A stretch of 64,000 nucleotides of DNA from an uncultured Candidatus Cenarchaeum sp. (lineage in GTDB: Archaea > Thermoproteota > Nitrososphaeria > Nitrososphaerales > Nitrosopumilaceae). The stretch covers positions 2,208,983-2,272,982 of the forward strand of contig OY282369.1 of the NCBI GenBank assembly GCA_958295735.1, read 5' to 3'. The notes beneath the pieces are model-generated. The model saw only the letters and a program-made list of their open reading frames with translations. It ran no database searches and was not told the origin of the DNA. Below, piece after piece: positions 1 to 64,000 of this stretch (position 1 is the first letter of the stretch; each line of letters begins with the position of its first letter). The translations under genes and the position numbers were made by a program.

Positions 1-3000
1 GCCCCGTACGGGAACCTCAGCTCGGCGAGGTGGTTCGCGGCCGGCGGCGGCGCGCACCCGCCGCCCGTGCTGGGCGCCGAGGCGCAGGCCGCGGCGCAGT
101 CCGTGCGGCTCACCGTGCTGGCGCCGGCGGAGGCCCCCGGGGGCGCGGCCGCCAGGGCGGCCGTGGGTTCGGCCCTGGCCGCCCTGAACGCGACGGCCTC
201 GGCGCGCGCCTATTCGGCATACGACTCGGTATTCGTGCTGGGCGGGGCCGTGCGGGAGGCCGCCGCGGCCGCCGGCGCCGGCAGGTACGGGCCGGCCGAG
301 GTGGCCGCGCTCGTGCCGGCCGCCGCGCTCGCGCATACGGGGGCGCTGGGCGACATATCGCTCAACGCGGCCGGCGACCTGCGCGCCCCGGTCTCGTACG
401 CTATATGGGAGGCGGGCGCGGGCGGCGCCTGGGAGCTGGCCGCCCCGGAGGCGGCCCCGGAGGCGGCCCCGGGCACCTTCTGCACGGGGGCGGACGGCCC
501 GTGCGTCAAGGTGGGGGTGCTGGCCCCGGCGGATCCCGCGGGCGACAGGATGGCGGATGCGGCCGAACTGGCCGCCGACGACTTCAACCGGGAGCAGCTG
601 GCCCGCGGGGGCGGCGGGCCGTACCTGGACGTCTCGCTGCACCGCGCGAACGGGTCGGATACGGCGGCCGCCATGGAGGCGGCGCGCGCCGGCGGGGACG
701 GGCCGTCCTATTTCGTGGGCGCCGCCGACGAGGCCGCCCTGGCCTACGCCGCGCGGAACGGCATAGTGCTGGTGAGCCCGACCCCGCACGGCCAGGAGCC
801 GGCGGCGCCCGGCGACGGCGCGTTCCGGCTCGCCCCGCCGGCGCGCGCGGCGGGCCCCGCCCTGGCGTCGATGCTCGCGGGCGGGGGGATCGCGACCGCC
901 CTCGTGGTGGGGCAGGACGACGGCCCCGGCCGCCTCCTCGCGGCCAACTTCACCAGGGACCTGGCGGCGGCCGGCGTGGACGCGCGCCCCGGCGCCGCGC
1001 TCGATCCCTCCTCGCCCGACTGGGCGGCCGCGGCGTCGTCGCTCGACGCGGCGCTGGCCGCCGACCCGCCGGCCGGCCCCGCGGCGGTGCTGCTCGCCGG
1101 CGGGCCCGGCACCGCGCTCGGGGGCGCCGCCGGGGCCGCGGCAGCGCACCCGCGGCTCGCCGAACTGCGGTGGTTCGTCGCCGGCGGCGCGCTGGATCCG
1201 GCCGCGGATCCCGTGGAACCGGGCTCGCCGGCCCTGGAGTTCGCGCTGCGGGCCAACGCGACGGCGCTCGCGTTCGCCCCCGCGGGGGGCCCCGCCGCGG
1301 AGCGCGTCGACCGGCTCGTGCCGGGCGCGTCCGCGCGCGAGTACGCCGCGCACGATTCCGTGCTCGTGCTGGGCGGGGCCGTCCGGGCCGCCTCGGCGGC
1401 CGGCGCGTACGGGCCGGCCGAGGTGGCCTCGCTCGTCCCGGCCGCCGCGCGCGCGCATGAAGGCGCCCTCGGCGACGTGTCGCTCGACGTCGCCGGCGAC
1501 CTGCGCTCCCCCGCGTATTACGGCGCGTGGAACGTGCGGGAGGACGGGAGCTGGGGCGCGCTGCCCGTCCGCGCGCGGGCGGACGGCGCCTACTGCGCGG
1601 CCGGCGGGATGCCCTGCGCCGCGATCGGCGCGCTGGCCAACGGCTCCGCCCGCGGCGCGATGCTGCTGGCCGCCGACGACTTTAACCGGGCGCAGGCGGG
1701 GAACGGCTCGTTCTACGTGGATCTGCGGGCGGCGGGCGGATCGGCCGGGCTCCCGGCCGCCCTCGAGGAACTGCTGGCGGCCAACGGCTCGGCGGCCCCC
1801 CTGGCCTACGCGGGGCCGCCCACGGACGCCGGCCTGGCCCTCGTGGCGGCCCGCGCCTCCTCGGCGGGGCTGGTCCTGGTGAGCCCGCACGCCTCGCCGG
1901 AGGATCCGGCCGCGGAGGCGGGCCCCGGCGCGTTCCGGCTGGACACCCGCGCGCACGGGGGGGAGCGCACCAGCGCCGCGGCCCTGCTCGACCTGGCGTT
2001 CTCCAGGGACGTGCGCCGCCTGGTGGCCGCCGCCCCCGACTCCGGCTGGGGCGCCCGCCACATGGATGCCGTGGAGCTGCTCGCCCCGTCCCGCTCCGTG
2101 GACGTCTCGGTGGCGGCCAGGTTCCCCCCCGGCGGCGCGGACTGGGGCGCCGCCGCCGCCCTGCTGGGCGCGGCGGCCTCGCGGGCCTCCGCGGATGCGG
2201 CCCCGGGGCAGGTCGCGGTGCTGTTCGTCGGGACCGCCGCCGGCCTGGGCGGCATGGCCGCCGCCGCCTCCGACTACAACTCGCTGGCGGTCGTCCCGTG
2301 GCTGGCGCTGGACACCGCCGGGTACGCCGCGGGGCCCGTCCCGGATGCCGCCGCCGGCCTGGGCGCCGGCGCGACGCTGGTCTCGGCGTACGCGGGGGGG
2401 CCGGACGGCGGCGCGTCGGCGGCCCGCATCGCGTCGGCGCTCCTGCTCGGCGGCGGGGAGGGGGCGGGGATGCGGGAGATCGCCTCGCACGATGCCGTCC
2501 TGTTGCTGGGCGGCGCGCTGCGCGGGTCCGGGTACCCGCCGGCCCCGGGCGCGCTGGCCGGGGCCGTCGCGGCGGCGGCGCCGCTCCACGGGGGCGCGCT
2601 GGGCCCCCTGCGGGCCGGCGCGGACGGCGGCCTCCGGATGCCGCCCGCGTACGGCGTGTGGGAGGCCGGGGACGGGAGGTGGGAGCTCGCCGGGACGGCA
2701 TCCGGCCCGGGGACGTGCGGGATAGGCCTGCGGACGGGGGCCGCCGAGTTCGGCGAGGTGGAGGCCGGCTCCGTCTCGGCCCCGTTCACGCAGACGGTGA
2801 CCAACGTCGGCACGCTGCCCGTCTCCCGGGTGGTGCTGGGCGCCGGGGACTGGATGGCCGGGAGCGGCGGCCCCGCGGTGCTCCCCGCCGGGGCCACCGA
2901 GATCGGCATCCGTTCGGGGTGGGCCGACCTGCGCGACGGCGCGACCGTGGCGGGGGGGCTCGCCGCGGGCGAGAGCCTGGACGTCCTGTTCAGGCTGGAC

Positions 3001-3072
3001 CTGCGCGGGGCCGTCGCGGTGACGGAGGGCCGCGTGCTCCAGAACGTGACGTACGCCGCCGCGTGCGACTGA
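1..3072 (+). CDS. Periplasmic-binding-like repeat surface protein, 5' truncated by window edge
   Basis: The frame is open from base 1 to a TGA at 3070-3072, so the N-terminus lies outside the window. At least 1,023 residues are visible. A module is repeated about three times: a segment like YDSVFVLGGAVREA, then YGPAEVAALVPAAA, then GALGDISLNAAGDLRAPVSYAIWE, near bases 210-410, 1340-1530 and 2480-2670. Between copies are Rossmann-like stretches (AADDFNRE, GIVLVSPTPHG) that resemble receptor ligand-binding or branched-chain amino-acid binding proteins (Peripla_BP_6/ANF_receptor type). The last about 110 residues form a beta-rich domain (TQTVTNVGTLPV) typical of exported archaeal proteins. Extracellular sensing or solute binding is inferred; no transporter partner is visible. 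Confidence 0.7.
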   Translation, partial: APYGNLSSARWFAAGGGAHPPPVLGAEAQAAAQSVRLTVLAPAEAPGGAAARAAVGSALAALNATASARAYSAYDSVFVLGGAVREAAAAAGAGRYGPAEVAALVPAAALAHTGALGDISLNAAGDLRAPVSYAIWEAGAGGAWELAAPEAAPEAAPGTFCTGADGPCVKVGVLAPADPAGDRMADAAELAADDFNREQLARGGGGPYLDVSLHRANGSDTAAAMEAARAGGDGPSYFVGAADEAALAYAARNGIVLVSPTPHGQEPAAPGDGAFRLAPPARAAGPALASMLAGGGIATALVVGQDDGPGRLLAANFTRDLAAAGVDARPGAALDPSSPDWAAAASSLDAALAADPPAGPAAVLLAGGPGTALGGAAGAAAAHPRLAELRWFVAGGALDPAADPVEPGSPALEFALRANATALAFAPAGGPAAERVDRLVPGASAREYAAHDSVLVLGGAVRAASAAGAYGPAEVASLVPAAARAHEGALGDVSLDVAGDLRSPAYYGAWNVREDGSWGALPVRARADGAYCAAGGMPCAAIGALANGSARGAMLLAADDFNRAQAGNGSFYVDLRAAGGSAGLPAALEELLAANGSAAPLAYAGPPTDAGLALVAARASSAGLVLVSPHASPEDPAAEAGPGAFRLDTRAHGGERTSAAALLDLAFSRDVRRLVAAAPDSGWGARHMDAVELLAPSRSVDVSVAARFPPGGADWGAAAALLGAAASRASADAAPGQVAVLFVGTAAGLGGMAAAASDYNSLAVVPWLALDTAGYAAGPVPDAAAGLGAGATLVSAYAGGPDGGASAARIASALLLGGGEGAGMREIASHDAVLLLGGALRGSGYPPAPGALAGAVAAAAPLHGGALGPLRAGADGGLRMPPAYGVWEAGDGRWELAGTASGPGTCGIGLRTGAAEFGEVEAGSVSAPFTQTVTNVGTLPVSRVVLGAGDWMAGSGGPAVLPAGATEIGIRSGWADLRDGATVAGGLAAGESLDVLFRLDLRGAVAVTEGRVLQNVTYAAACD

Positions 3073-3242
3073 GCGGGGGCGGCCCCGCCGATCCGCGGGG
3101 AGCGCCGCCGGCCCCGCGCCCGGGGCGCGATCCGGTGCCTGCGGGCGCCGGCGCGGCGGTTTTCCGCGCCCGAGACCCGGGTTGCGGGATGCGCTGCGCG
3201 AAAGCGAATAGTTGTAACCTCCATACTCCAGTAGCCGGCATC

Positions 3243-4712
3243 TTGGCTGGCGAACACAGGCCGGAACTGGTCATCTGCGTGATCGGCGCGCTGGGGACGG
3301 ACGTGGACTGCATCTGCGACGCGATCGCCAAGGCGCTGGCCAAGGTCAAGTACAGTTCGGAAAAAATCGATCTCGGCGCCGCGCTGTCGGAGGTCGCGGG
3401 CCTGGGGACGCCCGCGGGGGAGGGCACCGAGCACGACCGGATCTCGTCCCGGATGGAGCGCGGCAACGAGCTGGAACGCATTGCGGGACCGGGCGCCGCC
3501 GCGTCCCTGGCAATGATGCTGATGCGGATGTCCCGCGAGCGCATCACGGGATCCGTGGAGAAGCCGGCCGCCGGCCACGCCTACATGCTGAAATTGATCA
3601 CGCGCGCCAGCGAGATCGAGGCGCTGCTCGACACGTTCGGCGGGCGGCCCATGCTCGTCTCCGCGTACTCGCCGAGGGACGCGAGGGTGAGGGAGCTGGA
3701 GAAGAAGGTGGGGGACGCCGCCGAGCGCCTCATGGACAGGGACTATAGCGAGGAGGGCGGCTCCGGGCAGCTGGTGAGGGTCGCGTACCGCGTGGCGGAC
3801 TATTTCGTGGATGCGCTGGATCCGGCCTCCGTCCGGCCCCAGATCGACCGGCTCGTCGGGCTGGTGTTCGGCAACCCCTTCATCACCCCGACCGCGGAGG
3901 AGACGTGCATGTCCCACGCGTTCACCAGCTCCTTCCAGTCCTCGTCCATGTCCAGGCAGGTGGGGGCGGCCGTATGGGACGCCAACGGCGACCTGATCGC
4001 TTCCGGCTTCAACGAGGTGCCAAAGGCGGGGGGCGGGGCGTACGCGGAGGGGGACGGGAACGACCGGCGCGAGTTCAGGATAGGGCACGACTCGAACCAG
4101 AGGGAGCGCGAGGGAATGCTCGCGGACGCGCTCTCGCGGATCGAGAAGGCCGGCATGCTCGCGGCGGAATTCGAGGGCATGAGCGGCGAGGAGATCGCGG
4201 CCGCGGCGCGCCGAACAGCAGATCTGTCCGGGATGAAGATCATGGACGTGACCGAGTACAGCAGGGAGATGCACGCCGAGATGGACGCCCTCGTGGGCGT
4301 CGCCAGGCGCGTCGCGTCCGTGAGGGGCGGCATCATGTACTGCACCACGTTCCCATGCCACGTCTGCGCGAAGCTCATCGTGGCCGCCGGCATACGGCTG
4401 CTCGTATTCGTCGAGACGTACGAGAAGAGCCACGCCGGGAAGCTGTTCGCCGACTCGATCAGCGTGGGAAGCCCGCAGGAGGGCAAGGTGCACTTCAAGC
4501 CGTTCGCCGGCATCTCGCCCAGGCGCCACACCGACCTCTTTACCATGGGCAGGCGCAAGGACGCGTCCGGCAGGAAGGCGGAATGGAATGCCGCCGAGGT
4601 TGCCCCGAAGCTGCTCCCCTACGGGGAGTCCTTGAAGAAGGAGGATGCGGCCGTGGACTGCCTGCTCAAAACGATGGCCGAAAACGGCCTCTCGCTGAAC
4701 CATGCCGAATGA
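3243..4712 (+). CDS. AvcD-type anti-phage dCTP/dCMP deaminase, copy A
   Basis: About 489 residues. The N-terminal half is a P-loop kinase-like domain with a degenerate loop (VIGALGTDVD, residues 13-22). The C-terminal half is a zinc cytidine/dCMP deaminase domain with HAE (about 344-346) and PCHVC (about 371-375). This architecture matches AvcD/anti-phage dCTP deaminases, which deplete deoxycytidine nucleotides during phage infection; that role is from family knowledge. I chose the TTG at 3243 because the paralogue at 22085-23524 starts with TTG exactly the same distance (six codons) before the shared PELV motif. An in-frame ATG at 3189 adds 18 residues that the paralogue lacks. The next small gene starts inside its last codons, suggesting coupling. 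Confidence 0.82.
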   Translation: MAGEHRPELVICVIGALGTDVDCICDAIAKALAKVKYSSEKIDLGAALSEVAGLGTPAGEGTEHDRISSRMERGNELERIAGPGAAASLAMMLMRMSRERITGSVEKPAAGHAYMLKLITRASEIEALLDTFGGRPMLVSAYSPRDARVRELEKKVGDAAERLMDRDYSEEGGSGQLVRVAYRVADYFVDALDPASVRPQIDRLVGLVFGNPFITPTAEETCMSHAFTSSFQSSSMSRQVGAAVWDANGDLIASGFNEVPKAGGGAYAEGDGNDRREFRIGHDSNQREREGMLADALSRIEKAGMLAAEFEGMSGEEIAAAARRTADLSGMKIMDVTEYSREMHAEMDALVGVARRVASVRGGIMYCTTFPCHVCAKLIVAAGIRLLVFVETYEKSHAGKLFADSISVGSPQEGKVHFKPFAGISPRRHTDLFTMGRRKDASGRKAEWNAAEVAPKLLPYGESLKKEDAAVDCLLKTMAENGLSLNHAE

Positions 4713-4914
4713 TGAGGCTTATACCAAAGCCCCGCCATCCCGCACCGTGGAACAAAAATACAAGAAGGGCGATCTGAGGAAACATGCGGAAATGACGGCA
4801 GCGCGCTTTGCAAAGCTGCCCGAGTGGGAACAGGAAATGCTCCTGTCCCGGTTGGAGCATACACTGCACCAAGCCCAGCTGAAGCAGGAACTGCTCCAAT
4901 CCCAGCTGGATTAA
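4702..4914 (+). CDS. Small charged protein coupled to the deaminase, copy A
   Basis: 70 residues; ATG at 4702 overlaps the end of the deaminase gene by 11 bp. It is rich in Lys, Glu and Gln, predicted mostly helical, and ends in leucine/glutamine heptads (ALL-SRLEHTLHQAQLKQ-type) that could form a coiled coil. No family recognised. From residue 10 on it is identical to the copy at 5608-5820, so it lies in a tandem duplication. The overlap suggests it is co-translated with the deaminase; a regulatory or partner role is only inference. Confidence 0.6.
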   Translation: MPNDEAYTKAPPSRTVEQKYKKGDLRKHAEMTAARFAKLPEWEQEMLLSRLEHTLHQAQLKQELLQSQLD

Positions 4915-5520
4915 GAGCAAGCCGCCGGGGCTTTTTGGCGCGGCGGCGCATTCCGCGGGAGCCGATCGCCGCGCCCGCCCCTGCCCCGGACTGCCCCACA
5001 TGCCGCATCCCCGCCGCCGCCCCATTCATCGCTCAATAGAAATCCCGCTCCGTAACCCGGACTGCCCCCCGCGCCGCATCCCCGCCGCCGCCCCGCCGGG
5101 CGCCGCGCGGTGCTGCCGCCGCCCCGCCGGGCGCCGCGCCGGCGAACCCGCCCGGCGGCGGGACGGCGCCGCCCCCGCCCGCGGCCGCATCCGGGGCGCG
5201 CTAGGCCCGCGCGGGGCGCCCGGGAACCCGCGGGCGCCCGCGCCCCCGGCAACCTCCGAAGAGGAGGATGCTCTCCGCAAGGCACACGAGCCCGGGAACC
5301 CGCGGGCGCCCGCGCCCCCGGCAACAGCGCCGGCGGCTCGCATCGGCGGGGCCCCACTCCGGCGCGCCCCGGGCGGCTTTTTTCGCGGGGGCCAAAATGC
5401 CGCCGGGGGCCGTCCCGCGCGCATCCTCCGGCGGCCCGCCCCGCGGACCCCGCGGCCGCTCCCGCCATTCCGCTCGCTGTCCCGGCTGGCGCCCGCCCGC
5501 CCGCCCGCCCGGCGCCGTCC
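4717..5520 (+). repeat. Tandem segmental duplication, unit A
   Basis: Carries the 70-residue gene and its GC-rich downstream sequence. It is nearly identical to unit B at about 5617-6235, with blocks deleted or inserted in the GC-rich part. Unit A contains a 33-bp motif (GGGAACCCGCGGGCGCCCGC start) twice, near 5221 and 5292; unit B has it once near 6013. Junctions are approximate. Confidence 0.7.
4919..4936 (+). terminator. Possible hairpin and T-run terminator after small gene A
   Basis: AAGCC-GCCGG-GGCTT can form a 5-bp stem with a 5-base loop, followed by TTT, a few bases after the stop codon. The same sequence follows copy B. The stem is short, so this is tentative. Confidence 0.35.
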
Positions 5521-5607
5521 CGGGGTGCTCCCACGCGTGGTGCCTGGAGGGCGCGGCCGCGGACCGCCCGCACGGGGCGACGGCCGAAAACGACCTCCCT
5601 GTAGACG

Positions 5608-5820
5608 ATGCCGATCTGGAAGGCTTATACCGAAGCCCCGCCATCCCGCACCGTGGAACAAAAATACAAGAAGGGCGATCTGAGGAAACATGCGGAAATG
5701 ACGGCAGCGCGCTTTGCAAAGCTGCCCGAGTGGGAACAGGAAATGCTCCTGTCCCGGTTGGAGCATACACTGCACCAAGCCCAGCTGAAGCAGGAACTGC
5801 TCCAATCCCAGCTGGATTAA
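5608..5820 (+). CDS. Small charged protein, copy B
   Basis: 70 residues, starting MPIWKAYTE rather than MPNDEAYTK and otherwise identical to copy A. Here there is no complete deaminase upstream; only about 40 bp resembling the deaminase 3' end (GCCGAAAACGACCTC near 5581) came along with the duplication. It may lack its original promoter and could be silent. Confidence 0.5.
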   Translation: MPIWKAYTEAPPSRTVEQKYKKGDLRKHAEMTAARFAKLPEWEQEMLLSRLEHTLHQAQLKQELLQSQLD

Positions 5821-6235
5821 GAGCAAGCCGCCGGGGCTTTTTGGCGCGGCGGCGCATTCCGCGGGAGCCGATCGCCGCGCCCGCCCCTGCCCCGGACTGC
5901 CCCCCGCCGCCGCCCCGCCGGGCGCCGCGCCGGCGAACCCGCCAGGCGGCGGGACGGCGCCGCCCCCATCCGGGGCGCGCCCGGCCGCGCCGCGCTGCCC
6001 GCGCGGGGCGCCCGGGAACCCGCGGGCGCCCGCGCCCCCGGCAACCGCGCCGGCGGCTCGCATCGGCGGGGCCCCACTCCGGCGCGCCCGGGCGGCTTTT
6101 TTCGCGGGGGCCAAAATGCCGCCGGGGCCGTCCCGCGCGCATCTTCCGGCGGCCCGCCCCGCGGACCCCGCGGCCGCTCCCGCCATTCCGCTCGCTGTCC
6201 CGGCTGGCGCCCGCCCGCCCGCCCGGCGCCGGGCC
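5617..6235 (+). repeat. Tandem segmental duplication, unit B
   Basis: Second copy of the unit described at 4717. Sequence identity is near-perfect through the small gene and the 85 bp after it, then patchy across the GC-rich tail (shared block near 5291-5515 and 6011-6233). Confidence 0.7.
5825..5842 (+). terminator. Possible hairpin and T-run terminator after small gene B
   Basis: Same AAGCC/GGCTT stem and T-run as after copy A. Confidence 0.35.
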
Positions 6236-6837
6236 CCCGAAAGCCCGCGGGATCGCGGTTTTGTGGCGGCTTTTCCCGCGGCGGGGCCCGCGGCCCCCGC
6301 GGCATCTCCCCGAAGGGCGGTCCCGCGCGCGGCTGGACGCCCCGCATTCCGCGGCGAACCGGGGGCGCGCGGCCGGACGGGCGCCCCCGCGGGCGCCGCC
6401 GGGCGCGGCGCGCAGGCGGGGCGGGGGGAGGGGCCCCGCGCCGCATTCCCCCGCCGCGCGGCGGCCTCCGCGCGCGGCGGCCCGCCTTCGCCGCGCCGCG
6501 CCCCGGGGGCCGCGCCGGGGCGCGGCGCGCCGGCCCGATCGGCGGGAAGCCCGGGGGCGGGCGGGGCGCATCCCGAGCCGTTCGTCGGCAACCGGCCCGG
6601 GCGCCGCGCCGGCCTGCGCGGGCAGGCGCGGGGACGCGCCCGGCGGGAAGGCGGACCTGGATGCCGCCGGCGCCGTCCGGGGGCCGCTCCCCCGCGGGGT
6701 GCCTGGGGGGCGCGGCCGCGGGCCGCCTGCCCGACTGGCCGAGCCCGCCCCGCGCATCGCCTTCGGGGTGCCTGGAGGGCGCGGCCGCTGACCGCCCGCC
6801 CGATGCGACGGCCGAAAACGGCCTCCCCGCGGACGAT
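6236..6837. other. GC-rich stretch without a supported gene
   Basis: Long frames exist on both strands because stop codons are rare at this GC content, but composition is Arg/Pro/Ala/Gly monotony with no recognisable family. A motif GTGCCTGGAGGGCGCGGCCGC occurs here near 6768 (with a variant at 6697) and also at 5540, suggesting decayed repeat copies. Confidence 0.5.
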
Positions 6838-7130
6838 GCCGATCTGCGTCGTACGGAAACCACGTCACCCCGACTCTCGGCGGCCAGCGGGCAGTTTTTC
6901 CAGGCCATGCCAGCCACAAAAGCAGATGGCGGGCCTCCTGATCGACATGCGGATCAAATGCGCGATCGAGGAACACGAGAAGGGGCGCAAGGCGTCGGGG
7001 ATGGCCCAAGGGAACGAGGCGATCCGGGGGCGCGCGCGGGGGATGCCCGCAGAATGCGGGCGGGCGGGCGGGCCGCCCGCGCTCCGGCGTCCCCGCGGGC
7101 CTCCCTCGCGGATCGCCGGGCGGGAGGCCG
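6838..7130 (+). pseudogene. Decayed helix-turn-helix transposase remnant, copy 1
   Basis: An ATG at 6925 opens a frame (MAGLLIDMRIKCAIEEHEKGRKASGMAQ) that aligns with the better preserved copy at 8783 (MADFLTDGQIKHAIRERRKGRRIAEIAR). The roughly 85 bp before the start codon is also similar between copies (ATCTGCGTYGTAYG... through AAAGCAGATGGCGG), so this is a repeated element, not a chance frame. The helix-turn-helix is already disrupted and only GC-rich sequence follows. Confidence 0.5.
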
Positions 7131-7653
7131 ATCCGGCGGCGCGGGGCGGGGCGCGCGGGCGGGGCGCCGGGGGCCGGAGGCGCCACAACCTTCGGCGCGG
7201 CCCGCGGGATCGCGGATGCGGGCCGGCGGCGCCGCCCCCGCCGAGCCGGGGCGCGGGAAGCGGGCCCGTTTCGGGAAGCGGCGCTCCGGCGCCGCGCGGC
7301 GCGCGGGCCGGCGCGAAACGGGGGATTCGCGCCCCGGAATCTTCGATGCGTGCCCCCGACCGCCGGAAATTTCGCCGCGGGCGGTGCCGCACGGGTGGAA
7401 GTTTGGCCCCAAAGGGCGAAGTTTTTGGTGGACGGCGGCACGGCCGCACGCCGCGACGACCGCCTCCGCGCAAGGCGGCGGAATGGCTCAGCGGGCACGA
7501 GCTCCTTCCTGCAGAGCGCGGCGCGCACGGTTCTCTTACCAAAACAGCGCATCTTCAACCCCCGGACGGGGAACTGTTGCGCAACTCGGGGTTTTGCGGG
7601 CGCGCCGCGGGATGCTCGGCAGATCCGCATCATAAGCGCGTGCCCCCGCGGGC
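7131..7653. other. GC-rich stretch, nothing recognised
   Basis: No frame with plausible protein composition, no tRNA-like structure and no strong repeat seen here. Confidence 0.4.
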
Positions 7654-8690
7654 CTATTTCTTCTTGATCTTTACGAGCGGGCCTGCGTCGACGGGATATG
7701 CCGGCTCGCCTTCCCGCGCGAAGAACTTCGTCTCGTTGATCTGGCCCACCGCGGCTTTTGTGCTCAGCACCACGCCGTTGCTGAGATCGTGGACGCCGTA
7801 ATTGTCATTGGCGGTTCGCAACCCACACCAACATCCGTTGTTCCGGACAGCGCATCGCTTGGCCGGTACCGTTGAAAATCATGTGGACGGAGGCTCTTTT
7901 TTGGCGTATGCGCGATGATCTGAATCGCATCATCAACCGCAAAGCCCCCGGGGGAATCTGGCGGCGGGGTTGAGCGATTCACCGCGATCGAAACTTTGAT
8001 TATGGTTCCAGCGCCGTTGTTTGTCTTGCATTGGCGCGGACATGCGCGTCTTGGCGCGCATGTCATAGTCCGTGGCCTCAACGCTTGCGACGGCTTCGTT
8101 TTCAGGAATCGCCGTGTTGCCCTGCCAAACGTTCCGCAAGCGGGATCGTGCCACCGGCATTCCCGCGCATGGCAGCCACGCGGGGATTTCGAAACGCCCT
8201 CTTTGCGGGAATCGCGACGCGTTCGCACGGCTTGGCAATGATCGGAGCAAGGCCGTTCTTCTTGCATGCCCCCATTGCGGGGCCCACGCATCCGCGGATC
8301 TCGCTAGCCGTTATCTGGGATGAACTCGTACAGTTCCACATTCTCGCCGCTTTTCCGCAAGGCGCGGTTCTCCCCGTTCCATTTTACGGGGTAAATCTCG
8401 TTTTCGACCATTTCTGCCGGACGGTAGTTCAGATGCTCTTCTCCACCGACATTTATTACGCGAACGGGCGAGGGGACATCCACGGTAAGTCTGTGGGCTG
8501 GCTCGTGGGTTGGCACGAGAGTCCGGCGCGGATCGCGGATCACTTCCCCCCCGACAATTCGCGTCCGGCAAACCGAGCCCGACGCGAACTGCCGTTTTGC
8601 GACCATGGGCTCCGCGCGATCTTCCCATGTGGGCATTGCGAATCTCAACACAACTGCCGCTTCCGTCCTCCGTTATAAAATTTCGCGGCA
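7654..8690 (-). pseudogene. Decayed gene in several frames, function unknown
   Basis: GC content drops and protein-like segments appear in different minus-strand frames: 8304-8651 ending KSGENVELYEFIPDNG, then about 7933-8130 (GNTAIPENEAVASVEATDYD), then about 7654-7810 (YGVHDLSNGVVLSTKAAVGQ ... LVKIKKK, stop at 7654). The simplest reading is one former gene of about 340 codons broken by frameshifts and stops. I do not recognise the family. Confidence 0.4.
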
Positions 8691-8699
8691 CAATAGTCC

Positions 8700-8980
8700 A
8701 TCTGCGTTGTATGAAAATTAAGTCACACTAACTCCAGGCGGCCTGCCGGGGGTTTTTCTAGGCGTACCAGTAGCAAAGGCAGATGGCGGACTTCCTGACT
8801 GACGGGCAGATCAAACACGCGATCAGGGAGCGCAGGAAGGGGCGCAGGATTGCAGAAATAGCCCGGGAGATCAAGGTGAGCCGGGGGCATGCGTGTGGGC
8901 TGCTCGCAGCACACAGGCAGACTGGCGAGCTTCCCGCGATTCGCCGACCGGGCCGCCCCGTGCGCCCGGCGCGGTCACCT
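8700..8980 (+). pseudogene. Truncated helix-turn-helix transposase N-terminus, copy 2
   Basis: Starts with ATG at 8783. The first 60 or so residues form a good helix-turn-helix (GQIKHAIRERRKGRR, IAEIAREIKVSRGHACGLL) followed by a TGELPAIRRPGRP linker, like the N-terminus of IS630/Tc1-type transposases. After about 8970 the frame stays open but becomes Pro/Arg/Ala monotony, so the catalytic domain is missing. The upstream about 85 bp is shared with copy 1 at 6838. Confidence 0.5.
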
Positions 8981-9999
8981 TCCCCGCCCCGCGGTACCGG
9001 GCGCGGAACTGCCGCGCGCGGCGCGGGCCCCCGTCAGGGCCGCGATCCCGGCCCCCCACCTCGCCCGCCATCCGCTTCGCCCCGGCGGGATCTAGTCTTG
9101 CCATCGCCGCGTGCCCCTTTCGCCGGGTTCGCGCGCGGAGTTTTCGCCGGGGGAGCGTTCCGGCCCCCGCGCGCCCCCGCTTCCGCCCCGGCCGCGCGGC
9201 GGGCCGCCCCGCCGGCCGGGATGCGAAACGGTTTCGGGACCGCCCCGCCGGCCGGGATGCGAAACGGTTTCGGGACCGCCCCGCCTGCCCCTCCCCCGCG
9301 AGCCACCAGTTCCGGTCGCGGATCGGCGCGCGAGGCGATTTCTGGATTGTACGCGGCTAACTTTGTATCGCAATTGTTATACGACGTGAGCCCGTCGTTG
9401 CCGTGGGGCCATGAGATGCATAAAAAACGCGGCAAAAGCAGCGCCGCCTGCCCCGATGCGCGCGGCGGTTCCGCGATTCCCGGCGCGGGAGCGCCGCCTT
9501 CGCCTGCCGCGCGGGCTTCGCGCCCGCCCGGAACGCGGCGTGACCCCTGATTCCGGCTCGCCGCCGAATGGCGCATCCCGCGCGGGCATCGCGCCCGCGA
9601 CCGGTTCCGCGGATGCGGCCGGCGCGCGGGATGCCGTTCCGCCGGGCCGGCGGGATCCCGCGAGGGGTGATGCGGGCGGGGATGCCGGCATCGGGGCCCG
9701 CCCGTTCGGCTTGCCCCCGGGGGCTCCCGCAAATGCGCGCGCTGCCGCCCCGCGGGGCGCCGCGTCCCGCGCGATCGCGGGGTTCGGCGCCCGGGAAGGC
9801 TTCGGGGATGCCGGCGCGTCCCCGGGCCGGCGGCCTCGCGGCCGCAAAACCTCGGCAGTCCGCGGAATCGGACGCGTCGCGGGCATCGGCGGCCGTGCCG
9901 GCGCGCCGAGCTCCCCGGCGCCGAAAGCGGCCCCGGCCGATGCCGCGGGCGGGACGCTGAACGGCCGCGGCGTGCCGGCGGCGGGAAGGGCGTGCTAGG
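8981..9999. other. GC-rich stretch with a small tandem repeat
   Basis: No gene supported. A 36-bp unit containing GGGATGCGAAACGGTTTCGG occurs twice in tandem at about 9219-9290. A short lower-GC patch at 9355-9430 encodes fragments such as AAFFMHLMAPRQRRAHVV on the minus strand, perhaps the end of a lost gene. Confidence 0.4.
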
Positions 10000-10596
10000 A
10001 TGGACAAAAAAACGCCGCTGCAGCTCTTGTGCTTCGTGGTGATCCCGCTCTCGTGCTTCGCGGCGGCCCCCTTCCTGGTCGCCGGCGCGGTGTTCGGCGA
10101 TGCGGACGGGAAGGGAAGGCAGTTCGCGCTCGACAATCCCGGCGCGACGATCGAAGTCGGCCACCTGGAAAGGAACGTGACCGAAAGGGAGGAAATAAGG
10201 AGTTCCCGACTGATCATCGAGGGGACCGTCGTCGAGGCGAGGCCGCACTGGAAAATCGTCCACGTGAGTACGAATCCCAGGATCGTCACCGAATTCACGG
10301 TCAAGGTGGACGACGTCCTCAAGGGCGACCCGGGCGGCGAAACCGTGAAAGTCGTGATGGACGGGGGAGCCTTGGACGGGATAACGTACAAAACCGATGC
10401 GGTGAACCTGGTGCCCGGCACCCGGGTAATCATGCTGCTTGCCAACGACAGGAACGGCATGTTCGACGACTCGTATTACCCGTCGACCGCAACCAAGTCG
10501 GTTTACACCGTCGAGGGCGATCGGGCGACCAACGGGCTGGACGGCAGATCGGGCGGCGTGGGCGAGGTCAAGGAGAGGATATCCGGGAAGTTGTGA
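10000..10596 (+). CDS. Secreted protein of unknown function
   Basis: 198 residues from ATG 10000 (GCTAGG lies just before it). Residues 1-31 look like a signal peptide (MDKK, then LQLLCFVVIPLSCFAAAPFLV). The mature part is a beta-rich domain with an SRLIIEGTVVEARPHW segment, then TEFTVKVDDVLKGD, VKVVMDGG and a GTRVIMLLAND segment. This pattern is found in exported archaeal and bacterial proteins of unknown role. Composition is more balanced than the flanking GC-rich sequence, supporting a real gene. No operon partner is evident. Confidence 0.7.
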   Translation: MDKKTPLQLLCFVVIPLSCFAAAPFLVAGAVFGDADGKGRQFALDNPGATIEVGHLERNVTEREEIRSSRLIIEGTVVEARPHWKIVHVSTNPRIVTEFTVKVDDVLKGDPGGETVKVVMDGGALDGITYKTDAVNLVPGTRVIMLLANDRNGMFDDSYYPSTATKSVYTVEGDRATNGLDGRSGGVGEVKERISGKL

Positions 10597-11714
10597 CGGC
10601 GCGGCGGCGGCGGGGCGCGCCCCGCGCGCCCCGGATCGGGCCGCCTCCGTCCCGGCGGGCGGGGCGCCCCCCCCGCCGCCATTTCCTCCCCCGCCGGCGG
10701 CGCCGATCGCGCCCGCGGGCGGCCGGGATCCCGGAGCCCGCGTGCTGGCTGATCCGGCAGCGCGGGAGGCTTGCCGCCCGCGCCGCGGGCCCGCGCCCGG
10801 GGGGCCCGAGCCGCGTGCCGCCAGCCCGGAACGGGCCGCCGGCCGCCTTTCGCGCGCCGCCGGGAACCCCGATGCCCCCGGCCCTGCCGGCGCGGGGCCG
10901 CGGATCCGGGGACGGGCCGGCCGGGGCGGGATCGCGCCCGCGCGCCGGCCCGCGCCGGGTTCCCGCGCGGGGGCGCGCCCCGGGCCGGCGATCGTGCCGC
11001 CCGCGGAGCCGGGCGGCGGCGCGGGCCCGCCGACGGGCCGGCCCGCATCGGCCGCACGCGGCCGGCCGCCGCCGCGCGAAAGCGGCCCGCGGCCGGCGGG
11101 CGCGCCCGGGGACGATTCCGCCGGGCGGGAGGCGCCGGCCCCGCCCGCTTCCGGGCGCGGCCGCCCCCGGAACCGCGCGCCGCGCGGGCTTTCCGGGATG
11201 CCCCGCGGCGCGGCCCGGCAGCCGCGAGCGCGGCGCGCCGGCGGCCGGCCCGGAGCCGCCCGCGCCGCGGGGGGGCGGGGGCGGCCGCGGGGGATCCGGC
11301 TCCCGCCGGAACGCCTCCCGGCTCCCGCCGAGCTCGGCCTCCGGCGGCGACGGCGGCCGCCCCCGCCGCCCCGCGGCGTCCCGGCCTTCCCGCGCTGCCG
11401 GCGGCGTCCCGGCACCCCGCTTTCCGCGGTCCCCCGCCCGCGGCCGCCGCCGCGTTTCGCGCCAAAAAAGTAGTCCCCGCCGGAAGGAACGTTCCGGCAG
11501 CCGGCGCGGCCGCCCCCCCGCGCGGCATCCCCCGCCCTCCGAATAGTGCCGCGGGTATGGCTCGGGCACGGCCGGCGCGGCCGCCGCCCCGCGCGGCATC
11601 CCCCGCCCTCCCCGCGGCCGCCCGGCCCGCCGCCGCCCCGCGCGGAACCGGCATCGGGGCGCGCCGGCCGCGGGTTGCCGAATGGCCCGTTTCCCCGCCG
11701 CGCCTGCTGCCGGA
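10597..11714. other. Extremely GC-rich intergenic region
   Basis: About 1.1 kb at well over 75% GC. Frames are open on both strands but have no domain-like composition. A segment CGCGGCATCCCCCGCCCTCC is directly repeated near 11521 and 11596. No gene is supported. Confidence 0.5.
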
Positions 11715-13451
11715 TCAGCCGGGCTTCACGGGGCTCCGGTGCCCGCGCCGCCGCGCCGCGCGCCGCGCGTCCCGCGCCTTTTCGGCCAGCCTGTCCTCCT
11801 CGTCCGTCTGGTACGTGCCGTCTCCGAGGGGGGCGCCGCGGCCCCCTCCCCGGGCGGGATCCTCGCCCATGGGGGGCAGGCCCGCGGCCAGGCTGCCGCC
11901 CCCCTCCCCGCCGCCCCCGGGGACGGCCGCCGCGCCCCCGGGCCCGCCGCCCGGCAGCACGGGGACCGTCCCGGACGCGGCCGGCGCGGGGGCCGCCGCG
12001 CCCCCGGCCGGGGCGGGCGGCCGGCCGGACATGGACATCACGGCGCCGGCCCCCCTGGCGAACGGCGATCCCAGGCCGCCGGCCCCCCGCACCGTCCCCA
12101 GCCCGACGGCCACGTCCTGCATCATGCCGGCCCCGGCCCCCGCCCCGGCGCCGCCCCCGAGCCCCGCGAGGCCCCCCCGCAGGCCCCCGCTGCGGTACCC
12201 CGCCAGCGCGCCCCTCCCGGCCCCCTCGGCCACGCTCATCGCGCCCCCCGCGCCGGACAGCACGGCCGCGCCCACCGCGGAGGAGGCCTGGCCGACCAGC
12301 CCCGACAGCACGGGGGCGATCATCAGCGGCATCCCCGTGGCCAGCATGAGCAGCGACACGGCGGCCACCCAGAACGTGAACAGGCCCCCGGCCCCCCCGG
12401 CCCCGTCCTCCATGTCCATCAGTATGCCGGCGCCCGTGAAGAAGACGGCCGCCGTCATGGCCGGCACCAGCAGGAGCGGCACCACCGACTCGAGCAGCCT
12501 CGAGAACGCGGCGCCCGCCTTCGGGACGAAGGTGAGCAGGGCGAACAGGGGGAGCATCGATATCACCAGCGCCAGGAACAGCTCGCGCGCGGTCATCACG
12601 ATCAGCCCCAGCAGCGTGACCGAGAACAGCAGCATCACCTTGGTCATCCCCATGAACACGCCGCTGCCCACGCGCGAGGCCAGGTCCTCCAGCATGCCGA
12701 ACGCCCGGTCCAGGCCGGCCCCGGCGTCCTCGAGGCCGTCGGTGGCGCCCCAGAAGGCCCTGTCGTACACGTACGAGATGCGCAGCCGCGGGTCGCACGG
12801 GGACACGCCGCCGTCGACCCTCCGGCTCATCTCCGCGTTCTGGGCGGCCAGCATGGCCAGCAGCGGGTCGGCGCCCCCGGCCGCCCTCCACTCCGGCCTG
12901 CCGTCCCTGTCCGACGGGCCGCGCCTGCCCGCCCCGTCCCGCGGCCCGGGCTCCTCGTACGCGCCCGGGATGCACCGGTCGTTCCTCGCGGCGCCGTCCG
13001 GCCCCGCGTACGGCTCCATGGAATACAGCGGGTTGAGCATCATCACCCCGAACCGCTCGGACTGCACCGCGGCGAGGTCCCACACCGGGACGAACGCGGC
13101 GACCAGCACCAGCACGCCGAGGAACTTGGCGAACACGGACTTGGCCGAGCCGCGGGGCGCCAGCCCGCAGGCCTCGGCCCACGCGGTGACCAGGGCGTAC
13201 CCGAGCACGGCCGCGGCGCCGGCGGCGAAGACCCCCCGCCGCAGCATCTCGAACGTGACGTAGTTCGAGGTGGGCCCGCCGCTGCCGGCCGGCAGGTCGT
13301 ACCCCGACACGCCCCTTTCCCCGAAGAACTTCGGGTTGTGGAACCCGGCGCTTATGATCTCCTCCCGCAGCACGCCGGTCTCGCTCGCGGCGAACAGCAT
13401 GAAGGACACGAGCAGCACGAACGTCGTGGAAAGGACGAGCACGCCGCTCAC
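11715..13451 (-). CDS. TrbL/VirB6-like multi-spanning membrane protein
   Basis: 578 residues from GTG 13451. Hydrophobic segments occur near residues 1-22, 78-95, 108-125, 265-290, 292-310, 320-345 and 358-390. A Gly/Ala-rich loop and a hydrophilic tail with charged residues follow. This topology matches VirB6/TrbL channel proteins of type IV secretion and the CedA-like archaeal DNA-import proteins. The PrgI/VirB3-like gene lies just upstream on the same strand, and a VirB4-like ATPase is at 23718. The start is uncertain: the frame is open back into the upstream gene without a standard start codon. The family match is by topology and context, not by a catalytic motif. Confidence 0.6.
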   Translation of the reverse strand: MSGVLVLSTTFVLLVSFMLFAASETGVLREEIISAGFHNPKFFGERGVSGYDLPAGSGGPTSNYVTFEMLRRGVFAAGAAAVLGYALVTAWAEACGLAPRGSAKSVFAKFLGVLVLVAAFVPVWDLAAVQSERFGVMMLNPLYSMEPYAGPDGAARNDRCIPGAYEEPGPRDGAGRRGPSDRDGRPEWRAAGGADPLLAMLAAQNAEMSRRVDGGVSPCDPRLRISYVYDRAFWGATDGLEDAGAGLDRAFGMLEDLASRVGSGVFMGMTKVMLLFSVTLLGLIVMTARELFLALVISMLPLFALLTFVPKAGAAFSRLLESVVPLLLVPAMTAAVFFTGAGILMDMEDGAGGAGGLFTFWVAAVSLLMLATGMPLMIAPVLSGLVGQASSAVGAAVLSGAGGAMSVAEGAGRGALAGYRSGGLRGGLAGLGGGAGAGAGAGMMQDVAVGLGTVRGAGGLGSPFARGAGAVMSMSGRPPAPAGGAAAPAPAASGTVPVLPGGGPGGAAAVPGGGGEGGGSLAAGLPPMGEDPARGGGRGAPLGDGTYQTDEEDRLAEKARDARRAARRRGHRSPVKPG

Positions 13452-13512
13452 GCCAAAGTCGGCCCCCGAGCTGGACAGCAGGAGCCGGCGGGCGGCGGCG
13501 GCGCCGCGGCGC

Positions 13513-14133
13513 TCAGCCGACGAACTCCACCTCCCTGGACGCCAGGATGCGGCCCGAGTCGTCCCGGACGGCGAAGGTCCGCGCCCCCCCGCCGCCCTCC
13601 GGCATGACGGTGACGGTGACGCGCCCCTCCCCGTTGGCCGCGTCGCGGACGGCGCGCCTGCCGTCCACGTACACCGTGACTATGCGGTGCGCCATCCCCG
13701 CCCCCAGGTCGAGCGTCAGGTCGGCCGGGGCCCCGCGCGGCACCTTCACCGCCTCGGGCCCTTCCGGGGCCGCCCCCGCGGGCCCCTCCCATTCGGTCCC
13801 CGGGCCCTCGACCGTGCAGCCGCCCCCCTTTTCCCGCCTTTTCCCGGGGCCGCGCCGCGCGGCGGCCCGGGCCAGGAGTGCCGCCCCGGCGTAGTACGCG
13901 TACGTTTCGAGCACCTCGCCCCGCCACTTGAAGAACGCCACCGCCAGCAGCGGGGCGGCCGCGGCGGCGGCCGCCGCCGGCAGCGTGCCGACCGCCGAGA
14001 ACGCCGCCGCCAGGGCGAACGCGCCCGCGTACGCGAGCTCCCTCACGCTGAGGCTGATCAGGGGGCCCTGGAAGAGCGGGGTGACGATCTCCGAGTCGTG
14101 CCTGATGGCCACCCACGGCAGCTCGTAGGTCAC
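13513..14133 (-). CDS. PrgI/VirB3-like small membrane protein
   Basis: 206 residues; GTG at 14133 lies 28 bp after the TTAATA box at 14161-14156, so a leaderless start fits. The N-terminal part has two transmembrane helices separated by a short turn (about residues 32-52 and 54-70) after an ELPWVAIRHDSEIVTPLF entry, which is the layout of PrgI/VirB3 proteins. The C-terminal about 110 residues form a soluble beta-rich domain. It precedes the TrbL/VirB6-like gene and is probably co-transcribed with it. Role in a DNA-transfer channel is inferred. Confidence 0.55.
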   Translation of the reverse strand: MTYELPWVAIRHDSEIVTPLFQGPLISLSVRELAYAGAFALAAAFSAVGTLPAAAAAAAAPLLAVAFFKWRGEVLETYAYYAGAALLARAAARRGPGKRREKGGGCTVEGPGTEWEGPAGAAPEGPEAVKVPRGAPADLTLDLGAGMAHRIVTVYVDGRRAVRDAANGEGRVTVTVMPEGGGGARTFAVRDDSGRILASREVEFVG

Positions 14134-14155
14134 GGGCGGCGCGGGGCGGGTTCGC

Positions 14156-14161
14156 TATTAA
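14156..14161 (-). promoter_or_regulatory. TATA-type promoter for the PrgI-like gene
   Basis: TTAATA on the minus strand, first T 28 bp before the GTG start; matches the spacing seen at other genes here. Confidence 0.55.
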
Positions 14162-14175
14162 GGCGGGCGGCGCGA

Positions 14176-14282
14176 GGGGGGGAAGAGGTAAGTGCGTGCC
14201 CACCACGGCTTGCCGTGCACCAGCGGCGTCATGCGGGCGCGCTGGGGGGGAAGAAGTAAGTGTGTGCACACCACGGCCCTCA
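14176..14282. repeat. Two tandem MITE-end repeats
   Basis: GGGGGGAAGAGGTAAGTGCG and GGGGGGAAGAAGTAAGTGTG are followed by similar sequence (CACCACGGC). They match the right terminal repeat of the MITE that begins at 14283, so the right ends of two further, mostly deleted elements appear to abut it. TAAGTGTGTGCAC and GTGCACACTTA can form a hairpin here. Confidence 0.5.
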
Positions 14283-14478
14283 GTGCACACTTATCCCCCC
14301 CGCCGCGCCGGTTCCTCGCGCAGCGGCGCCGTCTCCGATTCCGCCATGCCGGCGACGCAAATCCGCCACACTAGTACCAAATCAACCAAGGGATTCCGCC
14401 GTCCGGCCAGGATTGCGTGGTGCGCGGGCCCGCCCGGGCGGCCAAGCCGCGGCGGGGGGGGGGGGGGTGAGTGTGCGC
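14283..14478. mobile_element. MITE family 1, copy 1 (196 bp)
   Basis: Left end GTGCACACTTATCCCCCC and right end inverted (GCGCACACTCACCCCCC when reversed). The interior is about 85% similar to the element at 53979-54177, including the shared ATCCGCCACACTAGTACC-type core. No coding capacity. No clear target duplication at this copy. Confidence 0.7.
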
Positions 14479-14588
14479 GGGTATGGGGTCAGCGCCCCTC
14501 CCCGCCCGGGCCGGCCTGGTCGAAGCACCGCGGCCGGCGGGGAGGGGGGGAGGGTGCTGGCCTCGTACGTGCGCGGCCCCTAAACACG

Positions 14589-14595
14589 TATATTA
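14589..14595 (+). promoter_or_regulatory. TATA-type promoter for the 14619 gene
   Basis: TATATTA, 30 bp before the ATG at 14619. Confidence 0.5.
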
Positions 14596-14618
14596 TTATG
14601 CCGTGAGAATGGGCGCAG

Positions 14619-15293
14619 ATGAGGTCGGCCCAGGCATACGAGATAGTCCCGGCGAATGCTGGAATGATCGTAGAGATCTTGAATGGCCTCCAAGATGCCA
14701 GCAGGTATCCGAAAACCTTGTCCATTGAGACCGAAGGCAGAACTACAACCGCCCACATCCGCGTAAACACGAACGACGGCGCACTCGACTGCCACCTTCG
14801 ACTTCTGGCCGGAAATGGACGACTCGACGCGGTAGGCCCAAATGATGCGCGCCAGGCCGCGCGGATGATCTTGAACCAAAACGAGAAGGTGGTGAAGATC
14901 CACGAACTGTCCAAAAAGTTTGTGGTTTACGACACACTTGCCAACCTGCGAAAGCAAGACAAACGAAATTTTATAAAAAAACTTGATGTGGAGTTTGATT
15001 CGGACGGAATAAAATATCACAACAGGGTGCACCTCCACAAAATGTCCTACGAGTTGGTGGAAGAGACGTGCGCATCAACGCATCAGGCGTTCGACACCTT
15101 CATGGACGGTGCCCTAAGCGTCAAGGTGAAGTTTGGAATAAGATCGCTACTTGACATAATTGACAACTCAGCCTCCAAAAAAGCCGCCTCGCTCAACATG
15201 GGGATGGATTCGACAATATCCGTCTATTCGGATCACGAGCCGCAAGACCTATTCCGCATCTTGGACTACCTGGTTGGTGGTTCACATGGCTGA
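14619..15293 (+). CDS. Unknown protein, first gene of a two-gene unit
   Basis: 224 residues, clearly lower GC than the surroundings and with balanced amino-acid use, suggesting a recently acquired gene. No signal peptide or membrane segment. It has mixed alpha/beta character: an N-terminal SIETEGRTTTAHIRVN strand pair, a helical middle (KFVVYDTLANLRKQDKRNF) and a C-terminal ESTVSVYSDHE-like strand region before a final helix. Family not recognised. Its stop overlaps the next gene's ATG by 8 bp, so the pair is probably co-translated. Setting beside mobile ends and nearby defence genes makes a defence pair conceivable, without direct evidence. Confidence 0.6.
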   Translation: MRSAQAYEIVPANAGMIVEILNGLQDASRYPKTLSIETEGRTTTAHIRVNTNDGALDCHLRLLAGNGRLDAVGPNDARQAARMILNQNEKVVKIHELSKKFVVYDTLANLRKQDKRNFIKKLDVEFDSDGIKYHNRVHLHKMSYELVEETCASTHQAFDTFMDGALSVKVKFGIRSLLDIIDNSASKKAASLNMGMDSTISVYSDHEPQDLFRILDYLVGGSHG

Positions 15294-15819
15294 CGGCGGG
15301 ATCGGGACGGGCGTGCTGGAAGGACTGTCACCAATCACGCCTTTCATAACGCTCGGGGTGGGGGCCTGGATCACTTTCATGCTCCACAGGTCGCGCGCCA
15401 AGGACAAGAAAGGAAGGGACGACGCCCTGAAGCTTGCCGTAAGCAACAACGTGCGGGACCTCGTGGAGATATTCGAGGGCATCAACAACAGGGCGGACAA
15501 GATAACGGACGGCGGCCTCCCCGAGGCCGAGCGCGCTTCCGAGTACTTTGAGAGAAAACTGAACAGGATGGAGCTGATTCGCATCAACGCGGAAACCCTC
15601 CTGGCCCATCTCAACCCAAAAGACGAGTTTGTCCGCGGGGCGAACGGGATACTGGGCGTCGGGGCCTGGATGGTGGACACGTACCACGATCCTACCCACA
15701 GCAAGGCGGACCGCCTGCACGCCTGGGAGTCCACGAACCTCGATCTGGAGCGACAGGTGCGGAAAGCCGCGAAGGCGGCCCAGGATCTCGGCATCATAAA
15801 GCCGCTCGTCGTCGACTGA
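15286..15819 (+). CDS. Membrane-anchored protein, second gene of the unit
   Basis: 177 residues from ATG 15286. One transmembrane helix near residues 15-35 (SPITPFITLGVGAWITFML) is followed by a basic stretch (HRSRAKDKKGRDDALK), so the C-terminal about 140 residues probably lie in the cytoplasm. That part is helical (LVEIFEGINNRADKITDG, EYFERKLNRMELIRINAETLL). Overlap with the upstream gene implies translational coupling. Function unknown; a soluble sensor paired with a membrane effector is one possible reading. Confidence 0.65.
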   Translation: MADGGIGTGVLEGLSPITPFITLGVGAWITFMLHRSRAKDKKGRDDALKLAVSNNVRDLVEIFEGINNRADKITDGGLPEAERASEYFERKLNRMELIRINAETLLAHLNPKDEFVRGANGILGVGAWMVDTYHDPTHSKADRLHAWESTNLDLERQVRKAAKAAQDLGIIKPLVVD

Positions 15820-16289
15820 AATGGAACGACGCCCCCGCCCCCGCGCCGGACGCATTCCGCGCCCGCGAGCCGCCTGCCGTCCTCCCCGGCACCGCGCGCG
15901 CTGCCCGCCGCGGGCTTTCCGGCCAGCCCTTGCCGGGGCAGGACGGGGCCGCGGCGCGGCCGCGGGCGGGGCGGCGCTTTTCCGGCCCGACGCCCCCCGC
16001 CAGGCCGCAGTCCGCGCTCCCTGCGGGGGGATGTGCCCCCTGCGAGGCGGCCCCGCGGGAGGCGTCGGGGGCGCATCGCGCCTGCTCCGGGCGCGTCGGG
16101 GGCTGGCCGCGCCCCCGCTGCCGGGCGGGGGTTTTTTCCGGGAGGCCGCGGCGCCCCGGAGCGCGGAGGAAGGAGGGCCGCGCCGATGCCCCGGTACTGG
16201 TCCGCGCCCGGCGGGGGGGGGGGGGAGCGGGCGGCCCCGCGCGGGCGGGAGGCGCCTTGTGATGAAAAAAGCGGGGAGGGAGGGGCCGC
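15820..16289. other. GC-rich intergenic stretch
   Basis: No supported gene; contains a run of about 11 G near 16210-16220. Confidence 0.4.
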
Positions 16290-16724
16290 CTACCTGACCG
16301 TGACGGTGAACAGGTTCCGGACGAGCTCGCCGGACGTCGTCTCGGCGTTGATCTCCACTATGATCTCGTCGCCGGGGTACACGGTCGTCGCCGCCGTCGC
16401 GTTGTCCGTGAGGGTGCCGGTGTACGTGGCCGTCCCGTACGGCGCCACGCCGTCGGCGTGCGACAGGTTGCCTATCGCGGCGCCCGCGTTCCGCAGGAGC
16501 GCGTACGAGCCGCCCGCCAGCGCGCCGCTCCCCTGGTTGGAGATCACCAGGTTCGCCTCGGCGCCGCTGCCCGCCCCCACGTAGATCACCTGCATCGTCT
16601 TGGGGGTCATGCTCGTCGCGCTCATCGCGCCGGTCAGCGTGTCGCCGGCGAACACGGCGACCGCGCCGAGCGCGCCGACCGTCAGGACGAGCGACATGAC
16701 TATGGCTATGGGCTTGGAATCCAT
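16290..16724 (-). CDS. Type IV pilin/archaellin-like protein
   Basis: 144 residues, ATG at 16724, 26 bp after TTTATA at 16750-16745. A short basic leader (MDSK) precedes a hydrophobic helix (PIAIVMSLVLTVGALGAVAVF), the shape of a class III (prepilin peptidase) signal. The rest is a Gly/Ala/Thr-rich beta domain with strand motifs (ANLVISNQGSGAL, TATYTGTLTD, EIIVEINAETTSGE), as in archaeal pilins. The likely assembly machinery is the FlaI/TadA-like and TadC-like pair at 30850-34624. Which filament it forms is not determined. Confidence 0.65.
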   Translation of the reverse strand: MDSKPIAIVMSLVLTVGALGAVAVFAGDTLTGAMSATSMTPKTMQVIYVGAGSGAEANLVISNQGSGALAGGSYALLRNAGAAIGNLSHADGVAPYGTATYTGTLTDNATAATTVYPGDEIIVEINAETTSGELVRNLFTVTVR

Positions 16725-16740
16725 GCGCGGCGGCGCGCGG

Positions 16741-16750
16741 TTAGTATAAA
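16741..16750 (-). promoter_or_regulatory. TATA-type promoter for the pilin-like gene
   Basis: TTTATACTAA on the minus strand, first base 26 bp before the ATG. Confidence 0.6.
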
Positions 16751-16814
16751 AGACGTCGCGGCGCCCGGCGCATCTCGCGGCGGCCTCCCGCGCTTGCCGG
16801 GGCCGCGGGGCGGG

Positions 16815-17234
16815 CTAGGGCGCGGAGCGCACGAGGTTGCGGCCCGCCGTGAGCAGGGAGACCGGGCCGCCCCCGCCGTTCCCGCAGACTATGGTCACGG
16901 CGCCGCCGGCCTCCACGTCCTCCCACTCGTCCGGCAGGGCGGCCCCCTCCCCCGCGGCGCACAGCACGGGCCGCCCCGCGCCGTCCCAGGCGGCCACCAC
17001 CCGCACGGGCCGCCCGTCCTCGGTCCCGGCGGCGACCGTGACGTACGCGCGGTCGGGCCCGCCCCGCACGTCCACCACCGCCACGCGCTCGGAGAGCCCC
17101 GCCATCCTCGCCTCGGCCAGGGCCCGCACCGCCTCCGCGCTCGACGCGCCGTCCTCGGCGACCGCCGCGACCGCGGCCGCCGCCGCGGCCGCGAACCCGA
17201 TCATGAGCAGCACCGCCTCGTGGGAGAGGATCAC
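16815..17234 (-). CDS. Small pilin-like secreted protein
   Basis: 139 residues from GTG 17234, which lies 28 bp after CCTTTTAG at 17263-17256. A very short N-terminus (MILSHE) leads into a hydrophobic Ala-rich helix (AVLLMIGFAAAAAAAVAAVA), followed by a beta-rich domain (RVAVVDVRGG, AYVTVAAGTED, VRVVAAWD) with two cysteines. This fits a minor pilin or FlaF/FlaG-like stator protein. It sits next to the pilin-like gene. Assignment is by shape only. Confidence 0.55.
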   Translation of the reverse strand: MILSHEAVLLMIGFAAAAAAAVAAVAEDGASSAEAVRALAEARMAGLSERVAVVDVRGGPDRAYVTVAAGTEDGRPVRVVAAWDGAGRPVLCAAGEGAALPDEWEDVEAGGAVTIVCGNGGGGPVSLLTAGRNLVRSAP

Positions 17235-17255
17235 GCCCCCCGCCGGCCCGTACCG

Positions 17256-17281
17256 CTAAAAGGGCCCGCGCCGCCTTAAAT
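17256..17281. promoter_or_regulatory. Divergent promoter pair
   Basis: CCTTTTAG (minus, serving 17234) and TTAAAT at 17276-17281 (plus, serving 17303) sit back to back; each is 27-28 bp from its start codon. Confidence 0.5.
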
Positions 17282-17302
17282 CAAACCGCGCGCCGCCGCG
17301 CG

Positions 17303-17995
17303 ATGCTTGAAAAGATGGGCAAGACCGACCTGGGCGAGACGGCAAAATCCATCGGGATCGTCTTCGTGGTGGGGATGCTCGTGGCCGTGGTGGGCGGCAT
17401 GCTGACGGTGATGCTGGACGGGGACGAGACCGGCTACGGCTCCGACTCGGGGGGCGGCGACGGCACGGCGCAGGAGTTCGTCGGGCTGCTGCACCGCGAG
17501 GGCAAGAGCTTCGTGGGCCTGGTCTCGTTCTGGTCGCCGATAGCCGGGCTGCTGATGATCCTGTCCGCCGGGATAATACTCCGGCTGGGCCCCCCGCTCC
17601 TCCTGCCGCCGCGCCGCCGCGCCGCCGCCGCGTTCCTGCCTGCCGCGTGCGCCGCCCCCGCCGCCGCCGCGCTGGTGGCGGCCGGCGGCGCCGTCCCGCT
17701 GCACGCGGTGGCGGCGCTGCTGGCCGCGGCGCTGGCCGCCGACGCCTTCACGACGGCGCGCTCGGGGAGGTACCCGCTGCGCGAGCTCAACCCCGCCATA
17801 CGCCTCCTGCACGGCAGGCTCGGCGCGGCGGCGGCCTGGGCCGCGTACGCGGCGCTGTACGCGGCGGCCGCGGCCGCCTCGCACGCGCTGCTCTCCGACT
17901 GGCGCGCGGCGCTGGCCGTCATGGCCTCGCTGCACATGGCCGCCGCCGCGCTGAACGCGGCATCCGAGCGCGCCGCGCCTCGCCGCGGCGCCTAG
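17303..17995 (+). CDS. Polytopic membrane protein, unknown
   Basis: 230 residues from ATG 17303, 27 bp after TTAAAT. The first helix (SIGIVFVVGMLVAVVGGML, about residues 15-35) is followed by an exposed Gly/Asp-rich loop, then about five more hydrophobic segments (near 74-92, 104-124, 130-147, 172-192 and 196-215). It is divergent from the pilin-like genes and between the two halves of the presumed transfer/pilus locus. No family recognised; a platform or channel subunit is possible. Confidence 0.6.
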   Translation: MLEKMGKTDLGETAKSIGIVFVVGMLVAVVGGMLTVMLDGDETGYGSDSGGGDGTAQEFVGLLHREGKSFVGLVSFWSPIAGLLMILSAGIILRLGPPLLLPPRRRAAAAFLPAACAAPAAAALVAAGGAVPLHAVAALLAAALAADAFTTARSGRYPLRELNPAIRLLHGRLGAAAAWAAYAALYAAAAAASHALLSDWRAALAVMASLHMAAAALNAASERAAPRRGA

Positions 17996-17997
17996 CC

Positions 17998-18015
17998 TCT
18001 TTTTTTTTGCTTTTT
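17998..18015 (+). terminator. T-rich terminator
   Basis: CTCTTTTTTTTTGCTTTTT directly after the stop codon; oligo-T tracts terminate archaeal transcription. Confidence 0.55.
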
Positions 18016-18103
18016 CCGCCCCCGGGCCGCGCCCCCGGGCGCGCGGGCCCGGGCCCGCCCGCCCGCCGGCCGCGGCCGCGCCGGCGGCAGCCGCGCCGCG
18101 GGA

Positions 18104-18220
18104 GAACTGCTTCGAATTCTTCTGCACCCCGGGGGCGAGAGGGTCGACTTTGGATCCAAGGCGGCGGACGGCGAGGTATACAAGCGCGGCATGGCGATCG
18201 CCGGGATCTCCGGCCGCTAG
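18104..18220 (+). pseudogene. Short gene remnant
   Basis: A frame reading ELLRILLHPGG, ERVDFGSKAADGEVYKRGMA, ending at TAG 18218-18220. It has more natural composition than the GC-rich flanks. No start is clear and nothing recognisable precedes it; it may be the tail of a lost gene. Confidence 0.3.
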
Positions 18221-18589
18221 GCCGCGGGATTCCCGCGGCGCCCCTGGCCGGGGGCGCGCCCCGCGGCGGGACGCGGGCGGCCGAAGCGGCGGGGATCCGC
18301 CCGGCACGCGGATCGGCTCCCGGGCCCGGGAGGCCGGCGGCCCGCCTCCCCCCGCCGGCGCGCCCCGCGGCGGCGGCGGGCGGGGGCGCCGATCCGGCGC
18401 GCCCGGGCGCGCATTTCCGGCGGTGCTGCGCGGCCGCCGCCGCCGCCGCGCGGGATCCGCGCGGCCGGGCATTCGGATCCGCGCGCAGGCGGGGCCGCCC
18501 CGGCCGGCCCGCGCCCGGCACGTTCCCCCGCGCCGCGGCCGCGCCCGCCTCCCGCGCCGGGCACGGCGCGCGGCCGGGAAATGCCATGG

Positions 18590-19350
18590 CGGACAGCGGG
18601 CTCTTTTCGCAGGCCGCGCCCTCCCCGCTCCCGGAACAGGGCGCCAAGCGGCCCGTGCCGCGCCCCGACACGCGCCGCGCGAACGCCATCCGCGGTTCCG
18701 GCTAAAGTCTGAGACGTGATTCTCCCCGGCGCTCCGCCGGCACGCGCCGCGCGAACGCCATCCCGGGTTCCGGGGCCGGCAGGCGCGGGCGGGTCCCGGG
18801 CGCGGCGATCGCCCCGCCGGAGGAAAAAACGCGCCGCGTTCGCCACCAACGATCCCTGCACGGGCGCGGGCGAGTGCCCCGGGCGCTGGGGCGCAGGGAC
18901 GGGCTGCCGGATGCCGGGACCGATGCGGGCCGGGACCGGGAGCCGCGGGCGCCGTCCCAGGGCCATGCGCGCGGCCGTCGCCGCGATGCCTTCCAGCTAG
19001 CGGGTGCCGGCTGGCGCGCCGGCCGGGCTGCCGGGCGATGCGGCCTGCGCGGGGCGCGCGATCAGGCCGCACCCGGCGCTGGCCGCCATGGCGTCCCGGC
19101 GTGGTGCCTGGACGCGGGCCCGGGCCCGCCGCCAATTGCGCCGCACCCGGCCCGCCGCCGTTCCACGCGCTGCTTGTTCCGCCGGGGGATCTCGCGCCCC
19201 GCATCGCGCGCGGCCGCGCCCCGGCCCGCCCGGGGCGCGCCGCCAAAACCTCCGCGATCCCGCCCGGCGCCGCCGGACTCCGCGTTTCCCGGGATTGCGG
19301 GGCCGGAAACGGCCCGCCGGGCGGCCCGCTTTCGCGCCGGCCCCGGCCCG
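18590..19350 (+). pseudogene. Decayed copy of the 20330-21968 IS
   Basis: Residue patterns follow the intact transposase with heavy change: GLFSQAAPSPLPEQGAKRPVP matches FFSQSMVSLLQESGVKWLMP; FATNDPCTGAGECPGRWGAG matches FATNDPGIDVDKYSKRWGIE; LPGDAACAGRAIRPHPALAAMA matches LPGDAARAGRPIRLHSALVAMA. There is an internal TAG near 18999 and frameshifts. The following bases resemble the IS 3' non-coding region. The changes are strongly biased to G and C. Confidence 0.7.
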
Positions 19351-19352
19351 GC

Positions 19353-19820
19353 GGACGAAATGGCCGCCGTCCCGGAGCGCTCCGGGGCACGCTCCCCCGG
19401 GATCTGCATCCGCCGCGCGGCGTCCGGGACGGGACAGGCCGCAGTATCAGGTCCCCGGCGGCACGGCGCGGCCGATCGGGGGTCTGTCAGCAGATGCCGC
19501 GGTACTCGTCGTACCACCTATGGTCCTCGGGGCTGTCGAGCGGGGGCGCCATGTCCCTCCTCCACTGGGGGATCTTTGAGGCCCATTCATGGCACTCTTT
19601 CATCTGCCTAAGCAGGCTGCCCTTCTCGAACTTTTCCATGGGGGGCGCGGCCCAGTAGTCGTCGTGGGCGGAGGGAGGATACGGCGTGACCTTCCCGGCC
19701 TTTTCCTCGGCCACTCTGATGAGGGCATGCTCGTAGGTTCCCTCCGGAGGATCCGCCGGGGGCTTTTCTGATTTTTCCACGTCCTGTACCGGCAGGCCTT
19801 TGCTATAAACCCTCCCGTTC
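19353..19820 (-). repeat. Direct duplication, unit A (about 465 bp)
   Basis: Matches 19857-20324 at roughly 95% identity, including the whole 97-residue gene and its promoter. The adjacent IS at 20330 starts right at the end of unit B, and sequence resembling the continuation of unit A (TCGGCATCGGCGCGGG) resumes after the IS at 21969, so the IS landed in unit B. Confidence 0.75.
19487..19780 (-). CDS. Small unknown protein, duplicated, copy A
   Basis: 97 residues from GTG 19780, 29 bp after TTTATAG at 19809-19803; this matches the start of copy B. Acidic and helical, with motifs PPEGTYEHALIRVAEEKAGK, HDDYWAAPPMEKFEKGSLL and a C-terminal DHRWYDEYRGIC. Family not recognised. An in-frame ATG at 19825 would place the promoter inside the gene, so it is less likely. 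A segment (KFEKGSLLRQ...AKIPQW) resembles KYKKGDLRKH...AKLPEW in the 70-residue proteins at 4702 and 5608. Confidence 0.6.
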   Translation of the reverse strand: MEKSEKPPADPPEGTYEHALIRVAEEKAGKVTPYPPSAHDDYWAAPPMEKFEKGSLLRQMKECHEWASKIPQWRRDMAPPLDSPEDHRWYDEYRGIC

Positions 19821-19856
19821 GGCATCGGCGCGGGCCCGGCGGCCGCTTCCGCGCCG

Positions 19857-20324
19857 GCCGGCGGACGAAAAGGCCGCCGTCCCGGAGCGCTCCGGGGCAC
19901 GCTTCCCCGGGATCTGCATCCGCCGCGCGGCGTCCGGGACGGGACAGGCCGCAGTATCAGGTCCCCGGCGGCACGGCGCGGCCGATCGGGGGTCTGTCAG
20001 CAGATGCCGCGGTACTCGTCGTACCACCTATGGTCCTCGGGGCTGTCGAGCGGGGGCGCCATGTCCTTCCGCCACTGGGGGATCTTTGCGGCCCACTCTT
20101 GGCACTCTTTCAACTGCCTAAGCAGGCTACCCTTCTCGAACTTTTCCATGGGAGGCGCGGCCCAGTAGTCGTCGTGGGCGGAGGGAGGATACGGCGTGAC
20201 CTTCCCGGCCTTTTCCTCGGCCACTCTGATGAGGGCATGCTCGTAGGTTCCTTCCGGAGGATCCGCCGGGGGCTTTTCTGACTCTTCCACGTCCTGTACC
20301 GGCAGGCCTTTGCTATAAACACTC
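19857..20324 (-). repeat. Direct duplication, unit B
   Basis: Second unit of the duplication described at 19353. Confidence 0.75.
19997..20290 (-). CDS. Small unknown protein, duplicated, copy B
   Basis: 97 residues from GTG 20290, 29 bp after TTTATAG at 20319-20313. It differs from copy A at a handful of residues (for example QLKECQEWAA for QMKECHEWAS). Both copies are open, so selection may keep both. The IS at 20330 lies only about 10 bp upstream of its promoter. Confidence 0.6.
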   Translation of the reverse strand: MEESEKPPADPPEGTYEHALIRVAEEKAGKVTPYPPSAHDDYWAAPPMEKFEKGSLLRQLKECQEWAAKIPQWRKDMAPPLDSPEDHRWYDEYRGIC

Positions 20325-20329
20325 CCGTG

Positions 20330-21968
20330 CAGTTAACGCAAATGTATGCCGCACGGCACGCCGTTTCCGGCCCGAAAATACCAGGAAACGCGAGGTCTGG
20401 CGGGCCGCGGCCGCGTTGGGCGGGATCGCGGCGGTTATGACGGCGCGGCCCGGGGCGCGGCGGCGGAAAGTCGCGGCGGGCCGGGGCAGGGGCGCGGCCG
20501 CGCGCGATGCGGCGCGCGGGATCCCCCGGCGGAACGGGCGGCGCGGGAACGGCGGCGGCCGCGCGGGGAATGGCGCGGGCGATCGCCGCCGGGCGCGGCG
20601 GGCCGCGCGGGAGGATCGGGGCGGGGCGCGGCGCGGCCACCCGCGGCGCGGCCACCCGCGGAGAAACCACCTACGGAGCAATTGGCGGCGGGCCAGGGCC
20701 CGTGTCCGGGTACCACACCAGGACGGCCATGGCGACCAGCGCCGAGTGCAGCCTGATCGGGCGCCCCGCGCGGGCCGCGTCGCCCGGCAGCCCGGCCAGC
20801 GCGCCGACCAGCACCCACGCGTTGAAGAGCATTATGGTGATGGCCATGCACATGACCCGGGGACCGTGCCCGGTGCTCCGTGTCTTGACCCGCATCGATT
20901 CCAGCATCCGGTAGTTCGTCTCTATGCCCCAGCGCTTGGAGTACTTGTCCACGTCGATGCCCGGATCGTTGGTGGCGAACGCGATGTATTTTTCGTGCGG
21001 CTCCTTGCGCCAGTCGTCCTTCTTGCTCCCGGATCTCCTTTCGGTTACCACCATCGTGTACGGGCACTTCAGGCCCCCCGACGAGGTGATCACCGCGTCC
21101 GAGGCCCGCTCGCGCCTGCCTGCCTCGAAATCGGCGAGGGCCCGTATTACGTAGGGCGTGTTCGGGCACGGCATGAGCCACTTGACGCCCGATTCCTGGA
21201 GCAGGGAGACCATTGACTGCGAAAAGAACTCGCGGTCCATCATGACCTTCCCCAGCCGCACGCCGTGCTCCCTGCAGGAGGCGAGCAGGGCGCGCACGGC
21301 CACGGCGTGGCTGTCGGCCGAGGTGTACGGGAACATGCCCAGCGTGAGCCTCTGGCCGTCCACGAGGCACTGTATGGTGCAGTACGTCTCGTAGAACGCC
21401 TTGGACTTTGACGCCTTGTCCCCGCCGCGGACGAGCTCCGGGCCGGGCTTCTTGTCGAAGCGCCGTATGTTGTGGAAGTCGATCGCCACGTCGAGCTCGT
21501 CGTCGATCTTCCCGACGCGCCGCATCTCCGCCAGCACGTAGCAGATCTGCGCGTACAGCGCCCCGACCGCCATGCCCGGAGTCACGCCGCGCATCGCCAG
21601 GCGCACCCACTCGCCCGACGGCATGTCGGCGACGGCCGTGCAGGTAGCCTCCTGCGCCTCCCGCCTGGCCTCCGCGGCGCAGGCCATGTTGCCCTTGCCC
21701 GTGGCCGCCTCCAGGATGCACCCGACCAGGTTGCGCGCCCCGTACTTGGCGTTGGGGGCGTCCGAGAACTTGCAGACGCCCACGCCTTTGGTCACCATGT
21801 CGATCATTCGTTCATATTGGTATGGCACTCCCCTGATGCGTCCCAGGCGGCTTTTCTTCATGGTGGTTGAAAAGCCGCCAGGGACTATCCTTTATGCATC
21901 TTCCGGTGGCCGGCCCCTTGGATCGCCGCCGGCCTCGGTGGCGGATTCCGCCACTTTTGCGTTAACTG
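20330..21968 (-). mobile_element. Intact insertion sequence with 13-bp terminal inverted repeats
   Basis: Ends are CAGTTAACGCAAA at 20330-20342 and its exact inverse at 21956-21968; length 1,639 bp. It holds one transposase gene and about 330 bp of non-coding sequence between the transposase stop and the left end. No convincing target duplication is seen. Related sequences in the window: decayed copy at 18590-19350, decayed and interrupted copy at 54179-57714, and a truncated copy at 58497-59205. Confidence 0.85.
20671..21861 (-). CDS. DDE transposase (IS4-like) of the intact IS
   Basis: 396 residues, ATG at 21861, about 30 bp after a TATA-like ATAAAGGATA. Candidate catalytic acidic residues are in DVAIDFHNIR, MMDREFFSQ and KRWGIETNYRMLE; the last resembles the IS4-type Y-R-E signature (WGIETNYRM followed by a downstream Lys/Arg). 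The C-terminal region (MCMAITIMLFNAWVL) is hydrophobic, as in many archaeal IS4-like enzymes. The gene is uninterrupted and inside perfect terminal repeats, so the element may be active. The exact IS family is not certain. Confidence 0.78.
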   Translation of the reverse strand: MKKSRLGRIRGVPYQYERMIDMVTKGVGVCKFSDAPNAKYGARNLVGCILEAATGKGNMACAAEARREAQEATCTAVADMPSGEWVRLAMRGVTPGMAVGALYAQICYVLAEMRRVGKIDDELDVAIDFHNIRRFDKKPGPELVRGGDKASKSKAFYETYCTIQCLVDGQRLTLGMFPYTSADSHAVAVRALLASCREHGVRLGKVMMDREFFSQSMVSLLQESGVKWLMPCPNTPYVIRALADFEAGRRERASDAVITSSGGLKCPYTMVVTERRSGSKKDDWRKEPHEKYIAFATNDPGIDVDKYSKRWGIETNYRMLESMRVKTRSTGHGPRVMCMAITIMLFNAWVLVGALAGLPGDAARAGRPIRLHSALVAMAVLVWYPDTGPGPPPIAP

Positions 21969-22084
21969 TCGGCATCGGCGCGGGGCCGGCGGCCACCTCG
22001 GCTTGGCGCGAATCTAGTTCGGCGGAGGCATTCCCGCGCCGGCGGGGGCGCGGACCCGCGCCGGCGACGTTCAGAACGGCAGCA

Positions 22085-23524
22085 CTAGGCGATGTGTTTG
22101 AGCAAGCTGTCCACTACTACGCCCTCGTCCATCAGCGACTCCCCGTAGCCTGGCAGCCTCGGGACGGACTCGGCGGCAACCCAGCGCGCCCGCCTGCCGG
22201 ACGCGTCCTTGCGCCTGCCCATGGCGAAAAAGTCGACGTAGTACAGGGGCGAGATGCCGATGTACGGGTCAAAGTGGACCCTGCCCGCCTGCCGGTCGCC
22301 GACGCTTATCGAGTCGTTGAACATCTTCTCGGCGTGGCTCTTCGGGTACGGCTCGATGAAGACGACCCGCCGTATGCCGGCGATCACGATGTGCTTCGCG
22401 CAGGCATGGCAGGGGAACGTGGTGCAGTACATGGTGCAGCCCCTCACTGACGCGCCGCGCCTGGCGGCGCCCGCCAGGGCGCCCATTTCCGCGTGCACCT
22501 CCCTGCCGTACTCGGTGACGTCCATGAGTTTCATGCCGGCGAGATCGGGCGATCGCATGGCGATGCCCGCGAGCTCCTTCCCGTCCATGCCCGCGTATTC
22601 TTCCTTGTGCCAGCCCGCCCGCCCGAGCCTCGACAGCAGGTCCGCGAGCATTCCCTCCCTCTCCCTCTGGTTAGAGTCGTGCCCCCGGACGAACTCGCGC
22701 TGGTCGTTCTTGTCACCCTCCGCATAGACCCCGCCCCCGGCCTTGGGCACCTCGTTGACGCCGGTGGAGACCAGATCGCCCCACTCGTCGAATACGGCCG
22801 CCCCCGCCTGCCTCGACATGGACGACGACGGGAGGGAGCTGGAATACGCGTGGAACATGCCGGACTCCTCCGCGGTCGGGGTAAGGAACGGGTTGCCGAA
22901 GAGCCTCTCCATGTGGCGGGTGATCTGCGCCTGCGCAACTGCTGGAACCGACGCGTCGACGAAGCAGTTCGCCATCGGGAACGCGTCCCTGACGGACTGG
23001 CCGGCGTCGCCATTTTCGTGGTAGTCCCTGTCCATGAGGGCCCCCGCGCGATCCCCCGCAATCCCTTCCACCGCCCTGATCCTCTCGGATCTCGGCGCGT
23101 ACGCGGAGAATAACTGGAACCGCCCTCCGTACAGGCCGCGCAGCATCCTGACCTCGCCGGGGTGCTTGATCGGCCCGGCAACGTACGCGCAGCCGGCGGC
23201 CGGCATTCTTGCGGATCCCGTGATGCCTTTGCGCAACTCCAGCATCCGGGCCACCGCCAGGGCGGCGCCCGCCCCCGCCCCCGCCCTCCGCCTGAGCTCG
23301 CTGCCCCTGTCCATCCCCGACTCGATCCTGTCGTATTCCGTGCCGTCCCTTGCCGGCGTGTCCAGGCTCGCAATCTCGGAGAGCGCGTCCCCGAGCGGGA
23401 TGTGCTTCGGGACGTACCCCACGGCGCCCGCCGACCTGGAGACCATGCGGCGCGCGGCGCCCAGATCCGTCCCCAGGAGCCCGGCCAGCCCGAAGACCAG
23501 CTCCGGCCGCGTCGCGTCGTTCAA
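22085..23524 (-). CDS. AvcD-type anti-phage dCTP/dCMP deaminase, copy B
   Basis: 479 residues from TTG 23524. Same two-domain layout as copy A at 3243: degenerate P-loop (LAGLLGTDLG), then the deaminase with HAE (EVHAEMGAL) and PCHAC. Roughly half of residues are identical, so the paralogues are old rather than a recent duplication. A TATA-like ACTTATATT at 23557-23549 supports leaderless initiation at the TTG; no other start is near. It is a single gene and, unlike copy A, has no coupled small protein. Phage-triggered depletion of dCTP is known for the family and inferred here. Confidence 0.82.
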   Translation of the reverse strand: MNDATRPELVFGLAGLLGTDLGAARRMVSRSAGAVGYVPKHIPLGDALSEIASLDTPARDGTEYDRIESGMDRGSELRRRAGAGAGAALAVARMLELRKGITGSARMPAAGCAYVAGPIKHPGEVRMLRGLYGGRFQLFSAYAPRSERIRAVEGIAGDRAGALMDRDYHENGDAGQSVRDAFPMANCFVDASVPAVAQAQITRHMERLFGNPFLTPTAEESGMFHAYSSSLPSSSMSRQAGAAVFDEWGDLVSTGVNEVPKAGGGVYAEGDKNDQREFVRGHDSNQREREGMLADLLSRLGRAGWHKEEYAGMDGKELAGIAMRSPDLAGMKLMDVTEYGREVHAEMGALAGAARRGASVRGCTMYCTTFPCHACAKHIVIAGIRRVVFIEPYPKSHAEKMFNDSISVGDRQAGRVHFDPYIGISPLYYVDFFAMGRRKDASGRRARWVAAESVPRLPGYGESLMDEGVVVDSLLKHIA

Positions 23525-23548
23525 GGCGCCGCCCCGCGGAGCGGCTGG

Positions 23549-23557
23549 AATATAAGT
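23549..23557 (-). promoter_or_regulatory. TATA-type promoter for deaminase copy B
   Basis: ACTTATATT on the minus strand, 25-33 bp before the TTG start, only 24 bp from the MITE. Confidence 0.5.
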
Positions 23558-23580
23558 ATTTATTTTTACGGCAGTACCGC

Positions 23581-23672
23581 GTGTAGACTTACGCCCAAAC
23601 CGAAACCACGCCTAGCAACGGCAGGCCACCTCGCGATCTCACGCCTAAATCACAATGGACGTAAGTCTACAC
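23581..23672. mobile_element. 92-bp MITE with 8-bp target duplication
   Basis: Inverted ends GTGTAGACTTACGCCC (23581-23596) and GGACGTAAGTCTACAC (23657-23672), one mismatch in 16. Flanked by direct AGTACCGC at 23573-23580 and 23673-23680. No coding capacity. The end sequence resembles that of MITE family 1 (GTG..-ACTTA-..CCC). Confidence 0.8.
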
Positions 23673-23690
23673 AGTACCGCGGGCCGCGCC

Positions 23691-23696
23691 TTAATA
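23691..23696 (+). promoter_or_regulatory. TATA-type promoter for the VirB4-like operon
   Basis: TTAATA, 27 bp before GTG 23718. Confidence 0.55.
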
Positions 23697-23717
23697 GGAA
23701 ACGGCGGGCCGCCGGCC

Positions 23718-25601
23718 GTGGACGCCAGCGCAGCCCCGCCCGCGAGCGCCCCGCGGCGCGGGGCGGCGCCCCCCCGGTTCAGCTACCTGATACGCCCCGT
23801 GAACATGCTGTACGCCGACCGGGACAGGCAGGAGGCGGCGGTGGGCCGGCTCAAGACCCTGGTCGACTCGCTCGACTCCCCGGTCGTGGTGGACATGTAC
23901 CGGGAAAGCGAGGAGATCACCTTCGGCAGCCGGAGGCTGGAGTGCTCCAGCGACAGGACGGTCCTGACGGCCCGCTCCGACGTCTCGCACCTGCTCGACC
24001 AGGCCCGGTTCGGCCACGAGCGCGCGGAGACGCCCGAGTACGCCGTGGCCTCGTCGCGCTCCTCGCATATAGTGCTCGGCAGCGGCCTGCTGGCGCGGTG
24101 CTACTCCCTGCACAGCGCGCCGGCGCGCATGCCGGCCGGCTGGATCTACTGGATGTTCCAGCAGTGCGACTTTGTCCGCATGTTCCTCTCCCCCATAGAC
24201 CCGTCCGCGTACCTGTCCGTCCTCCGCGGCTCCATGCGCAATTCCGTGCTGTCCGAGGGCCGGCCGCAGCCGGACACCATAGACGGCCGCGCCATGGTCG
24301 GGGAGATGAGGGAGAGGGTGCTGGCGCAGAACTCGGCCGGGATAGTCAACGCGCGCGTGGTATTCGGGGCCATGGGGGCCGACGCGGCCCAGCTGGGCAG
24401 GAGGTCCTCGCTGCTCGCCTCGCGCGCCAGGGGGGCCAGGGTGGCCCTGCGCCGCGTGCCCCACGCGGACGCGGCCTGGCTGCGGGCGGGCCGCACGGAC
24501 ATACGCGTGGAGACGGGATCGCTGCACCCGCTGTTCCCGTTCATCTCCTCGGAGCTGTACGAGCGGGGCGGGGCCGCCTGGGGGATAAACCTGACCACCG
24601 GCGGGGCCGTAAAGTACGACTACGCGAGGCGCCGCAACTACAACATCGCCATCGCGGCGACGAGCGGGGCGGGCAAGAGCCACACCATCAAGATAATAAC
24701 GCACCGCGCCAAGAGGCTGCACCCGGACGCCTTCGTGCTCATAGTGGACATCGAGAACGAGTACGTGCGGTTCGGCAGGGGGCTGGGCATGGCCGTGGTG
24801 GACGTGTCCCCGGGGGTCAGGCTGGGCATGGACCCGTTCAACTACATGCCGGGGCACAGGGCCGCCTCGCTCTTCGCCGGGATGCTCGGGGTGGGCACGC
24901 TGGCGCGCTACTCCATGATGCGCGCCGCCGAGGACGGGAAGTGCCGCAGCGCCGCGGACATGGTGCGGCTGATGGCCGAGGAGGACTCGCGGGAGGGCAC
25001 CGACCACGCCTCGTTCGCGCGGATACTCCGCATGGGGCCCGTCCGCGCCATGCTGGAGGGGAAGCCGGCGCTGGGCGGCCCCGGGGGCGCGGACCGCAGC
25101 GCGGTGATGGCGCTGGCCGGCGCCTTCGCCGTCAACTCCGAGGAGCACAGGATGGCCGCCCGCATATCCCTGGAGTTCGCCATGGAGATGGCCACCCGCA
25201 TGCCGCGCCCCGTCCCGAAGATAATAGTCCTGGACGAGGGGTGGGCCCTGTTCCGCGACGAGGCCACGGCCGAGTCCGTGGAGGAGCTGGCGCGCCGCGC
25301 CCGCAAGTACAACGTCATCATAATAATGGCCACCCAGAACGTCGGGGACATACTGCGGCACCGCCACGCGCTGGCCCTGTTCAACAACTGCGACACCAAG
25401 ATCTTCCTAAAGCTGGACGAGCGCCGCCAGCTGGCCGGCGAGCTCGGGCTGCCCGAGTCCGAGGTGCGCGCGCTGCTCTCCGCCGAGCGCGGCGAGGGCT
25501 TCGTGCACGCCTCGGAGAACGTGGTGCGCACCAGGATGATAGCCGACGAGGGCGAGATGGAGATGTTCGAGACGGACCCGAACGCGGGGAGGGCCCCATG
25601 A
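23718..25601 (+). CDS. VirB4/CedB/HerA-like ATPase
   Basis: 627 residues from GTG 23718. An upstream in-frame ATG at 23655 lies inside the MITE and upstream of the TATA box, so it is rejected as the start. Walker A ATSGAGKSHT is near residues 314-323 and Walker B KIIVLDEGWAL near 501-511; MATQNVGD near 538 is the motif III/sensor-like segment of VirB4. The N-terminal about 300 residues match the VirB4 extension. Such ATPases power type IV secretion or archaeal DNA import (CedB). It heads an operon of secreted and membrane proteins, and its stop overlaps the next gene (ATGA). Confidence 0.8.
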   Translation: MDASAAPPASAPRRGAAPPRFSYLIRPVNMLYADRDRQEAAVGRLKTLVDSLDSPVVVDMYRESEEITFGSRRLECSSDRTVLTARSDVSHLLDQARFGHERAETPEYAVASSRSSHIVLGSGLLARCYSLHSAPARMPAGWIYWMFQQCDFVRMFLSPIDPSAYLSVLRGSMRNSVLSEGRPQPDTIDGRAMVGEMRERVLAQNSAGIVNARVVFGAMGADAAQLGRRSSLLASRARGARVALRRVPHADAAWLRAGRTDIRVETGSLHPLFPFISSELYERGGAAWGINLTTGGAVKYDYARRRNYNIAIAATSGAGKSHTIKIITHRAKRLHPDAFVLIVDIENEYVRFGRGLGMAVVDVSPGVRLGMDPFNYMPGHRAASLFAGMLGVGTLARYSMMRAAEDGKCRSAADMVRLMAEEDSREGTDHASFARILRMGPVRAMLEGKPALGGPGGADRSAVMALAGAFAVNSEEHRMAARISLEFAMEMATRMPRPVPKIIVLDEGWALFRDEATAESVEELARRARKYNVIIIMATQNVGDILRHRHALALFNNCDTKIFLKLDERRQLAGELGLPESEVRALLSAERGEGFVHASENVVRTRMIADEGEMEMFETDPNAGRAP

Positions 25602-25831
25602 CGGCGGCGCGGCGGCGGCGGCGGCGCCCCGCGGGCGGGGCCGGCGCGCTGGCGGCAATCCTGGGGCTGCCGCGCGGGAGGGCGCTGTCCTTGGTGGCGC
25701 GGCTGGAGGCGGGCGGCTCCGCCGAGGCGGGCGGGATGGTCGTGACGCTGCTCTCCGAGGAGGGGGGCCGGAGGTTGCTCTCCGTGTCGCGCCGCGGCGG
25801 CTGCGGCATGGTGGCGCGGCTGGAGATCTGA
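25598..25831 (+). CDS. Small basic protein coupled to the VirB4-like gene
   Basis: 77 residues; ATG 25598 overlaps the stop of the ATPase (ATGA). Arg-rich start (TAARRRRRRP), then a helical segment and a short beta part (GGMVVTLLSEEGGRRLLSV). Function unknown; the overlap suggests it works with the ATPase. Confidence 0.55.
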   Translation: MTAARRRRRRPAGGAGALAAILGLPRGRALSLVARLEAGGSAEAGGMVVTLLSEEGGRRLLSVSRRGGCGMVARLEI

Positions 25832-25841
25832 CGGGGCGGCC

Positions 25842-27167
25842 GTGGACGCGATGGAGCACGCGCATTCCATAGTGCTGGGCATGCTGCTCGCCGCCGCGGC
25901 GGCCGCGGCGGCCGTCTCGTTCGCCGGCGATGCCGCCGTGCGGGCCGGCGATGCCGCCGGCGCGCGCGGCCTTGTGCAGATGCCCGCCGAGGCGCGGCTC
26001 CTGGGGGAGGCGCCCGGGGGAGGCTCGATCGTGCTGTTCTCCGTCTCGCTCGCCAACGCGGGGACCGCCCATGTGCGATCGCTCGAGGCCGAGGCCTGCG
26101 GCGCGCGGGGCGCCCCGGACCCCTCCCTGCTCCCCGCGGCGCCGGGCTCGCACGTCTCGGCGACGTGGACCGCCGAGTGCCGCCTCCCGCCGGGCGGCCG
26201 CGCCGTGGTGAGGACGTCGTACGCCCTCGACGACGGCACCTCGGGGTCCCTCGCGGAGCGCGTCTGCCCGGGCGCGCCGTGCGCGCCGGCCGGCGCCCCC
26301 CCGGCGGCCCCCGTCGTCGCCACCTGCGCCGCGTCGCCCACGGGGACGGTGCGCATCTGCTTGGAGTCGGGCGGCGGGATCGTGGAGAGGGCGGCCGGCG
26401 GGGGGTTCGAGCGCGCGGGCGCCACCTCGGGCGATCCGCCGTGCTATGCCGGGCGGGCGGCCGATCCGGCCGCGGACGCCGCGTACCGGATAGGGGCCGA
26501 GGGGCCGGCCGGCGGGGAGCCCGCGTGGTCCCGCATAGTCACGGCCGAGTTCGCGGACGGCATATGCATCGTGGACGCCCCGGGCGGGGGCCGGATCGGC
26601 TCGCGCGGCGGCCCGCCGGCGCCGGCGGACGCGGCGCCGGCCGACTACCGCGTCTCCGCGCGCGGCGGCCCGCCGGCGCCGGGTTCCACCGTGGAGGCCC
26701 GCTTCGGCGCGCACGCGCTGGCGGTGGAAAAGCTGGCCAGCGGATCGTGGTCACGGATAGGCCTGGCGCCCTCGCACCCCGAGGACGGCCTGGGGGAGTA
26801 CCTGCCGGCCGACGCGGTGGGCCCCGGCGCGGACGGCGGCGCGCTGGTGCGGTACCACAAGGCCGCCCTGCTGCGCCTGCTCGACGAGTTCTGGAAGGGC
26901 GCGGTGCCCGCCGCCTCCGACCGCGACTACAACGTAAAGTACGGCAGGCCTGCCCCGCACTGGCCCACGGGGTACGCGTTCGCGTTCCCCGCGGGGGCCC
27001 ACATGACGGCGCGCTGGGACGGCGGCGGCTGGACGGGCATAGACCACCCGGCCAACGCCCTATGCCGCGGCCTGCCGCTGGAGCAGTGCGTCCCGGAGGA
27101 ACTCGTCGCGCGCGACCGCGTCTGGGAGCGCGCCCGGCTGCTGCTGCTGCTCGATGCCGCGCGGTGA
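25842..27167 (+). CDS. Secreted or anchored protein of the pilus/transfer operon
   Basis: 441 residues from GTG 25842 (ATG 25851 is an alternative). The first about 35 residues hold a hydrophobic Ala-rich helix (HSIVLGMLLAAAAAAAAVSF) like a pilin leader or signal anchor. The body is Gly/Ala/Pro-rich with many paired cysteines (for example EACGARG, AECRLPPG, VCPGAPC, ATCAAS), suggesting disulfide-bonded exported modules, and TGYAFAFPAG/TARWDGGGWTGID near the C-terminus. It starts 11 bp after the previous gene. No family recognised. Confidence 0.6.
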   Translation: MDAMEHAHSIVLGMLLAAAAAAAAVSFAGDAAVRAGDAAGARGLVQMPAEARLLGEAPGGGSIVLFSVSLANAGTAHVRSLEAEACGARGAPDPSLLPAAPGSHVSATWTAECRLPPGGRAVVRTSYALDDGTSGSLAERVCPGAPCAPAGAPPAAPVVATCAASPTGTVRICLESGGGIVERAAGGGFERAGATSGDPPCYAGRAADPAADAAYRIGAEGPAGGEPAWSRIVTAEFADGICIVDAPGGGRIGSRGGPPAPADAAPADYRVSARGGPPAPGSTVEARFGAHALAVEKLASGSWSRIGLAPSHPEDGLGEYLPADAVGPGADGGALVRYHKAALLRLLDEFWKGAVPAASDRDYNVKYGRPAPHWPTGYAFAFPAGAHMTARWDGGGWTGIDHPANALCRGLPLEQCVPEELVARDRVWERARLLLLLDAAR

Positions 27168-27342
27168 AGGGCGGCCCCGCGCCCCGGCGGAGCCGAATGC
27201 CGCGAAGCCGAGCGGCTGCCCGACGCCGCGCGGCGGAGGGCGGGGCCGCGCGCCCGCCGGCCGCGGGCGCGAAGACTCCGCCGATCCGGACCCGCGCTAG
27301 GGGGGGAGCCGCCGGCCCCGCGCCCGATGCGCGCCCCCGCGC
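27168..27342. other. Short GC-rich gap
   Basis: Separates the VirB4-like operon from the next promoter; nothing recognised. Confidence 0.4.
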
Positions 27343-27348
27343 TTAATA
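27343..27348 (+). promoter_or_regulatory. TATA-type promoter for the 27369 operon
   Basis: TTAATA, 26 bp before GTG 27369. It decides the start, since an upstream ATG at 27327 lies before the promoter. Confidence 0.6.
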
Positions 27349-27368
27349 GCGAACGGCCGCCCGCGCCC

Positions 27369-28166
27369 GTGCGCCGCATCGCCGCGCTGCCCCTGGCCCT
27401 CGCGCCCGCCCTCGCCCTCGCCCTCGCGCTCCCCTGGCCCGCCGCCGGGGAGCACGTAACGGCGCCCGCGGGCGGGCCCCCGTCCTGGAGGTTCTTCGAG
27501 GGGGTGGGGGAGGGTGACTGGTTCGAGTACCGCGTGTGCGACGGCCTGTTCCCCGGGGCGGCCGGCGCCTCCTGCTACCGCGCCAGGATCGAGGTGGCCG
27601 GGACCGCGCGCGCGGGGGCGTCCGAGTACTACCTGGTGCACGCGGCCACGCGGGGGCCGGCCCAGCACGGCGAGGGCGACCGCGAGCGCGCCTTCCTGCT
27701 GCGCTCGGAGGGCGGCCGCGGCCCCCACGCGGTGCTGCACGCGGAGCCGGGCGACCGCGAGCACGCCCTCTCGCTGCAGCGGACGGTATTCTGGGACGGC
27801 TGGGGGGCGGGCGGCGACGTCGAACTGTCCCCGGGCTCCGAGGCGTTCCGGCCGCCGGGGGCCGGCCCGCGCGGGGCGATGCGCGTGGACGGCCCGCGCG
27901 CCGACGGCCGGGGCGGCGTGGCGTACCAGGTGTCGCAGGACTACGGGCCCGGCAGCGCCCGCCTGTCCGCGGGGCACGGCCTCCCGCTGGATGCCGCCGT
28001 GCACGGCGCGGGGCCGGGCGATCCTCGGCTGCTGTTCGCGCTGGAGCTGCTCGGCGCCTCGTGGCTGGAGCCCGGCGATCCGGCGGGCGGGGAGGGGCGG
28101 CCGCCCGAGATGCGCGGCGCGCACCACGCGCTGGAGTGGCGCGCGGGGAGGGGCGGCGGGCGGTGA
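27369..28166 (+). CDS. Secreted protein, unknown
   Basis: 265 residues. A clear signal peptide: MRRIAALPLALAPALALALAL, then PWPAAG/EH. The mature part includes GDWFEYRVCDGLF and a paired cysteine (SCYRARIEV), then ASEYYLVHAAT and further beta-type strands. Its stop overlaps the next gene's start (GTGA). It belongs to the operon leading to the TadC-like protein. Function unknown. Confidence 0.65.
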   Translation: MRRIAALPLALAPALALALALPWPAAGEHVTAPAGGPPSWRFFEGVGEGDWFEYRVCDGLFPGAAGASCYRARIEVAGTARAGASEYYLVHAATRGPAQHGEGDRERAFLLRSEGGRGPHAVLHAEPGDREHALSLQRTVFWDGWGAGGDVELSPGSEAFRPPGAGPRGAMRVDGPRADGRGGVAYQVSQDYGPGSARLSAGHGLPLDAAVHGAGPGDPRLLFALELLGASWLEPGDPAGGEGRPPEMRGAHHALEWRAGRGGGR

Positions 28167-30847
28167 ACTCGGTGGCGCTCCCGCTGGTCTCGGCGGCCGT
28201 CCTGGCGGCCGTCCTGGCGGTCCATTCGGCCGCGGTGGACTCGGGGATCCGCGTGGCCGGCGGGGCCGCCGACTCGGCGGCCGCGGCGGCCGCGGCCGGG
28301 GCCGAGGCGCTGCACGCGTCGCTGGGCGGGGACGGCGTCGTGTCTGTGCGCAACCACGGGATGCGCCAAGCCCGGGTGCTGATGGCCGACTTTATGCTGG
28401 ACGGGGGAGGGCCCAACGGCACCGCGAGGCGCATCGTCTTCGGCGGGGGCTGGTACGACCACCCGCCGGGGATGGACGTGGCCGTGGAGGGCGGCGGGCC
28501 GGTGGCCGTCCCCGCGGGCGGCGGGGCGGAGCTGGACGTGGGGCGGCACCTCGTTCTGGGAGGGGCCCCCGCCGCGGTCCGCTCTGCCGTGCTGGTCACC
28601 GACACGGGCAACCGGTTCCTCGTGGACGCGCCCCGCGCGCAGGGCGCGCCCGGCAACGGCACGGGGGGCTGGGCGGGGCTGGCGGCCCTCGGCTCGTCGG
28701 CGCGGCTGGAGTCGCGCGCGCACGGGGACGGCTTCGCCGTACACGGGAACGGCACCGCCGGCCGGACCGTCCCGGTGGGGCCCCACGCGCGGATGGACGG
28801 CACCGCGGACGACTTTGCGGCGGTGGTGCTGGCCGGCGAGCGGGAGGCGAGGCTGGACGCGGGGTCGCTGGCGCGGCGGTACCTGTTGCACGGGGGCGGG
28901 CTGGCCGAGGTCGCCGGCTCGGCGCCCCCCAACGAGCTCTCCTATTCCGCCGTGCGGGTGCTGGAGGGCGCGGCGCGCGCCGAGGCCGCGGCGTCAGGGA
29001 TCCGCATGCACGGCGGGGGCGCCGTCCTGCTGCGGCTGGACGGGGCATCCCCGGGGGAGGGCCTCCTGTTCTCCGGGACGGTGCGGGATGCCGCGCTGTA
29101 CGTGGGGCACTCCCCGTACGACCTGGAGGCGATGCGCCACGAGGCGGGGGCCGGGTTTATAGTCTGGGAGGGGCCCGCGCTGGCGCCCGACGTGCGGCGC
29201 CTCGAGTGGCGGTGCTCCCCGGCGAACAGCAACGAGTTCCACGCCGTGTACGAGTGGGACGTGCCCGCCGGGGTGCTGGTCGGCGCCCGCGGCCTGCTCT
29301 CCCATTCCGCCGAGGCCGCATCGAACAACAACGCGCCCCACCCCGGCGGCGCGCTCCTGCCGCCCGTCCTGCCCGCGGCCGCCTCGTTCCACACGAGCAG
29401 CTCCGGCGCGTACGACTCGCTGGACCGCGTGGCGATGGAGGCGGGGAGCTCGCCGGCGCTCAACGGGCGGACCGACTGCACGCGCAGGCCGGCGGACGTG
29501 CGGCCCACCGTGTACGACGCCGCCCCGCTCTCCGAGATCGTGCTGAGGTCGCCGGAGGAGGGCCCGTTCGAGGCCTTCCACCGGCTCGGCGCGGGCGGCG
29601 GCGCCCTGTACGCGCTGGCCGACCTGGGGGCGGGCGGCGAGGCGGTCCTGCGCGCCTCCGCGGCCGCCCTGGAGGTGGGCGGCCTGCCCGGCGGCGCCCC
29701 GTACGTCCTGACGAAAGCGGGCCGCGAGCTGGCCGCCGGCGCCGTCCCGCCCTCCGGCGAGCTGCGCCTGGGGGCCGGCGAGATGCGCCTGTGGGGGCCG
29801 GCCTCGGCCGTATCTCACTGCAGGGAGGCATGCGTGATACCGTCCCCGCGGGCCGGGCCGGCCGAGCACTCGGTGCCGGCCAGCACCATACCGGGCGGCG
29901 TGCTCCGCCTGTACCCCGACTCGTTCTCCATGCGGGGCCCGCCGCTGGGCCGCTCCCCCGTCTCGTACGATCCGGCCGCCCCGAACCATACTATACTGCC
30001 GGGGAGGGGGGACTCTTTCCACGTCGTACACGCCTGGATCACGGTCCCCGCGCCGGGCCTCCCCCTCTCCGTGGAGCGGGTGGAGCTGGACGGGGGGCTC
30101 CGGCTGCCGTACCTGGAGGGCACCATACCGGCGGGGGGCAAGCTCATGGTGCCCGTGATCCCCGGGTATGCCTCCGCCCGCATGGTGCTGAACGGCCTGA
30201 ACGTCACCGTATCGTACGCCGAGGCGTCCCGGAACTCGGGGGGGCCGGCGGGGGTCTGGGTGGCCGCCCCGGCGACGGCCGAGGCGGTCGCCGGCGACCC
30301 GTCCGGGCCGGTCCGTACAGTGCGGGCCGCCGCGGAGGCGCCGGCACTCGCCGTCGTCTCCGCCTCGGACGGGCACGTCAGGGCCGTGGCGGCGCTGCAG
30401 GCCGCGGGGCGCGCCTGGCTGGAGAACTCGCACGTGGTGGCCCTGGGGCCCGGGGCGAACGCGACGGCGCCGCTGCCCGCCCCCGCCGGCCCGCCGCCCG
30501 GCGCGCTGGAGGGCTTCCTCGACGTGCACCTGAACGGCGCCCCGCACGGCACGGTGCGCCTCGGGCCCGCCCCCGCGGGCGCCGCCTCGGCCGTGTACGG
30601 GGAGGAGGGGGGGAGCACCCGGACTGTAACGCACGGCGCCTGGCAGGAGCACCCCAGCGCGTGGCTGCACGGCTCCGCGAGCGTGCCCGTCTCGGCCGGC
30701 GACCTCGTCGAGTTCTCGCTGCGCGCCGTGGCGTCCGGGACGGTGCTCCCGTACGCGCCGCCGGACGGCGCCTCCGTCTCGCGCTCGTCGGGCAGGGCGT
30801 ACGCGGAGGTAGCGATCGAGGCCGGGAGCATAATAACGGGGGAGTAG
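28163..30847 (+). CDS. Large secreted/anchored surface protein
   Basis: 894 residues from GTG 28163, overlapping the previous stop. Hydrophobic N-terminal segment (VALPLVSAAVLAAVLAVHSAAV) like a pilin or signal anchor, then an Ala-rich helix and long beta-rich stretches with several NGT/NNN glycosylation-type sites. Motifs include LEWRCSPANSNEFHAVYEW and HCREACVIPSP. No catalytic domain recognised. A structural or adhesive role for the filament or transfer apparatus is inferred from context. Confidence 0.6.
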   Translation: MNSVALPLVSAAVLAAVLAVHSAAVDSGIRVAGGAADSAAAAAAAGAEALHASLGGDGVVSVRNHGMRQARVLMADFMLDGGGPNGTARRIVFGGGWYDHPPGMDVAVEGGGPVAVPAGGGAELDVGRHLVLGGAPAAVRSAVLVTDTGNRFLVDAPRAQGAPGNGTGGWAGLAALGSSARLESRAHGDGFAVHGNGTAGRTVPVGPHARMDGTADDFAAVVLAGEREARLDAGSLARRYLLHGGGLAEVAGSAPPNELSYSAVRVLEGAARAEAAASGIRMHGGGAVLLRLDGASPGEGLLFSGTVRDAALYVGHSPYDLEAMRHEAGAGFIVWEGPALAPDVRRLEWRCSPANSNEFHAVYEWDVPAGVLVGARGLLSHSAEAASNNNAPHPGGALLPPVLPAAASFHTSSSGAYDSLDRVAMEAGSSPALNGRTDCTRRPADVRPTVYDAAPLSEIVLRSPEEGPFEAFHRLGAGGGALYALADLGAGGEAVLRASAAALEVGGLPGGAPYVLTKAGRELAAGAVPPSGELRLGAGEMRLWGPASAVSHCREACVIPSPRAGPAEHSVPASTIPGGVLRLYPDSFSMRGPPLGRSPVSYDPAAPNHTILPGRGDSFHVVHAWITVPAPGLPLSVERVELDGGLRLPYLEGTIPAGGKLMVPVIPGYASARMVLNGLNVTVSYAEASRNSGGPAGVWVAAPATAEAVAGDPSGPVRTVRAAAEAPALAVVSASDGHVRAVAALQAAGRAWLENSHVVALGPGANATAPLPAPAGPPPGALEGFLDVHLNGAPHGTVRLGPAPAGAASAVYGEEGGSTRTVTHGAWQEHPSAWLHGSASVPVSAGDLVEFSLRAVASGTVLPYAPPDGASVSRSSGRAYAEVAIEAGSIITGE

Positions 30848-30849
30848 GG

Positions 30850-32937
30850 TTGGGCGGGAGCGGCCCCGTCCGGGGCGGGGGCGGGAGCGCGGGCGGGAGC
30901 GCGGGCGGGAGCGCGGGCGGGAGCGCGGGCGGGAGCGCGGGCGGCGGGGACCGGGCGGCTACCGCCCCGGGCGCGCCCCGCGGAAAAAGCCGGCCGGCCC
31001 CCCGCCTGGCGCCGGCCCCGCTCCTGGCCGCCTGCCTGGTGTTCCTGGCTGCCGCGGCCGCGGCGCTGGCCCACGGCCACGCGGGCTACTTTGCCGCGTT
31101 CGCCGCCGCGCTCGCCGCGGCCGCGTGCGCGCGGCCCGCCGCGGCCGCGCTCGCCGGCCGCCGCGCGCCCGCGGGGCGGGCGCCGGAGAGGCGGCGGCTC
31201 GTGGCCGCCGCGGCGCCGGCGGCGGGCCACCGCGTCCATATGCTGCTGCGGGCCGGCGCGGCGCTCGCCTCGCTGCCCGTCGCGTCGCGGGCCTTCGCGC
31301 GCGAGGCCGCCCTGGCGGAGGCGGCGATGCCGCGCGCGGGGATGCCCTTCGACGGCGGGCGGTTCGTGCTGCGGACGGCCGCCGCGTGTATAGTGCTGCT
31401 CGCCTGCGCCGTCCCCGCATCCGCGCTGCTCGCCGCCGCGCTGCTGCCCATACACGCTGCCGCCGCCGTAGCGGCGGCGGCAGCGGCGGCCGCCCTCTTC
31501 GCGCCGCCCGCCGCGGCCGTCCCCGTCGTAATGGGCGCCCGCGCCGCCCGCCGCCGCCGGCTGGCCGCCTCCGAGATGCTCGCGTTCCTGACCCTGGCCA
31601 GCGTGGTGCACGCGGCGGGCAAGACCCTGTTCTGGACGCTCGAGTCGATGCTGCGCTCCGGCATATTCGAGGGCATGCGCGCCGACGCGGGCGTGGCCGT
31701 CAGGTACGCGAGGGGGCAGGGGATGGAGGAGGTCTCGGCAATAATACTGATGGCCAGGCACCACCCCGATCCGGGGCTGCGCGCCTTCCTGCAGCGGTAC
31801 GCCTCGCTCGTGGGGACCAGCGCGGCGCGGCTGGCCCGGTTCGTGGAGCGGGCCAGGGAGGACGAGCTTGCCAGGGCCGTGCGCGGGGCGGGCTCGCGGG
31901 CGGAGGCGGCCAACACCGCCTTCTTCATGGGGGTGGTGGCCGTCTGCGCGATGCCCATGATGCTGGTGGCAGTCCTGTTCCTCCCGGGGGCGCCGGAGCA
32001 GGCGGCCGGCCTGGCGCGGCACGCCCTCTTCGCCCTGCCGCTGGCGTTCCTGCTGCTGCCCGCCGCGGCCTCGGCGGGCCTGCACCTGGCAGGCGCGCGC
32101 TGCCATATACCGTGGAAGACGGCGCCGGCAGCGGCCGCCGCCGCGTTCCTCGCCGCATCTGCGGTGCCGGGCGCCGCCTGGGACGCGGCCGCCGCCGCCG
32201 CGCTGGCCGCATTCGCCGGGGCGTCGTGGATCTCGCAGAGGGGCCCCCACGCGGCCGCCGAGTCGGCCGATGCCGCCGTCCCGGACATGCTGGACCACGT
32301 GGCCGACCAGCGGAGGGCGGGCCAGGAGCTGGTGGAGATACTGCGCGGGTACGCGCTGCTCCCCGCCGCCGGAGCCGCCCTGCGCCGCCTGCTGCTGGCG
32401 GTCGCCTCGGACGTGCGCTCAAAGCCGGCCTACGAGTCCTTCTACGGCCACAGGCGGTTCCCGTCCCGGATGGCCGGCTTCGCGCTGTTCACGCTGTACG
32501 CGATGCACGAGCACGGGGGAGGCACCCACGAGGCGCTGGTGGGGACGGCCCACGCCATGAGGCGCATGGTGGAGGTGGGGCGCGGGTTCAGGGCCGGGGT
32601 GCGCTTTTCGGCCGCGCTGATGGTGGCCTCGCCCCTCATACTGACCTTTTCCGTGATGGCCACCGCGTTCATGGCCCTGGGGATGGCGCCGTCCGCGGGG
32701 GGCGCGCCGCCCGCGTACGCGCCTGGCGCCGCGCCGGGCGCCGACGAGGTGGAGCGGCTGGCCTCCTCCCTCCGGCCGGCCGTGCTCCTCGTGGCCGCGT
32801 GCGGGGGCCTCTCGCTGTCCCGGATAGTGCACGGCTCGTTCCTGCACATGAGGTACCCCCTCGCGGCCGCCGCCGTCGGCGCCACATGCCTGGCGGGGTG
32901 GGATCACGCGTTCGACGCGCTGCGCCGGCTGGCGTGA
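30850..32937 (+). CDS. TadC/FlaJ-like membrane protein (T2SSF domains)
   Basis: 695 residues from TTG 30850, two bases after the previous stop. The N-terminus is low-complexity, with five copies of GSAG (12-bp repeat, about 30880-30942). Two T2SSF-like cytoplasmic domains are separated by transmembrane helices: one near residues 240-345 (EMLAFLTLASVVHAAGKTLF ... EDELARAV), the other near 480-580 (LDHVADQRRAGQELVEILRG ... RRMVEVGRGF). Hydrophobic pairs flank them (near 60-90, 180-215, 355-400, 420-460, 585-615 and 640-690). The partner ATPase is convergent at 32978-34624. It should be the inner-membrane platform of a type IV filament. Confidence 0.72.
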   Translation: MGGSGPVRGGGGSAGGSAGGSAGGSAGGSAGGGDRAATAPGAPRGKSRPAPRLAPAPLLAACLVFLAAAAAALAHGHAGYFAAFAAALAAAACARPAAAALAGRRAPAGRAPERRRLVAAAAPAAGHRVHMLLRAGAALASLPVASRAFAREAALAEAAMPRAGMPFDGGRFVLRTAAACIVLLACAVPASALLAAALLPIHAAAAVAAAAAAAALFAPPAAAVPVVMGARAARRRRLAASEMLAFLTLASVVHAAGKTLFWTLESMLRSGIFEGMRADAGVAVRYARGQGMEEVSAIILMARHHPDPGLRAFLQRYASLVGTSAARLARFVERAREDELARAVRGAGSRAEAANTAFFMGVVAVCAMPMMLVAVLFLPGAPEQAAGLARHALFALPLAFLLLPAAASAGLHLAGARCHIPWKTAPAAAAAAFLAASAVPGAAWDAAAAAALAAFAGASWISQRGPHAAAESADAAVPDMLDHVADQRRAGQELVEILRGYALLPAAGAALRRLLLAVASDVRSKPAYESFYGHRRFPSRMAGFALFTLYAMHEHGGGTHEALVGTAHAMRRMVEVGRGFRAGVRFSAALMVASPLILTFSVMATAFMALGMAPSAGGAPPAYAPGAAPGADEVERLASSLRPAVLLVAACGGLSLSRIVHGSFLHMRYPLAAAAVGATCLAGWDHAFDALRRLA
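30880..30942 (+). repeat. 12-bp tandem repeat, five copies
   Basis: GGGAGCGCGGGC repeated in frame, coding for GSAG; length could vary by slippage without breaking the frame. Confidence 0.7.
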
Positions 32938-32977
32938 TCCCGCGGGCGCTGCTCCCGCGCTGGCGCTCCGGCCCGCA

Positions 32978-34624
32978 CTACAGCACGCGCCCCGCGCGCC
33001 ACTCCTTCTTCGGCCTTCCCGCCATGGCCCTGCCCTCGGCGAACCGCGAGGCAAGCTCCATTATCCCGGCGTTGTCGGGCCTCTCCCCCGCGGGCCCGGC
33101 GGCCAGCCCCTCCAGGAACTTTTCCCTGTCCGCCATGTCCGACACATGGTCGGCTATGCCGCCGGCCGCCGCCGCCGCGGCCAGCCTGCCGCTCTTCCGG
33201 GCCACCTCCGCGGCCGAGGCCCCCTCGAAGCGGCCGGCCGCCGGATCGTACGAGGCCAGCGTCCTTTCCGAGACGGTCCCGTCGGCCTCCAGCGCCGTCT
33301 CCACCAGGGAGAGCACCCTGCGCCGCAGGACGCCGCGCTCCAGGGCGGCCCCCGCGTGCAGCAGGAACCACAGGTCGCCCTTCTGCGCCGCCATTATCTC
33401 GATGGGCCGCGCCTCCAGCCTCCTCATGGCGCCGGACGGGCCCGCCCCGTGGAAGGTGGCCAGCGCCGCGTGGCCGGCCTCGAAGACCTGGAACAGTATG
33501 GGCACGTCGGCCAGCCTCACCTCCCCCACCACCACGCACTGCGGCCGCTGCCTCAGGGTGTACGAGAGCAGGTCCCCCATGCCTATGCGCCTGCCGCCGA
33601 ACGAGTCGGCCGGCTCGCGGGTGCGCAGCCTCAGGCTGCACTCCTGGGGCGGCCGCAGCTCCTCCGTGTCCTCGATGACGACGACCTTCCACCTCTTGTT
33701 TACGAGCGAGAGCAGCGCGTTGAGCACGGTGGTCTTTCCCGAGCCCGTCCCGCCCACTATCAGGCCGGTCCCGCCGCCGGCCAGGGCGGCCCAGACGTAC
33801 GCGGCCATGCCCGGGGCCATCACCCCGCCGGCCACCAAATCGGCTATTGTAGTGCGGCCGGACGGGAACCTCCTCACGGTAAAGGCCGCCCCGTCCGGGG
33901 TTATCTCGGTGCCGGCGAACGCGGACAGCCTGTCCCTTCCCGGCGTGGAGCCCTCGGCGTACGGCGAGGCCGAGGACGCGTACTTGCCGACCGCCTGCAT
34001 GAGCGTCCTCGTGAACACGTCGGCCGACCTGTGCGGGGCCGCCTGCGCGCCGGGCGGGGGCGGCGGCTCGAACCGTATGTTGGTGCTCATGAAGTAGAAC
34101 TCGGGATGCCTCCTGTGCAGCACCTTGACCGGCGCGGCCCCCCCGACGTACGTGATGTCCTCGACGTCCCCGTCCTTCATGGGCACGTCTATTATGCGGA
34201 AGCCCGCGGCGTCCCGCACGGCATAGTACGACATGGCCCGCATGTTGTCCCGCAGCGCGCCCTCCAGGCGCAGCATCTGGGCCGACCTGCTCAGGGCGCG
34301 CAGCACCTTGTTCTCGGCCGCCCCTCCCGGATCGTCGTCCTCCTCGGACCGCGACATGTGCCGGAATATCCTGGAATACGCGGCCTCGGCCCCCGCGGGC
34401 ATGCGGGGCTCGTCCACCAGATACCGGCCGTCCACCGTTATGGCGACGGGCACGCCGTTCACGGAATACCTCTCCAGCACCTCGTGCTCTTCGGCGCGCG
34501 AGACGAGGCTCCAGACGCCCGGGGAGCCCTTGCCGGAAGAGCCCTTGCCGGCGCCGCCCTTGCCGGAGCCCCTGCCGGGGGCGCCCCTGCCGGAAGAGCC
34601 CTTGCCGGCGCCTCTCCCGATCAT
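32978..34624 (-). CDS. FlaI/TadA/VirB11-like secretion ATPase
   Basis: 548 residues from ATG 34624, overlapping the previous gene's stop (ATGA). Walker A GGTGSGKTTV is near residues 291-300, an Asp box (VVIEDTEEL) near 313-323, Walker B (CVVVGEVR) near 362-370 and a His box (GHAALATFHG) near 384-393. This is the full set for the GspE/VirB11 superfamily, closest to archaeal FlaI/TadA. The N-terminus has degenerate GKGSSGRGAPG repeats (34530-34620). It should power the filament whose membrane platform is the TadC-like protein at 30850; that gene is convergent. Confidence 0.8.
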   Translation of the reverse strand: MIGRGAGKGSSGRGAPGRGSGKGGAGKGSSGKGSPGVWSLVSRAEEHEVLERYSVNGVPVAITVDGRYLVDEPRMPAGAEAAYSRIFRHMSRSEEDDDPGGAAENKVLRALSRSAQMLRLEGALRDNMRAMSYYAVRDAAGFRIIDVPMKDGDVEDITYVGGAAPVKVLHRRHPEFYFMSTNIRFEPPPPPGAQAAPHRSADVFTRTLMQAVGKYASSASPYAEGSTPGRDRLSAFAGTEITPDGAAFTVRRFPSGRTTIADLVAGGVMAPGMAAYVWAALAGGGTGLIVGGTGSGKTTVLNALLSLVNKRWKVVVIEDTEELRPPQECSLRLRTREPADSFGGRRIGMGDLLSYTLRQRPQCVVVGEVRLADVPILFQVFEAGHAALATFHGAGPSGAMRRLEARPIEIMAAQKGDLWFLLHAGAALERGVLRRRVLSLVETALEADGTVSERTLASYDPAAGRFEGASAAEVARKSGRLAAAAAAGGIADHVSDMADREKFLEGLAAGPAGERPDNAGIMELASRFAEGRAMAGRPKKEWRAGRVL

Positions 34625-37600
34625 GCCGCCTCCCCGCGCCGCCGCACCGCGTACGAAAAGCCCACCGCCGCGAGCGCCGCCAGGGCGATCAGGACGATCT
34701 GCGGGAGGGCCCGATCCGCGCGCTCGGCCACCCCGATATAGTGCTCGTCCAGGGAGCCCCCGCCCGCGCCGCCCCCTCCTTCCATGCGGACGTGGACGCG
34801 CCCGCCCCACTCGCCGACCAGCTCCGCCCCGGAGCTCCCGGAGCCGTCGTGCAGGATGCACCGCCCCGCGCCGCACCGCACGGGCCCCGCCTCGGCGCCG
34901 TCCAGGTACGCGGCGGCGGCGCGCCCGAACCCGTCGGGCACGCGCACCTCCAGCAGCGGGCCGCTCCTGGAATATTCGGCGCGCGCCTCGCCCGTGAATA
35001 TGTGGAGCGTGACGTTCCCGGAAAAGGCGTCGTGCGCGAGCGGCGCGGCCGCGGGGGGCGACCCGTTCACGCTCACCGTGAGGTTCATGAGGGCCGGCGG
35101 GGCCCCGAGGGCGAGCATCTCGCCGTGCGCTATCATATACGAGGACCTCCCGGAGCCGGGGCAGCCGCCGGCATCGCCGAGCAGGGCGGCGGCGCGCGGG
35201 CCGGGGCGCACCCACGAGTGGTTGACCCAGCCGGCGGCCGAGCCGTTCCCCGACACGGCGCCGCCCACGCCGTGCATGTCGGCCGCGTGCATCGCGGCGA
35301 ACTCGGCGGAGGGGAACGGCGCATCCGTCCCGTTGCGCTTTACCGCGAAGGCCATCCCGGGCGCGCACGCGGGGGCGGCCCACGGCGCGAGCGCCAGCCG
35401 GCTGGCCGCGCACGACCCGCTCCTCACGGACGCGTGCCCCCCCTCCAGCAGGGCCGCGTTGAGGTTCGCGCCGCCGCACGAGACCTCGGCGGCGGCCTCC
35501 CACGGCCCGAGGGCCGCCGCCGCCTCCCCGCGGTACTCGACGGCGGAGCCGGCGGGGCAGGCGGCGCGCGCGGCGGCGGCGGCCCCGGGGCGGGCGCGCA
35601 GCAGGGCCAGGCCCGTCTTCGCGCCGTCCAGCTCGACCCAGCCCGCGCCGCCGGGCCCCGTTATCGTCCCGGCCGACCACTCCCCGCCCGCGCCGGAAAG
35701 GGAGCCGAGGCACTCCCCGAGCCCCTCCAGGTACGCGGCCATGTGCGGGGCGAGCTTTGTTGCACCGGTCGCGTTGGCGGGGGCGAGGGCGGCCGAGATC
35801 TCCGTGTATGGATCGATCTCCCCGCCGGCCCCCACGGCCGTCACGTTGAGGTGCGCGGAGACGTACGCGGCCGGGTGCGGGTGCGCGTATTCCACCAGCG
35901 TGACGTTCTCCTTCCCGCCGAACCGTACGGAATGCAGCCCCCCGCGCGCCTCGAACTCGCCCGCTTCGGGAACGGCGCCGGCGCGCGAGAACAGCAGGCG
36001 GCCGAACCCGGCCTCCTCGAACATTACCACTCCTGCGGAATGCCCCACCGCCCCGCCCTCCCCGGGCGCGGCGGGTTCCCCGCCCAGCGACCGGACCACG
36101 GAGGCGGGGGTGCCCGGGAGCATCGCGCCCATTCCCTCGGCACCGTCCAGCCGCATCCGGACCGCCCCCCCTGCAGGAACCCCGGCCAGCCGCACGGAGT
36201 GCCCGTTCGCCTTGCTGCGCCTGCCCGGGTGGAGCAGCCCGTCGTCGTCCGGCCCCGTCCCCACAGACCCGGCGTACTGCACGGCCAGGGCGTGGGCCCT
36301 GTCCGTGGCGGCGCGCCCCTCCCCGGAGCCCAGGGCCACGTACGGGAACGCGTGCGGGTAGGACGGCGCGTACTCTACTATATGGAGGGGGGCCGCGGCG
36401 GCCGTCCCGCCGGGGGCGCCGACGGGCCTGCCGATGTTGGTCACCGTGACGCGGTACTCCACCGCGTGGAGCCCGAGGGCCCCGCCGTCCTCGGGAACGA
36501 AGACGTCCAGCCTGTCCCCGTTTACGGCGCGCACCGTGCTCGGCAGGATGCCTGGCCCCTCGGCGGTCATAGAGCAGCGCGCCGCGCCGCACGAGCCCGT
36601 GAAGATCTCGGACGAGCTGGGCGGGGCGGCAACCCGTTCCACCGTAAAGCCGATGGTCCCGCTCCTCTCCTCCCTGAACGGCAGGCGCGGCATCACGTGT
36701 ATGGCGGGGGCATCCCAGACGTAGTACGTGGAATCGGCGTTCTTGGAGGGGAAGCCGTCCGCGTCCGTCATCGCGGGCCTGCCGAACCGTACGTCGGGGG
36801 CCGCCTCCCTGATATGGATGCCGAGGGCCGCCTCCCGCGAGACCCTCTCGGCCTCGTGTATATGGCTGCCCCCGCGCCCCCCGTACTTGTGGACGGTCTG
36901 CAGGCCGCCCGCCTCCAGCGCGAGGCCGTCCGGCTCCCCGCCCCACGCGCCGCACTCGTCCACGGTCATCTCGGCCACGGGCCTGTCCGGATCCCACTCG
37001 CCGCCTTCCAGCACGTGCCTCTTCAGTTGCGGGTTGGCCAGCCACTGGGACGTCCTCTCGCCGCCCCACGGCATCTCCCCGGGGGGCCCGAACAGGTAGG
37101 GCCTCTCTTTTTCGAGGATGCCGAGCAGGCAGGCCCGGCCGCCCTCCGCGCCGGTCCTCACGGCGGCCCGCCCGAAGACGCACCCCTGGCCGGCGCGGAG
37201 GCCCGAGCACGCGGCCTTTACCATTCCCATGAAGGCGGCCGCCGATTCCGGGTCCTCGAGCCCGCCGGCCGCCGCCGCGGCGGCAGCAGCGGCGCGCCCG
37301 CCCCCGGTCTCCACGAGATGCCAGTCGTGCGTGGTTTTGACCTCGTAGCCGCGCCCGGGAACGGACTCCCACGACTCCATCATCCGCCTCTCGCCGCGGC
37401 TGGGCCCCTCGTCCTCCCGCGCGGAGAACTGCGGCCGGCCGTCCACCGCCCTGACGCCGACCTTCTCGCACGAGTACACCCGCACGTACAGGCGCGTCCC
37501 GCACTCGATGCCGTCCCACGCGTACCGGAAGTAGTGGTCGGTCCCCAGCCACGCCGCCCCGGCGCCGCGCGCCGCCACGGGATGCGCCGGGGCCCCCGCG

Positions 37601-37932
37601 GGGCCGGGGCCTCCGGGGCCCCTGGAATGGCCGCTCCACTCCACCTCGACGCGGCCCCCCGCCCGCAGCGGGGCCGGCCGCACGTCCGAGCAGCCCCGCC
37701 CTCCCGAGTACCTGAACAGGTAGTTCACGGCGTCCCCGGGGTACAGCGACCCGTCGGGGTTCCTCCTGGCGCGGCCGCCGTATATTACGGGATGCGCCGA
37801 GGCGCGCACCGAGATGTCGCATACGGTCTGCCCGTCGGCGCGGGCCCCGGGCAGCGGGGGCGCGCCGGTCACGTCGGCCGCCGCGCAGGCGAGCCACGCG
37901 GCGAGCAGCGCCGCCGCCGCGGCGCGCCTCAC
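34621..37932 (-). CDS. Large surface protein with SNase-like segment
   Basis: 1,103 residues from GTG 37932, overlapping the previous stop (GTGA). Signal peptide (MRRAAAAALLAAWLACAAAD) and a C-terminal transmembrane helix (IVLIALAALAAVGFSYAV, about 1075-1092) with a basic tail: an anchored extracellular protein. Residues about 755-860 recall staphylococcal-nuclease-like domains (GWVELDGAKTGLALLRA ... NLNAALLEGGHASVRSGSC); key Arg/Asp/Glu residues are not clear, so activity is doubtful. Many cysteines and N-glycosylation-type sites. It lies between the big surface protein and the ATPase in one operon. Confidence 0.6.
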   Translation of the reverse strand: MRRAAAAALLAAWLACAAADVTGAPPLPGARADGQTVCDISVRASAHPVIYGGRARRNPDGSLYPGDAVNYLFRYSGGRGCSDVRPAPLRAGGRVEVEWSGHSRGPGGPGPAGAPAHPVAARGAGAAWLGTDHYFRYAWDGIECGTRLYVRVYSCEKVGVRAVDGRPQFSAREDEGPSRGERRMMESWESVPGRGYEVKTTHDWHLVETGGGRAAAAAAAAAGGLEDPESAAAFMGMVKAACSGLRAGQGCVFGRAAVRTGAEGGRACLLGILEKERPYLFGPPGEMPWGGERTSQWLANPQLKRHVLEGGEWDPDRPVAEMTVDECGAWGGEPDGLALEAGGLQTVHKYGGRGGSHIHEAERVSREAALGIHIREAAPDVRFGRPAMTDADGFPSKNADSTYYVWDAPAIHVMPRLPFREERSGTIGFTVERVAAPPSSSEIFTGSCGAARCSMTAEGPGILPSTVRAVNGDRLDVFVPEDGGALGLHAVEYRVTVTNIGRPVGAPGGTAAAAPLHIVEYAPSYPHAFPYVALGSGEGRAATDRAHALAVQYAGSVGTGPDDDGLLHPGRRSKANGHSVRLAGVPAGGAVRMRLDGAEGMGAMLPGTPASVVRSLGGEPAAPGEGGAVGHSAGVVMFEEAGFGRLLFSRAGAVPEAGEFEARGGLHSVRFGGKENVTLVEYAHPHPAAYVSAHLNVTAVGAGGEIDPYTEISAALAPANATGATKLAPHMAAYLEGLGECLGSLSGAGGEWSAGTITGPGGAGWVELDGAKTGLALLRARPGAAAAARAACPAGSAVEYRGEAAAALGPWEAAAEVSCGGANLNAALLEGGHASVRSGSCAASRLALAPWAAPACAPGMAFAVKRNGTDAPFPSAEFAAMHAADMHGVGGAVSGNGSAAGWVNHSWVRPGPRAAALLGDAGGCPGSGRSSYMIAHGEMLALGAPPALMNLTVSVNGSPPAAAPLAHDAFSGNVTLHIFTGEARAEYSRSGPLLEVRVPDGFGRAAAAYLDGAEAGPVRCGAGRCILHDGSGSSGAELVGEWGGRVHVRMEGGGGAGGGSLDEHYIGVAERADRALPQIVLIALAALAAVGFSYAVRRRGEAA

Positions 37933-40847
37933 CGCCCGCCCCCCTTCGGCGCGGCGCGGAGCAGCATCGTCACGCGGTCGAGCGCCTGCGCCGCGCGCAG
38001 CCTGTACGGGTAGTCGCCCCTGAACGCGGCCGCGACGAGGGCCCCGCCGGCCGCCGCGAAGACGGCGGCGGCCCCCGTGTGGTCCTCGCGGTACCTGGCC
38101 GTCACCACGACGTCGCGCTCCGCGGCGAACTGTGAAGTCGGCGCGTCCAGGCCCTCCACGCCGTCGGCCTCCCAGCCGTCCCAGACGTGCCGCACGAGGA
38201 AGGAGACGGCGTGCCTGTCGGGGGCCGATATCGTCACGGTCTGGCCCGGCCTGTACGTGCCGCCGCCCTCGCCGCCCCCTTCCACCCGCACCAGCACGAC
38301 CCGCTCGTACGCGGCCGTCACCGCGTCGCCGTCCGACGGCGAGAACGTCACCGCGCTGCCCCCGGGGGCGGCCTCCCCGCCGCTTGCGGAGACGCCGACC
38401 AGGGCGTACCCCCCGTCGCCGTGCCGCGCGTGCCGCGGGAACTCGACCGTCACGCTCTCCCCGCGCACGGTGGAGGAGTGCCCCGAGGCGGCCGCGAACG
38501 GCTCCCCGCCGCCCTCCGTTATGCGGGCCGTCGCGCCGAGCGGCCGCCCCCCCTCGTCGACGGCCCGCACCGTATAGGTGGCCGAGTCGTCGGCGCGCAA
38601 TACGTGGGAGCTCCACACCGTCTCGGTTCCCGGGACGGAGACGCCTATCACCACGTCCCACGAGCCGGCGCGGTCCGGGCGCACCGTCACCGTGCGCATG
38701 TCCCCGGAGACCTCGTGCGGGACGGCCGTGTCCACGACCACGCGGTGGCCCGCGCCCTCCGGGACGGGCCGCACCGAAAAAGAGTACTCGCCGCCCGCGC
38801 GCGCCGTCCCGGAAAACTCCTGCACCACGTGCGACCTGCCGGGCGAGCGGTACGGATCCACTTGTATGGAGGCGTGGCCGTCCCCCGCGAACGCGTATAT
38901 GGTCCCGGGGCCGCTGCACGAGAAGACGGCGCTCCCGCTCGCGTTCCATGTGGTGTGGTGGGGGGCGCAGGCGCCGCCGCCCTCCAGCGGCACGCTCCCG
39001 GACAGCGGCTCTTCCCCGGCGACGGCGCGCGCCGCGGCGGGGAACGGCTCGCCGGCCCTCACCGTGTCCGGGGCATCTATGCGCACCGTCCCGTGGGGCG
39101 CGGGCGCGGCCGGGTGCGCCCCCACCCGGACGGAGCCGCCCCCCATCCCGGCGGCGGACAGGCGCAGCTCGCCCTCCCCGCTCGGCGCCCCCCTGGCCAC
39201 GGCCACCGGCCCGTCCAGGCTGGCGAACCCGCTTCCCAGGTATGAGTCGGACTCCAGACGCACCGCCAGGCCCCTCCCGCCCGGGACGGCATCGGGATCC
39301 ACCGCGTAGCCGTCCGCGTCCGCCGCGTGCACCAGCGCCACGTCCTGCATGTGCCCGGGCAGCGCGGGCAGGGGGACGGCCGCCACGCGGTACCCGCCGC
39401 GGCCGGGCCCCGGCACCGCGACCTCGAGGGTGGCGGCCCCGGGGGACGACATTCCGGGGGCGGCGACGCTCACCGCGTACGTTCCGGGCCGGCCGGCCGT
39501 TATCGGGTGCACGCCGGCGTTCGTGGGCGCGCCCCCGCCGCCCAGCACGGCGATGCTCCCGTGGTCGGCGCCGTCGGACGCTATGTGGAGCAGCACGGGC
39601 CCCGCCGCGACGGGCAGCAGCGAGAGCACGCCGCCCCCGCCCGCCACGTCCACCTCCCCGCCCGCGCTTACCGTGGCGGCGCCCCCGCTGCCGTACTCCG
39701 CGTGGTACGCGGCGGTCGCCAAATACGCCTCGCCGCCGGGAAGTATGGCGGGCGGCACCACCGTATGCAGCAAAAAGTTGGGGCGCGGCGCTTCCAGCGC
39801 GGCCTCCAGCCTCCCGGCGGGCGGCGCTTCCATGTCGGCGGCCCCTGCCGGGCCCACGGCCACGTCCGCCGCGGCGGCGCCGTACCCGGGGACGCTCGCG
39901 GTTATGGTGGCCACGCCGGCCCCTCCCGAGTACAGGATGCCGCGGGCCATCCCGCCGCCCAGGTACGCGCGCGCCGGGCCGTCCTCCCACGCGGCGGCCC
40001 GCGTGCGCACCACGGAGCCGTCCGACGAGTGCAATACGGCGGCGGGGGCCGCCCGCGGGGAATGGGGGACGCCGTCCCTTTCCAGCCACAAGAAATAGTG
40101 GCCCGCCGAGTCCTCCGGCATCACCTCGGGCCACGCGGCCAGCCTCACCTCGGCCCGCCCCGGCTCGTACGTTATATCGGCGCGCCCGGGGGCGGCGCCG
40201 GCCGCCGCGCCCTGCGCGCCCGAGGCCGTTATGCTGCCCGAGGCCGCCGCGTGCGCGTCGAAGGTGGCGCCCGCGGAGCCGCGCGGCACCGTTATGATAT
40301 GTGGCACCTCGATGCCGGGGCTGCCCTCCAGCCATATCCGGGCCGGCGAGGCGAGCGCGACCGGCCGCCCGCCGGCGTCCACCACGTGGACGGCCCCGAC
40401 CAAATCGGGCGTCCTCGTCTTTCCGGGAACGGAGACCACGAGGCGCGCCCCCGACTTCCCGGCCTCCCCGGCATCGTGCACTGTGGCTCCGGCCTCCAGC
40501 ACCTTCCCGTCCACGGAGGCCAGCACGCGGTAGGCGCCGGCCCTGTTCGCCTCCAGGCCGAACATCATATGGTCGTGCCGCGGCTCCAGCACCATGGCGC
40601 CGCCGGCCGAGAGCCCTTCCGGATCGGACGAGGCCAGCTCCACCCGCACCGGCGCGTCCCTGGGCCCCGAGTGCCTCACCATCCCGATATACGACCCGCC
40701 CGCCTCCATCGTCCCCGGCACGTACAGCCCCGCGTCTTCCGCTGCCGCCGCCACGCCGCACGCGGGGAGCGCCGCCAGCGCCGAAAGCGCGATCGCCGCG
40801 GCCCGCGCGCGGGCCGGCCCCGCCCGGCCGGCCTGCCTTGCAATCAC
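37929..40847 (-). CDS. Very large surface protein, first gene of the ATPase operon
   Basis: 972 residues from GTG 40847, 27 bp after TTAAAT at 40874-40869. N-terminal signal (AAAIALSALAALPACGVAAAA), possibly a lipoprotein (LPAC). A C-terminal hydrophobic helix (AAAVFAAAGGALVAAAF) is followed by basic residues. The interior is a chain of beta-sandwich-like modules (GGSYIGMVRHSG, YRVLASVDGKV, GSITASGAQ, YAVSVAAPG). Probably a cell-surface or S-layer-associated protein of the filament or transfer locus. No enzyme motif. Confidence 0.6.
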   Translation of the reverse strand: MIARQAGRAGPARARAAAIALSALAALPACGVAAAAEDAGLYVPGTMEAGGSYIGMVRHSGPRDAPVRVELASSDPEGLSAGGAMVLEPRHDHMMFGLEANRAGAYRVLASVDGKVLEAGATVHDAGEAGKSGARLVVSVPGKTRTPDLVGAVHVVDAGGRPVALASPARIWLEGSPGIEVPHIITVPRGSAGATFDAHAAASGSITASGAQGAAAGAAPGRADITYEPGRAEVRLAAWPEVMPEDSAGHYFLWLERDGVPHSPRAAPAAVLHSSDGSVVRTRAAAWEDGPARAYLGGGMARGILYSGGAGVATITASVPGYGAAAADVAVGPAGAADMEAPPAGRLEAALEAPRPNFLLHTVVPPAILPGGEAYLATAAYHAEYGSGGAATVSAGGEVDVAGGGGVLSLLPVAAGPVLLHIASDGADHGSIAVLGGGGAPTNAGVHPITAGRPGTYAVSVAAPGMSSPGAATLEVAVPGPGRGGYRVAAVPLPALPGHMQDVALVHAADADGYAVDPDAVPGGRGLAVRLESDSYLGSGFASLDGPVAVARGAPSGEGELRLSAAGMGGGSVRVGAHPAAPAPHGTVRIDAPDTVRAGEPFPAAARAVAGEEPLSGSVPLEGGGACAPHHTTWNASGSAVFSCSGPGTIYAFAGDGHASIQVDPYRSPGRSHVVQEFSGTARAGGEYSFSVRPVPEGAGHRVVVDTAVPHEVSGDMRTVTVRPDRAGSWDVVIGVSVPGTETVWSSHVLRADDSATYTVRAVDEGGRPLGATARITEGGGEPFAAASGHSSTVRGESVTVEFPRHARHGDGGYALVGVSASGGEAAPGGSAVTFSPSDGDAVTAAYERVVLVRVEGGGEGGGTYRPGQTVTISAPDRHAVSFLVRHVWDGWEADGVEGLDAPTSQFAAERDVVVTARYREDHTGAAAVFAAAGGALVAAAFRGDYPYRLRAAQALDRVTMLLRAAPKGGGR

Positions 40848-40868
40848 GCGCGCCGGCCGGAAGTTACG

Positions 40869-40874
40869 ATTTAA
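40869..40874 (-). promoter_or_regulatory. TATA-type promoter for the surface protein/ATPase operon
   Basis: TTAAAT on the minus strand, 27 bp before GTG 40847. Confidence 0.55.
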
Positions 40875-40910
40875 GGCCGCGGCGCGCGCCGGGGGGCGGC
40901 GCCCAACCCA

Positions 40911-40916
40911 TATAAT
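40911..40916 (+). promoter_or_regulatory. TATA-type promoter for the desulfurase
   Basis: TATAAT, 28 bp before GTG 40939. Confidence 0.6.
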
Positions 40917-40938
40917 CCGGCGCGGCGCCCCCGCGCGC

Positions 40939-42114
40939 GTGAGCCGGCGCGCGGCGGGCGGGGGCCAGATCTACCTGGACCACCACTCCACGACCCCCGT
41001 GGATCCGCGGGTGCTGGACGAGATGATGCCGCACTTCGCGGGGTCGTTCGGCAACGCCTCCAGCGCGGACCACCGGTACGGGCACGCCGCGGCCGAGGCG
41101 GTGGAGTCGGCCAGGGAGCGCGTGGCCGCGGCCGTCGGGGCGCGCCCCGAGGAGATCATATTCACCAGCGGGGCCACCGAGTCGGACAACATGGCGCTGG
41201 CCGGGACGATGGCGCGGTACCGGGACAGGGGCGACCATATGGTGACGTGCGCCACCGAGCACGAGGCCGTGCTGGGCACGGCCAGGCACCTGGAGGGGTC
41301 GGGAGTAAAGGCGACGTACCTGCCCGTCGACGGGGAGGGGGAGCTGGACCTCGGGGAGCTGGAGTCGGCCATCCGCGATACTACCGTGGTGGCCTCCGTC
41401 ATGGCGGCCAACAACGAGATCGGCACCATGCACGACGTGGGGGAGATAGGCCGCATAACCGGCGAGCGCGGCGTCGTGTTCCACACCGACGCCGCGCAGG
41501 CCGCGGGCCACATACCGCTGGACGTGCGGGGCATGGGGATAGGCCTCATGTCGATGTCCGCCCACAAAATGTACGGCCCCAAGGGGGTGGGCGCCCTGTA
41601 CGTGAGGGGGGCGAAGCCGCGCGTCAGGCCCGAGCCCCTGTTCCGTGGGGGAGGGCAGGAGCGCGGCATGAGGTCGGGCACCCTGAACGTGCCCGGCATA
41701 GCGGGGTTCGGCAAGGCGGCCGAGATCGCGGTCCGGGGCATGGCCGCGGAGGGGGAACGGCTCCGTTCCCTGGCGGCCCGGATGCTCCGGCCCCTCGAGG
41801 ACGCGGGCGGCGTCCTCAACGGCCACCCGACCCGCAGGCTGCCGCACAACCTGAGCGTATACTTCGAGGGGATAGAGGGCAAGGCGATAATCAACTCCGT
41901 CGCCGACAGGGTGGCCATATCGGCGGGGTCCGCCTGCACCGCCTCTACCGTCGAGCCGTCCCACGTCATAACCGCCCTCGGGCACGGCGAGGGCAGGGCC
42001 CACTCGTCGATACGGATAGGCCTGGGCAGGTTCAACACCGCGGAGGAGGTGGACTCGGCCTCGGAGATCATCGCCGGGGCGGTCGGTCGGCTGCGGCGCA
42101 TAGGGGGAGGATAG
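40939..42114 (+). CDS. Cysteine desulfurase (NifS/IscS type; possible DndA)
   Basis: 391 residues from GTG 40939. PLP-binding lysine in SMSAHKMYGPKG, PLP-phosphate residues in FTSGATESDN, ATEHEA, HTDAAQAAGH, and the sulfur-carrying cysteine in SAGSACTAS. This enzyme takes sulfur from L-cysteine and gives it to an acceptor. No other desulfurase is intact in the window, and dnd clusters normally need DndA or an IscS, so it may serve the nearby DndC. A housekeeping Fe-S role is also possible. A decayed copy of its 3' half lies at about 50097-50525. Confidence 0.82.
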   Translation: MSRRAAGGGQIYLDHHSTTPVDPRVLDEMMPHFAGSFGNASSADHRYGHAAAEAVESARERVAAAVGARPEEIIFTSGATESDNMALAGTMARYRDRGDHMVTCATEHEAVLGTARHLEGSGVKATYLPVDGEGELDLGELESAIRDTTVVASVMAANNEIGTMHDVGEIGRITGERGVVFHTDAAQAAGHIPLDVRGMGIGLMSMSAHKMYGPKGVGALYVRGAKPRVRPEPLFRGGGQERGMRSGTLNVPGIAGFGKAAEIAVRGMAAEGERLRSLAARMLRPLEDAGGVLNGHPTRRLPHNLSVYFEGIEGKAIINSVADRVAISAGSACTASTVEPSHVITALGHGEGRAHSSIRIGLGRFNTAEEVDSASEIIAGAVGRLRRIGGG

Positions 42115-42184
42115 TCCGCGGAGCTGGGCAGGCTGATCGAGCGCGACTGGCGGTCGGGCGGCCGCGGCGCATAGGGGGAGGCTG

Positions 42185-42840
42185 CTAGTGCGGGGGATGA
42201 CGCCCCGGGAAACCGGCGGGCAGCCGCAGCCGGGGCGCGGCAGGCGGGCACTGTCCGCGACTGCCGGAACAGCGCGGGATTCTGCCCGCATGCGCGGCGC
42301 CGCATCGGCTGCCCGCGGACTCTTGTCCAGAGCCCCGCAGTTCCAGAACAGCATCCCCGCCGCCCTCCGCATCCTGAATCCGCCCATCCTCTGGCCGCCC
42401 GTTCGTGGCTTCGAGGGCAATCCCGCGGGCATCCGCCTCCCGGCCTTCTGCGCCGCTGCGCCGTTCGCCGATCTGGGCGCCCTCTAGCCGCCGCGAATTT
42501 CCCCCCGGGCAGCAACTCCTCTTCCGGGGTGGCCGCCCGAAGCATCCCGGCATCAACCGCCGACGCGCCGCCGCCAAGGGCCTGGAGGGCCTGAGCGCGT
42601 GATCCTCCGCGTGCGCCTTTCTGTAGATGCCGGCGCGGACCACCCCTGTCGACCTCGCGCCGCCGCCGCATTTCCTGATCGTGCCCGCACTGGGCCCAAG
42701 CTCTTCCGCGCCGCCGGCCGCCGAGCCGCACACGGCCATGAAGAACCGTACCATGTCCGCCTGTTTGACTGCCCAAGATCCGGATCTGCAAGCGACCAAC
42801 GCGGGATTTTCGGCCGTTGCAGGCGATCTCTCGCCGCCGC
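42185..42840 (-). pseudogene. Decayed copy of the ParB-like gene
   Basis: Aligns with the intact gene at 50597-51436: MVRFFMAVCGSAAGGAEELG matches VQFFVHEYGSTGATAEKLG, GPSAGTIRKCGGGA matches GLSAATIRRYAGAA, and EDHALRPSRPLAA matches ADHALTALQALGG. After that the frame differs and the ParB N-terminal domain is gone. It sits 70 bp after the intact desulfurase, just as the intact ParB gene sits after the decayed desulfurase at 50525. Confidence 0.75.
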
Positions 42841-42999
42841 GCGGATTGGGCGTCTGGCCTTGAGGCCGTGACGATCGGCACGGGGGCCGGATTTGGATAT
42901 TTACGCGGTAGTTTCGAAGCCGCGCATGCGCCAAAACCCAGATCTGTTAATCGGCGAAACGTCTGGGCTGTACTCGCATCTGAGCCGACGGGGGCCGAT
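42841..42999. other. Intergenic, nothing recognised
   Basis: Lower-GC gap before the AIPR gene; no promoter or repeat stands out. Confidence 0.35.
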
Positions 43000-44892
43000 T
43001 TAGACGGACAGCTCGAACAACTCTTCTAGATCTTTTATCAGCGGCTCTTTGATTTGGTTCGTGTCCAAGATGTCTTTTCTCAGTTCGTACCAATCATTCA
43101 ACACGTTGCACTTGAGCTTGTCTCGCAACTCCTGTGGTCTGTACTCGTAAATTTTCTTCTTCTCGGAGGGAGACGATTTGGGATCTAACACGGTTCGCAA
43201 AGCAGGCACTATGCTGCGCACAAACATCCCCAACCGCTGAATTAACCTGATCATGTCCTCGTCGTATTTTCCAGCAGATTCGATGATCCTGTCCTCGAGC
43301 TCCTTTCTGTCGCCTTGCGTGGTTCTAAGCGCCTTTCCGACCATTGCTATGACATAGTACCGCCCAATCGCTAAGTTCAACAACGCACGCTCTTCATCCG
43401 TGCCGGTTTCAATCTGCCGTAGCAAGTAGAGAAATATGTTGGGCACTATGAAGTCCTTGGGATCTGCACCCTTGTAGATGGCGGAAAATGGCTGGATTGA
43501 TTTGCCGTCACCGTGCTTTGTGGCGCCGTCTTCTTTAAATATATCATCCTCTGCCATCTGGATTGACAAATCCGGCCTTTCCAGCACGAATGCCAGTTTG
43601 AGTCTCGCGGCCGTCACGTTGTCGAACACGTACAATTTTTTTCTGCGCTGTTTTGTATATTTGGCCTGCCGCACACCATTCAGATTCTTGAAATCACCCC
43701 TTTTTCTTTCCCAGAAAAAATGCTCATAGTTTTCGAAGAGTTTTTCCAATATTATCAATTCTTTTCTGTCAGAAGACATGTCGGTTGCGCGTATTTTGTT
43801 CTGCCGGTTTGTGTTCGCGCTTATGCTGTTTCGGAACTCGTCATCGCCGCGAACTTTTGAAAGTCGAAGCATGATGGTTGCCGTGGGTTCTATCGTGCCG
43901 CGGTATTTCCCGATCGCCGTCACGGTTTGGCAACCGTTGACGATTTTTAGATCGTCTATTGCCAGTTTTGAGCGCTGCTTGTCGTGCTCAAAGGATTTGC
44001 ATATGGCGCTGATCCCGTTGTTGTAATGCCACAGTTTGTCGGGAGTTGACTGTATAGTCTCCCGTATTTTTCTAGATATCGTGTTGGGGCCTAGATAGCG
44101 CCTGGGGTTTAGGTTGAAGAGCGTGGAAGAACCTATCTCTTTGTATATTCTCGCCAATTCGCTTGCAGGAACACTCGCAACCGTTTTTTCTGACTCACCG
44201 TCTACCGCATCGAATATTTCGCCCCTAACTACATCCAAACTACATGAGGGACTCTTCCGTTTTCCAATCAATCCAAGCAGATCCTTCCTTTGAATGAGTT
44301 CAAACGTTGTCTGTTCTGCAAGCTCGCGGCTTTTTCGGCTTATTTCATAGCTGAGACTCTCCGCAACATCTCCCGCCACAACAAAAATCAGCCTAGTTTT
44401 TAGCTCTGGCGTTGTGGCCTCCTTGTACTGCTCTTGATACTCCCGAAAGACGTGGTTGCTCGCAGTGCCGTTTTTCAGCCTGTCTGGAACTTCAAAAAAC
44501 GCATTCAGGTCGTCGATCTGCACGATTGCATCCAGATTTTCGCTGAAGTTTGCCTGCAGTATGTCGACGACCTCGCTTTCTTTGTCCGCGTGGAAATAAT
44601 CTATCCCGCCATCGCGAGACTGGTTTCCCGACAACTCTTCGGACACATCCTCGTCCACTAATCCCAGAACATGTACAGCTACCCAATGCTGAAACGCTCT
44701 ACCCGTGTCGAGATATCCATGTTCGTCCATTAACTGCGTGACATCTTCGACAAGAATTTCCGCTAGTCTTTTCTCTGCTTCTTCCACGCCGCGTGCCCAA
44801 ACCGCTTGGATAAAAGCCCATGCCGCGCGATCGCTCTCCGTGCGGGAGTCACAACCCGCTTCCGCCGCCACCGGCAGCGACAACTCCCCCAC
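43000..44892 (-). CDS. AIPR-family (abortive phage resistance) protein
   Basis: 630 residues from GTG 44892, divergent from dndB with only 57 bp between the start codons. Residues about 85-125 contain GNQSRDGGIDYFHADKE and VVDILQANF, similar in shape to a restriction-endonuclease (Mrr/PD-(D/E)xK) segment. About 250-500 carries AIPR-type motifs (LWHYNNGISAIC, LKIVNGCQTVTAIGKY, ISANTNRQNKIRATDM), as in PF10592. AIPR proteins act in phage resistance and are found beside dnd and other defence systems. GC is near 45-50%, unlike the neighbours, suggesting transfer. Possible effector or accessory of the phosphorothioation system. Confidence 0.78.
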   Translation of the reverse strand: MGELSLPVAAEAGCDSRTESDRAAWAFIQAVWARGVEEAEKRLAEILVEDVTQLMDEHGYLDTGRAFQHWVAVHVLGLVDEDVSEELSGNQSRDGGIDYFHADKESEVVDILQANFSENLDAIVQIDDLNAFFEVPDRLKNGTASNHVFREYQEQYKEATTPELKTRLIFVVAGDVAESLSYEISRKSRELAEQTTFELIQRKDLLGLIGKRKSPSCSLDVVRGEIFDAVDGESEKTVASVPASELARIYKEIGSSTLFNLNPRRYLGPNTISRKIRETIQSTPDKLWHYNNGISAICKSFEHDKQRSKLAIDDLKIVNGCQTVTAIGKYRGTIEPTATIMLRLSKVRGDDEFRNSISANTNRQNKIRATDMSSDRKELIILEKLFENYEHFFWERKRGDFKNLNGVRQAKYTKQRRKKLYVFDNVTAARLKLAFVLERPDLSIQMAEDDIFKEDGATKHGDGKSIQPFSAIYKGADPKDFIVPNIFLYLLRQIETGTDEERALLNLAIGRYYVIAMVGKALRTTQGDRKELEDRIIESAGKYDEDMIRLIQRLGMFVRSIVPALRTVLDPKSSPSEKKKIYEYRPQELRDKLKCNVLNDWYELRKDILDTNQIKEPLIKDLEELFELSV

Positions 44893-44917
44893 GTGCGAGT
44901 AAACAAAGCCTCAACAG

Positions 44918-44925
44918 TTTTATAA
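44918..44925. promoter_or_regulatory. Shared bidirectional TATA for AIPR and dndB
   Basis: TTTTATAA reads as a TATA box in both directions: about 31 bp before ATG 44950 on + and about 32 bp before GTG 44892 on -. Confidence 0.6.
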
Positions 44926-44949
44926 CATGCTTCCTAACGCACCCCGAAA

Positions 44950-46058
44950 ATGCCAGGCGAAAACGGGGGGGGGGGGGGAAGTATGGCGCAACGCGGAATG
45001 ACGCGGTAACGTCGATAGCCTTCCCCGCAGTAAAGGGAATACAGGCAGGGCGCGAGTTCTACGTGATGATGTGCGATTTCGGCACAGTCAGCACCCTGTT
45101 CAAGTTCGACAAGAATTCGGGGCTACCGCCCAAGCTCAGGTCGCAGAGGAAGATCCGCGAATCCCGAATCCCGAAAATCGCATCGTACATACTGGACAAT
45201 CCCGACAGCTACGTGTTCTCGGCAGTGACCGTCTCGGTGGACAGGTCCATAGCGTTCGAGCCGGTCCCGAGGAACGACTCCCAGGGGAGGACGGGGTTCA
45301 TCAGGATCCCGTCCAGCGCGATGATGGTGGTCAACGACGGCCAGCACAGGTGCGCCGCGATCCGCGCCGCCTGCCAGGAGGATGCCCGGGTCGAGGGCGA
45401 AAAGATCGCCGTGGTCGTCTTCGAGGACAGGGGGCTCGAGCACAGCCAGCAGATGTTCGCGGACCTGAACAAGCACGCCGTAAAGCCCACAAAGTCGCTC
45501 GGGCTACTGTACGACCACCGCGACGCGTTCGCCAGGTTCGTCGTTAACCTGACCAACGACGTGGAGGCGTTCGCGGGGCGGACGGAGGAGGAAAAGACGA
45601 ACATATCGAACCGCTCCACCAACTTCGTCACCCTCAACGGGGTGGCGGACGCGACGCGCTACCTCCTGAAGGCGAAGCAGGCGACCAAGTCGATATCCTC
45701 GGAAAAGCAGAAACTCGCCGCGGAATTCTGGACGAGGGTAGCAGCGAACCTGCCGGAGTGGTGCCTCCTGGTAGATGGCAGGATGACGTCGCACGCGATG
45801 AGGAAGGAATACGTCCACGCGCACACGAACATCCTCAACGCGCTGGGCCTGGCCGGCCACGTGATCACGCAGAGGCCAGACTGGAGGGATCTCCTGAAGG
45901 GGTTGCGGGAGATCGACTGGAGGAAAAGCGCCCCCATGTGGCAGGACAACGTGGTGATGGACGGCAAGATGGTGAAGAACCGCCACGCGATAAAGCGCGC
46001 GGCCAACGCGATCCTCGCCGGCCTGGGGATAGACGAAACGGTGGGGCTCGACGCGTGA
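44950..46058 (+). CDS. dndB: DndB, cluster 1; out of frame at a poly-G tract
   Basis: DndB is the DGQHR-domain regulator of DNA phosphorothioation. The DndB frame (KYGATRND, AVTSIAFPAVKG, the DGQHR motif in VVNDGQHRCAA, ending RVDETVGLDA) runs to TGA 46056-46058. It has no ATG, GTG or TTG of its own between the TATA box and the conserved N-terminus. The best-placed start, ATG 44950, is in the wrong frame and stops after 19 codons, because the 14-G run at 44965-44978 would need 15 or 12 G. DndB could therefore be phase-variable, or the run misread. Followed by dndC with an overlap of one base. Confidence 0.78.
44965..44978 (+). repeat. Homopolymer of 14 G inside dndB
   Basis: The longest clean mononucleotide tract seen in a coding start. 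Gaining one G or losing two joins ATG 44950 to the dndB frame. Confidence 0.85.
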
Positions 46059-47566
46059 TGGCGGGATCCGTGTTCGATTCCCGCTCGGTCGGCGACATCC
46101 ACGAGGAGATACGGGGGGTCTACCTGGGGGACCGGCGGCCCTGGATACTGGGGTTCAGCGGGGGCAAGGACTCCACATGCATGGTGCAACTCGTGTGGGA
46201 CGCCCTGTCCAAGCTTACGGCCAAGCAACTCCACAAGAAGATCTTCATAATATCGTCCGACACGCTGGTCGAGTCCCCCCTGGTCGTGGAGCAGATAACG
46301 AGAACCCTGGAGGCGATGGAGGCGGCGGCCAAAAAGTCGCACCTGCCGGTGTCTACCAACCTGGTCCGCCCCGTGGTGGGGGACACGTTCTGGGTCTGCC
46401 TTCTGGGGAAGGGCTTCCCCGCGCCGAGCAACCTGTTCCGGTGGTGCACCGAGAGGCTCAAGATACGCAACGCCGACCGCTTCATCCAGGAAAAGGTCTC
46501 CGAGTACGGCGAAGCCGTGGTGGCGCTCGGGACCAGGAAGGACGAGAGCACGTCGCGGCAGCAGCTGATGAACCTGTACGAGATCGAGGGGAGCCTCCTC
46601 TCGCGCCACTCCAAGTTCGCGCAGACCTACGTCTATACCCCCCTGCGAGATTTCCTGGAAAAGGACGTGTGGGACTACCTCCTGGCCAGGGAGAACCCGT
46701 GGGGGTCCAACAACCGCGACCTCGCCGCCATGTACAGGAACGCCAACTCCTCGGAGTGCCCGCTGGTGGTCGACACCAGCACCCCGTCGTGCGGCAACAG
46801 CCGGTTCGGATGCTGGACGTGCACGGTAGTCGACAAGGACACGTCTATGGGCAACGCCATAGACAACGGCGAGGAATGGATGGCCCCGCTACTTGATCTG
46901 CGGGAGGAACTGAAGAGGACGCAGGATCCCGAGCGGCGGAGGGAGGTCAGATCCCTCAAGCGGAGGACCGGGCAGATGAAGCTCATAGACGACGCGCGCA
47001 GGGAGGGGTTCGACCGGAAGATCCGCGAGTCGGGGGCCGAGGCGGCGGGGCCGGGCGGGGGCGGGGAGGCCGATCCCTACCGCAGGCTGGTCCCGGGGCC
47101 CTACACCCTGGAGTTCTGCAGGGAATTCCTCGAAAAGCTCCTGGCGGCCCAGAATGCCGTGCGGGCGGACGGCCCGGATCCGGACATCCGGCTGATACGC
47201 GACGAGGAGATCCACGAGATACAGAGGCTCTGGAGGGCGGAGAGGGGGGACTGGAAAAACTCGGCGTATCGGATATACGAAAAGGTCACGGGCGGGAGGC
47301 TGGCGCCCCCGCAGGAGGATCTGGGCGGATTCGGGGCGGTGGAGCAGGATGTCCTCGAGGAGACGTGCCGCAAGCACGGCGTCCCGATCCTGCTCGTCGC
47401 CAAGCTGCTCAACGCCGAGCAGGAGTTCAGGGGCATGGCCAGGCACTCTCGCATATACGGCAGGCTGGACAAGATACTCTCCGAGGAGTGGAGGGACGAT
47501 CTGGGCGCGATCGCGTCCGATCTGGAAAGGCGGAAGGGCGCGCTCAGGGAGGTCGGCGCCGGGTGA
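46058..47566 (+). CDS. dndC: DndC, cluster 1: PAPS-reductase-like sulfur transferase
   Basis: 502 residues from ATG 46058. PP-loop motif FSGGKDSTC near residues 33-41, as in ATP-pyrophosphatase/PAPS reductase enzymes, and four cysteines spaced CX10CX6CX2C near 234, 245, 252 and 255 (in NSRFGCWTC), which suit a 4Fe-4S cluster. DndC accepts sulfur from a desulfurase and activates it, or the DNA backbone, for phosphorothioation. It starts in the dndB stop and ends in a GTGA overlap with dndD, so dndBCDE is one operon. Confidence 0.88.
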   Translation: MAGSVFDSRSVGDIHEEIRGVYLGDRRPWILGFSGGKDSTCMVQLVWDALSKLTAKQLHKKIFIISSDTLVESPLVVEQITRTLEAMEAAAKKSHLPVSTNLVRPVVGDTFWVCLLGKGFPAPSNLFRWCTERLKIRNADRFIQEKVSEYGEAVVALGTRKDESTSRQQLMNLYEIEGSLLSRHSKFAQTYVYTPLRDFLEKDVWDYLLARENPWGSNNRDLAAMYRNANSSECPLVVDTSTPSCGNSRFGCWTCTVVDKDTSMGNAIDNGEEWMAPLLDLREELKRTQDPERRREVRSLKRRTGQMKLIDDARREGFDRKIRESGAEAAGPGGGGEADPYRRLVPGPYTLEFCREFLEKLLAAQNAVRADGPDPDIRLIRDEEIHEIQRLWRAERGDWKNSAYRIYEKVTGGRLAPPQEDLGGFGAVEQDVLEETCRKHGVPILLVAKLLNAEQEFRGMARHSRIYGRLDKILSEEWRDDLGAIASDLERRKGALREVGAG

Positions 47567-49593
47567 TCATAACGAGGATCGCGCTGCAGGACTACGGCGT
47601 GTACCGCGGCAGGGCCGAGTTCGACCTGGAGCCGTCCGACGGGAAGCCGATCGTGCTGCTGGGCGGGGCCAACGGGGCGGGCAAGACCACCCTGTTCGAG
47701 TCGGTCATGCTCTGCCTGTACGGCATCGCGTCGCTGGGCAAGCAGACGACGAAAAAGTCCTACCACGAGTTCCTCGCGAAAAAGATCCACAGGCGCCCCG
47801 GCGCCCGCGCGTCCGCCGGGCGCGCGTCGGTGGCCGTCTGGTTCAGGTCCTTCCGCGGGGGGCGCGAGGAGGAATACGCCGTCACGCGCTCGTGGGCGAG
47901 GGACGGCGGGGGCGTGGAAGAGGAGCTGGACGTCCGGAAGGGGGATCGCGGGGGCGCCATGCGGCCCCTCGACACGGTGGAGCGGGTGCACTGGCAGTCC
48001 TTCGTGGGCGACCTGGTGCCGAAGGGCATAATGAAGCTGTTCTTCTTCGACGGGGAAAAAGTCGTGGAGATGGCCCGCGAGGGCGGCGAGGACGCGACGA
48101 TCAGGGAGTCGTTCAAGTCGCTCCTGGGGCTGGAGATCATCGAGCAGCTCCGCTCCGACCTGCAAGTCGGCATGGCCCGCAACCTGACGAGGGGCGACAG
48201 GGCCCTGCGGGAGGACTTCGAGCGGGGCAGGGCGGAAAAGGAGGAATGCGGGACGACCGTGGCCCGGCTCAGGGAGGCCCGCGCCCGCAAGCAGAACGAC
48301 CTGGACGCGCTGTCGAGGGACATAGAGGCGGCGGAGTCGAGGATCGCCAAGGTGGGGGGCGGGTTCGCGGAAAGGCGCGGCGCGGCCAAGAAGCGCCTCG
48401 AAGAAAAAAAACTCGCCCACAACGCCGCGCGCCAGAAGATCCTGGACCTGTGCGCGGGCGCGCTGCCGCTGGCCGCGATCCCAGGCAGCCTGGCGGGCCT
48501 CGAGGAGCAGATCCGCGCCGACGAGCGCGCGCAGCGCCGGATCATGGGCAAGGAGCTCGCCGATGCCAGGATGAAAAAGATCAGGGTCATGGGAACGAGG
48601 TCGTTCTGGGATGCCGCCGGGATCCCCGAGGGGGACGCCGCGCGGGCCGCCGCCGCGGCGTCGTCGCTGCTGGACGCCCTGGAAGATCCGGACCCGCCGG
48701 ACAGGCCGGCGCTGGGCCTTTCCGCGGAGCAGTCGTCCAGGATGCTGGACACCATCCGCGCCGCGAACACGAGCGCCCTCGACTCGCTGAAGGAGCACAC
48801 GGAAGCCGCCACGAGGCTGGCGGGCGAGATGCTGCTGCTGGAGCGGTCCATCGCGAGCGCGCCGGGCGACGACGAGCTCGGATCGCTCGTGTCGGAGATC
48901 GGCAGGCTGCGCACCCGGGAAGGGACGCTCAGGGCCGAGGCGGAGCACATCGACCAAAAGATCGCGTCGAACCTGGCCATGATGGGCCACTTGGACACCC
49001 GGCTCCAGGCCACGCTCTCGCGGATATACGATGCGGAAAAGTCGGAGACCAGGGTGGCGCTGTCGCGCAGCGTGCAGGCCGTGCTGGGTGAGTTCGTGGA
49101 AAAACTGCGCGCGAAAAAGATACGGGCGTTCGAGGGCCACCTCGCGGAAAGCATCGGGATCCTCATGCACAAAAAAAGCCTCATAAAACGGGCCAGCGTG
49201 GAGCCGGAAACGTTCGAGATCTCGCTGCACGGGGACGGCGGCCGCGTGCTCCAGAAAGACCTGCTTTCCACGGGGGAAAAGCAGATGCTCGCGACGGCCG
49301 TCCTGTGGTCCCTGGCCAAGACGTCGGGCCGCCCGCTGCCGTTCATGATAGACACGCCGCTGGCCCGGCTGGACGAGAGGCACCGCGCCAGCATGGTGGA
49401 AAGGTTCCTGCCCGCGGCATCCCACCAGGTCATAGTGCTGTCCACGGACTCGGAGATCGGGGAAAACTACCACAAGGCGCTCGCGCCGCACCTGTCCCGG
49501 GAGTACGCCCTGGAGTACGTGGAGGGCGAGGGGGCCACCAGGATGCGCGAGAGCTACTTCTGGAGGGGAGGCAGGAAGGTTGTTGCGGTTTAA
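47563..49593 (+). CDS. dndD: DndD, cluster 1: SMC-like ATPase
   Basis: 676 residues from GTG 47563, overlapping the dndC stop. Walker A GGANGAGKTT near residues 34-43, a long central coiled-coil-like region (about 190-440, with EERR/KKLEEKK heptads), an ABC-type signature (LLSTGEKQML) near 565 and a Walker B-like stretch (PFMIDTPLARLDE) near 590-603. DndD's ATPase activity is needed for phosphorothioate insertion; the likely role is opening or nicking DNA. It ends with the TAA at 49591-49593, inside dndE. Confidence 0.88.
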   Translation: MIITRIALQDYGVYRGRAEFDLEPSDGKPIVLLGGANGAGKTTLFESVMLCLYGIASLGKQTTKKSYHEFLAKKIHRRPGARASAGRASVAVWFRSFRGGREEEYAVTRSWARDGGGVEEELDVRKGDRGGAMRPLDTVERVHWQSFVGDLVPKGIMKLFFFDGEKVVEMAREGGEDATIRESFKSLLGLEIIEQLRSDLQVGMARNLTRGDRALREDFERGRAEKEECGTTVARLREARARKQNDLDALSRDIEAAESRIAKVGGGFAERRGAAKKRLEEKKLAHNAARQKILDLCAGALPLAAIPGSLAGLEEQIRADERAQRRIMGKELADARMKKIRVMGTRSFWDAAGIPEGDAARAAAAASSLLDALEDPDPPDRPALGLSAEQSSRMLDTIRAANTSALDSLKEHTEAATRLAGEMLLLERSIASAPGDDELGSLVSEIGRLRTREGTLRAEAEHIDQKIASNLAMMGHLDTRLQATLSRIYDAEKSETRVALSRSVQAVLGEFVEKLRAKKIRAFEGHLAESIGILMHKKSLIKRASVEPETFEISLHGDGGRVLQKDLLSTGEKQMLATAVLWSLAKTSGRPLPFMIDTPLARLDERHRASMVERFLPAASHQVIVLSTDSEIGENYHKALAPHLSREYALEYVEGEGATRMRESYFWRGGRKVVAV

Positions 49594-49957
49594 CAGGCTC
49601 AGGATGAGCTACCGCTCCCAAAACCTCCTCGCGCAGCTCAAGGGCAGGACAGGCATGGCCCCCAACATCGCCGGCCGGCTCGCCATATGCATGTCGCTCA
49701 ACGATCCGTCGCCCCCGAACCCCGACGAGTACGACGAGAAGGGCTCGGAGATCCACCCGTCCGTCCTGTTCGGCGAGTACGAGGAGATCTACCGGGTGCT
49801 GCTGGCACGAAGACTAAACCACGACGGGCTGGATCCAGAAAAGTACCTCAACAGGATGACGAGGGCGCACTTCAACCGCGGGACCGCGTCGCTTTTCGCG
49901 CGCATCCACGACGTGTCGGACGTCGAGAGGGCGATCCTGCAAGAGAGGCAGGCTTGA
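49580..49957 (+). CDS. dndE: DndE, cluster 1: small DNA-binding protein
   Basis: 125 residues from TTG 49580, overlapping the dndD end by 14 bp. DndE family features: LNRMTRAHFNRGTASLFARI near 92-110 and the earlier LGxx-like NLLAQLKGRTGMAPNIAGRLAIC. The DndE of cluster 2 has the same length and begins MLHK where this one begins MLRF (its own codons TTGTTG against ATGTTG), which supports the TTG start. DndE binds nicked DNA and with DndC and DndD forms the modification complex. Confidence 0.85.
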   Translation: MLRFNRLRMSYRSQNLLAQLKGRTGMAPNIAGRLAICMSLNDPSPPNPDEYDEKGSEIHPSVLFGEYEEIYRVLLARRLNHDGLDPEKYLNRMTRAHFNRGTASLFARIHDVSDVERAILQERQA

Positions 49958-50096
49958 ACCGGACGATCCGCGCAGGCGGCACCAGACGAGCGGCGCGCCT
50001 CAAAACCGCACGCCTCCGCGCCCGTGCCCGAGCGGCGCGGCATCTTAGACTTCGCGGTCAACCGGGCCGACCGCGAGATTCCCTGACGCGCTTCCC

Positions 50097-50525
50097 GAGT
50101 CCGCGCTGAACGCCACGGAAATGGCGGGGTTCGGCACGGCGGCCGAGATCGCCGCGCGGGGCATGGCCGTGGATGGGGAGCGGCCGCGCTCGCTTGCAGC
50201 GTGGTTGCTCCGGTCACTCGAGGATGCGGGCGGCGAGATCGACGGCTGCCCGTCCCGCGGGATGCCACACGACCCGGGCGCCTCCGGCGGGATGGGGGGC
50301 ATGGCGATAACCGACTCCGTCGCCTGCGGGGTGGCCGTACCTGCCGGGTCCGCCTGCGCCGCCGCGACCGTGTGGCCGTCCCTCGTCGTAGCGGCCCCCG
50401 GGCACGGCGAATACGGGGGCTCGTTCGTCCGCGCGGACAGGCTCGGGCAGGTTCAACACGCGAGATGCGGATTCGGCCTAGAAGATCATCGCAGGGCGGC
50501 CGGGCGGCCGCAACGCGTGGGGGGA
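50097..50525 (+). pseudogene. Decayed 3' half of a cysteine desulfurase
   Basis: Matches the intact gene at 40939: MAGFGTAAEIAARGMAVDGE against IAGFGKAAEIAVRGMAAEGE; LLRSLEDAGGEIDGCPSRGMPH against MLRPLEDAGGVLNGHPTRRLPH; VAVPAGSACAAATVWPS against VAISAGSACTASTVEPS. The active-site cysteine region survives, but the N-terminal PLP domain is missing and the tail is frameshifted. Confidence 0.8.
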
Positions 50526-50596
50526 GGCGGCTGGGGCGCGGAAGGCGGGGGCCGGAGGGGACTGCCCCTGCCCGCGGCAACTAGGACCGCGGCGGG

Positions 50597-51436
50597 TCAG
50601 GCCGCGGCACCGGATCGGCCGCAGGTGGACTCCAGTCCCAGGTCCAGCAGTTCCGCCACCGCGTCAGCGTCATCTGCCATCCCGCGCCTCTTCTTGTACT
50701 CGCCCACCCGCTCCAGCTGCTCGTTCGTGACCGGAAGAGAAATCCTGCCAATCCCCGTCATCCTTCTGGCCTTCTCCGCCGCCGCGCCGGGCGGCAGTCC
50801 GGGTTCCCTCCTCCTCACGGCCGCCAGCTTCCTCCCGACCTGGGGGGACAGATTTTCCATCTCCTTGGCAGTCTCCCGAAGCATCTGGACGTCGACCGTC
50901 GACTCGTCGCCGCCCAAAGCCTGGAGGGCTGTGAGCGCGTGATCCGCCGTGTACAATTTCGCGGAAACGTCGTCGCGGACCGCTTTTGGCAGCATCGCGG
51001 CGCCGGCATATCTCCTGATCGTGGCAGCGCTCAGCCCGAGCTTTTCAGCGGTGGCGCCCGTCGAGCCGTACTCGTGCACGAAAAACTGTACCGCGTCGGC
51101 CAGATCCGCCCCGCCCACACCCTTTCTGGTAATGTGATCTGCGAGGGAAAGCAACCTGGCATCGTGCTCGCTCGTGCGCCGATCCAAGATGCGCGCCCTG
51201 ATCGACCGCCTCCCCAGGATCTCGTGCGCTCTGAACCGCCTCTGCCCCGCCAGCAACTCGTACCGCCCGTCCCCCGTCTCCCTCGCCAGCACCGGGCTGA
51301 TCAGCCCGTGCTTCCGTATGTTGCTGACCAGGTCGTCCCCGCGTCTCACGGAGGTGTCCCGCTGCCTGGCGTGGGCGGGGCCTATCACTACGCTGTCCAG
51401 CGGAATGTCCCTTGGGGCAGACGGCGCGATCTCCAT
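50597..51436 (-). CDS. ParB/Spo0J-like protein
   Basis: 279 residues from ATG 51436, 29 bp after TTTTTAA at 51465-51459 (an upstream GTG at 51469 is before the promoter). N-terminal ParB/Srx domain: PLDSVVIGPAHARQ, LVSNIRKHGLISPVLAR, YELLAGQRRFRAHEIL. Central helix-turn-helix: GATAEKLGLSAATIRRYAGA. C-terminal helices follow. ParB proteins of this type bind DNA and can hydrolyse CTP; DndB and DUF262 proteins share the same N-terminal fold. Beside dnd it could regulate or partition the island. A decayed copy is at 42185-42840. Confidence 0.75.
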   Translation of the reverse strand: MEIAPSAPRDIPLDSVVIGPAHARQRDTSVRRGDDLVSNIRKHGLISPVLARETGDGRYELLAGQRRFRAHEILGRRSIRARILDRRTSEHDARLLSLADHITRKGVGGADLADAVQFFVHEYGSTGATAEKLGLSAATIRRYAGAAMLPKAVRDDVSAKLYTADHALTALQALGGDESTVDVQMLRETAKEMENLSPQVGRKLAAVRRREPGLPPGAAAEKARRMTGIGRISLPVTNEQLERVGEYKKRRGMADDADAVAELLDLGLESTCGRSGAAA

Positions 51437-51458
51437 GCGTCGTAGCCGCGGGCGCCGC

Positions 51459-51465
51459 TTAAAAA
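51459..51465 (-). promoter_or_regulatory. TATA-type promoter for the ParB-like gene
   Basis: TTTTTAA on the minus strand, 29 bp before ATG 51436. Confidence 0.5.
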
Positions 51466-51668
51466 CCACGCCTTTTGCGGCCGCTCCAAAAGCCGCGCGT
51501 TCGGAGCGCCGCTTTTCGATCGCGGCCGCCCGGAAGCGCGCGTTCTGGCGGGCCGGGGTGGCGCCGTGCGGGATCGCGGCAGTTCCGGCCGCGCCTTAGC
51601 GGGGCTGGCGGTTCGGGCCGGCGGGGGTCGATGCGCGGCCGCGCCGCGCGAGATGCGGAATCCTACGG

Positions 51669-51776
51669 CGGGACCGGCACGCGGGGCAACGGCCGTTGCG
51701 GGTTTTATCGACATTCTTCGTTCCGTCCCCTTAGGAAGGCGGGACCGGCACGCGGGGCAACGGCCGTTGCGGGGGC
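51669..51776. repeat. 34-bp direct repeat
   Basis: GGCGGGACCGGCACGCGGGG... occurs at 51669-51702 and again at about 51742-51775, with 39 bp between them. Purpose unknown. Confidence 0.6.
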
Positions 51777-51879
51777 TGCCGACGATCAACGCAGGGAAGA
51801 ATCCGCCGCGTCGGAGGATCGAAAGGCGGCCCGCGGCGGTACGGGCGAGCCGGGGCTGGGGGGTTCTACATCGGAGGCC

Positions 51880-52071
51880 GCGGTAGCCGGCGCTAGATGC
51901 TACTTGCTCACGGACTCGCACATTGCACGCCAGTATGGCGACGGAAAACGTTTTTGCAATTATGAAAACTTGTTGAAAGAATTTAGTGACGTCACTGCGT
52001 GCCATGTCGTGTCAAAACCCGATTCGAAAGAAATGACTAATGACGAGGACGAGATCAAACCGCAGTTCTAA
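51880..52071 (+). pseudogene. C-terminal gene remnant
   Basis: Lower-GC tail of a frame reading YLLTDSHIARQYGDGKRFC ... VVSKPDSKEMTNDEDEIKPQF, ending TAA 52069-52071. Upstream the frame becomes GC-rich low-complexity, so only the end of a gene seems to be left. Its stop and the stop of the convergent DUF262 gene share bases (CTAA). Confidence 0.45.
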
Positions 52072-53933
52072 GAACCGCCCACATTCTTTCCGTAGGATTC
52101 AAGATTCCATATTCTGTCGGCGTGTTCCCGGAACATCTTTTCTCTCTCCTCTATGATGCTTGGTGTCCATTCGTTGTGATTACACACGGTTTCTGTGTTT
52201 ATCTTAAGATTTGACGCTTTGTATCCTACTGGGTTGCCCTGCGCGTCTGCAGCATCTCTTTTTTCGAGAAAGGCATTATTCTTGAGTTCTATATCGATGG
52301 CATGGTGGAGCAATGTGAGGTTTCCGAGCCGCGGCACGAAGTCTTTGGTTTTGCCCGGCTTGCTTCCTAGAAAGTCAGGCCAATGTTTGGAGTGTGACTT
52401 CGGGAGTATGTATTCCAGTGTGAGGTCGTCTATGGGCTTGACATCTACGTTATTTGTTCCCATGCTTATCGTGATCTGTTGCAGGGCATATTTGCCAGCC
52501 TTGCCTGGTTCCGGAACGAATTCGTGCTCAAAATTGTAGAGGAAGTCCTCGTGGTTGTCGTTTGCGAGTATGACGCTGATGATGTCTGCAAGAGGTTGTC
52601 CGTCGTGGATTCTTCTGGTTATTTGGTTTATCATTACATCTTCCACTTTTCCTGGGTGTTTCTGTTGCACGATCCTGAATTTGAAGAAGAATTTTACAAG
52701 AATGTCTACCAACGTCTTGTATTCCTGAGTTGTGCCCCATTTTCGGTATGCTGTGAGTATGGGAGTACGGATGAATTTTGCATCCCACAGCCTCATCGCC
52801 CGTATTTCGTCTCGCGTCTCGTCGTCGGGATACGAGGATGGATCGTTGAGGGCGGAAAGGAATTTTGCATCTTTTTCCAGATCTTCAATATACATCTTGC
52901 ACGATGACTCATCTTCGAATTTTTCTTGAATGATTTTGTAGAGGTTTTTTCCTGATATCTTGTGCGGGGTGTCAAAGTATCTGGAACGCAACGACTCCAT
53001 TATGAAGTCGTCATCCTTCTGGCCTTGGCCTATCACGTCGTCGAATATGGCATTCCATTTATCGCTTAACTGCCTCTGCAGATCTGTGTTGTCTTTATTG
53101 ACGCAGTTAAGCAGGTGGTTCTTGATCAGGTTGGATTTGGAGAGTGTCTGCCCCCTCTCGTTAAGCGTTTCAAATATCTGAAATGCGGTATTGTCGTCAC
53201 TCACCATCACCATAACCACATAGTTGTATTCGCCTATAAATTCGATAAAGTGGTTAAGCATGGGCACGTTTTTCTTCACGCGTTCATATTGTGCATCATT
53301 GTCATTGTCGCCGTCTTTTCTCCCGGTTATTTTTTGGGTCTCGGTGTTGAATGTGCTGTTTAAAAACTCCATGATCGCGCTGTAGAGAACCTTGTAATTT
53401 CCTGCCAGCAGCTTTTCTGATTTGGTCTTGAACGTTCTCTTTTTTAGGCGGTCTATTTGCGTAATCTCATCTGGTTCATACGTGAGCAGTTCTAAGAACA
53501 GTTCTTTGTCTGTGTCGTTAAGCTCGAGCTTCCACTCGTAATTCCCCATGAATCCATACCTGAGCAGCTCGTCTATCCTGTGAACGCCCTCTATTTCCTT
53601 GTATTCGAACATGATGTCCCGTGCCGCACAAAGCAATACCGTGATTGTGGCAAGTCTCTGCTGTCCGTCTATCACAAACAGCCTTCTTTGCTCTTTGCCG
53701 TTGACCAAGACTATGGGCCCCAGCAGGTACTGCGCATCCAGCACAGGATGGTCAGACCTGTACCATACATCCTCAAAGCGTGCCATTATGTCGTTCCACA
53801 AGGCTTCGGCCTTTTCCTGGCTCCACGCATAGTTGCGCTGGAACCTCGGGACCTTCAGTGTCTGCTTTGAAGACAAGAGTTCATTTAGTGATATTGCGCG
53901 CGTCTCTGCGAACTTGCCACCTATCGCCATCAT
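52068..53933 (-). CDS. DUF262/DUF1524 protein, SspE/GmrSD-like restriction effector
   Basis: 621 residues from ATG 53933, 27 bp after CATAAATTAG at 53960-53951. N-terminal DUF262: VPRFQRNYAWSQEKAEALWND near 28-48 and VIDGQQRLATI near 87-97. The C-terminal about 500-600 region looks like DUF1524 (HNH): LTLEYILPKSHSKHW, then RLGNLTLLHHAID. The usual EHILP histidine seems to be Tyr (EYILP), so nuclease activity is uncertain. In SspE and GmrSD this pair of domains senses modified DNA and cuts or nicks. Low GC suggests acquisition. A MITE lies about 20 bp upstream of its promoter. Confidence 0.78.
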   Translation of the reverse strand: MMAIGGKFAETRAISLNELLSSKQTLKVPRFQRNYAWSQEKAEALWNDIMARFEDVWYRSDHPVLDAQYLLGPIVLVNGKEQRRLFVIDGQQRLATITVLLCAARDIMFEYKEIEGVHRIDELLRYGFMGNYEWKLELNDTDKELFLELLTYEPDEITQIDRLKKRTFKTKSEKLLAGNYKVLYSAIMEFLNSTFNTETQKITGRKDGDNDNDAQYERVKKNVPMLNHFIEFIGEYNYVVMVMVSDDNTAFQIFETLNERGQTLSKSNLIKNHLLNCVNKDNTDLQRQLSDKWNAIFDDVIGQGQKDDDFIMESLRSRYFDTPHKISGKNLYKIIQEKFEDESSCKMYIEDLEKDAKFLSALNDPSSYPDDETRDEIRAMRLWDAKFIRTPILTAYRKWGTTQEYKTLVDILVKFFFKFRIVQQKHPGKVEDVMINQITRRIHDGQPLADIISVILANDNHEDFLYNFEHEFVPEPGKAGKYALQQITISMGTNNVDVKPIDDLTLEYILPKSHSKHWPDFLGSKPGKTKDFVPRLGNLTLLHHAIDIELKNNAFLEKRDAADAQGNPVGYKASNLKINTETVCNHNEWTPSIIEEREKMFREHADRIWNLESYGKNVGGS

Positions 53934-53950
53934 GCATGCCTCCGGCAGGC

Positions 53951-53960
53951 CTAATTTATG
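53951..53960 (-). promoter_or_regulatory. TATA-type promoter for the DUF262 gene
   Basis: CATAAATTAG on the minus strand, 27 bp before ATG 53933. Confidence 0.55.
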
Positions 53961-53978
53961 TCTTGAATCGGCAGTTAA

Positions 53979-54177
53979 GTGCACACTCACCCCCCGCCTC
54001 CCGCCGCGCCAGTTCCTTGCGCAGCGGCGCCGTCTCTGATTTCGCCATGCCGGCGGCGCAAATCCGTCATACTGGTGCCAGTCAACCAAGGGATCCCGCC
54101 GTCCGGCCAGGACTGCGCTGCGTGCAGGCCCGCCAGGGCGCCCCAAGTCGCGGCGGGAGGGGGAGGTAAGTGTGTAC
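53979..54177. mobile_element. MITE family 1, copy 2 (199 bp) with 8-bp target duplication
   Basis: Ends GTGCACACTCACC and, inverted, GTACACACTTACC. Flanked by GCAGTTAA at 53971-53978 and 54178-54185. The right duplication is part of the CAGTTAAC end of the decayed IS that follows. Homologous to 14283-14478. Confidence 0.8.
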
Positions 54178-54178
54178 G

Positions 54179-55744
54179 CAGTTAACACAAGAGTGGCGGA
54201 ATCAGCTGCCGGGGCCTGCCGCGAAGTTCTATGGGCTGACCGCCAAAAGATGCATATGGTAGAGTCTCTGGCGGCCTTTTGACCGCCATGAAAAAAACCG
54301 TCCGTGACGGGCCAGAACAGAGCCCCACCAATATGAGCGAATCATTGACACGGTTGTCGGGGGCGTGGATGCCTGCAAGTTCTCGGACGCCCTCAACGTT
54401 CTGTACGGGCCGCGTAACTTGGCCGGGCGCGCCCCGGATGCGGCCGCGGGCAAGGGCGACGCGGGAGACGCCGGCGGGGGCCCGCACGGCTGGCGCCGTC
54501 CTGCCGTCGGGCGGGCGGTTGCGCCGGAAGACGTCCGGCGCGGCGCCGGATGTGGCGGTCGGGGCGCCGCGCGAGTTCGACGGCGCCGCAGCGGTCACCG
54601 GAAAGTGCGGGCGCGGCGATCGACTTGCACAAGATGCGCCGCCACGACAAAAAGCCCGGCCCTGAGCTCGCGCGCGGCGGAGATGATGTGAAGTCCAAGG
54701 TATTCTACGAGGCGTACTGCACCGTAGTGCCTCGCGGGCGGCCAAAGGCTCACCCTTAGCATGCAGCCGCACGCGAGCGCCGGTGACCACGCGGGGGCCG
54801 TGCACCTTGCCCGCCGCCGCCGCGGGCACGGCGTGCGGCTGGGGGAGGTGATGACTGACCGCGAGTTCATTTCGCACACGGTGGTTTCCCTGTTCCAAGA
54901 CTCGGGCGGGGATTGGCTCATGCCGTGCCCGAATGCGCCCCGCGTAAGGCAGGCCCTCGCCGATTTCGAGGCCGGTAGGCGCAAGCGAGTACTGGACGCG
55001 GCGATCGCTCCGTTGGAGGGCCCGCGATGTCCGCACGCGACGGCGATTGCCGACGGGAGTTCCGCGTGCAAAAAGGACGCCCGCGCAAGGACCCGCGCGA
55101 AAAGCACGCCGCTTTCGCCGCCAGCGATCCTTACACGGACGCGGGCAAGTATTCCGGGCGCCGGGGCACGGGGACGGGTTGCCGGATGCCAGAGTCGGCG
55201 CGAGTCATGACCAGGAGCGGGTCAGGAGCGGGTCAGGACCCGGAGCGCCAAGCACGGTCCCCGCGTAATGCGCATGGCCATCGCCATGATTCTCTCCAGC
55301 GCGTGGGTGCAGAGCGCGCGCTGGCTAGGCTAGCGAGCGATGCAACCCTTGAAGGGCCCGCGATCAAGATGCACTCGACACTGGCCGCCGTGGCCCCACA
55401 TGCGGGGCGCGAACGCGTGTCCGGGCCCGCCGCTCGCCGTAGCCTGCCCGCTTCGATCCTCCCGGGCCCGCCGTGCCGCGATCTTCTAGCGCCGCCCGTT
55501 GCGCCCGCCGGCGATCGCCTGCGCCGTTCCCCGCGCGCCCGTCGCCGTTCTCGCGCAACCGGTTCCGCCGGGAGATCTTGCGCGCCGCATCGCGCGCGGT
55601 CGCGCCACGGTTACTGTCTACCGGGACATTCCGTTGCCGCACCCCGAAACGCGTCGCTGGAACCACCGCGATCCCGCCCGGCGCCGCCCCGGCCCGCCAA
55701 GCTGCGCGCTTCCGGGAATTAACGGGAAGAAAACGCGTTCCGGG
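54179..55744 (+). pseudogene. Decayed copy of the 20330-type IS, part 1
   Basis: Begins with CAGTTAACAC at the terminal repeat, then a leader similar to the intact IS (GGAAGATGCATAAAGGATAG corresponds to AAAAGATGCATATGGTAGAG). Transposase fragments follow in broken frames: CKFSDALNVLYGPRNLAG, DREFISHTVVSLFQDSGGDW, FEAGRRKRVLDAAIAP. The far end of the copy resumes after the IS66 insertion at 57694-57714. Confidence 0.75.
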
Positions 55745-57685
55745 GTAATAGCTCACGATTTTGAGGCGATTTGCCTCGCAACCGCGGCTTTGAGATCCAA
55801 GCAGGGCCGCAAAATCCCGCGCTTTTGAAGCAGATCGGCAAGCATTCCGGGCACGCCCGCGAAATCCCGCGCTGCGCGACGGCGTTCGGCCGGAGCGGGC
55901 TTTCCTGGCCGTCCCGGAACGGCTCGAATGGGTAAGTTTATTGCTGCGTATATTTACCCCCACGCAGATGACGAAGTCCAAGCGCTCCCGCAGGAGGGCC
56001 GGCAGGAAGGCCCTCTCGGCACGGGACGCGGAGGTCGCGAAGCTCGGCAGGGCCCTCTCGGCGCGGGACGCGGAGGTCGCGAAGCTCGGCAGGGCCCTCT
56101 CGGCGCGGGACGCGGAGGTCGCGAAGCTCGGCAAGGAGAACGGCGAGCTGAAGGAGGAGAACAAAAAACTGAAGGAGCAGGCGTGCGAGAAAGCGCACGG
56201 CGGCGGCCCGTGCCCGTACGGGGAAGAAAACAAGCGGCTGAAGGAGGATCTCGTGCAGGCCAGGAAGATCAATTCCGCCGTCTCGGCCAAGCTCATCAGG
56301 GCAAAGCCCAACGTGCGGGCCAAGAAGGGCGAGGCCAAGAAGGGCGAGGCCAAGAAGGGCGAGGCCAAGAAGGGCGAGGCCAAGAAGGGCGAGGCCAAGA
56401 AGGGCGAGGCCAAGAAGGGCGAGGCCAAGAAGGGCGAGGCCAAGAAGGGCGAGGCCAAGAAGAGGGGGGGCGCCTGGAAGATCTGCGAGGAGCCCGACAG
56501 GATCGTCGAGGTCGACCCGCGCGCGTGCCAGGACTGCGGCTGCGAGCTGGCGGGGATCGAAGGCAGGTGCTCGCGCACTGTGAAAAGGCTGAAGATCGAG
56601 ACGGAGAACGTGAGGTACGACAAGGTCAAGAGGCGCTGCCCCCGGTGCAACAAGGTGCACACGCCGCACACCCCCGGGGCCATGCCCGGCTGCAGGCACG
56701 ACCTGAACACGCAGATGGCGGCGGTCAGCCTCAAGATGTGCGGCATGTCATACCGCAACATAGCGGACATATTCCGGACGGTGCTGGGCATCGACGTCGC
56801 GGCGGGGACGATCGTGAAGATGGTGGGCAGGGCGGCCAGGGCGCTCGAGCCGCTGCACGCGGCGATGGCGGGAATGCTGCGCAAGGCCAAAGCGATAAAC
56901 GGCGACGAGACCTCGTGGCGGATCAACGGCGCGAACGCGTGGCTGTGGGTGCTCGTCGCCGAGCGGTTCGCCGTGTTCAAGGTCGAATACTCGCGCGGCG
57001 CGTCCGTCCTGCTGTCCCTGCTGGATGGATTCAAGGGCACCATGACCAGCGACTCGCATCCCCCGTACAACCACGTGGGGGACTCGCACCAAAAGTGCCA
57101 CGTGCACTACCTGCGCGAGGTAAAAGAGACCCTCGAGTTAAAGGATCCCGGGCCCCAGTTCTGGCGCTTCGCGCGCACGTTCAAGAAGATGCTGCACGAT
57201 TCCCACGAGGTGGCCGCGTGCGCGGACCCGGAGGAGCGGAAGCGCGGGGTGGCCAGGCTCCTGGCCCGGCTGGACAGGCTGATCTCCAAGGATTACGACG
57301 AGCCCAACTGCAAGCGGTTCGTCAAGAGGCTGAAGCGCGAGAGGGACCACGCGTTCACGTTCATAATGGCCGGCATCCCGAGCGACAACAACAGGGCGGA
57401 GCGGGCCTTGCGGCTCAGCGTGATCATACGGAACATCACCGGCGGGAGCCGCTCGCGGAAGGGAGCGCGCGGCCACGCGGTGCTGATGAGCGTGAAGGAG
57501 ACGTGCAGGATGAACGGCCTGAACTTCTACGAGTTCTGCGTCAAGTACCTGGACAGGGGGTCCCCGGAGGCGTCCCGCCGCGCGGCGGCCGGGCCGGCGC
57601 CCGGCGGGGAGGCGTGGCCGTTCCCCGAGCCCGCGGACGCGGACGCGGATGCGGGCAAAACTGCCTCAAAATCGTTAGCTATTAC
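55745..57685 (+). mobile_element. IS66-family element inserted in the decayed IS
   Basis: Ends GTAATAGCTCACGATTTTGA and, inverted at 57685, GTAATAGCTAACGATTTTGA; length 1,941 bp. Flanked by 8-bp GTTCCGGG at 55737-55744 and 57686-57693, the target size typical of IS66. Confidence 0.88.
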
Positions 57686-57716
57686 GTTCCGGGCGGCTTA
57701 CTCCTGCGTTAACTGA
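55968..57716 (+). CDS. IS66-family transposase (TnpC-like)
   Basis: 582 residues from ATG 55968, with TTTATT 31 bp upstream. The N-terminal coiled coil has three copies of a 14-residue unit ([14 protein letters not shown]), then an array of AKKGE units (56327-56462). A zinc-finger follows ([10 protein letters not shown] ... [10 protein letters not shown]). The DDE catalytic core is typical of IS66 ([32 protein letters not shown]), with [13 protein letters not shown] near the end. The stop at 57714-57716 lies beyond the element's right end, so the last about ten residues are encoded by flanking DNA. tnpA and tnpB partners are absent. Confidence 0.85.
56327..56462 (+). repeat. 15-bp tandem array inside the transposase
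   Basis: GCCAAGAAGGGCGAG repeated about nine times in frame (AKKGE), which makes a basic/acidic linker that could vary in length. Confidence 0.8.
57694..57714 (+). pseudogene. Decayed IS, part 2 (right terminal repeat)
   Basis: CGGCTTACTCCTGCGTTAACTG ends with the CAGTTAAC-type repeat in inverse orientation, completing the copy that starts at 54179. It supplies the TAA stop of the AlbA_2 gene on the other strand. Confidence 0.65.
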
Positions 57717-58464
57717 ATCGGCCCCTAGAGTACTTATAGAACTCCGCGTGCGTGGATAGACGCTTTTTCCCACCACCTAGCCTTATGTAAAAGTCGTCCA
57801 GTGTGCGCTGGTCAACTTTTTCGTTGTTGAAGAACAAGTCGAATGTCTTTGGCTTGTTACCTTTGGTTTTGTTGAGAAAGAACCACGGCTTCGAGCTTCG
57901 CTTTATGTTGATCTCCGCAACCTGTACCCCGTTCACGCGTATGAATCTGATTGCGACAAGCGGGCCGAGCGGCACATCCGATTCAAGATTATCGTCAAGC
58001 GAATCCATTATTTTTTGTTCTAACTTGTCGCAGAGCTTGTCATTGGTCATGTTTTGATGATCCTCGATCTGCTCAAAATCAAATTCTAGTCCTACCAGCC
58101 GTTCTACTAGTGTGCCGGTGTCTTTCACGCCGATGTATAGATGGCCACCTTCCGAGTTGAGGAACGACTGTACGGTCATGGGAATGACCTTACCGCGCAT
58201 GATTTTCTCAGAAAATTTTTCCTTGTTTTCGGCGTATTGGTCCTCCCTCATTATCCTCTCACGGATCACCGACTCCGAGTCTGTGACGCTGACCACCCTT
58301 CCCTTCTTGCCGTCTTTCAAAATAACTACGGTTTTGTCGCTATCGGGATTCGACAATACCATGTGGACGATCCCTGATGAGAAACACGCTGGATCAGACA
58401 ACAGCGCTATGTCGACACGGTCTCCCACATGTACGTCTTTGTGGCAGCTCACAGTTTGCCGCAT
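57709..58464 (-). CDS. YwbE-like domain fused to AlbA_2 (Schlafen-like) domain
   Basis: 251 residues from ATG 58464, preceded by AAAGGTGAG, an unusual possible ribosome site here. Residues about 8-55 resemble the YwbE/DUF2196 beta barrel (DVHVGDRVDIALL ... KDGKKGRVV). About 75-190 is an AlbA_2 putative ATP/DNA-binding domain (VIPMTVQSFLNSEGGHLYIG, VKDTGTLVERLVGLEFDFE). Both ends touch IS sequence: the stop TAA lies inside the decayed IS terminal repeat at 57709-57711, and another IS end starts 33 bp before the start codon. The C-terminus may be truncated. AlbA_2 proteins occur in phage-defence loci; role here unknown. Confidence 0.7.
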   Translation of the reverse strand: MRQTVSCHKDVHVGDRVDIALLSDPACFSSGIVHMVLSNPDSDKTVVILKDGKKGRVVSVTDSESVIRERIMREDQYAENKEKFSEKIMRGKVIPMTVQSFLNSEGGHLYIGVKDTGTLVERLVGLEFDFEQIEDHQNMTNDKLCDKLEQKIMDSLDDNLESDVPLGPLVAIRFIRVNGVQVAEINIKRSSKPWFFLNKTKGNKPKTFDLFFNNEKVDQRTLDDFYIRLGGGKKRLSTHAEFYKYSRGRFS

Positions 58465-58496
58465 CTGCTCACCTTTATCCGTGTTGTGCTTCTGTA

Positions 58497-59205
58497 CAGT
58501 TAACGCAAATGTGGGCCGCACGGCACGCCGTTTCCGGCCCGAAAATCCCCGGAAACTCGAGGTCTGGCGGGCCGTGGCCGCGTTGGGCAGGATCGCGGCG
58601 GTCATGGCGGCGCGCCCCGGGGCGCGGCGGCGGAAAGTCGGGGCGGGCCGGGGCAGGGGCGCGGCCGCGCGCGATGCGGCGTGCGGGATCCCCCGGCGGG
58701 ACGGGCGGCGCGGGAACGGCGGCGGCCGCGCGGGGAATGGCGCGGGCGATCGCCGCCGGGCGCGGCGGGCCGCGCGGGAGGATCGGGGCGGGCCACGGCG
58801 CAGTCATCTGCGGAGAAACCTGCTACAGAGCAATTGGCGGCGGGCCCGGGCCCGTGTCCGGGTACCACACCAGGACGGCCATGGCGACCAGCGCCGAGTG
58901 TAGCCTGATCGGGCGCCCCGCGCAGGCCGCGTCGCCCGGCAGCTTGGCCAGCGCGCCAACCAGCACCCACGCGTTGAGGAGCACTATGGTGATTGCCACG
59001 CACGTGACCCGGGGACCGTGCCCGGTGCTCCCGGTCTTGGCCCGCATCGATTCTAGCAACCGGTAGTTCGTCTCTATGCCCCGGCGCTTGTACTCTTCCA
59101 CGTCGATGCCAGGATCGTTGGTGGCGGACGCGACGTGCTTTTCGCTGGCTCCTTGCGCCAGCCGTACTTCTTGTCCGCCGATCTCCTGACGGCAACATTG
59201 TGTTC
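58497..59205 (-). pseudogene. Truncated copy of the 20330-type IS
   Basis: Starts with the CAGTTAACGCAAA end at 58497 and follows the intact element for about 700 bp at over 90% identity, through the 3' non-coding region and the last about 120 codons of the transposase (ending GPGPPPIAL). Frameshifts occur near 59100-59180. It is cut off next to dndE of cluster 2. Confidence 0.8.
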
Positions 59206-59210
59206 CAACC

Positions 59211-59588
59211 TCACGTGGGGCTATCCCCAACAAGCCTGCCAAAGTCTTCCAGCCTGTTTATCCTTGGAAAAAGAATCCCCGCACCTCGGTTGACGTGAGC
59301 CCGCATCATCCGATCCGCATACGTGTTGCAGTCCAATCTGTCGTCACTAAGGCGCTGTTCCAGCATTGCGGCAAACACAGTCTCGTTTTTCCCAAACAGT
59401 ATGTGCGGTAAAAGCTCCATTCCCCTCTCATCGTACATGTCGGGATTCGGGATGCTTGTGTCGTTTAGAGACAGGCACAGCCCGAACCTGGCAAGCGCGT
59501 TGGTCGGGACGCCTGTCTTGGCTTTCAGGTGGCCCAGGCGGTTTTGCGACCTTATTGAGAGGCGCAACTTGCCGAGCTTATGCAACAT
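59211..59588 (-). CDS. dndE: DndE, cluster 2
   Basis: 125 residues from ATG 59588 (MLHKLGKLRLSIRSQN), overlapping dndD by 11 bp. Conserved YADRMMRAHVNRGAGILFPR aligns with the cluster 1 protein (YLNRMTRAHFNRGTASLFAR). Small nicked-DNA-binding subunit of the phosphorothioation complex. The IS remnant begins within a few bases of its stop, but the C-terminal length equals that of the cluster 1 protein, so it appears intact. Confidence 0.84.
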   Translation of the reverse strand: MLHKLGKLRLSIRSQNRLGHLKAKTGVPTNALARFGLCLSLNDTSIPNPDMYDERGMELLPHILFGKNETVFAAMLEQRLSDDRLDCNTYADRMMRAHVNRGAGILFPRINRLEDFGRLVGDSPT

Positions 59589-61563
59589 GTTCCTCCACGA
59601 AATAGCCGTCCGCAACCGTCGTGACAGATTTGGATTCGTCGCACGTTATCCTGTACGATCTTGATGTGTGTGGGGACAACTTTGCATACTCTTTGGGTCC
59701 TATCTCCCTGTCCGTCGACAGCAAGATCAGCTGGTGCGACGCAGACGGGTAGAACCTGTCCGTAAGGTTGGATAGGTGCTCACCATCCAACCTCCCTAGC
59801 GGCGTGTCTATCACGAACGGCAGAGACCTGCCAGACGTTCGTGCTATTGCCCACAAGAGTGCGGTGCCTACTATCTGGCGCTCCCCCATGGACATGAGGC
59901 CGCCTGGGATTGGCGCTCCGCCCGGGCCGTACGTCTTTATCTCTAGCGTTTCCCTGTCGATGGTGATGCCGGACACCATGTTCTTGTGTAGTAGCAACCT
60001 CGCCGTCTCAAGTAGGTTGGACTCGAGCCTGCTCATCTTCTGTTCCTTCAGATTGGTGGAGTAGGCCTCGAGCACGCCTTGCATCTTTGCTGCCAGGCGT
60101 ATGCCTCTGTCGGCCGCCTTGCTTCTGTGTATGGAGTCTATAGCCGCTTTCAGCTTGTTTTGGACTATGCTAAGGTACGCTCGCTTTTTAGACATAATTT
60201 GGTCGATGTGTGCGAGCTCCGCCCGCAGTACCCCACACTCTTCATGCATCGCGTTTATCCTGGATATCTGGGGCCCTATCTCGTCGTCCTTGGGAACTTT
60301 TGCCAGTTCGGCTTCGATTCTGCCAAACTCCGTCACCGTGCTTTCGTACTCTGCTATGTTTGAGCGCAACATTTTGCGCTCGCCTTCTAGTCCTGATATT
60401 TTTTGCACTATCTGCACGGCATCGTTGGGCGCCATGTCAAAAAGTGCGCTTTCCTGAGGCGTCTCAAACACTTCCTCTAAGATCTTCACGATCTCGGCTG
60501 ACGCTAATTTTGTGTTGGTGCCCTCCGGCCACAACTTGGCCGATTCTATATTCCGGCGTATCTTTGGAATCTGCTCCTCTGCCATCGATGCGAATGCCCT
60601 GCGCCTGATGATGTCGGCATCTTCCTCAATCCTCCGCCTTATCTTGTTGAGCATGGCGGGCATCAGATACAGTGGGGCGTCTTCCGAGAGATCATCTAGA
60701 ATAGTTCTGCTTTGGTGGCGGATCATCTCTTTCAGGACAGCTTGTTGCTTGATGAGTTCGCTTCGTATGCTGGCATAGCCGCCCCCGACGCCGGACACGC
60801 TAAGCTCCTGCGCCCCTATCTTGGACGCTATCTCTTTCATCTCTCTGTCCTTCCTGGCCCGTTCTGTTGCCAGCGAGTCGATTTCTGACGCCAGCAAGCT
60901 CTTTTCCTTTTGGAGCTTCTCGTGCTTCTGGTTGGCCTCGTCGCAGGCTTTACTGCCCGACCGCCTCAGCACGTACAGGTCGAGGTCTGCATAAAGCCGG
61001 TTGATCAACTCTGTGCCGAGCAGCATGTCGAGCGACGCTTTGACTTCTTCGTTGTTCCGGTTGCCCCACTCTGTGATCCTCACCACTCTTTCTCCGTCAA
61101 AGAAGAACAGGCGCGCGATCCCTAGGGGTATGAGACCTTCTATGAACGATTGCCACTGGGACTCGTCCACATCGCTCATGGCCTCGCCGTTCTTGCGTAC
61201 CGAGAGCGATTCGGACACGGATGCTCTTTCGACTTCCCAGCTTCTGCTGATTGCGTATCCGTCCTCCGATCCGCCGTGGTAGAACCGGAACGCGAGCTCT
61301 ACGGACGCGGAGCTTGCTCGTCGCCCACCGTGGCTGTGTATCCTCCGTGCCACAAACTCGGCATAGTCTTTCTTCGTTGCTCGTCTCCCGAGATATGTCT
61401 TGCCGTACAGCGCTACCATGATGCATTCGAATATCGTGGTCTTGCCCGCACCGTTGAGCCCCCCGATAAGCACTATCGGCCTTTCTTTGGTCGTCGTCAG
61501 GTCAAAATCTGATCTACCCTCGTAGACTCCGTAGTTTTCAACAGACAGCCGTTCCAAGAGCAT
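59578..61563 (-). CDS. dndD: DndD, cluster 2: SMC-like ATPase
   Basis: 661 residues from ATG 61563, immediately after the dndC stop. Walker A GGLNGAGKTTI near 34-43, a helical central region (about 190-450), signature LMSMGERQIVG near 555 and a Walker B stretch (PFVIDTPLGRLDGEH) near 580. Same family and architecture as 47563-49593 but with much lower GC and clearly diverged sequence, so the two clusters are not a recent duplication. Confidence 0.87.
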   Translation of the reverse strand: MLLERLSVENYGVYEGRSDFDLTTTKERPIVLIGGLNGAGKTTIFECIMVALYGKTYLGRRATKKDYAEFVARRIHSHGGRRASSASVELAFRFYHGGSEDGYAISRSWEVERASVSESLSVRKNGEAMSDVDESQWQSFIEGLIPLGIARLFFFDGERVVRITEWGNRNNEEVKASLDMLLGTELINRLYADLDLYVLRRSGSKACDEANQKHEKLQKEKSLLASEIDSLATERARKDREMKEIASKIGAQELSVSGVGGGYASIRSELIKQQAVLKEMIRHQSRTILDDLSEDAPLYLMPAMLNKIRRRIEEDADIIRRRAFASMAEEQIPKIRRNIESAKLWPEGTNTKLASAEIVKILEEVFETPQESALFDMAPNDAVQIVQKISGLEGERKMLRSNIAEYESTVTEFGRIEAELAKVPKDDEIGPQISRINAMHEECGVLRAELAHIDQIMSKKRAYLSIVQNKLKAAIDSIHRSKAADRGIRLAAKMQGVLEAYSTNLKEQKMSRLESNLLETARLLLHKNMVSGITIDRETLEIKTYGPGGAPIPGGLMSMGERQIVGTALLWAIARTSGRSLPFVIDTPLGRLDGEHLSNLTDRFYPSASHQLILLSTDREIGPKEYAKLSPHTSRSYRITCDESKSVTTVADGYFVEEHVA

Positions 61564-62979
61564 CTACTCGTAGACCTCCCGCAACTCGCGCCTCTTGTCG
61601 GCCGCGGCCGAGACGGCCTCGCCGCCGTCGCGCCATTCTTCTGACAGGATCTTGGCAATCAGGGCATGCACCTTCTGCCTGCGCGCTATTCCCTGCATGT
61701 CAAACTCTGCTTGGAGTGATCTCGCAAGCAACTCGTACGGCACATCTTGCTGCTTACACACGGCCTCGAGCTCCGCTTGCTCCAAGTTGCCAAACGCCCC
61801 AAGATCTTCTTTTTTAGTGACCATGCTGGCGCCTGTGATCTGGCGGCATATTTCATACGCCGTGTTCCTCCAGTCGCCCAGCTCTGTCCTCCAGATGCGC
61901 TGGATTTCGTGTATTTCGTCTTCGTGTATCAGGGTTATCCCACGATCCGGGCCGTTTGTCCGCACCGCAACTTGGGCCTCTAGCAACGCGTGCAGTATCT
62001 TCTGGCGGAATTCGAAGTTGTATGGACCAAACGCCACACGATCGTTCCAGAACACGACATGGCCGTTCCGGTGCTTGAGATCACGGCACTCTTTCTTTTT
62101 CTCAGGATCCTGCGTGTCCTTCAGCATCTGCCGCAGCTCGAGAAGCGGCTCCATCCAGTCCTCGCCGTTGTCTATCATGCTCTCCATCGACCTGTCGTGG
62201 TCTACCACGGTGCATACCCAGCACCCGAATCTGCTGTTGCCGCACGATGCGGTGTTTGTGTCGATCACCAAGGGGCATTCGGAGGCGTTGGCGTCGCGAT
62301 ACATGGCCAAGAGGTCGCGGTTGTCCCCGCCCCACGGGCTTTTGGAGTTCTGCAGCAGGTAGTTCCATACGTCTTCCGTCGTAAAGTCGCGCAGGGGAGG
62401 ATATATGAACGCCTGCGGGAGCAGGTTGTGGTGTGATAGGTGACTTCCCCTTATGCTGTGGTTGTTTATGACCTGAGCCCTCGTGCTGCTCTCTGCCTTC
62501 CTGCTCCCGAGCACCATTATCACCTCCCCGTGTTCTGACACCCTGTCCATGATGAACCGGTTTGCGCTCTTTATCTTGAGGCGGTCCGTGCACCACCTGA
62601 ACGTATTCGACGGCGCGGGGTATCCCTTACCTATCATGCAAACCCAGAACGTGTCGTCCAGTACGGGACGCACGAGGTTGGTCTCCAACGGGAGGTCGGT
62701 TTTTTTGGCCGCTCTTTCCATGCTCTCCAGCGAAGCGGTGGCCGTCTCGACGATTTTGGGAGACTCTACTAGCGTGTCAGATGATATGACGTAGAGTTTT
62801 TTGGAAAGATCACGCCGTGGTAGCTTTTGCAGTGCCGCCCACACGATCTGCACCATGCAGGTGGAGTCCTTTCCGCCGCTGAATCCCAAAATCCAAGGCC
62901 TGCCGTCTGACAGGTATACCTCTTGGATCTCGGCGTAGACGTCTTCCAGGGTCCGTGACTCGAATACCGACTTTGTCAT
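61564..62979 (-). CDS. dndC: DndC, cluster 2: PAPS-reductase-like sulfur transferase
   Basis: 471 residues from ATG 62979, overlapping the dndB stop. PP-loop motif FSGGKDSTC at residues 33-41 and cysteine cluster in CGNSRFGCWVC, equivalent to cluster 1. About 30 residues shorter than cluster 1 DndC, mainly lacking a Gly-rich insert (AEAAGPGGGGEADPY) that cluster 1 has near residue 330. Operon order dndB-dndC-dndD-dndE, with overlapping or abutting genes. Confidence 0.87.
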   Translation of the reverse strand: MTKSVFESRTLEDVYAEIQEVYLSDGRPWILGFSGGKDSTCMVQIVWAALQKLPRRDLSKKLYVISSDTLVESPKIVETATASLESMERAAKKTDLPLETNLVRPVLDDTFWVCMIGKGYPAPSNTFRWCTDRLKIKSANRFIMDRVSEHGEVIMVLGSRKAESSTRAQVINNHSIRGSHLSHHNLLPQAFIYPPLRDFTTEDVWNYLLQNSKSPWGGDNRDLLAMYRDANASECPLVIDTNTASCGNSRFGCWVCTVVDHDRSMESMIDNGEDWMEPLLELRQMLKDTQDPEKKKECRDLKHRNGHVVFWNDRVAFGPYNFEFRQKILHALLEAQVAVRTNGPDRGITLIHEDEIHEIQRIWRTELGDWRNTAYEICRQITGASMVTKKEDLGAFGNLEQAELEAVCKQQDVPYELLARSLQAEFDMQGIARRQKVHALIAKILSEEWRDGGEAVSAAADKRRELREVYE

Positions 62980-64000
62980 TGCCGGCCTCCGCAATACTTG
63001 AAGAGTATGTCTGCCGCGCTGTTCATGCCAGCCTTGGTCTTTGTCATCTTGCCCCGTATGATTATCTTGCCGTCCCACTCGGGGTTGGTCCTGCTCCAGT
63101 CGACGCGTTGGAGGCCGACCAGCTTCTGCTTCCAGCTGTTTGGGAACTTCTTTATCAACATGCTTCCGGCTATGGCAATGGCTTCCAGCATGTTCGTGTT
63201 GGCGTTGACATACCCGCGCCTGAGCTCCGCCGGCGTGACTTTTCTGTCGATCAGCAGGCCCCACTCTGGTATGTTTTTCCCCACCTCGTTCCAGAACTCG
63301 ATCGCTGTATCCTTCTCGACCTCCCGCAGGTTCTTTCCCTTGCCGAGCAGGTTCTTCGTGGCCAACTCTATGCCGCTGAGCGTGAAGAATTTAATTGAGC
63401 GGTTGGATATGCTAGTCTTTTCCATCTCTGTCCTGTTGTGAAAGGCGGCTACCTGCCGGGTCATATCTACCACAAAGGTGGCAAAATCATTGCGCCTGTC
63501 GTACAGTATGCCGAGCGATTTGGTGGGCTTTACGGCATGCTTGTTGAGATCGGCAAACATCTGCTGGCTTTTTTTGAGGTTCAGGTCCTCAAAAAACACG
63601 ACGGATATGCTGTCACTCCCGAGATCGTGGTTCGCTTCCACGGCTTCTTTTATCGCGGCGGCTCGGTGCTGGCCGTCGTTGATCAGGATTACCGCGTCTT
63701 GGGATATTGATATGGTCCCTAGGTTGGAGCTCTTTGACGCGGAGTTGAATGACACCTTCCCGTCGACGGACACGGTGATGGACGAGAACGTATAGTCTTC
63801 TGGATTTTGTAGGATGTAGTCGCATATGCGTGGGATCCTAGATTTCCGTAGGGTTCTTTGTGCCCGATGTTCCGCCGGAATGTCGGCATCTTTGAATGTG
63901 AATAACTTGGATACGGCCTTGAGCGTGCACATTGCTATATAGAAGTCATTGCCGGCTTGCCTGCCGCGGATGGCCTCAAAGGTATGTGTGTTGACGTTGC
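62976..64000 (-). CDS. dndB: DndB, cluster 2, 5' end beyond the window
   Basis: At least 340 residues; the frame stays open to base 64000, so the start is outside. The ATG at 63932 is internal, because the codons before it encode THTFEAIRGRQAGNDFYI, matching IAFPAVKGIQAGREFYV of cluster 1. DGQHR motif in LINDGQHRAAAI. FADLNKHAVKPTKSLGILYD is nearly identical to cluster 1. Likely regulator of this cluster. Low GC. Confidence 0.85.
   Translation of the reverse strand, partial: NVNTHTFEAIRGRQAGNDFYIAMCTLKAVSKLFTFKDADIPAEHRAQRTLRKSRIPRICDYILQNPEDYTFSSITVSVDGKVSFNSASKSSNLGTISISQDAVILINDGQHRAAAIKEAVEANHDLGSDSISVVFFEDLNLKKSQQMFADLNKHAVKPTKSLGILYDRRNDFATFVVDMTRQVAAFHNRTEMEKTSISNRSIKFFTLSGIELATKNLLGKGKNLREVEKDTAIEFWNEVGKNIPEWGLLIDRKVTPAELRRGYVNANTNMLEAIAIAGSMLIKKFPNSWKQKLVGLQRVDWSRTNPEWDGKIIIRGKMTKTKAGMNSAADILFKYCGGRQ

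What the first reader, a model, noticed from the sequence alone, without database searches (positions are those of the whole stretch)
4702..5820. Deaminase-coupled 70-residue protein, tandemly duplicated
The gene starts inside the deaminase gene and has been duplicated together with about 800 bp. In AvcID systems the deaminase is held in check by a partner RNA; here a coupled small protein could be the partner. It is not found next to deaminase copy B.
Basis: inference. Interest (0 to 1): 0.6.

Follow-up and report, generated by a model that had tools for sequence, protein, structure and literature searches.

The report
Conserved small partner of antiviral deaminase
Behind every copy of a virus-defence enzyme in this ammonia-oxidising archaeon sit one to six copies of a gene for a tiny helical protein that also accompanies related enzymes in other microbes and phage-like elements; it is probably the enzyme's protein safety catch, where the best-studied relatives use an RNA instead.

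Summary
The two tandem ORFs exist, but the finding needs correction and is larger than stated. The window lies in a 3.17-Mb ammonia-oxidising archaeon whose genome holds 12 AvcD-like anti-phage dCTP deaminase genes. All 12 are followed by one to six copies of this small gene (36 in the genome), including copy B, where an IS was inserted in between. The first 15 codons of the '70-residue' ORF are a promoter: a TATA box lies exactly 28 nt before an ATG/GTG at codon 16, which is this genome's leaderless spacing; a homologue has an in-frame stop upstream of that codon. The real protein is 55 aa and identical in both window copies, so translational coupling is not supported. A profile of the small protein recovers homologues directly downstream of AvcD-like deaminases in another AOA genus, another archaeal family, a Vibrio plasmid, viral contigs and proteobacteria (some found by a model not trained on them). 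No upstream RNA antitoxin fits: the deaminases carry their own TATA box about 30 nt before their start. Best reading: a protein partner, most likely an inhibitor (type II-like) in place of AvcI RNA. Partnership is well supported; inhibition is inferred.

The parts
3243..4712 (+). AvcD-like anti-phage dCTP deaminase, copy A, 489 aa, TTG start; N-terminal kinase-like domain plus C-terminal HAE...PCxxC zinc deaminase domain
   Evidence: PADLOC dCTPase E 1.3e-116; NF041025 E 5.7e-106 but 355 bits, below the 400 cut-off; catalytic residues invariant; AF2 pLDDT 83.6, pTM 0.81, Foldseek hits to dCMP deaminases and AdkA-like kinases
3212..3217 (+). TATA-like box of deaminase A (TTGTAA; TTATAA in several paralogues), about 30 nt before the TTG start
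4719..4723 (+).
4747..4914 (+). Small partner gene A1, GTG start, 55 aa (VEQKYKKGDLRKHAEMTAARFAKLPEWEQEM...), predicted two-helix hairpin
5625..5629 (+). TATA box of small gene A2
5653..5820 (+). Small partner gene A2, tandem copy, protein identical to A1
6774..6842 (+). Remnant of a third unit (75% to 4640-4708), cut at ATGCCGATCT by an IS remnant that continues 6842-7092
22085..23524 (-). AvcD-like deaminase copy B (58% identical), TTG start
20330..21968 (-). Insertion sequence with terminal repeats CAGTTAACGCAAA, carrying a transposase, inserted just upstream of the TATA box of small gene B1
19997..20290 (-). Small partner gene B1, GTG start, 97 aa with N-terminal extension; TATA box 20319-20314
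19487..19780 (-). Small partner gene B2, GTG start, 97 aa; TATA box 19809-19804

Best explanation
Each locus is a two-component anti-viral module: an AvcD-like dCTP/dCMP deaminase plus a separately promoted, usually multi-copy gene for a small helical-hairpin protein with a [L/M/I/W]P-x-W motif that partners the enzyme. Most likely the small protein binds the deaminase and holds it inactive, a protein antitoxin (type II-like) doing the job that AvcI RNA does in AvcID. It is made in excess from its own TATA-box leaderless promoter and from extra gene copies. When infection shuts off host gene expression, a labile partner would be lost first and the enzyme would then drain dCTP. Shown here: conserved association, own promoters and start codon (by sequence), tandem copies, predicted fold. 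Inferred: binding, inhibition, lability, anti-viral role.
For: All 12 deaminase genes of the genome have 1-6 small genes downstream, 36 in all. A six-frame profile scan of 677 kb of relatives' loci put nearly all hits directly downstream of the deaminase; a model not trained on them found two more (L185 18.9 bits, L184 14.9 bits; best same-size control 7.8 apart from the own tandem copies). Partner-positive deaminases fall in two groups on the tree, apart from the enterobacterial type with an upstream small ORF. TTATA is 28 nt before codon 16 in the intact copies of the main family; Tyr-7 is TAT in 22 of 22 although TAT is 14 of 163 Tyr codons in the deaminases; starts in the rest of the sampled genome peak at the same 28 nt, P about 1e-6. 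In L058 a TAG lies in frame just upstream of the homologous ATG, under a TATA box. Small genes outnumber deaminases while most extra deaminase 3' ends have decayed. The deaminase's own TATA box leaves no room for a co-transcribed upstream RNA; no Rfam match.
Against: No binding, inhibition or expression data. Among paralogues in this genome the small gene shows little excess of silent change (pS 0.24, pN 0.19), as do the deaminases (0.12, 0.11), so coding constraint rests on comparisons between lineages (ratio mostly 0.2-0.5), kept frames and invariant residues. Many alphaproteobacterial relatives show no such gene.
Confidence: 0.6

Rival explanations
1. The small protein is a positive partner: an activator, infection sensor or structural subunit that the deaminase needs, not an inhibitor. 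Extra copies would supply alternative sensor variants.
For: Association without direction is all the sequence shows. The small protein diverges about 1.8 times as fast in amino acids as the deaminase (mean pN 0.19 vs 0.11) around fixed K, G, P and W positions, which suits recognition of changing viral triggers.
Against: The two window copies encode identical proteins, so that array adds dose, not variety. A separate promoter and several gene copies per enzyme suit a partner needed in excess.
Confidence: 0.22
2. The antitoxin is still an RNA, as in AvcID, made from the small gene's transcript or the GC-rich spacer; the ORF is incidental or secondary.
For: Spacers are also partly conserved between units, with blocks at 94-100%; within-genome substitutions do not show classic coding constraint; the characterised relatives use an RNA (PMC10511110, PMC9455884).
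Against: The motif is conserved at protein level across distant lineages; AF2 gives a confident hairpin (pLDDT 88); starts and stops are kept; no upstream RNA room; no Rfam match.
Confidence: 0.1
3. The small gene is a passenger: a promoter-ORF cassette amplified with the deaminase's 3' end by tandem duplication and gene conversion, with no function of its own.
For: Arrays include deaminase 3' fragments, IS elements are present, four copies have lost the TATA box, and the within-genome pN/pS is near neutral.
Against: The association holds in distant deaminases (36% identity and less) in other archaea, viral contigs and bacteria; 32 of 36 copies keep TATA box and start in register while neighbouring deaminase fragments decay.
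Confidence: 0.06

Closest known systems
AvcID (AvcD deaminase with AvcI RNA), a type III toxin-antitoxin anti-phage system
   Same: AvcD-like two-domain deaminase with intact catalytic HAE and PCxxC motifs; a small neighbouring gene as the presumed regulator.
   Different: In AvcID an RNA upstream of avcD binds and inhibits the enzyme (PMC10511110; location PMC9455884). Here the neighbour is a downstream protein-coding gene with its own promoter, often in several copies, and no room exists for a co-transcribed upstream RNA. GTDxD replaces the Walker-A-like GSGVKT seen in the E. coli plasmid enzyme L114.
Anti-phage dCTP deaminase (NCBIfam NF041025, PADLOC dCTPase)
   Same: Whole-length profile match of the deaminases (PADLOC E 1e-116).
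   Different: Scores 355-374 bits, below NCBIfam's 400-bit cut-off. The small protein matched nothing in PADLOC and only a weak unrelated model in NCBIfam, so it is not a described component there.
Type II toxin-antitoxin modules in general
   Same: Enzyme and small protein encoded side by side, the small one present in extra copies.
   Different: The enzyme gene comes first; the partner has a separate leaderless promoter and is amplified 1-6 fold; no DNA-binding antitoxin domain found; neutralisation untested.

Membership tests
AvcID type III toxin-antitoxin system | AvcD-type two-domain dC nucleotide deaminase | tested here: met
   whole-length profile match; kinase-like N domain; dCMP-deaminase C domain with HAE and PCxxC
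AvcID type III toxin-antitoxin system | RNA antitoxin encoded immediately upstream of the deaminase | tested here: not met
   TATA box about 30 nt before the deaminase start in most paralogues, so no leader of 170-280 nt; no Rfam match in window 1-24000. An RNA encoded elsewhere is not excluded
AvcID type III toxin-antitoxin system | Antitoxin binds and inhibits the deaminase and is lost when host transcription stops | not testable with these tools
   Needs biochemistry
NF041025 anti-phage dCTP deaminase (NCBI equivalog) | Score over the curated 400-bit cut-off | tested here: not met
   355 bits for copy A; 362-374 bits for the best paralogues
Type II toxin-antitoxin | Small protein gene next to the toxin gene, association conserved across lineages | tested here: met
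Type II toxin-antitoxin | The small protein neutralises the toxin by direct binding | not testable with these tools
Type II toxin-antitoxin | The small gene is translated | tested here: inconclusive
   Between lineages the pN/pS-based ratio is mostly 0.2-0.5 (L57-L16 0.21; B1-B2 tandem pair 0.20) and motif and frame are kept, but most within-genome ratios are near 0.9

The most novel reading that the evidence does not exclude
A previously unnamed family of 36- to roughly 100-residue helical-hairpin proteins is the protein antitoxin of a large branch of AvcD-like deaminases in archaea, bacteria and phage-like elements, so this defence family has switched between RNA and protein inhibitors; in one archaeon the module has expanded to 12 deaminases with 36 antitoxin genes in dosage arrays.
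Probability: 0.5. Interest if true: 0.78.

Novelty: new variant of a known kind. Interest (0 to 1): 0.66.

Why it matters
It would give a known anti-phage nucleotide-depletion family a second, protein-based control, and a set of testable pairs in bacteria (Vibrio plasmid, proteobacteria) as well as archaea. The 12-fold expansion in one ammonia-oxidising archaeon, while only one of 60 sampled relatives has a comparable deaminase, points to strong virus pressure on a group whose defences are little studied. It also corrects gene starts: ORF callers would extend these genes through their own TATA box.

Tried and rejected
Translational coupling through the 11-nt overlap: rejected for this archaeon, because the TATA box and start lie inside the ORF and an in-frame stop precedes the homologous start in L058. 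Frame +1 as the coding frame: it shows the larger excess of silent changes but is closed by a stop in the sequences inspected. Absence beside copy B: rejected. Rfam: nothing. Pfam, PADLOC, NCBIfam and PHROGs for the small protein: no match or only sub-threshold matches, among them villin headpiece at best E 0.004; Foldseek no hit under E 3.9, not used. Whole-genome search of 379 proteobacterial genomes with the small profile: three marginal partial hits, and the L184/L185 homologues were missed, so the profile is too short for whole-genome use. Search of IMG/VR with the small protein alone: none. Literature for the motif or a protein partner: none found in the held library. Co-divergence of partner and deaminase: rank correlation 0.14, not significant.

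Full report
OBSERVATION. The two 70-codon ORFs are at 4702-4914 and 5608-5820. They lie in a tandem repeat with 906-bp spacing: 377 nt at 92%, then a GC-rich spacer at about 79%. The first overlaps the stop of the deaminase gene by 11 nt. The upstream enzyme is an AvcD-like anti-phage dCTP deaminase (PADLOC dCTPase E 1.3e-116; NF041025 355 bits against a 400 cut-off). Its predicted structure has an adenylate-kinase-like N domain and a dCMP-deaminase C domain.

THE HOST. The window is part of a single 3.17-Mb contig. The genome carries archaeal AmoA, so it is an ammonia-oxidising archaeon; one 2.0-Mb genome shares its genus. I take it to be a Cenarchaeum-like organism, which is inference. One of 60 other relatives has a deaminase like this, and two of 300 genomes sampled from the phylum, the own one included, match NF041025.

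A MULTI-COPY MODULE. The genome has 12 large deaminase genes (45-100% identical to copy A) plus fragments. One of the 12 is split by about 1.3 kb (N-terminal piece at 2731639-2731863). A search with the small protein alone found arrays behind eight of them, reading the DNA showed a ninth, and a family profile found the rest, verified base by base. All 12 have 1-6 small genes downstream, 36 in total; one of the 36 stands beside a deaminase C-terminal fragment instead. Copy B is no exception: an IS with CAGTTAACGCAAA ends (20330-21968) sits between the deaminase and two 97-codon small genes.

TRUE START. Intact copies of the main family keep TATACC at codons 7-8: Tyr-7 is TAT in 22 of 22, although TAT is 14 of 163 Tyr codons in the deaminases, while the neighbouring codon 6 varies. 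Four copies have no TATA box and also show other decay of the family sequence. ATG or GTG stands exactly 28 nt after the first T of TTATA. In 140 other TATA-like sites from this genome's fetched loci, start codons peak at the same 28 nt (14 against 2.7 expected, P about 1e-6), so leaderless starts are the local rule. In L058 an in-frame TAG precedes the homologous ATG, which has its own TATA box; L057 and the AOA relative L040 have TATA boxes at matching spacing. Hence the protein starts at 4747 or 5653, has 55 residues, and the two window copies are identical; the differences between them lie in the promoter. The deaminases likewise carry TATA boxes about 30 nt before TTG or ATG starts in most copies, leaving no room for a co-transcribed upstream RNA.

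CONSERVED PARTNER. Relatives of the deaminase were fetched from genomes, viral contigs, plasmids and phage records. A profile of the archaeal small proteins scanned over 677 kb in six frames scored best directly downstream of deaminases, with one probable chance hit among the top eight (L061). Homologues: L057/L058 (MEKLEKGWLKKQIEESVKRCEKMPQW...; contigs binned as Acidimicrobiia but with archaeal-type TATA boxes), L040 (another AOA genus), L122 (another archaeal family...IIDQWPDWKKN), L110/L111, L134 and L118 (virus or phage-like contigs), L112 (Vibrio plasmid...VESWPAWKQE). Two proteobacterial loci not used in training, L185 and L184, scored 18.9 and 14.9 bits right behind the deaminase, against at most 7.8 bits in same-size control stretches once the own-genome tandem copies are set aside. 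On the deaminase tree, partner-positive sequences form two groups; the enterobacterial plasmid enzymes that carry a small ORF upstream form another; the alphaproteobacterial majority shows neither. In the bacterial and viral loci the small gene usually follows within a few bases or overlaps the stop; in archaea near the window it has its own promoter.

THE PROTEIN. Two helices joined by a proline turn (pLDDT 88; residues 7-22 and 26-54). P and W of the PxW motif are nearly invariant. No database family reaches threshold and Foldseek finds nothing significant.

EVOLUTION. Compared with the nearest outside homologue the small gene shows coding constraint (ratio 0.21 for L057 vs L016; 0.20 for the tandem pair B1 and B2). 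Among paralogues in this genome pN is close to pS for both small gene and deaminase, with the small protein changing about 1.8 times as fast. I read this as rapid diversification with intact frames, but relaxed constraint cannot be ruled out, and gene conversion blurs the counts. Indels between the tandem units examined fall in the spacer, not in the promoter-ORF stretch.

HOW IT PROBABLY WORKS. Shown: association, separate promoter (by sequence), extra copies, fold prediction. Inferred: the hairpin protein binds and restrains the deaminase; losing it during infection frees the enzyme to deplete dCTP. The analogy is AvcID, where phage shut-off of host transcription removes the labile AvcI RNA (PMC10511110) encoded upstream of avcD (PMC9455884). 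The module fails the AvcID membership test on the upstream RNA, so I do not file it as AvcID, only as an AvcD-like enzyme with a protein partner that may work like AvcI.

VERDICT. A conserved, unnamed protein partner of anti-phage deaminases, amplified in one archaeon, is a new variant of a known kind.

Noticed in passing
L114 1685-1870, L115 1692-1874, L116 832-1014; L119 upstream of the deaminase: Enterobacterial plasmid and phage-like deaminases have a 56-61-codon ORF upstream, ending in Trp (...SKSLKW...SKKITW...QKTDW). Between L115 and L116 silent changes exceed replacement changes (pS 0.63, pN 0.31), so the region where AvcI RNA lies in AvcID may be protein-coding there.
   Followed up: partly
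L072, L074, L183, just downstream of the deaminase: A different small ORF (MTEKLVRNTSDPKWRAWWEAVEAAAAKAP... in L074) overlaps or closely follows the deaminase stop in a separate deaminase clade; possibly another partner type.
   Followed up: no
L018 and G000:C1:2729074-2731863: One of the 12 deaminases is split: its N-terminal part lies about 1.3 kb upstream of the rest.
   Followed up: no
L057, L058, L195-L198 (genome G341): Contigs of a MAG labelled Acidimicrobiia carry deaminases nested among the archaeal ones with archaeal-type TATA boxes and several small genes, two of them without a full deaminase nearby; mis-binning or transfer between domains.
   Followed up: partly
window 6842-7092 and 8700-8949: Two related IS-like remnants (about 70% identical); the first cuts off the third small-gene unit.
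   Followed up: partly
window 4915-5600: Array spacer is 82% GC against 54% for the small gene and 67% for the deaminase; spacer blocks in the L016/L018 arrays are conserved between units for no known reason.
   Followed up: no
N-terminal domain of the deaminases, alignment A5: The E. coli plasmid enzyme L114 has a Walker-A-like GSGVKT; the archaeal and L110-type enzymes have GTDxD or similar in its place.
   Followed up: no

Follow-up and report, generated by a model that had tools for sequence, protein, structure and literature searches.

Poly(G) and poly(C) tracts that act as contingency loci are known in bacteria (e.g., Campylobacter, Neisseria and Helicobacter). Phase variation of type I and type III restriction-modification systems by slippage, including phasevarions, has been reviewed (PMC12707154). 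A broader proposal was made in 2010 in a study of 99 prokaryotic genomes, including 18 archaeal ones, in which homopolymer tracts at the 5' end of genes were put forward as a general means of reversible inactivation (PMC2831843); the signal in that study came from poly(A) and poly(T) tracts of up to about 8 bases, poly(G) and poly(C) tracts were generally underrepresented and showed no shift to 5' ends, and Cenarchaeum does not occur in the accessible part of its text. With regard to DndB, the protein of Salmonella enterica represses its own promoter as well as dndCDE, and deletion of dndB raises DndCDE and increases the phosphorothioate level about 2-fold (PMC4507180), while other roles of DndB are kept open (PMC10853773). 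Many sponge-associated Thaumarchaeota show an enrichment of restriction systems together with an elevated GC content (PMC7848895). Our literature search, in sources accessible in part, found no report of phase variation for Thaumarchaeota or for dndB or other dnd genes; one paper on phase variation that it returned concerns haloarchaeal lipoproteins.

The dndB gene analyzed here is located in the genome of a Nitrosopumilaceae archaeon (G000; one contig of 3,166,131 bases), which we infer to be a sponge symbiont. The window, i.e., the whole stretch of 64,000 nucleotides that was analyzed, corresponds to G000:C1 2208983-2272982. Profile searches recovered the operon order dndB-dndC-dndD-dndE on the + strand (cluster 1). 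The conserved DndB frame (44979-46058), which carries the DGQHR motif (as VNDGQHRCAA), was matched by TIGR03233 with 364.3 bits (cut-off 328) and by PF14072 with 369.3 bits (cut-off 29.1); it is followed by dndC (46058-47566; TIGR03183, 501.2 bits), dndD (47566-49593; TIGR03185, 466.5 bits, with the profile match starting from residue 68 of ORF 47365-49593) and dndE (49580-49957; 67.7 bits, slightly under the curated cut-off of 71.85). As the stop codon of dndB and the ATG of dndC overlap (TGATG), translation of these two genes may be coupled. Upstream, a divergent AIPR/AbiU-like gene (43000-44892, - strand) shares its intergenic promoter region with dndB. A second dndB-dndC pair is located on the opposite strand at the right edge of the window and a third dndB (L034) is located outside the window in the same genome; both extra DndB copies (L033 and L034) are full-length. 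The window also contains, 3' of dndE, a decayed fragment similar to the DndA C-terminal part (50121-50942; TIGR03235, 22 bits, below cut-off), as well as a GmrSD-type (DUF262/DUF1524) gene between both dnd clusters (52068-54188) and an SLFN/AlbA gene (57709-58605).

The 5' part of the cluster 1 dndB contains a tract of exactly 14 G (44965-44978, + strand; flanked by C and A), which begins 12 nt past the end of an ATG codon (44950-44952). The initial annotation had claimed that this ATG follows a TATA box at a short distance, that it leads through the tract into a dead end and that 12 or 15 G would connect it to DndB; each of these claims was borne out. The ATG is located 30 nt past the first base of TTATAAC (44920-44926, + strand), which forms the first part of the element TTATAACATGCTTCC, and with 14 G it opens a short ORF (44950-45009, + strand) of 19 codons (MPGENGGGGGSMAQRGMTR) that ends with TAA at 45007-45009. 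When tract lengths from 9 to 18 G were translated in silico, 9, 12, 15 and 18 G fused ATG 44950 to the DndB frame and yielded 367 to 370 residues of DndB, while 10, 11, 13, 14, 16 and 17 G yielded only 15 to 20 residues.

The same annotation had also held that the DndB frame lacks its own start codon, which proved wrong, as upstream this frame extends without a stop to an ATG at 44820-44822 (+ strand; ORF 44820-46058, 412 aa). We judged that this ATG is not the start, since it precedes the TATA box and falls within the divergent AIPR gene, and since, in L036 (genome G132), the closest dndB relative found (65% identity over 345 codons), the corresponding frame closes 81 nt ahead of the conserved motif. 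The first in-frame starts past the tract (GTG 45063, ATG 45066 and ATG 45069) were also rejected, as their use would delete the conserved FPAVKGIQAGREFY. The element TTATAACATGCTTCC is common to the dndB genes of the window, L036 and L037, the latter two from other genera (compared by eye), and L036 has an in-frame ATG 28 nt past the first base of TTATAAC, as compared to 30 nt in the window (by eye). We thus took ATG 44950 as the start, based on the element shared with L036, the similar ATG spacing and the implausibility of ATG 44820.

In the same upstream region, an element like ATACACTTCCA (44920-44934 in the window) precedes dndB in many family members, including L044, L045, L046, L049, L051, L056, L059 and others; by eye, these elements occur in up to three copies spaced approx. 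28-30 bp apart, the last of which adjoins the TATA box. This repeat may represent an operator for DndB. While the own-promoter site of the Salmonella DndB is TACG-N10-CGTA, the family members analyzed here show repeated ACTTCCA-like elements instead (by eye).

To the 3' side of the tract, the DndB body differs from L036 at frequencies of 0.26, 0.19 and 0.52 at codon positions 1, 2 and 3, respectively (345 codons); this excess of third-position differences suggests that the body is conserved under selection. The dndB of G132 itself (L036) has no G tract. If the cluster 1 dndB were a decaying pseudogene, with DndB supplied by cluster 2 or 3, the two further full-length DndB copies and the decayed dndA-like piece downstream would fit; however, no stop interrupts the frame past the tract, dndC and dndD are intact and substitutions are concentrated at third positions, so that we consider decay of this gene very improbable.

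DndB relatives were found in 23 of the 250 family genomes searched, and an order-wide search (400 genomes, family members included) added one weak match outside the family (G278). The conserved N-terminal motif could be located in 29 dndB copies, and for each of these the 150 nt upstream of it were scanned for the longest G run and the longest C run. Runs of at least 9 G were observed in three copies, which represent three genera (14 G in G000, 11 G in G246 and 9 G in G016), and runs of at least 9 C in none. The number expected from the runs per genome (287 in G000, 9 in G016 and 18 in G246, with genomes without counted runs set to zero) was 0.027, as compared to 3 observed (P about 3 × 10-6). 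A second expectation, which used only runs directly before genes, assumed a density of one gene per kb and placed 20% of the runs of two genomes before genes, was 0.042 (P about 1 × 10-5). Related genomes had been named in the initial annotation as the place where variant lengths such as 12 and 15 G might be found; runs do occur at dndB in G246 (11) and G016 (9), but 12 and 15 are not among the lengths found, and this comparison is one between genera (14, 11 and 9), with the species of the window represented by one genome. A pattern scan of viral contigs with the tract and its flanks yielded no match, and thus no second strain, and DndB also had no match in viral contigs.

The arrangement of the tract differs among the three genera. 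In G246 (L038), 11 G place upstream ATGs in the DndB frame, and the tract abuts a GTG that is itself a possible start. In G016 (L047), 9 G leave no in-frame ATG, GTG or TTG, and an upstream ATG would be joined in frame at 10 or 7 G; a TATA-like element is located between this ATG and the tract, and the start is uncertain there. In both genomes the tract is nearer to the promoter than in the window, so that the frame arithmetic may not apply to them. One further dndB (L095) has no tract and yet is also without an in-frame start. One could propose that tract length tunes the promoter or leader, in that it sets how far the start lies from the TATA box and not the frame; the GTG at the end of the G246 tract is homologous, by eye, to the L040 start (VARS in both), the G016 tract is located approx. 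29-38 nt 3' of the TATA-like element, and several G000 tracts are located 20-80 nt before starts (e.g., L154 and L104). In the window, however, the tract is located after the ATG that matches the L036 start, where a change in length must shift the frame, and we regard promoter tuning as improbable here. Long homopolymers are known sites of slippage. A stable tract could also be read by slippage of RNA polymerase or the ribosome on the 14 G, which would provide a steady in-frame fraction of DndB while the DNA does not switch, and the tract is indeed located within the transcribed 5' region; the dndB tract lengths of 9, 11 and 14 across genera, on the other hand, fit a changing DNA sequence as well, and slippage during expression appears to be an improbable explanation of the locus.

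To interpret the dndB tract against its genomic background, we also considered long runs throughout G000. This genome contains 178 runs of at least 11 bases (95 G and 83 C on the + strand), and two further runs, of 13 and 14, are present in the window; as such runs are common, the feature of note is the placement of a tract at dndB and not its presence. A total of 154 distinct runs of at least 11 bases were read and submitted to a codon-usage test on the 240 nt on each side. For 115 of these, neither side received a coding call, most tracts being intergenic, and for 23 a sense gene was found directly 3' of the tract; coding on one side in the three other arrangements accounted for 14 tracts (6, 6 and 2). 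A frame change was called for 2 of 154 tracts (L163 and L117) as compared to 18 of 2731 random positions, and no tract had one frame on both sides, as compared to 786 of 2731 random positions. This test is blunt, as the frame change at L163 is intergenic by eye, a split methyltransferase at C1:631723 was missed, L072 and L080 were called non-coding, and some gene calls were unconvincing by eye. Nevertheless, the lack of tracts in frame within genes suggests that such runs are purged from genes, while the dndB tract is present. Tracts in G000 bordered the 5' side of a gene more often than the 3' side (29 vs. 8; two-sided P = 0.0008).

The same survey bears on the possibility that the dndB tract is a neutral by-product, i.e., that G runs expand throughout a GC-rich genome that has neither MutS nor NucS and that dndB was hit by chance. 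The large number and mostly non-coding location of runs in G000 and its sampled GC content of about 70% are in line with this possibility. With MutS_V and NucS_C, no match was obtained in any of the four genomes searched (G000, G001, G016 and G246; controls were positive in 11 of 14 and 7 of 14). As NucS was found in only 6 of 101 family genomes, its absence from the genomes with tracts is not special. Neutral expansion is contradicted by the recurrence at dndB in three genera, which is significant even by the gene-start estimate, by the presence of this tract in spite of the apparent purging of runs from genes and by the conservation of the DndB body; we therefore consider it unlikely.

Some other properties of long runs were observed. 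Among the runs listed, 86 of 91 + strand G runs are located above 1.18 Mb and 63 of 71 C runs below 1.33 Mb; this polarity may mark the replication arms. Some tracts belong to repeats dispersed within their own genome with flanks that are conserved by eye, e.g., a G run with YGCYGACCTC or a G run with AGGTAAGTGTGTAC (L003, L004, L104, L154, L163 and L206, and L024, L176 and L200). In G246, two C runs of 39 and 27 are located close together (L067, G246:C9).

Long tracts were also found in other genes for DNA modification and restriction. In G000, a tract of 13 G (L117) splits a type IIG restriction-modification enzyme, whose two halves are matched in order by the PADLOC profile PDLC03630. In the same genome, 11 G at C1:631723-631733 split a methyltransferase, which was found only by homology search and whose alignment with the homologue L271 runs in two frames, joined at residue 243. 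The same methyltransferase family is split, at a different position, by 10 G in G016 (genus g6), where five homologues (L271-L275) span both halves in one frame and Eco57I matches the left half with 25.9 bits. All 9 runs of at least 9 bases were read in G016; they also include 10 C at the 5' end of a ResIII gene, which is out of frame with an upstream ATG and for which a TTG at codon 55, the first start in frame, is a candidate. Tracts in modification or restriction genes were thus seen in G000 (L117 and C1:631723) and G016 (L072 and L080). The prediction of such hits failed in the part of G132 that was examined, as none of the 16 evaluable runs (18 of 75 runs were read, 2 of them at edges) broke a frame.

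Among the genes located directly after tracts in G000 are a methyltransferase and a restriction enzyme, both of type II (L150 and L154, respectively; in L154 the tract precedes the ATG by 82 nt), and a secreted NHL-repeat protein with a 5' G tract (L113; profile-checked), but also genes outside these classes, such as an ABC ATPase (L097), transposase-like genes (L024 and L207) and others. By eye, L118, L145, L153, L159, L160 and L161 are paralogues of L113, with tracts of 11-15 G at 5' ends across the set, and these NHL-repeat-like paralogues possibly form a variable surface family. Among the 18 runs read in G246, those at dndB and in L093 (10) are in frame, and L227, which is surface-like by eye, is out of frame, with a tract that is one base too long or two short. 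The 18 runs read in G001 include one of 12 that is in frame in a gene judged methyltransferase-like by its resemblance to L206 (L242) and one just before a secreted protein (L245; by eye), while the remaining runs are not in clear frames.

Overall, the frame could be followed for ten tracts in G000, G016, G246 and G001; three of these were in frame (11 at G246 dndB, 10 in L093 and 12 in L242) and seven were out of frame. Six of the seven out-of-frame tracts (from G000, G016 and G246) would be brought into frame by a single extra base, the exception being L227. This pattern fits deletion-biased slippage, but undercounting of homopolymers in sequencing or assembly would also give it, and the assembled counts thus may not reflect the on or off state of each gene in real cells. 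A distinct possibility is therefore that the 14 G represent a miscount in the consensus, that the true tract has 15 (or 12) G and that DndB is simply on, in which case the tract may or may not vary. Errors are not universal, however, as three tracts were read in frame, and L227 deviates in its own way; moreover, a miscount would not account for the placement of tracts at dndB in three genera. The presence and the place of the tracts are independent of their exact count.

Taken together, these data lead us to favor, with some reservation, the interpretation that the dndB G tract represents a contingency locus of the hypermutable simple-sequence type and that DndB is phase-variable. This had been the central proposal of the initial annotation, and it gains strength from the tracts at dndB of two other genera, from the modification and restriction genes that are split, from the conservation of the DndB body and from the searches for MutS and NucS, which gave no match, although the argument from a missing start codon had to be given up. 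Under the proposed mechanism, slipped-strand replication would alter the number of G, so that tract length would differ between cells of a population. Lengths that are multiples of three would join ATG 44950 to the DndB frame (on), and other lengths would end translation after 15 to 20 codons (off). The regulatory consequence of such switching can be predicted by analogy; as suggested by the Salmonella dndB deletion, the off state would free dndCDE from control by DndB, and an off cell may modify its DNA more. Alternatively, the off state could lower translation of DndC through a polar effect at the TGATG overlap. The dndB tract would then be one of a small set of tracts in DNA modification, restriction and, probably, surface genes of this archaeon and its relatives.

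It is tempting to extend this interpretation to a class of loci. Our tentative proposal, which we hold with less confidence than that for dndB alone and which could well prove too broad, is that poly-G contingency loci in dndB, type IIG, Eco57I-like and ResIII genes and genes for secreted NHL-repeat proteins allow ammonia-oxidizing archaea related to sponge symbionts to generate cells that differ in DNA modification, phage defense and surface, with phosphorothioation as a phase-variable epigenetic mark that is set via its regulator. If this holds, phase variation by strand slippage would also occur in an archaeal lineage and would include the control gene of DNA phosphorothioation, there would be a testable reason for phosphorothioate marks to differ between cells of a population, and a strategy of variable defense and surface like that of bacterial pathogens would exist in archaea related to sponge symbionts.

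In comparison with the systems described previously, the locus is probably of a known bacterial kind in a new archaeal setting; judged from sequence comparison, the pattern across genera is strong, while the switch is unproven. The 2010 proposal (PMC2831843) and our data share the idea of tracts near gene starts and differ in the base, i.e., A or T there and G here. Like the Salmonella protein, the DndB analyzed here matches TIGR03233 and PF14072 above cut-off and is encoded by the first gene, ahead of dndC; in contrast to the window dndB, no tract is mentioned for the Salmonella DndB in the accessible text of PMC4507180. With the bacterial poly-G/C loci, the dndB locus shares a long G tract early in or within the gene, a break of the reading frame at the tract and, as seen in G000 and G016, further tracts in modification and restriction genes and probably in surface genes. 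It differs from these loci in its archaeal host, in that switching has been observed there and is proposed here, and in that the target would be DndB, a regulator of phosphorothioation, rather than a methyltransferase.
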